From Acidobacteriota bacterium (GTDB lineage: Bacteria > Acidobacteriota > Terriglobia > Bryobacterales > Bryobacteraceae): a DNA stretch of 35,416 nt. Each line of letters starts with the position of its first letter. The first letter of the stretch is position 1. The stretch lies in NCBI GenBank assembly GCA_016213775.1, contig JACQZR010000115.1:1-35416 (forward strand), in the 5' to 3' direction. Positions 1-35,416 of the stretch are shown here, piece after piece. The translations under genes and the position numbers were made by a program. The notes under the pieces were generated by a model. The model ran no database searches. It had not been told where the DNA came from and worked only from the letters and a program-made list of their open reading frames with translations.

Positions 1-140
1 AAGCCCAGCGTTATCCGCCAAACCCGGCGATTCTTGTACACGTCCTGCTCAACCTCCTCAAGGGTATATTCCCTGTCGCCGAGCAGTTCTGTCGCGTATT
101 GTTTTGCGCGGGCGAAGGCCTCCTGCGTGCTGATGATCAC
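1..140 (-). CDS. Partial hypothetical protein, cut by window edge
   Basis: Reading leftwards from a GTG at 140 gives 46 open codons whose product is compositionally protein-like. It begins VIISTQEAFARAK, has an acidic middle (LLGDREYTLEEVEQD) and ends VWRITLG at the window edge. The amphipathic helix followed by a Trp-containing strand resembles the start of a small alpha/beta protein, but I do not recognise the family. The frame stays open upstream of 140, no good Shine-Dalgarno site is visible, and the true start could lie a little further right. It points away from the toxin-antitoxin module, so the two are unlikely to share a transcript. It could also be a decayed fragment, as much of the next 370 bases looks non-coding. 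Confidence 0.45.
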   Translation of the reverse strand, partial: MIISTQEAFARAKQYATELLGDREYTLEEVEQDVYKNRRVWRITLG

Positions 141-509
141 ACCCACGAAAATACCACATAGACGCCCTGAGGTCCGCGCGCAAACACAGCATTGGCCGCT
201 AACTTTCGGCCATCCGGAGATTGGCACCACGGCAGCAGGAGCCGATTACCGGCGGCTAGTTGCCTAGGGGTTTACCGATCTGTAAATATTCGTCCGAACC
301 GGGGAGCCAGCCTATTTTGACGCCAAATGGCAGACGGCGGCCTCTGCCCCGCAAGCACAGGTTGCCGCGGGCGCTCGGTCTGATCCGTAAGCGAGGGCAG
401 GAAGACAGTCAACGCCCCTCCGTTCGCGCGTCGCATTACCCGTTCAGCAAATCCCGGCAGCGGCTTGAAAAATCCTCGCAGCCAAGGAAGATTCAGACAC
501 TTTGTAATA
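141..509. other. Intergenic stretch with no recognisable gene
   Basis: No frame on either strand reads as a convincing protein here, and no tRNA, clean terminator or repeat stood out. The short open frames have low-complexity Arg/Pro/Ser-rich translations typical of GC-rich antisense reading. Together with the broken genes to its right it may be decayed DNA, but nothing in it can be named. Confidence 0.5.
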
Positions 510-677
510 CAAGCGGCGAATCAGGGACGGAAGCGGCGGGTCCAGGTGAGCTCGCAGCCGTCTTTGAGGATGATGCGGCGATCGCCGTGAAACCAGGGCT
601 GCATCTCGCGAACACGATCGAGGTTGGACCCGACTGCCAAAACAGTTGTGTGGCGAGTGAATCGAGCGCGCCGCGGA
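510..677 (-). pseudogene. Fragment copy of the LytTR response-regulator 3' end
   Basis: Bases 510-625 match 1468-1583 with only two differences, at a constant offset of 958. A second block, 647-677, matches from 1630 onward with offset 983, so this copy lacks about 25 bases relative to the intact gene and has unrelated bases between the blocks. The matched part encodes the C-terminal end of the LytTR domain, including the final LTWTRRFRP and the stop at 521-523. Similarity starts about 11 bases beyond the stop codon and fades after 677, so no full gene can be made. It is either the trace of a duplication that accompanied arrival of the toxin-antitoxin module or the remnant of a second regulator gene. 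Confidence 0.78.
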
Positions 678-688
678 CAATTGCCTCG

Positions 689-705
689 TACGGCCAATAG
701 CCGTA
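689..705. promoter_or_regulatory. Inverted repeat upstream of antitoxin gene, probable TA operator
   Basis: TACGGC (689-694) and GCCGTA (700-705) are perfect 6-base arms around a 5-base spacer, 10 bases before the antitoxin ATG. DUF1778 antitoxins are ribbon-helix-helix proteins that typically repress their own operon through such palindromes. A GGAGG at 710-714 almost touches the ATG, which is closer than usual for a ribosome site. The operator role is inferred from position and family. Confidence 0.45.
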
Positions 706-715
706 TCGTGGAGGT

Positions 716-997
716 ATGGACAAGGTAGCCACCACAGCGAGGCTGGAGGCGCGTCTGCCGGCAGACATTCACGCGCTGCTCAAGCGCGCCGCCGAAATGC
801 AAGGGCGCACCCTCACCGATTTCGTGGTGTCCGCTGCAAGGGAAGCCGCTGTTCGGGCCATCGAGGAAATCGAGATCATCCGCCTCTCCGCCGAAGATCA
901 GCGCCTGATCGCCGAGGCCATGCTCAATCCGCCGGAGCCGTCCCCTGCCCTGCGCCGCGCCTTCAGGCGCCGCGATGAGCTTTTCGGTCCGAAATGA
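716..997 (+). CDS. DUF1778 family type II antitoxin (TacA/AtaR-like)
   Basis: This 93-residue protein has the DUF1778 layout. An N-terminal ribbon-helix-helix DNA-binding part (TARLEARLPADIHALLKRAA, then a 'GRTLTDFVVSAAREAA' helix) is followed by a helical neutralising tail (IRLSAEDQRLIAEAML, then NPPEPSPALRRAF). The family binds its own promoter as a dimer and blocks an adjacent GNAT acetyltransferase toxin that acetylates aminoacyl-tRNA. The stop codon overlaps the ATG of the toxin remnant in an ATGA arrangement, as in intact pairs. The antitoxin looks complete in length and motifs although its partner is broken, so it may persist only as a regulator or as an antidote against related toxins. 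The start at 716 is the only reasonable one; the SD-like GGAGG directly abuts it. Confidence 0.86.
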   Translation: MDKVATTARLEARLPADIHALLKRAAEMQGRTLTDFVVSAAREAAVRAIEEIEIIRLSAEDQRLIAEAMLNPPEPSPALRRAFRRRDELFGPK

Positions 998-1438
998 GTT
1001 TCCGCTTTCGATTAGAAGCGCTCAGCGACTCAGGCGACACAGGATATCCGCCGCCGCGTCTCCAAGTGCTTCGTGGCGGTGGAAACCGAGACCGGCGTCC
1101 TGGCCGCCTACTACACGCTCGCCGCAGCCAGTATTCCTACCCCGGATCTGCCGTCCGAGATCACGAAGAAACTGCCCCGCTATCCAACTATGCCGGCCGT
1201 ACGGATCGGCCGCCTGGCCGTCGGCCTACAGTTCCAGGGACAAGGACTTGGAGGTTCCCTGCCAGCCGACTGCTTGCGCCGCGTCCTGACCGCTGCTCCG
1301 GGCGTATTCGCTCTGCTGGTGGATGCCAAAGACGATAACGCTGTGGCCTTTTACCGCCGCTATGGGTTTACGCAGCTTACAGGACAGCCCAGAACGCTCT
1401 TCCTGCCGGTCGCAAGCGCTGAGAAGCTGTTGCGCTGA
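994..1438 (+). pseudogene. GNAT-family toxin (TacT/AtaT-like), broken by internal deletion
   Basis: The expected toxin start is the ATG at 994, overlapping the antitoxin stop, and the first codons read MSFRFRLEAL, as is common for this family. The rest of the protein is in a different frame. From about 1022 one reads QATQDIRRRVSKCFVAVE, then GVLAAYYTLAA, RIGRLAVGLQFQGQGLGG (acetyl-CoA loop) and AVAFYRRYGF with the conserved Tyr, ending at 1438. The segment normally linking the two, which carries the Cys-Gly and Leu-Asp motif of these toxins, is missing. The simplest reading is a deletion of roughly 60 bases that also shifted the frame. A 121-residue product could start at 1073, but it would lack the N-terminal part of the fold. 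It is probably inactive as a toxin; a sequencing error cannot explain the missing motif. Confidence 0.8.
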
Positions 1439-1478
1439 GGAAGAACTATGCCGCTCGTGGGCGCCTTCAAGCGGCGAA

Positions 1479-2177
1479 TCAGGGACGGAAGCGGCGGGTC
1501 CAGGTGAGCTCGCGGCCGTCTTTGAGGATGATGCGGCGTTCGCCGTGAAACCAGGGCTGCATCTCGCGAACACGATCGAGGTTCACCAGTTCGGAGCGGT
1601 TGATGCGGACGAACTGATCGGGGTCGAGCTGTGTGGCGAGTGAATCGAGTGTGCCGCGGATGGTGTAGGTTTCGGGGCCGGCGTAGAGCGTGACGTAATT
1701 GCGATCGGCGGCGGCCCAATCCAGTTTCTCCACTGGGAGAAAGATTTCGCGTCCGCTCTTTACCACGAGGATTCGCTTGAGCGGACGACGGGGTTCCGCG
1801 GGCGTGTTGCGGCGGAGTGCGAGTTGTTCCTTGGCGCGTTCGAGAGCGCGCTCGAAACGGTCGGGAGAGACGGGCTTCAGCAGATAGTCGAGCGCCTCGG
1901 CTTCAAAGGCCTGCAGTGCGTAGCCGGGATGCGCGGTGAGGAAGATGACGTGGAAGGGACGCGGCTCAGGGATTGCGGCGAGGGCGGTGAAGCCGTCGAT
2001 ACCGGGCATCTGCACATCGAGGAAGATGAGGTCGGGGGCGAGCGACTGCATGGCGGCAACGGCTTCCTCGCCGGAACCGGCGTCGTGGATCTCTCCGATC
2101 TCGGGATCCTGCTGCAGGAAACGGCGGACCTTGCGGCGCGCGGGTGGTTCGTCGTCGACGATGAGGACGCGGATCAT
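1479..2177 (-). CDS. LytTR-family response regulator
   Basis: This 232-residue two-component regulator has a receiver domain (residues 1-120) and a C-terminal LytTR DNA-binding domain (about 130-232). The receiver keeps the acidic pair D8/D9, the phosphoacceptor D54 in FLDVQMPG, T81 and K101 in LLKP. The LytTR part shows the usual 'DWAAADRNYVTLY' strand region, 'RGTLDSLATQL' and 'FVRINRSELVNLDRV'. Its start overlaps the stop of the sensor kinase gene by 4 bases, so the two are translationally coupled. LytTR regulators of this class bind direct repeats upstream of target promoters, often for exopolysaccharide or envelope functions. That would fit the acyltransferase gene just upstream. The last ~35 codons are duplicated at 510-625. 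Confidence 0.94.
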   Translation of the reverse strand: MIRVLIVDDEPPARRKVRRFLQQDPEIGEIHDAGSGEEAVAAMQSLAPDLIFLDVQMPGIDGFTALAAIPEPRPFHVIFLTAHPGYALQAFEAEALDYLLKPVSPDRFERALERAKEQLALRRNTPAEPRRPLKRILVVKSGREIFLPVEKLDWAAADRNYVTLYAGPETYTIRGTLDSLATQLDPDQFVRINRSELVNLDRVREMQPWFHGERRIILKDGRELTWTRRFRP

Positions 2178-3223
2178 GTGCGATAGGGGATGGCGATGGT
2201 GACCTGCAGACCGCCGGTCTGGAGATTGTCGAAGCGCAGGGTGTGGGCGGAGCCGTAGAGCTGCTGCAGGCGTTCGGCGATGTTGGAGAGTCCGGTGCCG
2301 CGGCGCAGCGGGCCGTTGGGGAGTCCGCGGCCGTTGTCGCGAACGAAGACTCGGGTTTGATCGCCGTCGCGTTCGGCGGTAACGGTGACGTTGACGGCGC
2401 TGGAGGAGGGATGGATGCCGTGGCGAATAGAATTTTCGACGAGCGGTTGCAGCAGCAGATGCGGAACGAGGGCCTGGCGCACTTCCGGCGCGATCTCCAC
2501 TTTGGCACTGAGCTTGTCCTCGAAGCGCTGGCGCATGATATCGAGGTACAGCTCGAGGGTTTCGATTTCGCGGTCGAGGGGGACCATTTGCGAATCGGGG
2601 CCGGTGATGGTGGAGCGGAGCAGGTCGGAAAGGCGGGCGATCATGGCATCGGCTTTGCGGGGGTCTTCATACACCACGGAGGAGATGGTGTTGAGGGCAT
2701 TGAAGAGGAAGTGCGGTTGGAGTTGGAGGCGCAGGTTTTCCAGCCGGGCCTGCGCGAGGTGCGCTTCCAACTGGGCCGCGCGGAGATGGCGAGCGTTGAG
2801 GTAGAGAATGCTGACGATGGTGGGATAGGCAATGGCATCGTGGAAGAATTCCATCGGATAGCGGGCGGCAAGAAGGCCAAAGTCACAACTACCCTGTCCA
2901 ACGATGGGATAGATCAACCAGCGCGAGCCGTAGATGAGAGACGTATGGGCAAGCGAGAACAGCAGCAATGCACCGGCGTGCTGCGCGAGCCGGAGGATCC
3001 AGCAACCCTTTTCAAACGGGTAGGTGCGGGCAAAGCGTGCAACGATTGGATAGAGTAGCGCCGCGGTCCACGCGCCGGTCACAAGCTCGTTGACGAGTTG
3101 CTCCACCATCGAGACCGGTGTCCGGCTGGCGACGCGCTCGAAATAGCGGTAGCCGAATAGAAGCAGACCGACGGCGGTGAAGTAGGCGAATACCGGAAGT
3201 CCCGCAGTCAATCGCCGTTGCAT
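2174..3223 (-). CDS. LytS/YpdA-type sensor histidine kinase
   Basis: The protein has about 349 residues from the chosen start. The first ~150 hold several hydrophobic segments, so it sits in the inner membrane. Then comes a His_kinase (LytS-type) domain with LQPHFLFNALNTI, whose phosphoacceptor is His171, followed by a HATPase domain with an N box (VENSIRHGI), G1 (VRDNGRGL) and G2 (GTGLSNIAERL). This class phosphorylates LytTR regulators such as the one encoded 4 bases downstream. The ATG at 3223 is preferred over the upstream ATG at 3286 because it lies one base after the acyltransferase stop and the extra 21 residues (Ser/Cys-rich) look unnatural. There is no recognisable periplasmic ligand domain, so the signal sensed is unknown. 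Confidence 0.92.
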   Translation of the reverse strand: MQRRLTAGLPVFAYFTAVGLLLFGYRYFERVASRTPVSMVEQLVNELVTGAWTAALLYPIVARFARTYPFEKGCWILRLAQHAGALLLFSLAHTSLIYGSRWLIYPIVGQGSCDFGLLAARYPMEFFHDAIAYPTIVSILYLNARHLRAAQLEAHLAQARLENLRLQLQPHFLFNALNTISSVVYEDPRKADAMIARLSDLLRSTITGPDSQMVPLDREIETLELYLDIMRQRFEDKLSAKVEIAPEVRQALVPHLLLQPLVENSIRHGIHPSSSAVNVTVTAERDGDQTRVFVRDNGRGLPNGPLRRGTGLSNIAERLQQLYGSAHTLRFDNLQTGGLQVTIAIPYRT

Positions 3224-3224
3224 A

Positions 3225-4331
3225 TCAGCCAGTATGACGCAGCCCGAACAGGAGGCGTGTGAGCGCGGTGCGCTTGACGATTTCAAAGACCATCCAGCTT
3301 CCGAGGAAAGTGCCGAGCGCGAGCAGTGGGAGCTTCACAGAGATGGGCGCATTCCAGGGAACCATGTAGTACGCGATGGCGACGGTGACGGTTTGGTGCG
3401 CGATGTAGAACGGGTAGACGGCTTCGGTGGCGTAGGTGAGGAAGGCGCTCTCGCGGTTGAGATAGGCCCGGCTGTAGCCGATCGCAGTGAGGATCCAGCC
3501 GAGGGTGAAGTAGGAATCAACGAGTATGCGAGAGAGCAGGTCCGCACGATGGACCGTGTAGAAGACGACGGTCATTGCAAGCGCGAAGATGAGGTACTCG
3601 CGGCGGCGGCGAGTGATGAGATCGAGGAACCGGCCGCTGCCGCAGATGACGAAGCCCCACAAGAATGTGAGCAGGGAGCCGGTGAGATTCGCCCAGTCCG
3701 CAACGAGGTTGTGAGTTGTAGGCCAGTGCGGACTCAGCACCAGGGCAACGATGATGTTCGGGATGTTGATCAGATAGACGGCTCCGGGCTTCTCACAGAA
3801 TCCTGCCAGCGCATCCACGGCGCGGCGGCCGGCGGCGGACTTGAGCGCCACGAAGATGGGGATGCAGAGCACAGAGAAAACCAGGATGTAGACCACGAAC
3901 CAGAGGTGATGCCAACTGGTATTGCCTTGCGGGTAGGGAACGCCGTTGAGCACCGATGGCCAGAATTCGAAGTACGATCCGTTGAACTGATGACGGTAGA
4001 GGCGCTCGAAATAGATTTGCGGCGGCACGACGGCGAGCATACCGAATGCGAGGGGGATGCCAAGGCGGCGGAGGCGTTCGCCTGCGAATTCCTGGAAGGT
4101 GCGGCGGCGCAGGGAGAAGAAGACGCCGGCGCCGGAGATGAGGAACAGCAAGGGCAGCCGCCAGCGATTGAAGAACATCATCACGTAGGTGAGTGGCTGG
4201 CTGGTTTCGGGGTTCTTGACGTGCCAGTCCCAGGGCACAAAGAACATGCCTGTGTGGTAAAAGATCAGGATCGAGAAGGCGATGACACGGAGCCAGTCGA
4301 GACCGTATTCGCGAGTGGAGACTGCTGTCAT
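3225..4331 (-). CDS. Acyltransferase 3 family membrane protein
   Basis: This is a polytopic protein of about 368 residues with roughly ten hydrophobic segments. It has the typical acyltransferase-3 opening: YGLDWLRVIAFSILIFYHTGMFF, written here only as a landmark of conserved Asp, Arg and the catalytic-type His in FYHTG. RLPLLFLISGAG and the 'SWHHLWFV' region follow, as in OafA/MdoC-like enzymes. Such proteins move acyl groups onto periplasmic or outer-surface sugars. The ATG at 4331 is preferred to one at 4412 because the intervening residues are Pro/Arg-rich and encoded by a strong hairpin. It sits between garD and the LytS/LytTR pair with one base to the kinase gene, so it is probably cotranscribed with them and may be a target or partner of that system. 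The substrate is unknown. Confidence 0.88.
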   Translation of the reverse strand: MTAVSTREYGLDWLRVIAFSILIFYHTGMFFVPWDWHVKNPETSQPLTYVMMFFNRWRLPLLFLISGAGVFFSLRRRTFQEFAGERLRRLGIPLAFGMLAVVPPQIYFERLYRHQFNGSYFEFWPSVLNGVPYPQGNTSWHHLWFVVYILVFSVLCIPIFVALKSAAGRRAVDALAGFCEKPGAVYLINIPNIIVALVLSPHWPTTHNLVADWANLTGSLLTFLWGFVICGSGRFLDLITRRRREYLIFALAMTVVFYTVHRADLLSRILVDSYFTLGWILTAIGYSRAYLNRESAFLTYATEAVYPFYIAHQTVTVAIAYYMVPWNAPISVKLPLLALGTFLGSWMVFEIVKRTALTRLLFGLRHTG

Positions 4332-4380
4332 GTGGCCAGTATGGGGCTGTTTGGGAGAGAGGAGAACATCGTGGGGACGA

Positions 4381-4410
4381 GCGGGCCCGGGTTGTGGACG
4401 ACCGGGCCGC
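4381..4410 (-). terminator. Strong GC hairpin between garD and acyltransferase gene
   Basis: Bases 4381-4390 pair with 4402-4410 (gcgggcccgg against ccgggccgc, with one bulge) around an 11-base loop. It lies just after the garD stop on the minus strand. There is no U-run, so it may be a partial terminator, a processing site or an RNA-stability hairpin that lowers expression of the downstream membrane and signalling genes. Confidence 0.3.
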
Positions 4411-4412
4411 AT

Positions 4413-5969
4413 CTACGTGACGGGGCCGGGGTTGAAGGGTGCGAGAGCGTTGTGGAGGCCCCAATGGTCGGCCCAGGTTTTGCGGCGTCCGCTGGCGACA
4501 TCGAGCATCATGCGGAAGAGGTCCCAGCCGACGTCGGCGATGGTGGCTTCGCCTGTTGCGATGCGGCCGGCATCGAGATCGACGAGATCGTGCCAGCGCT
4601 CGGCCAGTGCGGTGCGCGAGGACACTTTGATCACCGGGGCGAGGGCGAGTCCGTAGGGCGATCCTTCACCGGTGGTGAACACGTGCAGATTCATGGAGGC
4701 CAGTTGCTGGGTGCCGCAGATGAAGTCGCTGGCGGGGGTGGCGGCGAAGATGAGGCCTTTTGTGGTGACGCGATCGCCGTGGGTGGCGACGCCCATCAGC
4801 GCGCTCGATCCTGCTTTTGCCACGGAGCCGAGGGCCTTTTCGACGACGTTGGAGAGGCCACCGCGCTTGTTGCCGGGCGTGGGATTGGCGCTGCGGTCGG
4901 CGCTGCCACGAAGGAGGTAATCGTCATACCAGCGCATCTCGCGAATGAGCGCGCGGCCCACTTCCTCATTGATTGCGCGCGGGGTGAGCAGGTGGACAGC
5001 GTCGCGCACTTCAGTGACTTCAGAGAACATGACGGTTGCGCCGGCGCGGACGAGTAGATCGGCCGCGTAGCCGACGGCGGGGTTGCAGGTGACTCCGGAG
5101 AAGGCGTCGCTGCCGCCGCATTGGAGGCCAACGACGAGATCGGCGGCGGGGCAGGTGACGCGGCGGCGGCGGTTCAGCTCCTCCATGCGCATTTCCGCGA
5201 AGCGCATGATGGCCCCGATGATATTGCCGAAGCCGCGCAGTTCCGCGTCCTGCAGGCGGATGACGTAGGGGTCGGCTTCCAGGAGAGGGAGCGAGGCGAC
5301 GGAACCGGAGAGCAGGCGGACATCGGGGAAGAGGCGCGCGGGCTGGAGTTTTTCGCAGCCGAGACTGACGATGAGCGGGGCGCCGCCGAAGTTGGCATGG
5401 CGGCTGATGTGGCGCAGCGTGCGGATGGGCACTTCGGCGCCGGGAGCGTCGATAGCCACGCCGCAGCCATAGGTGTGCGTGATTGCCACTACGTCGTCGA
5501 CATTGGGGAAGCGCGGGAGAATCTCTTTGCGGATGCGCTCCACTGCGTAGTTGACCGTAGGCGCGACGCATTGCACAGTAGTCGTGATGCCGAGGACGTT
5601 CTTTGTCCCCACTGTGCCGTCGGGGTTGCGATAGCCTTCGAAGGTGTAGCCGTCGAGTGGAGCTAGCGGCGCGGGCACCGCGGTGGCGAGAGGCAGTTCG
5701 TCGAGCGGCGGGGGCATCGGCAGGGACAGCATGTCTTCGCGCACCCAGCTTCCGGCGGCGATTTCGGCTTTGGCGTGGCCGATCACTTCGCCGTAGCGGA
5801 CCACGGGCTGACCGGCTTCGATGGGCGCGAGGGTTACCTTGTGCGATTGCGGGATGGCCTCGCTGGTGCGAAGTCCGCTGGAGAATTCCGCGCTGGCGGC
5901 GACACCTTCGGCATTGACAATGATGGCGACGTTATCCCGCGAGTTGACTTGAACGAATAGTGGCTTCAC
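4413..5969 (-). CDS. garD: Galactarate dehydratase
   Basis: The 518-residue product follows E. coli GarD nearly end to end as I recall that protein. It has an N-terminal SAF-type domain (residues ~10-75), then [18 protein letters not shown], the active-site region [72 protein letters not shown] and a C-terminal '[19 protein letters not shown]'. GarD dehydrates galactarate to 5-keto-4-deoxy-glucarate in hexarate catabolism, using a metal-dependent mechanism; the enzyme is cytoplasmic. Altronate dehydratase (UxaA) is the close alternative, but the length and the 'EGYRN' and 'PGNKRGGL' blocks favour GarD. The start overlaps the propeller gene stop by 4 bases. No other hexarate gene is in the window. 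Confidence 0.9.
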
Positions 5970-7369
5970 TGCTGGTTCTTGAAGAAATAGAGGTGTTGTT
6001 TGGTGCGCAGGTAGATACCGCCATCAACGAGCGCGGGCGTGGCGAAGCATTCGTCATCGAGGTCGTTCACCTGCAGCACTTCCCATTGTGGCTCAGCCTT
6101 GAGGACGGTCATTTTACAGGCCTGGCTGATGACGTAGACTTTGCCGTCGCCACCGACGGGGCTGGCCCAGTATTGCTCGATTGCGGGCACGCGCGCCTGC
6201 TTGTGGACTTCGCCGGTTTTGGGATTGAGTGTCGTAAGGACGCCGCCGTCTTTGACGAGAAAGAGCGTGTTGTTATAGAGCAGGGGCGAGGGAACATTGG
6301 GCAGTGACTTGCGATAGCGCCACATCACTTTGCTGGTGAGATCGCCGCGCTGGGTGCCGGGTTGGATGGCCGAGACGCTGTTCTGCGCGCTGCGGTGGAG
6401 ACGCCAGAAATCCCAGTCACGCTCGTCGATGAAGCCATTCTTGTTGAGGTCGTTATCGCGGAACCAGTTCTGCATTTCCTTGGGAGCTTCGGCTTCTTTG
6501 GCGATGCGCTTGTCGCCGTCCTTGTCATGTTTGGCGAGGAGCTCGGGCCACGTGAGGACTTCAGGCGCTGTGTCGAAGTCGCCGCCGATTTCCCAGGCGT
6601 TGATGTAGATAATCTCGCCGTCGATGATGGGGACGCACTTCAACTGCCAGGCCATGCCGTTCACCCACCAGACCCTTTCTCCGGTGGCGAGGTCGTAGGA
6701 GACGAGTTGATAGGCGCCGGGGACCACCACCTGCTTGCGTCCACCCTTGGGGTGATAGAGACCGGGCGTTGCGTAGCCGCGAGTGACTTGAGGACGCTCC
6801 ACGCGCCAGCGCTGCTTGCCGGTTGTTTTGTCGACGGCGATGACGAAGGAATCGGTGTCCTGATCGCAGATGAGGACGAGGGTGTCGTCGAAGAGCGCGG
6901 GCGAGGACCCGTGGCCGTTCATGTTGTTGAAGGGGCCGAGCGGGAGCTTCCATTTCTCGTCACCATCGACGCCGTAGGCGAGCAGGCCGTAGTCGCCGAA
7001 GAAGACATAGACCATTTTGCCGTCAGTGACCGCGGAGGGAGAGGCGGGCGAATTGATGCGCTGCATGATTTCGGTGCGCGGGCGCGGGGCTTCGCGCTTC
7101 CATTGCACAGCGCCGGTTTTGCGATCCAAACAAATTGTGAAGAGTTTGTTGTCTTCGGTGGCGGTGAGGAAGATACGCGAGCCCATCAGCACGGGCGAGG
7201 AATGGCCGGGGGGAAGTCCGGTTTCCCAGACGACGTTTTTGTCCTTGGCGATCTCGACGGGGAGGTTCTTGTCGGCGGAGAGGCCCATGCCGCGGGGGCC
7301 GCGGTATTGGGGCCAATCGGCGGCGGCGGCGGTGCACACGAGTATCAGCATCAGGAGGCAGATTCGCAT
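5966..7369 (-). CDS. Secreted PQQ-type beta-propeller protein with embedded EF-hands
   Basis: The ATG at 7369 gives 467 residues with a clear signal peptide ([17 protein letters not shown]) followed by [12 protein letters not shown], the standard opening of outer-membrane/periplasmic PQQ-like propellers. Repeated propeller strands follow (for example [18 protein letters not shown] and [17 protein letters not shown]). Between blades sits an insert with two calcium-loop-like motifs, DKDGDKRI starting at D282 and [12 protein letters not shown] starting at D307. A longer frame to 7714 exists, but it runs through the REP repeat and lacks a signal. No catalytic dehydrogenase residues are evident, so it may be a binding or scaffold protein rather than an enzyme. 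It is the first gene of the minus-strand series leading to garD (4-base overlap), which suggests a role in periplasmic sugar-acid handling; that link is inferred from position only. Confidence 0.86.
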
Positions 7370-7475
7370 TGACTGCCAGCTTATCAAACGGGACGCGCCT
7401 TGCGCGCTGCGCGACATTGAAGTGATAGATTCGAATAGATGCTGACCAAATGCTGAAATCTGAGCGTACTTGGTA

Positions 7476-7573
7476 GAATTCCGGAAACCGCTTGCTGACG
7501 CGCGCGGCTCGGTTTCGCATCTCGTGATCAGCAAGTTGCTTACAGAGCCGCGACCGTGAGGGAGTCGGTTCCG
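7476..7573. repeat. REP-type palindromic repeat, left flank of RAYT
   Basis: Bases 7476-7533 match 8101-8158 as a direct repeat with about five differences. The left element also has an imperfect inverted partner, because the 'aaccgcttgctgacgcg' arm near 7486 pairs approximately with 'cgcgaccgtgagggag' near 7550-7565. The region can therefore fold into a long hairpin. A GC-rich palindromic unit beside a RAYT gene is the usual signature of a REP element. It lies between the start of the propeller gene and the transposase. Confidence 0.75.
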
Positions 7574-7597
7574 CAGCATTGATTCATACGAAATTGT

Positions 7598-8092
7598 ATG
7601 AGGTACTTCATCACGTTTGCATGCTACGGCAGCCATCTTCACGGCGATGAATCTGGTTCCGTGGATCGGCGTCACAATCAGCCAGGTGGCCCGTTGCTGG
7701 AAGCCGATCCCCAACGGGTCTCAACGGAGCGTCAGAGCATGAGCCAGGCTGCGTATTTACTCGACCGAGACAGCCGAGTGATGGTGCTTGCCGCCTTGCG
7801 GGATGTCTGCCTCCACCGCGGTTGGGGTCTATTGGCAGCCCATGTCCGTGCGAATCATGTGCATGTAGTTGTGGAGGCTGAAGCGCCGCCGGAGAGAATC
7901 ATGAACGATTTCAAGTCATATGCCAGTCGAGAGTTGAACAGGCTGGGACGAGATGAATACGACCGAAAGCGGTGGGCGCGCCACGGCAGCACGCGACGGT
8001 TATGGAAGGATCAGGATGTGCGAGATGCGATCCGCTACGTCGTCGAAGAGCAGGGCGAGCCGATGGCGGTCTTTATCTCCGATGATCTCTGA
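7598..8092 (+). CDS. REP-associated tyrosine transposase (RAYT, Y1_Tnp family)
   Basis: This 164-residue single-domain protein belongs to the IS200/IS605-related Y1 transposase superfamily. The N-terminus (FITFACYGSHLHGDESGSVDR) is typical of acidobacterial and related RAYTs. The HUH metal-binding motif is H87-V88-H89 in ANHVHVVV, and the candidate catalytic tyrosine is Y108 in FKSYASREL. RAYTs cleave and rejoin REP sequences as single strands and are thought to spread them. The C-terminal 'DVRDAIRYVVEEQG' is also family-typical. No Shine-Dalgarno site is visible before the ATG. REP copies lie on both sides, so the gene and its substrates form one unit. Residues look intact, so it may be active. 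Confidence 0.88.
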   Translation: MRYFITFACYGSHLHGDESGSVDRRHNQPGGPLLEADPQRVSTERQSMSQAAYLLDRDSRVMVLAALRDVCLHRGWGLLAAHVRANHVHVVVEAEAPPERIMNDFKSYASRELNRLGRDEYDRKRWARHGSTRRLWKDQDVRDAIRYVVEEQGEPMAVFISDDL

Positions 8093-8100
8093 CGCCGCGG

Positions 8101-8158
8101 GAATTCCGAAAACCGCTTGCTTACGCGCGCGGCTCTGTTTCGCATGTCGTTGTCAGAA
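8101..8158. repeat. REP-type repeat, right flank of RAYT
   Basis: This is the direct copy of 7476-7533, including gaattccg, aaccgcttgc and cgcgcggctc. It begins 8 bases after the transposase stop and ends 23 bases before the convergent TonB-receptor stop. The partner arm present on the left side is not obvious here, so this is a half-unit. Confidence 0.75.
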
Positions 8159-8181
8159 AGCATTCAACGCCCGGCGAAATC

Positions 8182-11100
8182 TCAGAAGTAGATTTTCGCG
8201 CCGAGAACCACGCGTCGGGCGTCGATCGTCGCCGTGTAGGCGCCGAAGGTGCCGTTCACCTGTCGTCCCTGGGCATCGAAACGGCCGGTGGTGTCGACTC
8301 CAGAGAAGTTGGTGTGGTTGAAGAAATTGTAGAACTCGAAACGGAATTGGAGCCGGCGCTGCTCGTTAGCACCGAGCGGAATGTTCTTGTAGAAAGAAAC
8401 ATCGAACACGTTCTGGCCGGGTCCGCGGATGAGGTCTTTGGCGGCGGTGCCGATGCCAAGGCCCGCCCGCGTGGGAGGCTGCACGACATCGGTGTTGAAG
8501 TGGCGGAGGATCGTGCGATCGCCCTTGGGAAGCACGGGATTGCCTGTCAGCACGACGCGGCTGTCGACACCTGCGCCGCTACCACCGACGATGTCCTGGC
8601 TGACCACCAGTGAGTAGCCAATGCCGAGGGGCGAGCCGCTGGTGAAGGTAGTAACGCCGGCAACATCCCAGTTGTCAAAGACCCACTTCGCGTGGCCGAT
8701 GTTCGCCACTTTGCTCAGCTTCGGCAGCGAATAGATGTAGTTGAAGACGAAGTTGTGCGTGCGGTCGAAGTTACCTTTTCCGTAGTTGCGCATGCGGTAG
8801 TTGAGGAAAGGGTTCACCGAGTCGTTGTTGCCGTTGACGAGGTTCATCGATTTGGACCACGTCCAGGAGAGACCAAACTGCAGGCCCTTGGAGAAGCGCT
8901 TGTTGATCTGTGTCTGCATGGAGTGGTAGTTGGAGGTCGATCCAAATTCGAGGTACTGGATATCCGCGTAACCCGGCAGCGGCCGCAGGAAATTGTCGGG
9001 AAGCGGGGTGCCGGTGGTGGAGTCGATGGAAGAGGGGAGGAAGCGCGTTCCGTAGGCGACCGCGTTGAGACTGCGGCGCTGCATTAAATGACGCGCCACG
9101 CTGCCCACATAAGACACGTCCAGGACGGTGCCGAAGCCGAGGTTCTGCTGAATGCCGAGGCTCCAGTTGTAGACAGTAGGAGGTGTGTAGTCGCGCTGAA
9201 AACTGGTGACGCCGCCCGGGCTGATGCGGAGCGGGCTGGAAAGCAGATCGGCCATGGTTACATAGGTTGCCGTGCTGGTGACGGTGAGCGGGGGCAGTTC
9301 GCGGTGGATGAGGATCTGGTCGTCATTGAACCGGTCGTAGAAGAAGCCTGCGCCGCCGCGGATTGCGGTCTTGCCGTTGCCAAACACGTCGAGCGCGAAG
9401 CCGAGGCGCGGGGCCACTTGAATGGGCGGTGTATTGGCGAGGTGTTCGTTCACCACGGTCATGCCCTGGAACGGAGCCACGCCGGAAGCGAACTGTCCGA
9501 TGACGGCGGCGGAGAGTTCCTGGCCGGTAACGGGGTCGCGTCCGACGCGTGCATTGGCGGCGTTGCGGAAGGGCTGGATCAATGCGGGCTGTTTGGTGCG
9601 GTCGTAGACCAGGGGATTAAAGTAAGCGAGTTGGTCGCCTGCGCTCCAGCTCGGTTGAATGAGGTAGAAGCGGACGCCGGCGTCGATGGTGAGGTGGCGC
9701 GAGACCTTCCAGGTGTCCTGTGCGAACCATTCCAGGTTGACGTAGCGGGAGTGGCCGTGCGGGTGGTTGGTGGATTCGGTGTAGCTCTGGACGCTGCCCA
9801 GAATGGCGTTCGAATACGCGTAGTTGGTATCGAACGGATTGTTGACGTCGCGATTGAAATTGAAGGTTCCGTTAAAGGAAGATCCGCGAGCTGCGTTGCG
9901 CGTGGTCTTCTCCAGATAGAAACCGAATTTCATATTGTGCGCGCCGTGGACCATGGAGAAGTTGTCTGACCAGTTCCAGATGTTGTTAGTGCCGAAGAAG
10001 GGGTAGCGGCCTTCGATATTGAGCACACCGGCGTTGGGTACGCCGCCGAAGTTGGCATTCGGAATGAGGTTTGACGGGTTGGCCGCGGGGAAGAACTGCG
10101 GCAGGTTGAGCCCGATCTTAGAGCGGGTGTTACGGTCGAGCCCGGCCTCATTCAAGGGGTCGATGGTCTGCTTGGCGCGGTTGATACCGAAAGTGAATTC
10201 GTTGACCTTGGTGGGGCTGAAGGTGTGGATCAGGGTGGCCACCGAGCCGGCGGACCGGATCTGGTATTTGAGAGGAAGCTGCGGCCAACTGGAGCTGGCG
10301 AGAACGAAATCGAATTCGCCTTTATAAGCTTCGTAGTCGTTGATGCCGCGCCAGTAGAACTGGGTGCGCGGTCCGATGTTCCAGTCGATGCGGAGGATGG
10401 AATCGCGGCGTGGCTGCTCGATGGGCGCCTGGATGAGGGCGTTAAAGGAGCGGGCGGGGTCAGTGGCGTTGGGCAGCGGGAAAATGTTCATCAACGCCTG
10501 GCCGTTCTTGTCGATTCTGTTGGAGGGGATGCGATTACCGGCGAAGGGGGCCTTGGCGAGCGGGTCAGTGATGACGATCAACGTGCCTCCCTGGTCGCGC
10601 GACTCGGAGAAGTCGCCGGCGCGTTCGAGAGCGGTGGGGAAGGTGCGGCGTTGCAGGCTGCTGGGATAGCGACGGGGGAGGAATTCCTGCGACCAGAAGA
10701 AGAAGAGCTTGTCGCGGTTTTTGTTGAAGGAGCCGATGCGGACCGGGCCGCCGACGAAGTAGCCCGGGTAATTGAAACGGTAGACGGGCTTGGGCAAACT
10801 GCCGCGATTGCGGAAGAACTCGTTCGCGTTGAGCGCTTCGTTTCGGACGAAGTAATAGGCGCCGCCGTGGAACTCTTTGCCGCCGCTCTTGATGATGGTG
10901 TTGATGGTGCCGCCGGAAGAGCGTCCGTATTCGGCCTGATAGTTGGAGAGCAGGACTTTGATCTCGGCCACTGCGTCAACGGAGGGGGCGAGGTAGGGGC
11001 CGGTCATGGAGCCGGTGTCGAGCGAGGAGACGCCGTCGAGGGTGAGGTTGAGTGTGCCTGTGCGACCGCCGTTGACGCTGACGCTGCTCAGGTTGTTCCA

Positions 11101-11625
11101 GCCCGGGGCGTTGCGGTTTTGCGTGTCGATGATGCCGGGGAGCAGTTTCAGCAAGCCGAGGTAGTCTCGCCCTTTGAGTGGGACGTTTTGGGTTTGTTCG
11201 AGTGAGATGAGGCCGCTACGTTCGGCCGATTGGGTTTGCAGGCGAGCGGTTTCGGCCTGTACTTCCACGGTCTGGGTCATCTCGCCGACCTGCAGCTCGA
11301 TTCTGGTGAGCACAACACGCTCGGCGGTGGGGACGATGATCCGGTTTTCCTCGTAGCGTTTGAAGCCCTTGGCACTGACGACGAGGCGGAAGGTGCCGGG
11401 GAGCAGTTGTGTGAAGACGAAGTCGCCGGAAGTGTCTGTCTTGGACTGCCGTAATTGGGACGTGGCGACATTGGTGAGAGTCGCCTCGGCGTCGGGAATG
11501 GCGGCGCCAGTGGAATCGACCACGGAACCGCTGATGGAGCCAGTGAGACCCTGGCCGTAGACAGGCGCACACAGGGCGGACACGGCGAACAGAGTGATAA
11601 GGAAACGAAGAGAGAAACTTCTCAT
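8182..11625 (-). CDS. TonB-dependent receptor with N-terminal carboxypeptidase-regulatory-like domain
   Basis: The 1147-residue product starts with a signal peptide (MRSFSLRFLITLFAVSALCAPVYGQ, cut after GQ). A carboxypeptidase-regulatory-like beta-sandwich follows (GSISGSVVDSTGAAIPDAEATL, then TSGDFVFTQLLPGTF), then a plug domain around 'NVPLKGRDYLGLLKLLPGI' and 'GGTINTIIKSGG', and a very long barrel. It ends VVLGAKIYF, with the terminal Phe expected for BAM-inserted outer-membrane barrels. This is the Oar-like class expanded in acidobacteria and thought to import large or oligomeric substrates with TonB energy. The ATG at 11625 is chosen for its AGGAGG site ten bases upstream and for the signal peptide. 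It stands alone, with no SusD-like partner or TonB/ExbB nearby. The substrate is unknown. Confidence 0.93.
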   Translation of the reverse strand: MRSFSLRFLITLFAVSALCAPVYGQGLTGSISGSVVDSTGAAIPDAEATLTNVATSQLRQSKTDTSGDFVFTQLLPGTFRLVVSAKGFKRYEENRIIVPTAERVVLTRIELQVGEMTQTVEVQAETARLQTQSAERSGLISLEQTQNVPLKGRDYLGLLKLLPGIIDTQNRNAPGWNNLSSVSVNGGRTGTLNLTLDGVSSLDTGSMTGPYLAPSVDAVAEIKVLLSNYQAEYGRSSGGTINTIIKSGGKEFHGGAYYFVRNEALNANEFFRNRGSLPKPVYRFNYPGYFVGGPVRIGSFNKNRDKLFFFWSQEFLPRRYPSSLQRRTFPTALERAGDFSESRDQGGTLIVITDPLAKAPFAGNRIPSNRIDKNGQALMNIFPLPNATDPARSFNALIQAPIEQPRRDSILRIDWNIGPRTQFYWRGINDYEAYKGEFDFVLASSSWPQLPLKYQIRSAGSVATLIHTFSPTKVNEFTFGINRAKQTIDPLNEAGLDRNTRSKIGLNLPQFFPAANPSNLIPNANFGGVPNAGVLNIEGRYPFFGTNNIWNWSDNFSMVHGAHNMKFGFYLEKTTRNAARGSSFNGTFNFNRDVNNPFDTNYAYSNAILGSVQSYTESTNHPHGHSRYVNLEWFAQDTWKVSRHLTIDAGVRFYLIQPSWSAGDQLAYFNPLVYDRTKQPALIQPFRNAANARVGRDPVTGQELSAAVIGQFASGVAPFQGMTVVNEHLANTPPIQVAPRLGFALDVFGNGKTAIRGGAGFFYDRFNDDQILIHRELPPLTVTSTATYVTMADLLSSPLRISPGGVTSFQRDYTPPTVYNWSLGIQQNLGFGTVLDVSYVGSVARHLMQRRSLNAVAYGTRFLPSSIDSTTGTPLPDNFLRPLPGYADIQYLEFGSTSNYHSMQTQINKRFSKGLQFGLSWTWSKSMNLVNGNNDSVNPFLNYRMRNYGKGNFDRTHNFVFNYIYSLPKLSKVANIGHAKWVFDNWDVAGVTTFTSGSPLGIGYSLVVSQDIVGGSGAGVDSRVVLTGNPVLPKGDRTILRHFNTDVVQPPTRAGLGIGTAAKDLIRGPGQNVFDVSFYKNIPLGANEQRRLQFRFEFYNFFNHTNFSGVDTTGRFDAQGRQVNGTFGAYTATIDARRVVLGAKIYF

Positions 11626-11634
11626 ATGGACTAA

Positions 11635-11697
11635 CCTCCTGCGCGCAAGCAGATTCCAACAGGCATCCACCGACCCCTAAAGTTACTCGCCAGTATA
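11635..11697 (-). promoter_or_regulatory. Promoter -10 and Shine-Dalgarno of the TonB receptor gene
   Basis: On the minus strand TATACT (11697-11692) is a good -10 box, giving a leader of about 60 bases. AGGAGG (11640-11635) is an unusually perfect ribosome site 9 bases before the ATG. No clear -35 is seen. The same hexamer is palindromic at its core, so a plus-strand promoter cannot be excluded. Confidence 0.5.
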
Positions 11698-11794
11698 CTC
11701 CGTTTTTCGGTTGAAATTATGGCGTGGTGGTGCATGCGGGCGGTAGTGTGTCATAGTCGAATTTTCGCCACCACGGGAGTGGCCGCAAAGCAAT

Positions 11795-12814
11795 ATGGCA
11801 AAAGCGAAGGGCTTTGAAGAGATCGACATCGCGGCGTTTCCACACAACACAGTGACACGGTTTGCGAAGACGCTCTGTCTTTCGTGCGTTGCGGACACGT
11901 TCACGAAGTTGTTGGGGATGGCTCCGCGAACAGCGTTACAGGAGATGAAGAGCTACACGCCTTCGGCTGCGGAACTTACCAGCCACAGCGCGACGCGTCC
12001 GTATTTCGAACCGGCGGAGCCGGATGCCCGCTGTCCGTATTGCGATGCTGCTTCCACCAGGCACGCGCGACTGCTGGCTTACCGCATCGAAGGCGGTAAG
12101 GCGACAGACGGCCCGCGGCGGAAGCTGATCGGGTCGCTGCCGGAAGGTGAGTTCGCGGTGATTGAGGAGAAATCCACGCAGGATGAAGCGTTCGTGGATT
12201 GGCTCACCCGCATGGCGCAGCTCGATCAGGCTGACGAGGAATGGCTCCGCAAGATCACGCAAGCGTATCTGGAGCGGAAACTCCCTAAGGAGAACTGGCA
12301 GGAGGTGCTGAGCGGGGTCTGGACGGCCCGCCGGTCGGTCCGTTTGGAAGAAGGCTGGGAGGTGGACAACCGGCGGCTGTTTCTGTCGACTCCGTTGTAT
12401 GCCGAGGCGATGGTGGTGCAGTATCTGGTGAGCCGGTCGCAGCACGGCGGCGGATTGACGATTGAAGGGCGGCTGACTTTGCCGGAGTTGGTCTTGCGGC
12501 TGCGGCACATGGGGTTCTTGCGCGCGCACGGGATCAGCGCTCATAGTCCGGGCGACGTGCTTGAGGCGCTGATGCACCTGCTGGCCGGGGACGGTGGCGT
12601 GAAGCTCTACTATGTCGTCGACCGGAGAGATTTTCTGGAGAAACTGTCGGCGATCAAGCCCGCGCCGCCTCCGGCGAAGAAGGCGGTGAAGAAAGCCGCG
12701 AAGAAGAAGGCAGTGGTGAAGAAGGCAGTGGTGAAGAAGGCAGTCGCGAAGAAGGCAGTGGCGAAGAAGAAGGCCGTGAAGAAGACGGCGTTAAAGAAGG
12801 CGAAGCGGAAGTAG
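11795..12814 (+). CDS. Uncharacterised protein with paired Cys motifs and histone-H1-like Lys/Ala tail
   Basis: I do not recognise the 339-residue family. The first ~285 residues are mixed, soluble and mostly helical, with two CxxC pairs, C28-x2-C31 (LCLSC) and C80-x2-C83 (RCPYC), which could bind one zinc. The region 160-285 contains WTARRSVRLEEGWEVDNRRLFLS and a late 'RLTLPELVLRLRHMGFLRAHG' segment resembling a helical bundle; 'VKLYYVVDRRDFLEKLSAI' closes the core. From about residue 290 the protein is an extended basic tail of AKKAV/VVKKA units, like eukaryotic H1 C-termini and bacterial H1-like or HU-tail proteins. This suggests nucleic-acid contact. There is no signal peptide, so it is cytoplasmic. 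The ribosome site is weak. It is followed in the same frame, after TAG and three bases, by a crotonase gene and is probably cotranscribed with it. Confidence 0.82.
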   Translation: MAKAKGFEEIDIAAFPHNTVTRFAKTLCLSCVADTFTKLLGMAPRTALQEMKSYTPSAAELTSHSATRPYFEPAEPDARCPYCDAASTRHARLLAYRIEGGKATDGPRRKLIGSLPEGEFAVIEEKSTQDEAFVDWLTRMAQLDQADEEWLRKITQAYLERKLPKENWQEVLSGVWTARRSVRLEEGWEVDNRRLFLSTPLYAEAMVVQYLVSRSQHGGGLTIEGRLTLPELVLRLRHMGFLRAHGISAHSPGDVLEALMHLLAGDGGVKLYYVVDRRDFLEKLSAIKPAPPPAKKAVKKAAKKKAVVKKAVVKKAVAKKAVAKKKAVKKTALKKAKRK

Positions 12815-12817
12815 CTG

Positions 12818-13552
12818 ATGCCTGCAGTGTTTGCGATCACCCTGAATCGGCCCGAGAAGCGCAATGCGCTGGACCGCGCGTCGGTGGAGCGCCTGCGAGC
12901 GGAGCTGCGCCGGGCGAGTGAGGATCGTGAAGCACGCGTGGTTCTCTTGAGCGGCGAGGGGAAGGACTTTTGCTCTGGCGCGGACCTTGCCGCGCTGCAG
13001 CAGATCCGCGACGCGTCCATCACCGACAATTTCGATGACGCGAAGATGCTCGGCGATCTGTTTCTGGAAATGCGGGCGCACCGGCTTCCGGTCATTGCCG
13101 CGGTTCGCGGCCGTGTGCTGGCGGGCGGCTGCGGTTTGGCGCTGGCGGCTGACCTGGTGATTGCGAGTGACAACGCGGTGTTCGGCTATCCCGAAGTGCG
13201 AATCGGCTTCGTTCCCGCGATGGTGATGGCGATTCTGCGGAGATCGGCGCCGGAGAAACTGGCGTTCGATCTTCTCACCACGGGCCGTACGTTCACGGCC
13301 GCGGACGCGCTGCGGTATGGACTGATCAACGCCGTCTACGCGGATGCAGGGTTTGACTCTGCTGCTGAAGCCTACGCGCAGGAGATGGCTGCGCGGCCTG
13401 CATCGGCGGTGCAGTTGACCAAAGAGCTGCTATATCATATGGACTCCTTGCCCTTCGCCGCGGCGATCCATGCCGGCGCGCAGATCAACGCGATCGCGCG
13501 CATGACGGAAGATTGCCGCAAAGGGATCGACCGCTTCTTGAAGAAGGATTAG
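12818..13552 (+). CDS. Enoyl-CoA hydratase/isomerase family protein
   Basis: This 244-residue crotonase-fold protein opens directly with FAITLNRPEKRNAL, so the usual first short strand is cut to a few residues. The oxyanion-hole segments are visible (GEGKDFCSGADLAAL, then GRVLAGGCGLALAADLVIA). The Glu corresponding to the second catalytic acid of rat crotonase is present as E126 in FGYPEVRIGFVPA. The first acid position is Gly (G106 in GGCGL), as in several hydratase subfamilies related to LiuC or methylglutaconyl-CoA hydratase. The reaction is therefore likely hydration or lyase chemistry on an acyl-CoA, with the substrate unknown. It begins 3 bases after the previous stop and ends 4 bases before the DapA-family gene, so the three genes form a tight operon. 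Confidence 0.88.
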   Translation: MPAVFAITLNRPEKRNALDRASVERLRAELRRASEDREARVVLLSGEGKDFCSGADLAALQQIRDASITDNFDDAKMLGDLFLEMRAHRLPVIAAVRGRVLAGGCGLALAADLVIASDNAVFGYPEVRIGFVPAMVMAILRRSAPEKLAFDLLTTGRTFTAADALRYGLINAVYADAGFDSAAEAYAQEMAARPASAVQLTKELLYHMDSLPFAAAIHAGAQINAIARMTEDCRKGIDRFLKKD

Positions 13553-13556
13553 CTGT

Positions 13557-14516
13557 ATGCCCAATCGCAGAACGTTCCTGCAATCGCTGGCCGCCGCTGC
13601 TGTCGCGCATGTTGCGCCCGGCAAGGAGGCCAAACTCCTGGCTGGTATCTTCCCGATCGTGCAAACGCCCTTCACCAACGACGATCAGTTGGATACCAAA
13701 GTGCTTGCCGCCGAGATCCGCTTTCTGGACAGGATTGGGGTGCACGGGGTGGTGTGGCCGCAATTGGCCAGCGAGTACTTTGACCTGACCAAAGAGGAAC
13801 GGATGGCGGGGATGGAAGTGGTGGCTGGGGCTGGAAAATCGCTCAAGCCCGCGGTGGTGCTAGGGGTTCAAGGTGATGACATCGCCTCGGCGCTGGAATA
13901 CACCAAACATGCCGAGAAACTGGCGCCGGACGCCTTGATCGCGCTGCCGCCGCGGCAATGGAAAGACAAGGACAAGATCGCCGATTACTACAAAGCCATC
14001 AGCGACAATTCGGCGCGTCCGCTATTCGCGCAGGCCATCGGGGACATGAGCGTGGACTTCATCCTCAAAATGGCGGCGCAATCCAGAAACCTGCGTTTCG
14101 TCAAAGACGAAGCAGGCGAGACGCTGCCCCGGATCAGCGAATTCCATAAGCGCGGCGGCGAGCTGATCCGCGGCGTGTTCACTGGCGGCCACGGCAAGAC
14201 GTTGGTGGATGAATTGATGCGCGGGTCGGCGGGGTCGATGCCTGCGGCTCCGTTTGGGGATTTGTATGTACAGGTGTGGAATGCGTGGCGGGCCGGGGAG
14301 CGGGCGAAAGCTATTGACGCGTTTTCGCGCGTTTCGCTGATGGTTTCGCAGGCAACAGCCTACGGGTTGCACGGGCTGAAGTATATGCTGCAACTGCGCG
14401 GCGTTTTCCCTAACACGAACTGCCGGAAATCGACGAAGGGGGCTTCATTTGATGAGCAGGCGAGACAGTCGATCAAGGAGAATATGCAATACATCCGGCC
14501 CTTCCTGAAGACCTAG
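13557..14516 (+). CDS. DapA/NAL-superfamily aldolase-like protein with Tat signal
   Basis: The 319-residue product has an N-terminal twin-arginine signal (NRRTFLQSLAAAAVAHVAPG) followed by a TIM-barrel of the dihydrodipicolinate synthase/N-acetylneuraminate lyase type: AGIFPIVQTPFTNDDQLD, GVHGVVWPQLASEYFDLTKEER and 'KPAVVLGVQG'. The Schiff-base lysine is K183 in LRFVKDEAGE. The Tyr normally seen two strands earlier (usually Y-N) is replaced by F157-A158-Q159 in PLFAQ, so it is unlikely to be authentic DapA. Family members catalyse aldol or dehydration reactions on 2-keto acids. Export by Tat would put the enzyme in the periplasm, which is unusual for the superfamily although similar annotated proteins occur in acidobacteria. 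It is translationally close-coupled to the crotonase gene. Confidence 0.88.
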   Translation: MPNRRTFLQSLAAAAVAHVAPGKEAKLLAGIFPIVQTPFTNDDQLDTKVLAAEIRFLDRIGVHGVVWPQLASEYFDLTKEERMAGMEVVAGAGKSLKPAVVLGVQGDDIASALEYTKHAEKLAPDALIALPPRQWKDKDKIADYYKAISDNSARPLFAQAIGDMSVDFILKMAAQSRNLRFVKDEAGETLPRISEFHKRGGELIRGVFTGGHGKTLVDELMRGSAGSMPAAPFGDLYVQVWNAWRAGERAKAIDAFSRVSLMVSQATAYGLHGLKYMLQLRGVFPNTNCRKSTKGASFDEQARQSIKENMQYIRPFLKT

Positions 14517-14607
14517 CCAAGAGGCTGTTACGTCTCCGCGACGGCGTGATGTTACCGAGTCAATTGTTGAAGTACTGCCGAACGGCCGATTGACGGCTTG
14601 ACATGCC

Positions 14608-15870
14608 TTAAGCGCGTTGGAACCATGCCTCTTTGGGGGCACGATACGACACTGCGAGTTCCGGGGTGGCAACCCGGCCTTTGCGCCGTTTGGATTCGAA
14701 CAGGAAGGCCAGCGCGCCGGTGGTGAGCAAGGTGCGCTCTACCGGATAGACGGGCTTCCCTGTCTGGAACATTTCGTCGACACAGCGTACAAGGCCGTCA
14801 AAGTGCGGCAGCGGACGGCCTGGCGCCGGGAGGCCGAAGAACGTGGACTCGACCGCCGCGGTTGCGCTACGCCGCATGGCAAAGGACCACTCCGCACCGG
14901 AAGGTCCGACGATCAATGCGGCGGCGCGAAGCCCGCTCTTATACTGCAATTGAAACAGCACCGGATTGCGGGACTCTTCTTCCAGCGTCAGCGGTTTCCG
15001 TTTGGGATTGCGCTTCTGGGCCTCGTCGATCAACGGCCGGGCCCACTTGCCCTCGGAGGCAAGCCATTCGAACACCGCGTTGCCTTGCACCCATTCGACG
15101 CCGTCGATTCCGGTCTCGCCACCTGCCCGGCGCTCAATCATGCATTGCAGCGATTCCAGCAAATGGAACCCATAGGCGTCGTGCGGGCCGTAGCCGACGC
15201 AGACAGCCGACTCTATCGGAGTCTCCAGTGGGATCTCCAATAGAGGCGTACGGATAGTCACCGGAATCGACGACCCCGCCATCCACGGGACCTTCAACCG
15301 CTTCGCGCGATCGTAAATGCCCTTGGCTTTCTCCCACGAATAGGAAAGGTGTTTGTCGAAGAAGGTCGGCACCACGCGGCCGGTCTTTTCGTACACGTCC
15401 AGAATCTGGTTGAACAACTCGTAGCGCGGATACATCTTCTGCCCGAGTTCGTTCTCGGGGTATTGTCCGTGCTCGCCGACAAAAACCACAGCATCCACGG
15501 CGAGCTTGTCCGAGCCAAGCGTCATCGCCGCGGCGATAGTGGGGTAGATCTTGAAGCCGAACCTCGCCGATAGATCGCGGCTCATATCCGTAGCCGGCAC
15601 CTGATCGGTATAGAGAGAAACCAGCCGGCTGCGCGACTCGTGGTGAACATTGTTCGCCGAGTAGCCACCGAGAATGCGGCCGAGGACAACGTCGGCGTGG
15701 GAGTAGTGGCGGTATTCGGTTACGATGCCCGCGACACGCTTCTTTCCCGCGGCCGCCTGGATGGCGGGAAGGAGCGTGGCAGCCGAGACGCCGAGGCACG
15801 ACTGGTGGAACAATCGCCGGGACAGGTTACTCGTCGGAGTCTTTGGATTCGATGGGAGGTGGTGGTTCAT
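14608..15870 (-). CDS. Tat-signal protein of unknown function
   Basis: From the ATG at 15870 the protein has 420 residues with a twin-arginine-type leader (LSRRLFHQSCLGVSAATLLPA) and cleavage near AIQAAAG. The mature part begins KKRVAGIVTEYRHYSHADVVLGRILGGY and contains VDAVVFVGEHGQYPENELGQKMYPRYELF, 'FFDKHLSYSWEKAKGIYDRA' and 'VCVGYGPHDAYGFHLLESLQCM'. I know this pattern only as a conserved hypothetical family of acidobacteria and planctomycetes. The first strand resembles a nucleotide-binding oxidoreductase of the Gfo/Idh type, but no clear NAD motif is visible. Conserved His, Asp and Glu residues would suit a hydrolase or lyase. Its start lies 44 bases inside the methyltransferase gene, so they share a transcript. 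Confidence 0.82.
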   Translation of the reverse strand: MNHHLPSNPKTPTSNLSRRLFHQSCLGVSAATLLPAIQAAAGKKRVAGIVTEYRHYSHADVVLGRILGGYSANNVHHESRSRLVSLYTDQVPATDMSRDLSARFGFKIYPTIAAAMTLGSDKLAVDAVVFVGEHGQYPENELGQKMYPRYELFNQILDVYEKTGRVVPTFFDKHLSYSWEKAKGIYDRAKRLKVPWMAGSSIPVTIRTPLLEIPLETPIESAVCVGYGPHDAYGFHLLESLQCMIERRAGGETGIDGVEWVQGNAVFEWLASEGKWARPLIDEAQKRNPKRKPLTLEEESRNPVLFQLQYKSGLRAAALIVGPSGAEWSFAMRRSATAAVESTFFGLPAPGRPLPHFDGLVRCVDEMFQTGKPVYPVERTLLTTGALAFLFESKRRKGRVATPELAVSYRAPKEAWFQRA

Positions 15871-17332
15871 GGCCTTCCAAGAGGATAATCCCACCGGAGA
15901 CTAATTGTCCCAGGGCCGCGGCGAAGGGTCCAGGGTCAGCATCGGGAGCGAGCGCGCCGTCCTTAACCAGCGTCTCGAATATCTGCCGGCCCGTCCGCGT
16001 TCCATCCAGTTGCGGGAGCAGGTAGTTGGCGAGGCCGTCCACATCCCAAGTAAGCGGGAACGGGTGGCTCACTTCCATACGCTGCGCGTGCATGTCCCAT
16101 CCGCCTTCGGCCAGCGTCAGCGACTGGTGCATCCTGGGAGAACCGGCACGCACTCTCTTATTGAGGATGAGATCCGATCCGCCGTTTACGCGCAGTTCCT
16201 CCCATCGCATCAGCCACTCCATGTGCGCGGGACCATTGTGGGCAGTCCGGCGGCGGCGGATTGTGAATGGCGGTCTCGGCTCACGGTGTCTCTGGATGAC
16301 GGTGTAGGCGAACTGGAAGTTCTTAATCTTCATCTCGCGATAGCGCTTGATCAGCTCTTCAATCTGGAGGCCCGTCATATTCCAGCGAATGGCCGAGCGC
16401 ACGGCGGAATGAACCGGGTCAGCGGGGGGAAGTTCGAACACCGCAATGTCGAACTGGTCCTGCTCGGAGCCAAGCCACGCACGCAGGCGCTGCTCGATAG
16501 CGGAATCCACACGTTCGGCGCACATGGCCCGGCAGTAGAACCGTCCGCCTGGAGCGAGGACGCGAGGCAAGCCCTCTACGTGCCGGCGCATAATGGACTC
16601 GCCATCCTCGCCGCCATCGTGAAACAGCCACGTGTGCTTGAGGGTTGGAACGAACGGCGGGTGGGCGGCGATGCGGTCGAATTGCATCCCCTCCACCGAG
16701 CTATAGATGTCGCCGGCCAGCGAGGTGAAATTGGTGAGCGCGTTCAATCTGGCCCCGAAACGGGCAAACTCCGCGGACCGTTCGGCGATGTCGGTGGACC
16801 ATGCGTGACGAGCACAGTATTTCGCCGCAAGCAGGGCTGCCACGCCGGATCCTCCACACGCCTCAAGAAAACGCTCGCATGGATCCGTTGGGAGGAACCC
16901 GACATAACGCCGCGTGTCGCTGGAATCCGGCATCAGAACGATATCGTCCATGAAATCTGACTGAAACCCGGCGACTTCTTTCCAAATGTCGGACAGCACG
17001 TAGATTTCCATGTACGGGCGTATGCGAACGGTGGGATGGCAGGTGGTGCCATCCTGCCGAACGAGGCCGAGATCGAGAAGGACGGTGAGTCCGGTCTGAC
17101 CGAGCACGGTTCGCAAATCCTCAGCCTCGGCATAGCCTGCCTGCAGGAACAGGTGGAACAGCAACGAGAATGGCGGCGGAATGTCAGATGGGGCATCCCA
17201 TGCGGCCGCTGAGTCCGAATCGGTGATGCGCAGTTTGCGCAACTGTTGGCCGGTGAATTGGGAGCGGACGAAGAGTTCCCGGACTTGGGTGAACTGTTCG
17301 TCGGAACCGAAGCGAAACGGGACAGGGGTCAT
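15827..17332 (-). CDS. Class I SAM-dependent methyltransferase (MTS/PrmC-like) with extra N- and C-terminal domains
   Basis: The 501-residue product from ATG 17332 has three parts. An N-terminal helical domain (~1-110, 'SLLFHLFLQAGYAEAEDLRTVLG') resembles the winged-helix-like front domain of actinobacterial 'DUF7059-MTS' proteins. A Rossmann methyltransferase core carries ACGGSGVAALLAA (C159-G163) as motif I and AAHPPFVPT (H224-F227) in place of the NPPY of PrmC/HemK and N6-adenine enzymes. A long C-terminal domain with Trp/Arg-rich strands ends 'GGIILLEGHEPPPPIESKDSDE'. The core family methylates glutamine or amino groups in proteins and nucleic acids; His for Asn in the motif is notable, and the substrate cannot be told. 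The start is 5 bases after the stop of the repeat protein gene, so the two are cotranscribed. Confidence 0.85.
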   Translation of the reverse strand: MTPVPFRFGSDEQFTQVRELFVRSQFTGQQLRKLRITDSDSAAAWDAPSDIPPPFSLLFHLFLQAGYAEAEDLRTVLGQTGLTVLLDLGLVRQDGTTCHPTVRIRPYMEIYVLSDIWKEVAGFQSDFMDDIVLMPDSSDTRRYVGFLPTDPCERFLEACGGSGVAALLAAKYCARHAWSTDIAERSAEFARFGARLNALTNFTSLAGDIYSSVEGMQFDRIAAHPPFVPTLKHTWLFHDGGEDGESIMRRHVEGLPRVLAPGGRFYCRAMCAERVDSAIEQRLRAWLGSEQDQFDIAVFELPPADPVHSAVRSAIRWNMTGLQIEELIKRYREMKIKNFQFAYTVIQRHREPRPPFTIRRRRTAHNGPAHMEWLMRWEELRVNGGSDLILNKRVRAGSPRMHQSLTLAEGGWDMHAQRMEVSHPFPLTWDVDGLANYLLPQLDGTRTGRQIFETLVKDGALAPDADPGPFAAALGQLVSGGIILLEGHEPPPPIESKDSDE

Positions 17333-17337
17333 TTGTT

Positions 17338-19626
17338 TTACTTGCGAAGAAACGTGACGAGCAAGCCGATGACGAGCACCAGTATCAACCCGCCAACCAC
17401 GTACAAGGGCCACTTGGGGGACTGCTTGACGGGAGGGCGCGGCGCTACCATCTGGGGCGCGGGGGCGGCCACGGGTGGCGCTTGTGGATTGGGCATTACC
17501 GGTTGTTGAAACATGCGCGTGTACTCGCTGGGCGCATTCGCCTGAGGCGCCTGCATCGAGGGCTGTACGGCTTGAAAGGACTGCGTTGCTCCTCCGAAGA
17601 GATTGCTTGGGGGACGCGGAGCTTGAGGAGGCGCCGGAGCCTGGGCCGGGCCTCCGCCGAACAACTTCTGATACTCATCCTGCACGGTGGGCTGCGCGGG
17701 GCCGGCATAGGGACGGGGTGGGATGCCGCCGCCTGCCGGACTGAACGCAGGTGGTTGCGCGCCGCTGCTGTAATCGGTGAAGCCGCCTGAGCCGAACGGC
17801 GAGGGGGCCTGTGCCGGGTTGGGCGCTACCATCGGTTTGGCCATCGGCGAAGTGGGTGGAGCGAACGGATTCGCTTCGGCGCCGTAGGATTGTGGTGCAT
17901 TCGCAACCGGCAGCGCCTGTTTGGGCAACGATGGAGTGGCGAAGAGCTGCGTGAACTCGCCAGGCCCTTGCCGCTGGCCCGGCGCTGGAGGCATGGGACC
18001 GGGGGAATCGAGTTTCGTGGTCTTCACCAACGGCATTTCCCCGGCTGGTTGGGCCGGCGAGGCGGCGAACATCTGTGTGAACTCGCCGGGCGCTTTTGGT
18101 GCGGTGGCCGGCGGTGGAGGAGCCGGGGGTTTGCCGGCGGGCGGAATGGGCATCTGGCCCGTCGCGGATGGCGCAGCGGGACTCTGGAACATGGAGGTGA
18201 ACTCGCTGGGCGGCCTCGATGCGGGATCCGCCGGGACTTTCTCCGCGTGCGATGGAGGGGTAGGAGTGGGCGTTTGCCCAGTGACTCCGGGAGCCTGGAA
18301 CATACGGGTGAACTCGCCCACTTCGCCGGCAGGTTGCGGCGCAGGTTTGGCCTCCGGGTGGGGCGGTTTCATCTGGCCGGTGACGCCGGGCGCGGCCGGG
18401 CTCTGAAACATCGCAGTGAATTCGCCAGCCGGAGCCGCCTTCATCTGACCCGTCGCACCGGGAGCCGGGGAGGGGAGGGACTCGCCCGTCACGATGGCCG
18501 GCGTCGCGGTTTTTATCTGACCCGTCGCGCCGGGGGCTGGCGGTGTCTGGAACATCGCAGTAAACTCGCCTGCCGGAGCGGCGGGTGCAGGAGGCGCCGG
18601 CGGAGCTGCCTTCATCTGACCTGTCGACTCGGGGGCCGGCGGTGTCTGGAACATTGCCGTAAACTCGCCCGACGGAGTGGCGGGTGCAGCAGGCGCCGGC
18701 TCAGCGGCCTTCATCTGACCTGTCGGTTCGGGAGCGGGTGGTGTCTGGAACATTGCCGTGAACTCGCCTGCCGGAGCGGCGGGTGCGGCAGGCGCCGGCG
18801 GAGCGGGCTTGATCTGGCCCGTCGGCTCGGGGGCCGGCGGTGTCTGAAACATCGCTGTGAACTCGCCTGCCGGAGTGGGCGGAGCGGCCTTCATCTGACC
18901 CGTCGTCTCGGGAGACGGGGCGGTCTGGAACATCGCCGTGAACTCGCTCGGGGGTGGAGCAGGTTTCAACGACTCAGCGGCGGTTGGAACCGCCTGTTTG
19001 CCGCCGAGGAACAACTTCTCGAATTCGTCCTCAACAGGGGCCGCAACTGGCGGAGGTGGTGCCGGTGGCGGCGACGTTTTCGCCTTGGGCAGGATGACCT
19101 CGGCCGTCGAGAACATCTGGGTGATGTCCGGGGGAGCCATCCCGGGCTTGGGAGGGAGAAGTGGGGCGTTGGGCTCAGGCCGGCGAACGGTAACTTCTTC
19201 CTTCTTGCCGGCAGCGGCAGGTGGCGGGTCAGCGGGACGCTCTCCCGTCTCGACGAACTGAGGCGGTGGTACCTTCCAAACCCCTACTCTCGAAAGTGCC
19301 TCTTTGGCGGGTTTGAGGTTCTGTTCAGTGACGGGCAGGTTCTTCATTCTGACCCATTCTCTGAAATTGGCATACCCGTCGAGAGGCAGTGTGACCACAT
19401 ACGGGGTTCCAAGATGTTCCCCGATCTCCACGACATGCTGACTCTGTGAGGCTGGGATTTTGCGAACCTGTTCCAGCAACTCGAATGGCGGCTCACTCTT
19501 TCCTGGCTGGCCGACAATCATGTGAATCTGGACCACGCGTCCGGAGGCGGACTCGTGCGCCTGAAAGGTTTTTACCCCATCATCCCCAAGGACATCCACC
19601 AATTCGTACTTCTCGTATATGCTCAT
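17338..19626 (-). CDS. Tail-anchored protein: degenerate kinase N-lobe plus 14 EFTxMF-type motifs
   Basis: The ATG at 19626 has a GGAGG site 5 bases upstream. Residues 7-92 look like the N-lobe of a PknB-type kinase. YELVDVLGDDGVKTFQA sits where the glycine loop belongs, and VVQIHMI where VALKVL with the ATP-lysine is expected (here H35). HVVEIGEHLGTPYVVTLPL and GYANFREWV resemble the hinge region. No C-lobe or catalytic loop follows, so it cannot be an active kinase. Residues ~120-735 are Pro/Ala-rich, with 14 copies of a short motif from D167 (DITQMF) through six EFTAMFQ copies (228-408) to EYTRMF at 701. Residues 738-762 form one transmembrane segment ending FLRK, so the bulk faces the cytoplasm. 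It is followed after 5 bases by the methyltransferase gene. The function is unknown; a multivalent membrane-bound docking protein is a reasonable inference. Confidence 0.85.
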   Translation of the reverse strand: MSIYEKYELVDVLGDDGVKTFQAHESASGRVVQIHMIVGQPGKSEPPFELLEQVRKIPASQSQHVVEIGEHLGTPYVVTLPLDGYANFREWVRMKNLPVTEQNLKPAKEALSRVGVWKVPPPQFVETGERPADPPPAAAGKKEEVTVRRPEPNAPLLPPKPGMAPPDITQMFSTAEVILPKAKTSPPPAPPPPVAAPVEDEFEKLFLGGKQAVPTAAESLKPAPPPSEFTAMFQTAPSPETTGQMKAAPPTPAGEFTAMFQTPPAPEPTGQIKPAPPAPAAPAAPAGEFTAMFQTPPAPEPTGQMKAAEPAPAAPATPSGEFTAMFQTPPAPESTGQMKAAPPAPPAPAAPAGEFTAMFQTPPAPGATGQIKTATPAIVTGESLPSPAPGATGQMKAAPAGEFTAMFQSPAAPGVTGQMKPPHPEAKPAPQPAGEVGEFTRMFQAPGVTGQTPTPTPPSHAEKVPADPASRPPSEFTSMFQSPAAPSATGQMPIPPAGKPPAPPPPATAPKAPGEFTQMFAASPAQPAGEMPLVKTTKLDSPGPMPPAPGQRQGPGEFTQLFATPSLPKQALPVANAPQSYGAEANPFAPPTSPMAKPMVAPNPAQAPSPFGSGGFTDYSSGAQPPAFSPAGGGIPPRPYAGPAQPTVQDEYQKLFGGGPAQAPAPPQAPRPPSNLFGGATQSFQAVQPSMQAPQANAPSEYTRMFQQPVMPNPQAPPVAAPAPQMVAPRPPVKQSPKWPLYVVGGLILVLVIGLLVTFLRK
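18403..18945 (-). repeat. In-frame tandem repeats encoding EFTAMFQ units
   Basis: Six near-identical blocks encode EFTAMFQ followed by TPPAPxxTGQ(M/I)K and a Pro/Ala spacer. Successive units are 27, 33, 33, 33 and 48 codons, so the central part is a 99-base tandem repeat. Differences between copies are mostly silent or within spacers, while the EFTAMFQ core is invariant across these six. The pattern looks like unit expansion under selection on the motif, and copy number may vary between strains. Confidence 0.8.
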
Positions 19627-19758
19627 TCCGGCCTCCGGGTTTGTGCAAACACACCCAGCCAGAATGTAAAGCGGAATTCGAGGCGGAATCCCATCACGGG
19701 GGCGAAATAATTCAGCGGCGGCGCGGCGAACTATACAAACGGGGCTGCCGATCGAGGT

Positions 19759-21372
19759 CTAAAGCGACAGCAGGTACGACGTCAGGCGTTCCAGGTCCTT
19801 TGGCGCCAGGCGGTAAGGAGGCATGGTGGTGCCAGGGGAGAACTTCTGCGGATCGGCGAAATGGCCTTCCACCCAAGCGCGCTCGCGCCGCTTGGCCAAG
19901 CCGTTCAACGGCGGTCCCAGTTTGGCGCCAACTTCATTCACCTGATGGCAGGCATTGCAGCGATTCTGCTGGTAAACAAGGGCCCCGTCCACAGCGGGTT
20001 GCGGGGCATCACGCAATTCTTTGGCGTTTTGCGTGTTCAGCTTAAGCAAGAACGCCGCCAGTGCGTTCAACTGCGAATCGGCAAGGTGAATCGGAGGCAT
20101 TGAAGTGCCGGGCATCTTCTCCTGCGGATTCTTGAAATGCTCCAACATCCACTTGGCGTCGCGCCTGATCCCGGACTTTGCGAGATCGGGCCCCATCTTC
20201 TTCCCATCCTCGCCAAGCGTGTGACACGCAGAGCAGTTCTCCTTGCGGTAGTAACCGATGCCGGCCAGTTCCTCGGGGGAGAGATGGGCCCACTCGGCCG
20301 GGCCACCGGTTGCAACGCCCTCAACTTCCTTCGGCGTGCCGGAAATAGCAGCGCCTGTCAGCGCCGACCATCCAATGGCCCCCACCAACACCAGGGCCAT
20401 GGCGCCCTTTCGCTGCCCGACGCGCTTCACTCCGCCACGATCAATGAATGGCGCCAGCAGCAACGCGACGATCGCCAGGTTTGGCAGAATCACTGCTCCG
20501 ACCACTTCCAGCGGCCCTTCAAAGAACTTCAACAACTGGAACAGGAACATGAAATACCAGTCCGGCCGTGGAGTGTAACTGGTGTCCGTCGGATCGGCCA
20601 GCCGGCCTAACGGCGCCTCCAGAATCAAGGCCATGGAGAAGAGAACAGTGAAGGCAACGAAAATCGCCACCGTATCCTTGAAGACCTGCGAGGGATAGAA
20701 CTTACCCTTGGGGCCGTTGTCGCCGGGGTCGGGGGCTACGCCATGCTTGCGAACGAGGTAGACGTGGAACGCGATCAACAGAAGTATCGCAACCGGCAGC
20801 AGGAGCGTGTGCATGGAATAGAAACGCGCGAACGTCACTACACCCACGCCACTCTCCGCGCCCATCAGCCGCTGTACGTATTGACCCGCGCCCGGGGCAA
20901 GGCCCGCAATCTGCGTGGTCACGACGGTGCCCCAATAGGCGCGGTTGTCCCAGGGCAACAGGTAGCCCGTCAGCCCGAAAGCCATCGTCACCATCAGGAG
21001 CACGACGCCCACCATCCAGGTGGCTTCGCGCGGCTTCTTATACGCGCCCCAAATGAGCACCTGCACCATGTGCAGCACCACTACTACGATCATCATGCTC
21101 GCACCCCAGTGATGCAGGCCGCGGATGAGCTTCCCACCCGTCAATTCGGTCATGATGAACTTGACACTGTTGTAGGCTTCTCCCGGCGAGGCTGCGTAGT
21201 TAAACGACAGCATCACTCCGGTGAACGCCTGCACGAGAAAACAAAAGAGGGCAACACTGCCCATCACGTTGTGCCAGCCTGCGCTGGCGGGAATGTCCTC
21301 GTAAAGGAATTCGTTGACGAAGGTTTCGAGTCCTGTCCGGGACTCGATGAAATGCCGGATGCGTTTCACCAT
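19759..21372 (-). CDS. Cytochrome b fused to two cytochrome c domains (menaquinol:cytochrome c reductase)
   Basis: This 537-residue fusion begins with a full-length cytochrome b (about residues 1-345, some eight membrane spans). Haem-ligand histidines are H87/H101 and a second pair in SMHTLLLPVAILLLIAFH. Spacing within the pairs is 13 and 14 intervening residues, as in cytochrome b6 rather than mitochondrial cytochrome b. The quinol-site motif is PDWYF instead of PEWY. After one more membrane segment come two periplasmic c-type haem domains, C380-S-A-C-H384 and C472-N-A-C-H476, each with a distal Met (MPGTSMPPIH, SPGTTMPPYR). The protein oxidises quinol and passes electrons through its own haems c to a downstream acceptor. 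It lies 12 bases after the Rieske gene. No separate cytochrome c1 or oxidase gene is nearby. Confidence 0.95.
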   Translation of the reverse strand: MVKRIRHFIESRTGLETFVNEFLYEDIPASAGWHNVMGSVALFCFLVQAFTGVMLSFNYAASPGEAYNSVKFIMTELTGGKLIRGLHHWGASMMIVVVVLHMVQVLIWGAYKKPREATWMVGVVLLMVTMAFGLTGYLLPWDNRAYWGTVVTTQIAGLAPGAGQYVQRLMGAESGVGVVTFARFYSMHTLLLPVAILLLIAFHVYLVRKHGVAPDPGDNGPKGKFYPSQVFKDTVAIFVAFTVLFSMALILEAPLGRLADPTDTSYTPRPDWYFMFLFQLLKFFEGPLEVVGAVILPNLAIVALLLAPFIDRGGVKRVGQRKGAMALVLVGAIGWSALTGAAISGTPKEVEGVATGGPAEWAHLSPEELAGIGYYRKENCSACHTLGEDGKKMGPDLAKSGIRRDAKWMLEHFKNPQEKMPGTSMPPIHLADSQLNALAAFLLKLNTQNAKELRDAPQPAVDGALVYQQNRCNACHQVNEVGAKLGPPLNGLAKRRERAWVEGHFADPQKFSPGTTMPPYRLAPKDLERLTSYLLSL

Positions 21373-21384
21373 GGTGTCCTCCGC

Positions 21385-21888
21385 CTACGCTTCCTTCTTC
21401 TCCACCTGTCCGAGCAGCAGTTTGTTGCCTTCGATCTTTACCAGGTAGCGGTCGAGGGGGCGCGGCGCGGGCCCGTCAATGACCTTACCGTCGAGGTCGA
21501 AGTTGGACGTGTGGCACGGACAGTTGAACTGCTTCTTGCGCTCGTCAAATCGGTAGGCACAGCCAAGGTGAGTACACTGTGGCGCGAACGCCACCACTTC
21601 CGTGTCGGACTTCTTAACTACCCAGGCGGAGGTTTTTTCGCTTGATACCTTCCATCCGTCCACGCGGTTGCGCCGGAAGACAACCTCCTCCGCAACCCCT
21701 GTTTCCAGTTTCGAGAGATCCGCTGCTTCCACCCATTGATCTTCCTTTTTCGACTTGGGTGGAAAGAGCAGATAAACAGCGGCCGGGAGTGACATCGCGA
21801 GACCCATGATGGCTCCCAGACCATATATCACCGCGGTATGAAAGCCCCTGCGGTCCGGCTCCGTACGACTGTTCCCCTGAAAGCTCAT
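21385..21888 (-). CDS. qcrA: Rieske [2Fe-2S] protein of the quinol:cytochrome c reductase
   Basis: This 167-residue protein has a short basic N-terminus with a Tat-like RRGF, one membrane anchor (residues ~16-42), and a Rieske domain with cluster ligands in CTHLGC (C105, H107, and disulphide C110) and CPCHTS (C123, C125 disulphide, H126). The second motif has Thr-Ser where many Rieske proteins have Gly-Ser. It delivers electrons from quinol to the haem c domains encoded by the next gene, 12 bases downstream; the two are an obvious operon. The start at 21888 leaves only four bases between a TATAAT box and the ATG and no ribosome site, so the mRNA may be leaderless. Tat export fits the family, where the folded cluster protein is translocated. 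Confidence 0.94.
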   Translation of the reverse strand: MSFQGNSRTEPDRRGFHTAVIYGLGAIMGLAMSLPAAVYLLFPPKSKKEDQWVEAADLSKLETGVAEEVVFRRNRVDGWKVSSEKTSAWVVKKSDTEVVAFAPQCTHLGCAYRFDERKKQFNCPCHTSNFDLDGKVIDGPAPRPLDRYLVKIEGNKLLLGQVEKKEA

Positions 21889-21892
21889 GCTG

Positions 21893-21898
21893 ATTATA
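21893..21898 (-). promoter_or_regulatory. -10 box for qcrA, leaderless arrangement
   Basis: A perfect TATAAT on the minus strand ends four bases before the qcrA ATG. A start site the usual ~5-6 bases downstream would coincide with the ATG itself. No convincing -35 hexamer is present. No Shine-Dalgarno sequence lies between the box and the gene. Confidence 0.45.
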
Positions 21899-21948
21899 AT
21901 AAGACACTTTGTTCTTGCACCGGGAACAAAATGGTCAAAAAAAGTGCA

Positions 21949-21978
21949 TGGTATACTTTAGGCAGTTTGGATGGAGGG
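21949..21978 (+). promoter_or_regulatory. Extended -10 promoter and ribosome site of the VWA operon
   Basis: TGGTATACT (21949-21957) is an extended -10 element (TGn plus TATACT), which explains the lack of a good -35. GGAGGG (21973-21978) sits 7 bases before the ATG at 21986 and decides that start over the ATG at 21971, which overlaps the site itself. The leader would be only about 20 bases. Confidence 0.6.
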
Positions 21979-21985
21979 ACGGTCG

Positions 21986-22999
21986 ATGCACGCGAGGAAA
22001 ACTTTTCTTCTGTGTTTGACGGTCGCGGCGATCAACTTCGCTGGTGATGAGAAAAAGATCGATCCCAAAGCTCAGCAGACTTCACAAGCTCCGGCGAGAG
22101 TGGCTATCGAGCCGAGGGCCAAACCTGGTACTGAAGTCCCCGAGCGGCGTGGACCTTCGAACATTCGCGTCGACAGCACCCTGGTCTTGATCAACGTGAC
22201 GGTCACGGATCCGATGAACCGGTTCGTCACGGGACTGGACAAGGAGTTTTTTGCGCTCACGGAGGACAACGGGCCTCAAACCATCACTCAGTTTTCCAGC
22301 GAGGATGCTCCTCTATCCGTCGGCCTCGTATTCGACGCCAGCGGTAGCATGGGTTCTAAACTTCACAAATCGCGACAGGCGGCCTCACAGTTCTTCAAGA
22401 CTGCGAATCCGGAAGACGAGTTCTTCCTGGTGCAGTTCAACGACCGGGCGGAGTTAATCGTTCCGTTCACTCACAACAGTGAGGAAATCCAGAACCGGCT
22501 GACGTTCACTCAGGCCAAGGGGAAGACGGCGTTGCTCGATGCCATCTACCTCGCTATTCACACGATGAAGAAGGCGCGCAATCCGCGCAAAGCGATCCTC
22601 GTACTTTCCGACGGCGGCGACAACAGTTCCCGCTACACTGAGAGCGAGATTCGCAACCTGGTGGCCGAAGCGGACGTCCAGGTATATGCGATGGGAATTT
22701 TCGAGCCGGTCTCGTCGCGAGGGCGTACCGCGGAAGAACTGTCTGGACCCGGGTTGTTGTCGGATATCGCGGAGAAGACCGGCGGCCGGCATTTCCCGGT
22801 GGAGAATCTGAACGAATTGCCGGACGTTGCGGCGAAGATCGGTGTCGAACTGCGCAATCAATATGTATTGGGCTACTCCCCCACCAATCAGAACCGGGAC
22901 GGGAAATATAGGAAGGTAAGAGTCAAAGTGAAGCAGCCGCGGGGCTTCCCGCAACTGCGTGCTTTTTGGCGCACGGGTTATTATGCCCCTTCGCAATAG
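21986..22999 (+). CDS. VWFA-related domain secreted protein (first of pair)
   Basis: This 337-residue product has a hydrophobic N-terminus (MHARKTFLLCLTVAAINFAG), consistent with export, and a ~50-residue linker rich in Lys, Pro and Ala. It then follows the acidobacterial VWFA-related layout. 'VRVDSTLVLINVTVTD'-like strands lead into LTEDNGPQTITQF, the MIDAS motif D117-A-S-G-S (VFDASGSMG), a Thr in KGKTALLDAI and LSDGGDNSS. It ends with the family-typical YVLGYSPTNQNRDGKYRKVRV. The metal site looks complete, so it probably binds a divalent ion and a protein ligand outside the cytoplasm. The start is fixed by the GGAGGG site. The next gene starts 17 bases before its stop and encodes a paralogue. 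The ligand is unknown. Confidence 0.9.
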   Translation: MHARKTFLLCLTVAAINFAGDEKKIDPKAQQTSQAPARVAIEPRAKPGTEVPERRGPSNIRVDSTLVLINVTVTDPMNRFVTGLDKEFFALTEDNGPQTITQFSSEDAPLSVGLVFDASGSMGSKLHKSRQAASQFFKTANPEDEFFLVQFNDRAELIVPFTHNSEEIQNRLTFTQAKGKTALLDAIYLAIHTMKKARNPRKAILVLSDGGDNSSRYTESEIRNLVAEADVQVYAMGIFEPVSSRGRTAEELSGPGLLSDIAEKTGGRHFPVENLNELPDVAAKIGVELRNQYVLGYSPTNQNRDGKYRKVRVKVKQPRGFPQLRAFWRTGYYAPSQ

Positions 23000-23903
23000 T
23001 ATCCTCATTCTGCCCTTGCTGGCGTGGCTGGGAATCGCTCAGGACGCCACGTTTCGATCGGACACCAGCCTGGTGGTGTTGCACGCCAGTGTAATGGACA
23101 AGAGCGGGAAGCTGCTGACGAGCCTCCCCAAGGATTCGTTTCGCGTTTTTGAGAACAACGTCGAACAGACGATCACTCGATTTCTGCGCGAGGATATTCC
23201 AGTGTCGATGGGCCTTGTCATCGACAACTCCGGAAGCATGAAAGACAAGCGCCAGAAGGTGGAAGCGGCCGCGCTGGACCTCGTTAAAGCCTCCAACAAG
23301 AAGGACGAGGTGTTCATCGTCAACTTCAATGACGAGGCGTATCTCGACGTCCCGTTTACCAACGATATTAAAAAGATGGAAGAAGGATTGACGCAGATCA
23401 ATTCCCGCGGCGGCACGGCTATGCGGGATGCGATCAGCATGTCCATCGATGAGGTGAAGGAGCGCGGCAAGCGCGACAAGAAAGTGCTGCTTGTGGTTAC
23501 CGACGGGAATGACAACACGAGCCTCGTCACTCTGGAGAAGCTTCTCGAAAAAGCGCACCGCAGCGAGGTGCTCATCTACTGTATTGGCCTGCTGAACGAA
23601 GAAGAACGCCGTGAGGCGCTTCGCGCCAAGCGCTCGCTGGAGGCACTGGCGAAGGCCTCTGGTGGACTCTCGTTCTACCCCAAGGAGTTGACAGAGGTTC
23701 ACAAGATCGCGCAGGACGTCGCCTACGAAATCCGCAACCAGTTCATGATCGCCTACTCACCCACGAACACGGCGCAGGACGGAACGTTCCGTCAGATCAA
23801 AGTCACGGTAAAGGGATCCGGAAGCCCGGCGGTCCGAACCCGCAGTGGATATTACGCCAAAGCTCCGGCCGCGCCGAAGACCGGATCGTCTCTACGCGAT
23901 TAG
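22983..23903 (+). CDS. VWFA-related domain secreted protein (second of pair)
   Basis: The ATG at 22983 gives 306 residues, with a signal peptide (MPLRNSILILPLLAWLGIAQ) that supports this choice over an ATG at 22959. The fold mirrors the upstream paralogue: TSLVVLHASVMDKSGKLLTSL, then 'FRVFENNVEQTITRF', MIDAS D81-N-S-G-S, RGGTAMRDAIS with the metal-site Thr, and VVTDGNDNTS. It ends with FMIAYSPTNTAQDGTFRQIKV. The two proteins are clearly diverged duplicates. The overlap with the first gene and absence of a ribosome site indicate translational coupling. The mature C-terminus (AKAPAAPKTGSSLRD) is short and polar. Pairs of such genes are common in acidobacteria, and no function is established to my knowledge. 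Confidence 0.9.
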   Translation: MPLRNSILILPLLAWLGIAQDATFRSDTSLVVLHASVMDKSGKLLTSLPKDSFRVFENNVEQTITRFLREDIPVSMGLVIDNSGSMKDKRQKVEAAALDLVKASNKKDEVFIVNFNDEAYLDVPFTNDIKKMEEGLTQINSRGGTAMRDAISMSIDEVKERGKRDKKVLLVVTDGNDNTSLVTLEKLLEKAHRSEVLIYCIGLLNEEERREALRAKRSLEALAKASGGLSFYPKELTEVHKIAQDVAYEIRNQFMIAYSPTNTAQDGTFRQIKVTVKGSGSPAVRTRSGYYAKAPAAPKTGSSLRD

Positions 23904-23912
23904 AGCCAGCCG

Positions 23913-24110
23913 ATGTTCGCTTTTCTCTGGGACGCATCCAAAGGCTACCGCCTCACTCCGTGGCGCAGTCCGTATCTGCGCTGGAGGATCGAGACGTATT
24001 GGGGCTGGCACGCGGACGACATCACTTTCAGCAGGTTCTGGGCGTTCCTCTGGCAGCATCGCAGCGAGATGTTGCGGTTTCTGGAGTGGACGGATCGTAT
24101 GCGGCGATAG
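23913..24110 (+). CDS. Small Trp/Arg-rich protein of unknown function
   Basis: This 65-residue protein starts 10 bases after the VWA gene stop and reads MFAFLWDASKGYRLTPWRS, then PYLRWRIETYWGW, FSRFWAFLWQHRSEMLRFLEWTDRMRR. The high Trp/Arg/Phe content, amphipathic helices and lack of a signal suggest a small membrane-surface or nucleic-acid-associated protein. I recall similar short hypotheticals in acidobacteria, which supports it being real, but cannot name a family. Its position suggests cotranscription with the VWA pair. No ribosome site is obvious. Confidence 0.62.
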   Translation: MFAFLWDASKGYRLTPWRSPYLRWRIETYWGWHADDITFSRFWAFLWQHRSEMLRFLEWTDRMRR

Positions 24111-24152
24111 GGCCGTTTGCTCGTATCGTACGGCGTGCCGGGCCTGTACACC

Positions 24153-24306
24153 GGGTTTTCCATCACAAAGCTGTGCGATGAAGTGGGGGGCGAGGCGACG
24201 CGTCTTCTACCGCTGGCAGATGGAGTTCTTCGAGAGCGAGGCTGCCGCCTTCGAGAAGAAAGCGCCGCCGAACCACTCCGCCGGGCAGGAGCGAATCGCG
24301 GCCTAA
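24153..24306 (+). pseudogene. Remnant of an IS3-type transposase OrfA, frameshifted
   Basis: Around 24153 one frame reads TGFSITKLCDEVG, the start of the helix-turn-helix of transposase OrfA proteins. From about 24195 a different frame continues with RRVFYRWQMEFFESEAAAFEKKAPPNHSAGQERI, as in intact copies (VFYRWQKEFFENGAAAF type). The two pieces need a frameshift to join. The N-terminal part and the leucine-zipper tail are missing, and no OrfB or terminal inverted repeats are seen. It lies between the small Trp-rich gene and the PadR gene. Confidence 0.68.
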
Positions 24307-24348
24307 CCGAATCGAGGGTCGGACGTCTACCCTGATGACGGATTTTCA

Positions 24349-24365
24349 AGGTAGAATATCTACCT
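24349..24365. promoter_or_regulatory. Palindromic PadR operator overlapping the -10
   Basis: AGGTAG-AATAT-CTACCT forms perfect 6-base arms around a 5-base centre, ending 5 bases before the chosen padR ATG. TAGAAT inside it (24352-24357) can serve as the -10 box. PadR proteins bind such dyads to repress their own operon, so this is probably the autoregulatory site. Confidence 0.6.
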
Positions 24366-24370
24366 ACGCT

Positions 24371-24721
24371 ATGAAAAAGGACTCCAACCGCATCGAACTG
24401 CTTCAGGGCACGCTCGACATGCTGATTCTGAGAACGCTGCTATTGGGTCCCGCCCACGGACATCAAATCGCGAAACATATCCAACGTACAACGGAGGATG
24501 TCCTGCAAGTCGAACACGGTTCTCTCTACCCGGCCCTGCACCGGCTGGAGCGCAAGGGCTGGGTGTCCTCGAAGTGGGAGATGGCCAAGGACCGCAATCG
24601 TGAGTTCAAGTACTACCGTCTATCGGCAGCGGGGAAGAAGCAGCTTCTCATGGAGGAGTCCAAGTGGAAGCTACTGGCGCGCGCGATCGCGCGCGTGATG
24701 CGGCCGGCCGAGGAGGGCTGA
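24371..24721 (+). CDS. PadR-family transcriptional regulator
   Basis: The 116-residue product from ATG 24371 is a PadR winged helix: RIELLQGTLDMLILRTLLLGPAHGHQIAKHIQ, then VEHGSLYPALHRLERKGWV as recognition helix and wing, and 'REFKYYRLSAAGKKQLLMEE' leading to a short C-terminal dimer helix. PadR regulators respond to small molecules or toxic compounds and repress a neighbouring transporter. In acidobacteria this type is almost always coupled to an ADOP permease, as here, where one base separates it from the permease ATG. The start at 24371 lies just after the operator; an in-frame ATG at 24335 would place the operator inside the coding region. There is no Shine-Dalgarno site, so the mRNA is likely short-leadered. 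Confidence 0.93.
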   Translation: MKKDSNRIELLQGTLDMLILRTLLLGPAHGHQIAKHIQRTTEDVLQVEHGSLYPALHRLERKGWVSSKWEMAKDRNREFKYYRLSAAGKKQLLMEESKWKLLARAIARVMRPAEEG

Positions 24722-24722
24722 A

Positions 24723-27365
24723 ATGAGCTGGTGGCGGACAGTCTTGGAGTGGCGTCCGTGGTCTCCACGTCAACGCCGCGATGAGGAGATTGAGCGCGAG
24801 TTGCGTTCACACCTGGAGTTGGAAGCCGAAGAACACCTGGACGCCGGGCTGCCTGCCGGCGAGGCCCGCTACGCGGCGCAGCGAACGTTCGGCAACACGA
24901 CTCTCATCAAGGAGGATGTACGCGCAATGTGGGGATGGTCTTCATTGGAGCGGCTCGCGGAGGATGTCCGCTATGCCTTTCGGAACATGAGATTGCGTCC
25001 CGGCTTCGCGCTCACTGCAATGCTCGTGCTCGGCATCGGCATCGGCGCCAACACATCCATCTTCACGGTAGTTCATGCGGTGCTCCTGAAGCCGCCGCCG
25101 TACCATGAACCTCACCGGCTTGTTCGGCTGTACGAGCGCAACGTTGCCAGCGAGAGCATCTTTAATGTCGTCTCCCCGGCTAATTTTCTCGATTGGCAGA
25201 GAGATGCGGCGAGCTATGAGCAGGTGGCCGCCTGGGGCGAGCGAAGCTTCAACGTTTCGGGGGACGGCGGCGCTCTGCCCGAACGGGCCTCTGGCATCAT
25301 TTGCACATACAATGTCTTCGACACTCTGGGCATCCAGCCTGCGTTGGGACGTTCGTTCCTGCCCGAGGACGACCGGCCGGATGCCCAGCGGGTGGCCATT
25401 CTCAGCAACGGATTCTGGCAACGCCGATTCGGATCGAATATGGCAATTCTCGGAGCGTCGATTCGGATCGACGGAGAGACCTACAAGGTCATTGGAATCA
25501 TGCCGGAAGGATTCGACTTTCACAGCGAGGAATGGCGCGGAGAAATCTGGCTGCCGATGTGGCGACTGCTGCCCGCGGCAATGGTGCAGGACCGGGAGAA
25601 TCATCAGTTGAGTGTTCTGGCGCGACTCAAGCCCGGCGTGACTGTCGAGTCGGCGCAGACCGAACTGGATAGCATCGCGAAGCGCATTAAGGTGCAAAAC
25701 CCGAACGTGATCACGGGAGCCGGGGCAACGGTGGCCCTACTTCACGAACGAATGGTGTTTCGAGTGCGGACCCTTTTACTAATCATATTTGGCGCCGCCG
25801 CTTGCGTACTTATGATTGCCTGCGTGAACCTTACGAACCTCCTCCTTGCCCGCGGCGTTGCGAGGCGCCGCGACATCGCCATACGGATGGCTCTCGGGGC
25901 CGGGCGAGGACGTGTTCTGCGCCAGCTTCTAACAGAGAGCTTGCTGCTCACCGCTTGCGGATCGGCGGTTGGCTTGATTCTGGCGGGCTGGGGAACACCG
26001 TTGCTCGTGGCCATGACTACCGACCTGCCGCGCACCGAAGCGATCCGTGTCAATGCTCCCGTATTGATGTTCGCCGCACTGGCGGCGGTCCTTAGCGGAT
26101 TGCTGGTCGGCCTGGCGCCGGCACTCTGGTCGACGGACCTGCACCTGGCATCGACTATTCATGAAGGCGGCCGTTCCGCATCCGGCAGCCGCAAGCGGCG
26201 CATGTTTCGAGATGGCCTGGTGGCCATCGAGGTGGCTCTCACTGTTGTGCTCCTTATCGCCTCCGGCCTGCTACTGAAAAGCTTCCTGCGGCTGCATGCG
26301 GTTGATCCCGGTTTCTCACCCGAGCGCCTTCTCACAATGCGGCTTGCGTTGCCGCAGTCCCGCTATTCGACAGCCGCGCAACGCGTCGCCTTCTTCGAGG
26401 GTCTGGCCGCCAGTGTTAAGGCTCTTCCAGGCGTCGCCGCTGTTGGCGCGGTGAATCGCCTGCCCTTGACCGGACACGCTCCGGACAACACCTTCACAAT
26501 CGAAGGCCGTCCGCCGCTGCCGCCGGGCCAGTTTTTCGATGCACTCGCCCGGTCGGTGGACCCCGGCTATTTCCAGGCAATGGGGATTCCCCTGAAGCGC
26601 GGACGCTTCCTTCATCCTTCGGAAAGACTGGAAGCCGCCAACAAAGCCCTCATCAGCGAGTCCTTCGCCGAGACCTTCTTTCGCGATGAGAACCCGCTGG
26701 GGAAGTACATCAACCTCGGTGGCAGGCGCCGCTATGACATCGTTGGTGTCGTTGGTGACGTGCGCAAGTCATTGACGAATCGTCCCGAGCCAACAATGTA
26801 CTTCTCGCTTCTTGAGGGGCGGGTCTCCTATGCGGCAATCGTAGTACGCACAAGCCTCAACCCCAATCTGCTAGCCCTGCCGGTGCAGAAGGAGGTGGCG
26901 CGTCTGGACTCAGACCTGCCTGTGTCAAACATTGCAGCCATGGAGCGCATCCTCGCAGGTGGAGCGGCATCGCGGCGCTTGAGCCTGGTGCTCATTGGCA
27001 TCTTCGCCGGTATCGCCCTGTTGCTCGCTTCAGTCGGGCTGTATGGTGTGGTCGCATATTCGACGCAGCAGCGCACAAACGAGATCGGCGTTCGAATCGC
27101 TCTGGGGGCTGGGCGCGGCCATGTTCTTAGGACAGTCCTTGCACAGGGTTTGAGACCGGTTGCCGTGGGTCTGATGGCTGGCGTAGCCATAGCGCTCGCG
27201 ATGACGCGCGTGATGCGAAGCTTGCTTTTCGAGGTCTCCCCATTAGACCCGCAGGTCTTTGCATTTGTTGCTGTAGTGCTCGCCGCGGTTGCCCTGGCCG
27301 CTTGCGCCATTCCGGCGCGCCGCGCCTCGCGTGTCGATCCGGTAACGGCCTTGCGGTACGAGTGA
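24723..27365 (+). CDS. ADOP-type duplicated ABC transporter permease (MacB/FtsX-like)
   Basis: The 880-residue product has a cytoplasmic N-terminal helical domain with RRDEEIERELRSHLELEAEEHL, typical of acidobacterial duplicated orphan permeases. A membrane span near residue 100 (FALTAMLVLGIGIGANTSIFTVV), a large periplasmic MacB-PCD-like domain, and three FtsX-type spans with the ARRRDIAIRMALGAGRGRVLRQLLTESLLL motif follow. The whole arrangement is repeated. The second half starts around RDGLVAIEVALTVVLLIASG and ends with GLYGVVAYSTQQRTNEIGVRIALGAGRGHVL and a final 'VDPVTALRYE'. There is no ATPase gene beside it, hence 'orphan'. By analogy to MacB it may act in mechanical export or efflux with an ATPase encoded elsewhere. 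GGAGG lies 9 bases upstream of the start. Expression is presumably under PadR control. Confidence 0.94.
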   Translation: MSWWRTVLEWRPWSPRQRRDEEIERELRSHLELEAEEHLDAGLPAGEARYAAQRTFGNTTLIKEDVRAMWGWSSLERLAEDVRYAFRNMRLRPGFALTAMLVLGIGIGANTSIFTVVHAVLLKPPPYHEPHRLVRLYERNVASESIFNVVSPANFLDWQRDAASYEQVAAWGERSFNVSGDGGALPERASGIICTYNVFDTLGIQPALGRSFLPEDDRPDAQRVAILSNGFWQRRFGSNMAILGASIRIDGETYKVIGIMPEGFDFHSEEWRGEIWLPMWRLLPAAMVQDRENHQLSVLARLKPGVTVESAQTELDSIAKRIKVQNPNVITGAGATVALLHERMVFRVRTLLLIIFGAAACVLMIACVNLTNLLLARGVARRRDIAIRMALGAGRGRVLRQLLTESLLLTACGSAVGLILAGWGTPLLVAMTTDLPRTEAIRVNAPVLMFAALAAVLSGLLVGLAPALWSTDLHLASTIHEGGRSASGSRKRRMFRDGLVAIEVALTVVLLIASGLLLKSFLRLHAVDPGFSPERLLTMRLALPQSRYSTAAQRVAFFEGLAASVKALPGVAAVGAVNRLPLTGHAPDNTFTIEGRPPLPPGQFFDALARSVDPGYFQAMGIPLKRGRFLHPSERLEAANKALISESFAETFFRDENPLGKYINLGGRRRYDIVGVVGDVRKSLTNRPEPTMYFSLLEGRVSYAAIVVRTSLNPNLLALPVQKEVARLDSDLPVSNIAAMERILAGGAASRRLSLVLIGIFAGIALLLASVGLYGVVAYSTQQRTNEIGVRIALGAGRGHVLRTVLAQGLRPVAVGLMAGVAIALAMTRVMRSLLFEVSPLDPQVFAFVAVVLAAVALAACAIPARRASRVDPVTALRYE

Positions 27366-27412
27366 CATGCCGCAAAAGTCTGCCGCAATCTCGCGCGCCT
27401 GATCCGCGTGCA

Positions 27413-28891
27413 TCACAGGGCGAACTTGTCCGCGTCGCTCGATTTGCCCGACAAACGCGGGTCGCCGCCTGTCTCCGTCAGGATCGTCCATAGCCGGTCC
27501 TGCATCGCCTCCACCAGCTTCTTTGTCTCCGGATCTTTGATGTGATTCACGTATCTGCCGCGCATCCGTGGGCCGATCCGGGCGCCGGCAATCAGGTTGT
27601 GGATCTGATCCGGATCCTTGCGGATGTCGTACAGCTCCGGAATGTCCCACGCCCCCGGATAGTGCATCAGACTGTGCGTCTCAGTGCGAAGGCCGATGAT
27701 GTTCGGCGTGTACGGGAAATCCTGCTCCCAGGCATATTGGTAGAGAAAGTCCTTCCGCCAGTTGGACGGCGTTGCGCCGCGGGCCGGCCCGAGCAGCGAC
27801 CGCCCTTGCATAGACGACGGTGGCTTCACGTCGCCCGCATCCAGGAACGTCGGGGCGATGTCGAGGTTGAGCGCCATCGCGTCCACAGCGCGCGCGCCGG
27901 CGCCAAACAACGAAGGGCAATGCATGAGCAGCGGGATGCGGATGGACGGCTCATACATCGCCCGCTTGTCGATGAGCCCGTGCTCCCCCCACATGAAGCC
28001 GTTGTCGCCCATGTACACCACCAGCGTGTCTTCCAGCAGCTTGTTCTTCTCCAACTCCGTGAAGATCTGCCCCAGGCTTTCGTCAATTCCAATCAGGCAC
28101 TGGCAGTACCTGCGGTAGTGAACCTCCCACGATTCATCGCTATCAATCGCGCCATCGACACCATGACGCGTCGCGCGCCGCAATCGCACCCAATCGGGCC
28201 ATTGGCGGTAATACTCTTCCTTGTACGGAAGCGTCTTGGGACGCGGCACGGGCAGCCCCTCAAACAGCTTCTGATGCCGTTCCGGCGCTTGAAACGGGGC
28301 GTGCACGGCCTTGTGCGAAAGGTATAAACAGAACGGCCGCGAGGCGTTGGCCGCGATGAACTTGCGCGCTTCGTCCGTCAGGATGTCGGTCATGTTGCCC
28401 TGCATGCGCTGCCGTTTGCCGTTGAGATTCACTTCCGGATTCGCATACTCGCCCTGGCCGCGGAAACTCAGCCAGTGATCGAAACCCGCCTGCGGCGCGT
28501 CGCTGTCGCCGCCCATGTGCCACTTGCCGAGGAATGCATTGCGATAGCCTGCATCCTGGAGAAGTTGGGGGAACTTGGGGAGATTCGGATTGAGAGGGGA
28601 GAAATTGTCGGAGATGCCGTGCTGGTGCATGTAGAGCCCGGTGAGCACCGAGGCGCGGCTCGGCGAACAGAGTGAGCTCGTCACGAAGGCGTTGCGGAAG
28701 TGAACGCCGCGGTTCACCATGCGATCCAGATTCGGAGTATGCCCCTTCAACCACGGATGTCCCAGCGCTCCGATGAAGTCGTAGCGGTGGTCGTCGCAAA
28801 GTACGAAGACGATGTTGCGCTTGCGGCCCTGCGCGGGCAACTGCGCTGCAAGCGTGGCGGCGGATGTCTGAAGAAAGCGGCGGCGGTTCAT
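27413..28891 (-). CDS. Tat-exported sulfatase, Cys-type
   Basis: This 492-residue protein has a twin-arginine leader (MNRRRFLQTSAATLAAQLPAQG) and a type I sulfatase domain beginning RKRNIVFVLCDDHRYDFIG, with metal ligands D33 and D34. The formylglycine motif C75-S-P-S-R79 within TSSLCSPSRASVLTG is intact, and GDNGFMWGEHGL supplies the second metal-binding pair. The C-terminal part shows the usual 'PELYDIRKDPDQIHNL' signature. The enzyme hydrolyses a sulfate ester, probably of a polysaccharide, in the periplasm. A formylglycine-generating or anaerobic maturase is needed and is not in the window. The gene converges with the ADOP gene and diverges from the lipoprotein gene, sharing a 29-base intergenic region. 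Confidence 0.93.
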   Translation of the reverse strand: MNRRRFLQTSAATLAAQLPAQGRKRNIVFVLCDDHRYDFIGALGHPWLKGHTPNLDRMVNRGVHFRNAFVTSSLCSPSRASVLTGLYMHQHGISDNFSPLNPNLPKFPQLLQDAGYRNAFLGKWHMGGDSDAPQAGFDHWLSFRGQGEYANPEVNLNGKRQRMQGNMTDILTDEARKFIAANASRPFCLYLSHKAVHAPFQAPERHQKLFEGLPVPRPKTLPYKEEYYRQWPDWVRLRRATRHGVDGAIDSDESWEVHYRRYCQCLIGIDESLGQIFTELEKNKLLEDTLVVYMGDNGFMWGEHGLIDKRAMYEPSIRIPLLMHCPSLFGAGARAVDAMALNLDIAPTFLDAGDVKPPSSMQGRSLLGPARGATPSNWRKDFLYQYAWEQDFPYTPNIIGLRTETHSLMHYPGAWDIPELYDIRKDPDQIHNLIAGARIGPRMRGRYVNHIKDPETKKLVEAMQDRLWTILTETGGDPRLSGKSSDADKFAL

Positions 28892-28920
28892 GCGAACCGA
28901 ATTGTACTACGATCACACGT

Positions 28921-29364
28921 ATGATGCGTTTTCTTGCTGCGGCCGCTCTGCTACTCGCCGGCTGTTCACGAACCGATCCCCAAACCGAGGCCCAGCGCCT
29001 GGAACGGGAGTTCGAACAACTGATGTCGGGGGCCGTGCTGGCCGGGAAGTTTCAAGTGGGCGACCAGGTCAAGGAAGATCGCTACACCATCACCAAGGCG
29101 AGCAAACTCACGGGCGACCTGTGGACCATCAATGCCCGCATCCAATACGCCACGCATGACGTCACCGTGCCCGTGCCGGTGCGGATGAAATGGGCCGGCG
29201 ATACGCCCGTCATCACACTGACCGATGTTGGCATCCCGGGGCTCGGCACGTTTACGGCGCGCGTGTTGATCTACCGCGGACAGTACGCCGGCACGTGGAG
29301 CAGCAAGGATCACGGCGGCCAGATGTGGGGCCGCATCGAACGAATGCCGCCGCGCAAGGAATAG
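28921..29364 (+). CDS. Small lipoprotein of unknown function
   Basis: Starting at the ATG at 28921 (a second ATG follows directly), the 147-residue product has a lipoprotein signal with lipobox LLLAGC. The mature protein begins CSRTDPQTEAQRLEREFEQLMSG, then has a beta-rich part (KEDRYTITKASKLTGDLWTINARIQYATHD) and ends GTWSSKDHGGQMWGRIERM. The 'RYTI..' to 'HGG..WG' core is found in hypothetical proteins of planctomycetes and acidobacteria; no function is known to me. Lipid attachment would anchor it to the inner or outer membrane. It lies 39 bases before the glucosidase gene and may be cotranscribed. The -10/-35 elements of the divergent 29-base spacer could not be assigned. Confidence 0.82.
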   Translation: MMRFLAAAALLLAGCSRTDPQTEAQRLEREFEQLMSGAVLAGKFQVGDQVKEDRYTITKASKLTGDLWTINARIQYATHDVTVPVPVRMKWAGDTPVITLTDVGIPGLGTFTARVLIYRGQYAGTWSSKDHGGQMWGRIERMPPRKE

Positions 29365-29403
29365 TTTCGCTGCCTCGCGGCATTCCTCACACAAGAGGAA
29401 CAT

Positions 29404-32034
29404 GTGCAGGACACGAAACAAAACTGGAATCTCTGGGGACCCTACCTGAGCGAGCGTCAATGGGGCACCGTGCGCGAGGACTACAGCGAGCACGGCACTG
29501 CCTGGGACTATTTTCCACACGACCATGCCCGCTCCCGCGCCTATCGTTGGGGCGAAGACGGCATTGCAGGCCTCAGTGATGATCAACAGCGGCTGTGTCT
29601 CTCCGTCGCTCTCTGGAACGGGCGCGACGCAATCCTGAAGGAGCGCTTCTTCGGCCTCACCAATTCCGAGGGCAACCACGGCGAGGACGTGAAGGAGCTC
29701 TACTACTACCTGGATGCCACACCGGCGCATTCCTATCTGAAGATGCTCTACAAGTATCCCCAGCGCGAGTTCCCCTATTCGTGGCTGGTGGAAGAGAATC
29801 GCCGGCGTGGCAAAGACGCTCCCGAATTCGAATTGCTCGACACGGGAGCGTTTGACGACGACCGCTATTTCGATGTCTTCATCGAATACGCGAAGCCCTC
29901 GCCTGACGATATCTACGGCCGCATCACGATACACAATCGCGGCCCCGAAGCAGCCACCATTCACGTGCTGCCGCAGTTGTGGTTCCGCAACACCTGGTCG
30001 TGGAAGCCCGGTGCCGCCAAGCCCGAGCTGCGCGCTGATGATCAGGGCAAGGCAGTGGCGCGCCATGCCGATCTCGGCGATTACTACTTCTACACGGATG
30101 CCGGCGACCTCCTTTTCTGCGAGAACGAAACCAACACGCGCAGGCTGTATGGCGCGGTCGACGGGCCTGTCCATGCCAAGGACGCATTCCACGACGCAGT
30201 CATTCATGGGGTCCCTGCCGCGGCGCAACACGGCACCCGGTGCGCAGCCCACCACATCCTGCACATCCCCGCCGGCGACCATGCCATCGTGACATTCCGC
30301 CTCGCCGCGAATCCGGTGGAGAATCCGCTCGACGACCATGACCGCGTTTTCGATCAGGCTATCGCCGATGCCGATGCCTTCTATGCCGCTCTCCAGCGCG
30401 ATAACGCAAACGAAGATGCGAAGCTCGTCCAGCGGCAGGCCTTCGCGGGAATGATCTGGAGCAAGCAGTTCTTCTACTACGATGTTCCCGAGTGGTTGAA
30501 CGGCGACCCCACGCAGCCTGCACCTCCCGGTCAGCGCACAAACGGACGCAATCGCGAATGGACGCACCTCAACAACGCCGATATTATTTCCATGCCCGAC
30601 AAGTGGGAGTATCCGTGGTACGCCGCCTGGGACCTTGCCTTCCACTGCATCCCGCTTGCCATGGTCGATTCCGATTTCGCCAAGAAGCAACTGGTGCTGC
30701 TGACGCGCGAATGGTACATGCATCCCAACGGGCAGTTGCCGGCCTATGAATGGGCGTTCGGCGACGTGAATCCGCCGGTGCATGCCTGGGCCACGTGGCG
30801 CGTATTTCAAATCGACCGCAAGCAGAATGGCGGCCCCGGCGACCTCCAATTCCTGGAACGCGTCTTCCACAAGTTGATGCTGAACTTCACCTGGTGGGTG
30901 AATCGCAAGGACAGCGAAGGCCGGAATCTGTTTCAAGGCGGATTCCTTGGGCTGGATAACATCGGCATCTTCGACCGCAGTGCTCCGTTGCCGACGGGCG
31001 GTCACATCGATCAGGCCGATGGGACCAGTTGGATGGCGATGTATTCGCTCAATCTGATGCGCATCGCGCTGGAACTGGCGCGGCACAATCCGGTCTACGA
31101 GGACATTGCCACGAAGTTTTTCGAGCACTTCCTCCACATCGCCGAGGCGATGAATCACCTGGGCGGCGACGGCGTCAGTCTGTGGGATGAAGAGGACCAG
31201 TTCTTCTATGACACGCTGCATCTGCCGGACAACCGCGCGATTCCATTGAAGGTCCGCTCGATGGTCGGGCTCATTCCTTTGTTCGCAGTGGAGACGCTGG
31301 AGCCGGAACTGCTCGAACAGGTGCCCGGCTTCCACCAGCGTCTGCAGTGGTTCCTGGAACATTCGCCGCAGTTGGCCAAGCTCGTCTCGCGTTGGAACGA
31401 ACCCGGTAGCGGAGAGCGCCGCCTGCTGAGCCTGCTACGAGGTCACCGCATGAAAGCGATCCTGCGCCGCATGTTGGACGAGACGGAGTTCCTCTCCGAT
31501 TACGGCATTCGCGCGATCTCGCGCTACCACGCCGATCATCCGTACACATTCCACGTCAACGGCGACCGTCTCGAAGTCAGCTACCAGCCGGCCGAATCGA
31601 ACAGCGGCCTGTTCGGAGGCAACTCCAACTGGCGCGGGCCAATCTGGATGCCAGTGAACTACCTGTTGATCGAATCGCTACAGAAATTCCATCACTACTA
31701 TGGGAGTGATTTCCGCGTGGAGTGTCCCACCGGCTCCGGCCGCTACCTCTCGCTGGAAGAAGTGGCCGCCGAGCTCAGCGCGCGTCTCAGCCGCATCTTC
31801 CTGAATGGTCCGGATGGCCGGCGTCCCGTTTTCGGAATGTACCCAAAGATGGCCGAAGACCCGCACTTCCGCGACTCGCTACTGTTCTACGAATACTTCC
31901 ACGGCGACACGGGCCGGGGTGTCGGCGCGTCGCACCAGACCGGATGGACCGGCCTTGTGGCGAAGCTTCTGCACCCGCGCAAGGTCACGGATGAGTCCGC
32001 GCCCAATCCCGCAATGACGGCCAGTCGTCTGTAG
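29404..32034 (+). CDS. GH63-like glucosidase
   Basis: This 876-residue glycoside hydrolase begins at a GTG (29404) preceded by agagga. The N-terminal half is a beta-sandwich domain, recognisable by '[19 protein letters not shown]' and '[15 protein letters not shown]'. The C-terminal (alpha/alpha)6 barrel shows the hallmarks of GH63 and its bacterial relatives: [12 protein letters not shown] (residues 399-410), [14 protein letters not shown] from E449, [14 protein letters not shown] (N742-W748) and [11 protein letters not shown] from Q845. D410 and the acidic residues near E449/D454 are candidates for catalysis by family analogy. Members hydrolyse alpha-glucosidic bonds of di- or oligosaccharides. 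There is no signal peptide, so it is cytoplasmic; trehalose- or mannosylglycerate-type compatible solutes are possible substrates. Confidence 0.9.
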
Positions 32035-32047
32035 CGTAGGCGGAGAA

Positions 32048-32081
32048 GTGGCGCCGGCTGAGTGCCGTGGCGGTGCGCCAC
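32048..32081. terminator. Inverted repeat between convergent genes
   Basis: GTGGCGC (32048-32054) pairs perfectly with GCGCCAC (32075-32081), and the 20-base loop contains a second small stem (CGGC/GCCG). It sits between the convergent glucosidase and tldD stops, where a bidirectional terminator would be expected. No U-run follows. Confidence 0.35.
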
Positions 32082-32107
32082 GTTGGCCAGAGGGGGCGCT
32101 CCACAAA

Positions 32108-33532
32108 CTACGCGGTGCCGCCGACGGTCATTTTGTCGACTTTGATGGTGGGGATACCGACGCCGACGGGGACGCTCTGGCCGTCCTTGCCGCAGGTGCC
32201 CATGCCTTCGTCGAGCTTGAGGTCATTGCCGACCATGCTGACGTATTTGAGGGCTTCAGGGCCGTTGCCGATCAGGGTTGCGCCGCGCACGGGGGCGGCG
32301 AGTTTGCCATCCTCAATCAGGTAGCTTTCGGTGGCGGAGAAGACGAAGTTGCCGCTTGTAATGTCCACCTGGCCACCACCGAACGTGGCGCAGTAGATGC
32401 CCTTGGGAACCGAGCGAATGATCTCCGCGGGATCGCTTTCGCCGGCAAGCATGAAGGTGTTGGTCATGCGCGGCAGGGGGATGTGCTTGTAGCTTTCGCG
32501 GCGGCCGCTGCCCGTCTGTCCGGCGCCGGTGACGCGGCTGGAGAGCTTGTCCTGGAGGTAGCCGCGCAGCACTCCATTTTCAATGAGAACGTTCTGTTTG
32601 GTGGGCGCGCCTTCGTCATCGACGTTCAACGATCCGCGCCGGTTGAGGATGGTTCCATCGTCGACGACAGTGCAAAGCGGCGACGCCACCTGCTGGCCGA
32701 TGCGGTTGCTGAAGGCCGATACACCTTTGCGGTTAAAGTCGGCTTCGAGGCCGTGGCCGACGGCTTCGTGGAGGAGAATACCGGGCCAACCGGGACCGAG
32801 GACGACGGTCATCTCGCCAGCCGGAGTCTCCACTGCGCCGAGCTGCACGATGGCCTGACGCGCGGCTTCAGCGGCGAAATACTCGGGCGTCTTTTCGTAT
32901 AGGAAGAAGTCCATTGAGACGCGTCCGCCGCCGCCATGATAGCCCTGTTCGGGATTGCCTTCGCCTTCGCGGGCGAGCACCACGACGCTCATCCGTGACA
33001 TGGGCTGGGTGTCGAAGCTGAGCACGCCATCGCTAGTGGCCACCAGGACGTGCTTAATGCTGTCGGCGTAGCTGGCCTGCACTTGAAACACGCGAGGGTC
33101 GTAGGCGCGGCCGGCTTCATCGGCGCGTTTGACCAGGCGGACCTTGGCGGCGAGTTCGGCATCGCCGGCAACCAGTTGGTACAACTCATGGCGCCGTGGC
33201 TCTTCAAAGCCGGCAGTAATCTCCTTGGCTGGACCGCGAGCAATAGAGGCAGCGACCTTGGCGGCATGCAGAATGCTATCAGGACTCAGATCATCGCTAT
33301 AGGCATAGCCGGTGCATTCCCCGGACAACACGCGCACGCCAACACCGAGCGAGACGCCTTGCGTCGCGTTCTTGACGATGGATTCTTCCAATCCGACCGA
33401 GGTGGTGCTGAGGTATTCGAAATAGAGGTCGGCGTAATCGCCGCCGCAGGACAGCGCCGCAGCGAGATAGCGTTCCAGGTCCCGCTCCGTAACGCCGAGT
33501 TTGTGCCCGAAGAATGAATCGCCCAGTGGCAT
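32108..33532 (-). CDS. tldD: TldD-family metalloprotease
   Basis: The ATG at 33532 gives a 474-residue protein that is TldD-like throughout. It has ALSCGGDYADLYFEYLSTTSVGLEE near the N-terminus, then the metal-binding HEAVGHGLE motif in GWPGILLHEAVGHGLEAD, and GTILNRRGSLNVDDEGAPTKQNVLIENG as the conserved strand block. It ends VGVGIPTIKVDKMTVGGTA. TldD pairs with TldE/PmbA to form a protease that degrades small peptides and matures ribosomally made ones such as microcin B17. No tldE is adjacent, which differs from many genomes. A 54-codon membrane-protein gene lies 50 bases upstream on the same strand and may be cotranscribed. Confidence 0.95.
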   Translation of the reverse strand: MPLGDSFFGHKLGVTERDLERYLAAALSCGGDYADLYFEYLSTTSVGLEESIVKNATQGVSLGVGVRVLSGECTGYAYSDDLSPDSILHAAKVAASIARGPAKEITAGFEEPRRHELYQLVAGDAELAAKVRLVKRADEAGRAYDPRVFQVQASYADSIKHVLVATSDGVLSFDTQPMSRMSVVVLAREGEGNPEQGYHGGGGRVSMDFFLYEKTPEYFAAEAARQAIVQLGAVETPAGEMTVVLGPGWPGILLHEAVGHGLEADFNRKGVSAFSNRIGQQVASPLCTVVDDGTILNRRGSLNVDDEGAPTKQNVLIENGVLRGYLQDKLSSRVTGAGQTGSGRRESYKHIPLPRMTNTFMLAGESDPAEIIRSVPKGIYCATFGGGQVDITSGNFVFSATESYLIEDGKLAAPVRGATLIGNGPEALKYVSMVGNDLKLDEGMGTCGKDGQSVPVGVGIPTIKVDKMTVGGTA

Positions 33533-33582
33533 ACTTCTACTGTAGCCCACTCCTGTCAATGCGGAGCGCCTTCAGGAACGTA

Positions 33583-33747
33583 TCAAATGTTGAGTCTGAG
33601 GAGTCTTGCGTTCATCTTGTGCTCAGCGATACGCCTGTCCCGCGCTGCGCCCCTTCCGGTTTCCCGACAGATCAAAGGCAGTATCATCGAACAGAAAATG
33701 GCTACAAAAATGGCGACAAGTATAGATCCAAGTACGGCGGCGTCCAT
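33583..33747 (-). CDS. Small single-span membrane protein (54 aa)
   Basis: An ATG at 33747 starts 54 codons reading MDAAVLGSILVAIFVAIFCS, then MILPLICRETGRGAARDRRIAEHKMNARLLRLNI. The first 27 residues form one transmembrane segment, followed by a basic, helical cytoplasmic tail. AGGAGA lies 6 bases before the ATG, and TATACT about 10 bases further out could be its -10. The stop is at 33583-33585, 50 bases before tldD. A good ribosome site, a promoter element and a plausible membrane-protein composition argue that it is real. The function is unknown. Confidence 0.7.
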   Translation of the reverse strand: MDAAVLGSILVAIFVAIFCSMILPLICRETGRGAARDRRIAEHKMNARLLRLNI

Positions 33748-33764
33748 GTCAGTCTCCTACGAAC

Positions 33765-33770
33765 AGTATA
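33765..33770 (-). promoter_or_regulatory. -10 box upstream of the small membrane protein gene
   Basis: TATACT on the minus strand ends 17 bases before the ATG at 33747, leaving room for a ~12-base leader that contains the AGGAGA ribosome site. No -35 is evident. The same hexamer is used at the VWA and TonB-receptor promoters. Confidence 0.4.
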
Positions 33771-33842
33771 CCCGGCATACCGGAGATTTGTTGGGAACCA
33801 GGCGCCTGCTAGACTCGTAGAAGATTCGAGAGGCTATACCGC

Positions 33843-35181
33843 ATGACCCACCGATACGCTATCGCGACCGTTCTATCCCTGTTTGCCGCCACGTCATCAG
33901 CGGCAACCAACCCGAAGAATGTGACGTTCCACAAGGACGTTTTACCCGTGCTGCAGAAGCGCTGCCAGGAATGCCACCGTCCCGGCGAGGCTGCGCCGAT
34001 GGCGCTATTGACTTATAAGGACGCGCGGCCGTGGGCCAAGTCGATCAAGGCAGCGGTGCTGGCGCGGAAGATGCCGCCATGGTTCGCCGATCCGGCGCAC
34101 GGCAGCTTCACGAATGACCGGCGGTTGTCGCAGGACGAGATCGACACGCTGGCGGCGTGGGCGGATGGCGGGGCGAAGGAAGGAAATGCGAAGGACGCGC
34201 CCGCGCCTCTCAGCTTCTCCACCGGCTGGACCATCGGGAAGCCGGATGCGGTGTTCGAGATGCCCAATGAGTTCAAGGTCCCCGCCACCGGCACCGTGGA
34301 CTACACATGGATCGTGGTGCCCACCAACTTCACTGAAGACAAGTGGGTGGAGAAGGTGGAAGTGCGTCCGGGCAACCGCGGGGTGGTGCATCACATTGTG
34401 ATGATGGCGCGCGCCCCAGGCAGCAACTACATGAAGGCAGCGAAGCCGGGTGTGCCGTTTACGCCCGGGCGCGGCAAGCAGACGCAGGGAGAGGACACGG
34501 GGCGCGGGATATTCTACATGCTGGACGGCGGCGTCGAGATGGCGGGTGTGTACGTTCCCGGAGGCTTGGCCTATGAGACTCGTCCCGGGCAGGCCCGTTT
34601 GATCAAGGCCGGCACCGATCTGATTTTCCAGATGCACTATACGGCCAATGGCAAGGAGACGACGGACCGGAGCCGGGTGGGAATCGTGTTCGCGAAGAAT
34701 CCGCCGAAGGAGCGAGGTGGTGAACACGTTCGTCGCCAATCCGATGCTGCGCATTCCTCCGGGAGAGGGCAACGCCAGGGTGGTGGCCAAGGTGCCGGTG
34801 TTTGAGGATGTCACATTGCAGTCGATGTTTCCGCACATGCATGTGCGCGGGAAGGCGATGGAGTATCGCGTCATCTATCCGGACGGGAAGACAGAAACGC
34901 TGTTGAATGTTCCGAACTACGATTTTAACTGGCAGCTCACTTATCAGATGAAGGAGCCGAAGAAATTGCCGAAGGGGTCGCAGTTGGAGATTATCGCCCA
35001 TTACGACAATTCGCCGAACAACAAATTCAATCCGGATCCATCCAAGGAAGTGCGGTGGGGCGATCAGACGTGGGAGGAGATGTTGGCGGCGTTTGTCGAT
35101 TTCGCGATTCCGGTGGATCTGAACCCGGTGAGTATCGGGCGCCCGCCGAAGCGTACTCCTGCTCCTGCTCCGGCTCCGTAA
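33843..35181 (+). pseudogene. Cytochrome c / copper-monooxygenase-like protein, frameshifted near 34713
   Basis: The first frame (33843 to ~34712) encodes a signal peptide (MTHRYAIATVLSLFAATSSA), one c-type haem (C41-Q-E-C44-H45 in KRCQECHRPGEAAP), a 'KMPPWFADPAHGSF' segment and the start of a PHM-like beta domain with VVHHIVMMA and FQMHYTANG. From 34714 the sequence continues one frame on, reading EVVNTFVANPMLRIPPGEG, then MFPHMHVRGKAMEYRV, and ending at 35181. One extra base or two missing bases at 34713 (inside gagcgaggtggtg) joins the two frames. The His and Met ligands expected for two copper sites straddle the break. It may be a genuine loss of function or a sequencing error. Intact relatives, common in acidobacteria, are assumed to be exported redox proteins. 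Confidence 0.85.
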
Positions 35182-35226
35182 GAGTTGAACCTTATGGCCA
35201 CGGATAAACGCAGATGAGCCCCTCAC

Positions 35227-35305
35227 GACCGAGCCGTTGGGCCGGTCACGCGCGATGGATGAAAAGGCTGGCATGGAAAGGCCAGCCGCGGCCAGGATTG
35301 GCCGC
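35227..35305. repeat. Three tandem hairpins before the intron boundary
   Basis: Three adjacent hairpins follow the cytochrome gene: gaccg...cggtc at 35227-35247 (one bulge), ggctggc/gccagcc at 35266-35287, and gcggcc/ggccgc at 35288-35305. The last stem ends 4 bases before the intron-like GTGTG. The first could be the terminator of the cytochrome gene. The last two resemble the stem-loops downstream of which group IIC introns insert. Confidence 0.5.
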
Positions 35306-35309
35306 CCCA

Positions 35310-35416
35310 GTGTGCCCAGCATGGGCAGAATCTTGTTGGATGAAAGGAGCCAACCGGAGCCGATGACAGGCAACCGTAGCGAAACGCAAGGCGTAGCCGC
35401 GAGGTGAAGCTGAAAG
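35310..35416 (+). mobile_element. 5' end of a group II intron, cut by window edge
   Basis: The sequence begins GTGTG, matching the GUGYG consensus of group II introns. It continues with a GCCCA/TGGGC stem (35314-35326), a GTTGG/CCAAC stem around 'atgaaaggag' (35335-35354), 'ccgatgacaggcaaccg', 'agcgaaacgc' and 'gaggtgaagctgaaag'. All of these are features of domain I of bacterial group II introns as I recall them. Only ~107 bases are present, so the intron-encoded reverse transcriptase lies beyond the window. The strand is plus if the assignment is right. Confidence 0.68.

Follow-up and report, generated by a model that had tools for sequence, protein, structure and literature searches.

The type VI secretion system (T6SS) is a molecular speargun. 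Its threonine-phosphorylation pathway centres on PpkA and Fha: in Acidovorax citrulli, these two proteins are described as forming condensates that recruit T6SS subunits (PMC12607579), and in A. tumefaciens, Fha is described as binding a PpkA-dependent phosphothreonine on TssL (PMC3953482). A dead kinase domain, anchored in the membrane and acting as a structural recruiter, is known from another secretion system—EssB/YukC of the Firmicutes type VIIb system (T7SSb). In EssB/YukC the glycine loop is degraded and the activation loop shortened, which implies that it has a C-lobe; the passages that treat it mention no repeat arm (PMC12599244). The same review covers further bacterial pseudokinases (ActPs1-3, GLW, CP1, DYD and DLHK) with a degraded ATP site and often a membrane helix behind the domain; several of those reviewed have C-lobe elements (activation loop, HRD), and its main text contains neither "Acidobacteri" nor "truncated" (PMC12599244). 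Some bacterial kinases pair back to back (PMC12599244; dimer mode also PMC6333020), as does the MviN pseudokinase, in whose family the N-lobe interface is under constraint (PMC12599244).

Here, we characterize a 762-aa protein, which we name the GEFT protein, encoded in a 35,416-nucleotide stretch of DNA from an Acidobacteriota bacterium (contig JACQZR010000115.1; hereafter, the window). GEFT consists of a kinase N-lobe head, a long disordered arm with repeats, and a C-terminal membrane helix. Repeated short motifs on a disordered chain are also how the multivalent linkers EPYC1 and CsoS2 gather a partner; GEFT differs from both in its membrane anchor, its pseudokinase head and its secretion locus. 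Its nearest functional precedent is the PpkA/Fha pathway. It resembles that pathway—which acts at TssL/TssM, and in which threonine phosphorylation switches binding—in being a membrane-anchored, kinase-type protein or scaffold linked to tss genes (PMC12607579, PMC3953482). However, unlike PpkA it has no complete kinase domain, C-lobe or ATP-site residues; unlike Fha, it has no FHA domain and carries a long repeat arm; and unlike EssB/YukC, it lacks a C-lobe and is linked to a T6SS locus.

Results

The GEFT gene and its half-kinase head

The GEFT gene (Table 1) lies on the minus strand; the preliminary description of this DNA gave no strand. The closest named relatives of the genome that bears it are Bryobacterales/Bryobacteraceae genomes from metagenomes. 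Pfam and NCBIfam scans of GEFT returned no useful match, the Pfam scan detecting neither a kinase domain nor the FHA domain that marks Fha/TagH scaffolds.

Table 1. Features of the GEFT gene and its surroundings, in window coordinates.
Feature	Position	Strand	Basis
GEFT protein gene, 762 aa	19626..17338 (window 17338..19626)	-	open reading frame, orthologues in relatives
N-lobe-only pseudokinase domain, about aa 1-99 (His35 at ATP lysine)	19330..19626	-	profile comparison, AlphaFold, Foldseek
RVGxWKxP element, aa 113-120, just past N-lobe	19267..19290	-	alignment and pattern
Pro/Ala-rich disordered arm, aa 126-735 (610 residues; P 24%, A 18%)	17422..19251	-	composition; AlphaFold pLDDT mostly under 50
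Motif 1, DITQMF	19111..19128	-	motif pattern
Motif 2, EFEKLF (no Thr)	19009..19026	-	motif pattern
Motif 3, EFTAMF	18928..18945	-	motif pattern
Motif 4, EFTAMF	18847..18864	-	motif pattern
Motif 5, EFTAMF	18748..18765	-	motif pattern
Motif 6, EFTAMF	18649..18666	-	motif pattern
Motif 7, EFTAMF	18550..18567	-	motif pattern
Motif 8, EFTAMF	18406..18423	-	motif pattern
Motif 9, EFTRMF	18298..18315	-	motif pattern
Motif 10, EFTSMF	18187..18204	-	motif pattern
Motif 11, EFTQMF	18067..18084	-	motif pattern
Motif 12, EFTQLF	17941..17958	-	motif pattern
Motif 13, EYQKLF (no Thr)	17659..17676	-	motif pattern; overlaps short low-confidence predicted helix aa 648-656
GGATQSF element, type also seen in TssM	17575..17595	-	pattern
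Motif 14, EYTRMF, final copy ahead of anchor	17509..17526	-	motif pattern; overlaps short low-confidence predicted helix aa 701-704
C-terminal membrane helix, about aa 737-759	17350..17418	-	hydropathy; AlphaFold confident helix 739-761
Methyltransferase (MTS domain)	15827..17332	-	ATG 5 bp after GEFT stop
Protein with Tat-like start (by eye)	14608..15894	-	ORF clustering; 5/41 clustered loci
Upstream neighbour, cytochrome b / c protein	19759..21372	-	Pfam, ORF clustering
Rieske protein, beyond cytochrome b / c gene	21385-21888		

Profile comparison, AlphaFold and Foldseek agree on a kinase N-lobe origin for the head. A single-sequence GEFT query against the PDB gave no kinase matches, while a 49-sequence profile reached MARK kinases (MARK2, 1.5e-4, positions 6-88), and hhalign against the N-lobes of 25 kinases—drawn from loci in the same genome set—returned a probability of 97.1 with a pairwise E of 5.8e-11. 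From the 49-sequence alignment, AlphaFold models residues 1-101 as b1-b2-b3-aC-b4-b5-aD (mean pLDDT 87). In two structure searches with this modelled N-lobe, all 50 matches listed by each were kinases or kinase domains; one of the 50 listed by Foldseek, Stk1 of S. aureus (7.7e-4), has an E below 0.001.

The residues expected at the ATP site are largely replaced. His35 aligns with the lysine of VAVK, and His occupies this place in 47 of the 49 aligned sequences; the aC Glu is retained in two and is Lys or Arg in 31; and the three glycines of the glycine loop are retained in 2, 5 and 10 of the 49. The C-lobe, with its HRD and DFG, is missing, GEFT entering the Pro/Ala arm after about aa 100. GEFT is not a kinase, because it has neither a C-lobe nor the ATP-site residues. 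Given the loss of the catalytic residues, the head is, on sequence comparison, a dead half kinase, and it most likely serves as a binding surface. These results uphold the preliminary description of residues 7-92 as half a PknB-type kinase with the ATP lysine replaced by His and no C-lobe.

A disordered arm with repeated TxMF-type motifs

The same description counted 14 "EFTxMF-type" motifs on a Pro/Ala-rich arm that ends in a single membrane span. The arm and span are confirmed (Table 1), and the count of 14 stands for the loose form [DE][FYI]xx[ML]F (shuffled mean 0.0155); the strict form [DE][FY]TxMF occurs only 10 times (shuffled mean 0), and Thr is present in 12 of the 14 copies (shuffled mean 0.003 for [DES][FYI]Tx[ML]F; 2,000 shuffles in each case), the two Thr-less copies being EFEKLF and EYQKLF. 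That motif copies would be conserved in orthologues was likewise borne out. At the DNA level, no two of the six EFTAMF copies are the same, and all 40 of the pairwise differences among them are synonymous, which argues that the peptide has been maintained and is not merely the product of recent duplication. Across the 10.96-Mb genome, a DNA pattern for E[F/Y]TxMF hits 11 places, 10 of them inside the GEFT gene and the eleventh in a frame read as a TonB-dependent-receptor-like protein. In a six-frame translation of the window, the loose motif turns up three times outside GEFT, once on the plus strand opposite the GEFT gene.

A full-length AlphaFold model (7 sequences) shows mostly disorder over residues ~102-730; the arm is unreadable, as expected for disorder. 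Short, low-confidence helices fall on motifs 13 and 14, and none on the other 12. Among 50 collected GEFT-type proteins, 41 end in a hydrophobic membrane helix, and the other nine are—judging by coordinates—cut by contig ends or, in L072, by an N run. The RVGxWKxP element is conserved in seven aligned proteins of the genus; it was rejected as a universal feature, the RVGxW pattern occurring in 17 of the 50 proteins.

A census of 48 proteins with at least three loose matches yielded 371 motif instances, 1 to 16 per protein. Position 0 is Thr in 332 of these, position -2 is E in 292 and D in 35, position -1 is F in 316 and Y in 33, and position +3 is F in 352; since the search pattern preset these positions, the percentages as such are not the evidence, and what counts is that Thr fills 332 of 371 places at which seven residues were allowed, together with the ranking. 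The 39 non-Thr copies carry E (12), D (8), S (8), A (7), Q (3) or K (1), that is, E, D or S in 28 of them. A preference for Thr, E, D and S is compatible with phospho-reading as well as with a liking for helix starts. Bacterial kinases and FHA readers would be well served by an acidic residue before the site and a large hydrophobic one at +3. Literature searches found no paper on kinase-site preferences, nor any on the string EFTRMF, and the phosphothreonine peptide described for A. tumefaciens TssL is unlike TxMF and so gives the motif no direct support (PMC3953482). We regard the motif Thr, tentatively, as a candidate phosphorylation site.

GEFT genes lie beside T6SS genes in relatives

ORFs were clustered across 41 loci, namely the window and 40 further stretches, none longer than 20 kb; of these, 39 surround N-lobe matches and one surrounds a kinase match in the window's own genome. 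TssK is present in 32 of the 41 loci, TssL in 29, TssM in 27 and kinases in 21. In the usual order, GEFT stands head to head with tssK, followed by tssL and tssM; many loci add two kinds of kinase, one with a membrane helix at its C-terminus and the other with an FGE-sulfatase domain. Pfam matches on cluster representatives comprise TssK, DotU/TssL, IcmF/TssM, VipB, Hcp, Pkinase, and Pkinase with FGE-sulfatase. In one relative (G104), a single 35-kb stretch holds a GEFT gene together with TssK, TssL, TssM, TssB, TssC and Hcp (by profiles), and TssA, gp25-type, TssF, Clp-type ATPase and VgrG-type proteins (by Pfam).

Among 84 N-lobe profile matches (E<=1e-7), at least 60 lie within 1.5 kb of a tssK match, a lower bound based on the tssK matches listed; 57 of these are divergent from tssK, with a median gap of 205 bp. 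Full kinases account for seven of the 84 (four seen as such, three judged by match range). Counting these seven, 24 of the 84 have no listed tssK match within 1.5 kb; among the 77 non-kinase matches the number is 17.

Genome-wide co-occurrence points the same way. In 150 genomes of the order, the N-lobe protein was found in 70 and tssK in 83 (after dropping seven weak matches), with both in 66 and neither in 63; Fisher's test gives p 4e-21, a value that ignores the relatedness of the genomes. Four genomes have the N-lobe protein without tssK (G037, G046, G051 and G093), and motif copies were seen only in G051, a 97% complete genome whose protein has N-lobe, motif copies and anchor and in which neither TssK nor VipB gave a match. 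Conversely, 17 tssK genomes have no N-lobe match at E<=1e-7; four of these (G074, G075, G086 and G130) contain a group of 2-6 motif matches within about 2.5 kb of a tssK match. A motif search of the DNA of 17 genomes without a strong tssK match gave a single match in three and more in none. Among 297 genomes of the phylum, a clear N-lobe protein occurs outside the order in two (G427 and G267, of one family), each time inside a T6SS locus; the other outside-order matches listed are at 2.8e-10 or weaker. Of these, the only one retrieved together with its flanks, in G399, is a kinase.

In some relatives, the N-lobe is missing. In G075 and G142 a gene for arm and anchor stands divergently beside tssK, and in G130 such a gene is near tssK with the methyltransferase between; the N-lobe profile finds nothing in these three proteins even with filters off, and RVGxWKxP lies near the start of each. 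In G074 the N-lobe is divergent (33 bits); the G086 relative is readable only in part. The existence of N-lobe-less, tssK-linked relatives suggests, from sequence, that arm and anchor are the core of the protein and that the half kinase was added to it and then kept by most lineages.

The preliminary description suggested that GEFT may be the membrane hub of an undescribed system, and that the Thr of its motif could be a phosphorylation site read by an FHA or similar domain. The first idea fails, the gene belonging in relatives to a T6SS locus, and we consider a link between GEFT and the T6SS very likely. The second is weakened. A single FHA gene was recognised in the fetched loci, encoding an FHA-transglycosylase protein in L153; the count relied on a regular expression and on a single query domain that matched nothing but itself, and may therefore miss domains. 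In four genomes the Pfam FHA matches (8, 9, 7 and 4) are either on contigs other than those with the T6SS genes or distant from these genes. An FHA reader beside the locus, seen this once, did not emerge as a general feature.

The GEFT gene in its own genome

No tss genes are among the window's clustered ORFs. The GEFT gene, on contig C13, starts 132 bp behind cytochrome b and sits behind a cytochrome bc operon; the cytochrome b / c neighbour has no counterpart among the clustered ORFs from the other loci mapped. Elsewhere in the genome, contig C6 carries tssK-tssL-tssM-kinase-kinase. Both kinases are intact (VAVK, HRD and DFG), and that of 380 aa shows the PpkA layout, in which a membrane helix comes after a complete kinase domain. 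Contig C103 holds a second tssK with a methyltransferase, and contig C307 has a VipB/TssC match, Hcp and TssA (by profiles) and TssF and TssG (by Pfam). As the C6 and C13 sites are not at contig ends, their separation resembles a real relocation; alternatively, a misassembly may lie behind the separation.

GEFT had also been grouped with a methyltransferase and a Tat-signal protein. The methyltransferase part holds: its gene follows directly, the pair recurs among relatives, and the family is present in 13 of the 41 clustered loci as well as beside the second tssK of the genome. A relative of this neighbour also matches PqqD. The protein with the Tat-like start has no Pfam match, and with its family in 5 of 41 loci its link is doubtful.

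A short element shared with TssM

A conserved VPQW stretch of TssM is directly preceded by one GATRMF-type element. Of the eight loci of the genus in which TssM was seen, seven read [GS]ATRMF here, among them the locus of the window's own genome, and one reads GATSLF. The wider pattern [GSAN]ATx[MIVLFSA]F—picked after seeing the TssM and GEFT sequences, and counted on homologues that are not independent—matches 32 of 43 TssM proteins (34 copies vs 2.6 expected) and 27 of 50 GEFT proteins (27 copies vs 2.35 expected), 25 of the 27 GEFT copies lying 78-151 residues from the C-terminus. Unrelated ORFs contain 8 copies in 634 (6.0 expected), TssK proteins 2 in 66 and methyltransferases 1 in 23; the collected TssL, TssB, TssC, Hcp and kinase proteins contain none. 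What the TssM element and the arm motif chiefly have in common is the Thr and the Phe three places on. We read the shared element as the site of one putative partner bound by both TssM and GEFT, and infer that the part of TssM that bears it is cytoplasmic.

Discussion

GEFT, with its half-pseudokinase head, is a real protein that is conserved and linked to the T6SS, and our searches found no description of it in the literature: searches on the T6SS with pseudokinases, and on the T6SS in Acidobacteria (TssK, kinase, Solibacter), returned none among the matches listed, judged by title and start of abstract, and no paper was found that ties together T6SS, formylglycine, threonine kinase and gene cluster.

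On balance, we favour GEFT as an inner-membrane, tail-anchored, multivalent scaffold for T6SS assembly in Bryobacteraceae and some other Acidobacteriota—in effect a "pseudo-PpkA/Fha" that linked kinases probably tune. With no N-terminal signal sequence by eye and an anchor at the very end, the arm would face the cytosol. There, (i) the repeated TxMF-type motifs, together with the single TssM element, would keep a shared partner, in many copies, at the membrane complex, (ii) gathering of the partner would allow a baseplate to nucleate at that place, and (iii) the N-lobe would rest on a linked kinase through the surface that bacterial kinases use for pairing, by analogy with the back-to-back mode. 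The linked kinases may phosphorylate the motif Thr and so tune binding. GEFT would thereby do the job of the PpkA and Fha condensates, with the multivalency placed inside one dead half kinase. Kinase docking cannot be essential everywhere, since three tssK-linked relatives are without the N-lobe.

A bolder, and in our estimation unlikely, extension of the scaffold reading is a T6SS branch with a threonine-phosphorylation switch and no adjacent FHA reader. The half kinase would act as a counter, with up to 16 near-identical acceptor or docking sites against one matching site on TssM, and occupancy of these sites would set firing. If true, an occupancy counter built from a half pseudokinase would be a new kind of T6SS trigger.

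It is possible, if somewhat doubtful, that phosphorylation is irrelevant and the arm a constitutive tether, each motif forming a short amphipathic helix for which some T6SS protein offers a hydrophobic groove, with Thr, Glu, Asp and Ser as helix-start residues. The range of residues in the non-Thr copies would suit this, as would the predicted helices on the last two motifs—of low confidence, and missing from the other 12—and the near-absence of recognised FHA genes around the T6SS genes. Against it, intact Ser/Thr kinases are linked to GEFT in many relatives, and the Thr is part of what the arm motif has in common with the TssM element.

The altered ATP-site charges of the dead N-lobe (Lys to His, aC Glu to Lys/Arg) and the many near-identical candidate acceptor sites could also describe a brake, GEFT being a substrate sponge or a dominant-negative kinase partner that holds the T6SS kinases until released. 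We consider this quite improbable: the three N-lobe-less relatives retain arm, anchor and place near tssK, and the related element in TssM, a structural subunit, is more in keeping with an assembly partner common to both proteins than with a decoy. Least probable is a general membrane hub outside secretion, with an inherited tssK adjacency and a role for the cytochrome bc operon in the window's own genome; the position behind cytochrome b, the 24 matches (seven kinases included) away from a listed tssK match and the G051 genome speak for it, but tssK is present in 66 of the 70 genomes with the N-lobe protein, and motif DNA is at most a single match where strong tssK is missing (3 of 17), yet grouped near tssK in 4 of the 17 tssK genomes without an N-lobe match.

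The T6SSs of Acidobacteriota look little studied. If the scaffold reading is right, a multivalent secretion scaffold has taken on half of a kinase for its head, and GEFT would be the T6SS counterpart of EssB/YukC of the T7SSb. Its motif can be counted, and GEFT would bear on how T6SS assembly sites are chosen at the inner membrane.

The N-lobe domain outside GEFT

The GEFT-type N-lobe domain, a pseudokinase half, is also found at the start of two other proteins (see table). Because it heads both a protein that continues into a full kinase (L091) and a long protein without the motif (L103), we regard the domain as a mobile module.

Type VI secretion genes and neighbors

In three fetched loci (L081, L094, L150) the GEFT gene is flanked by tssK on both sides. 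Among the 90 genomes in which TssK had any match, 73 show at least two, a count that may include fragments. Elsewhere, a single 1495-aa frame of the assembly's own genome joins the C-terminal parts of TssK and TssM, and is possibly a natural fusion; in another locus, the T6SS_VipA and VipB Pfam matches lie in one protein. Pfam also places an FHA domain and a lytic transglycosylase in a protein encoded immediately after tssM. Within the window, two adjoining genes, divergent from the Rieske gene, look by eye like VWA-type proteins.

A methyltransferase family recurs next to GEFT and next to a second tssK. It carries an MTS domain, with a PqqD match in one member, and may modify a part of the T6SS.

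Coordinates of features in the window, fetched loci (L) and own-genome contig (C)
Feature	Sequence	Position
N-lobe domain, full kinase	L091	7318-9183
N-lobe domain, long protein	L103	3784-6789
TssK-TssM frame	L117	8622-13109
Same frame, own-genome coordinates	C136	34621-39108
VipA and VipB matches	L185	7058-8431
FHA, lytic transglycosylase	L153	15809-17290
VWA-like	Window	21971-22999
VWA-like	Window	22959-23903
Methyltransferase	Window	15827-17332
Methyltransferase	L116	10351
Methyltransferase	L183	10748
Methyltransferase	L183	12313
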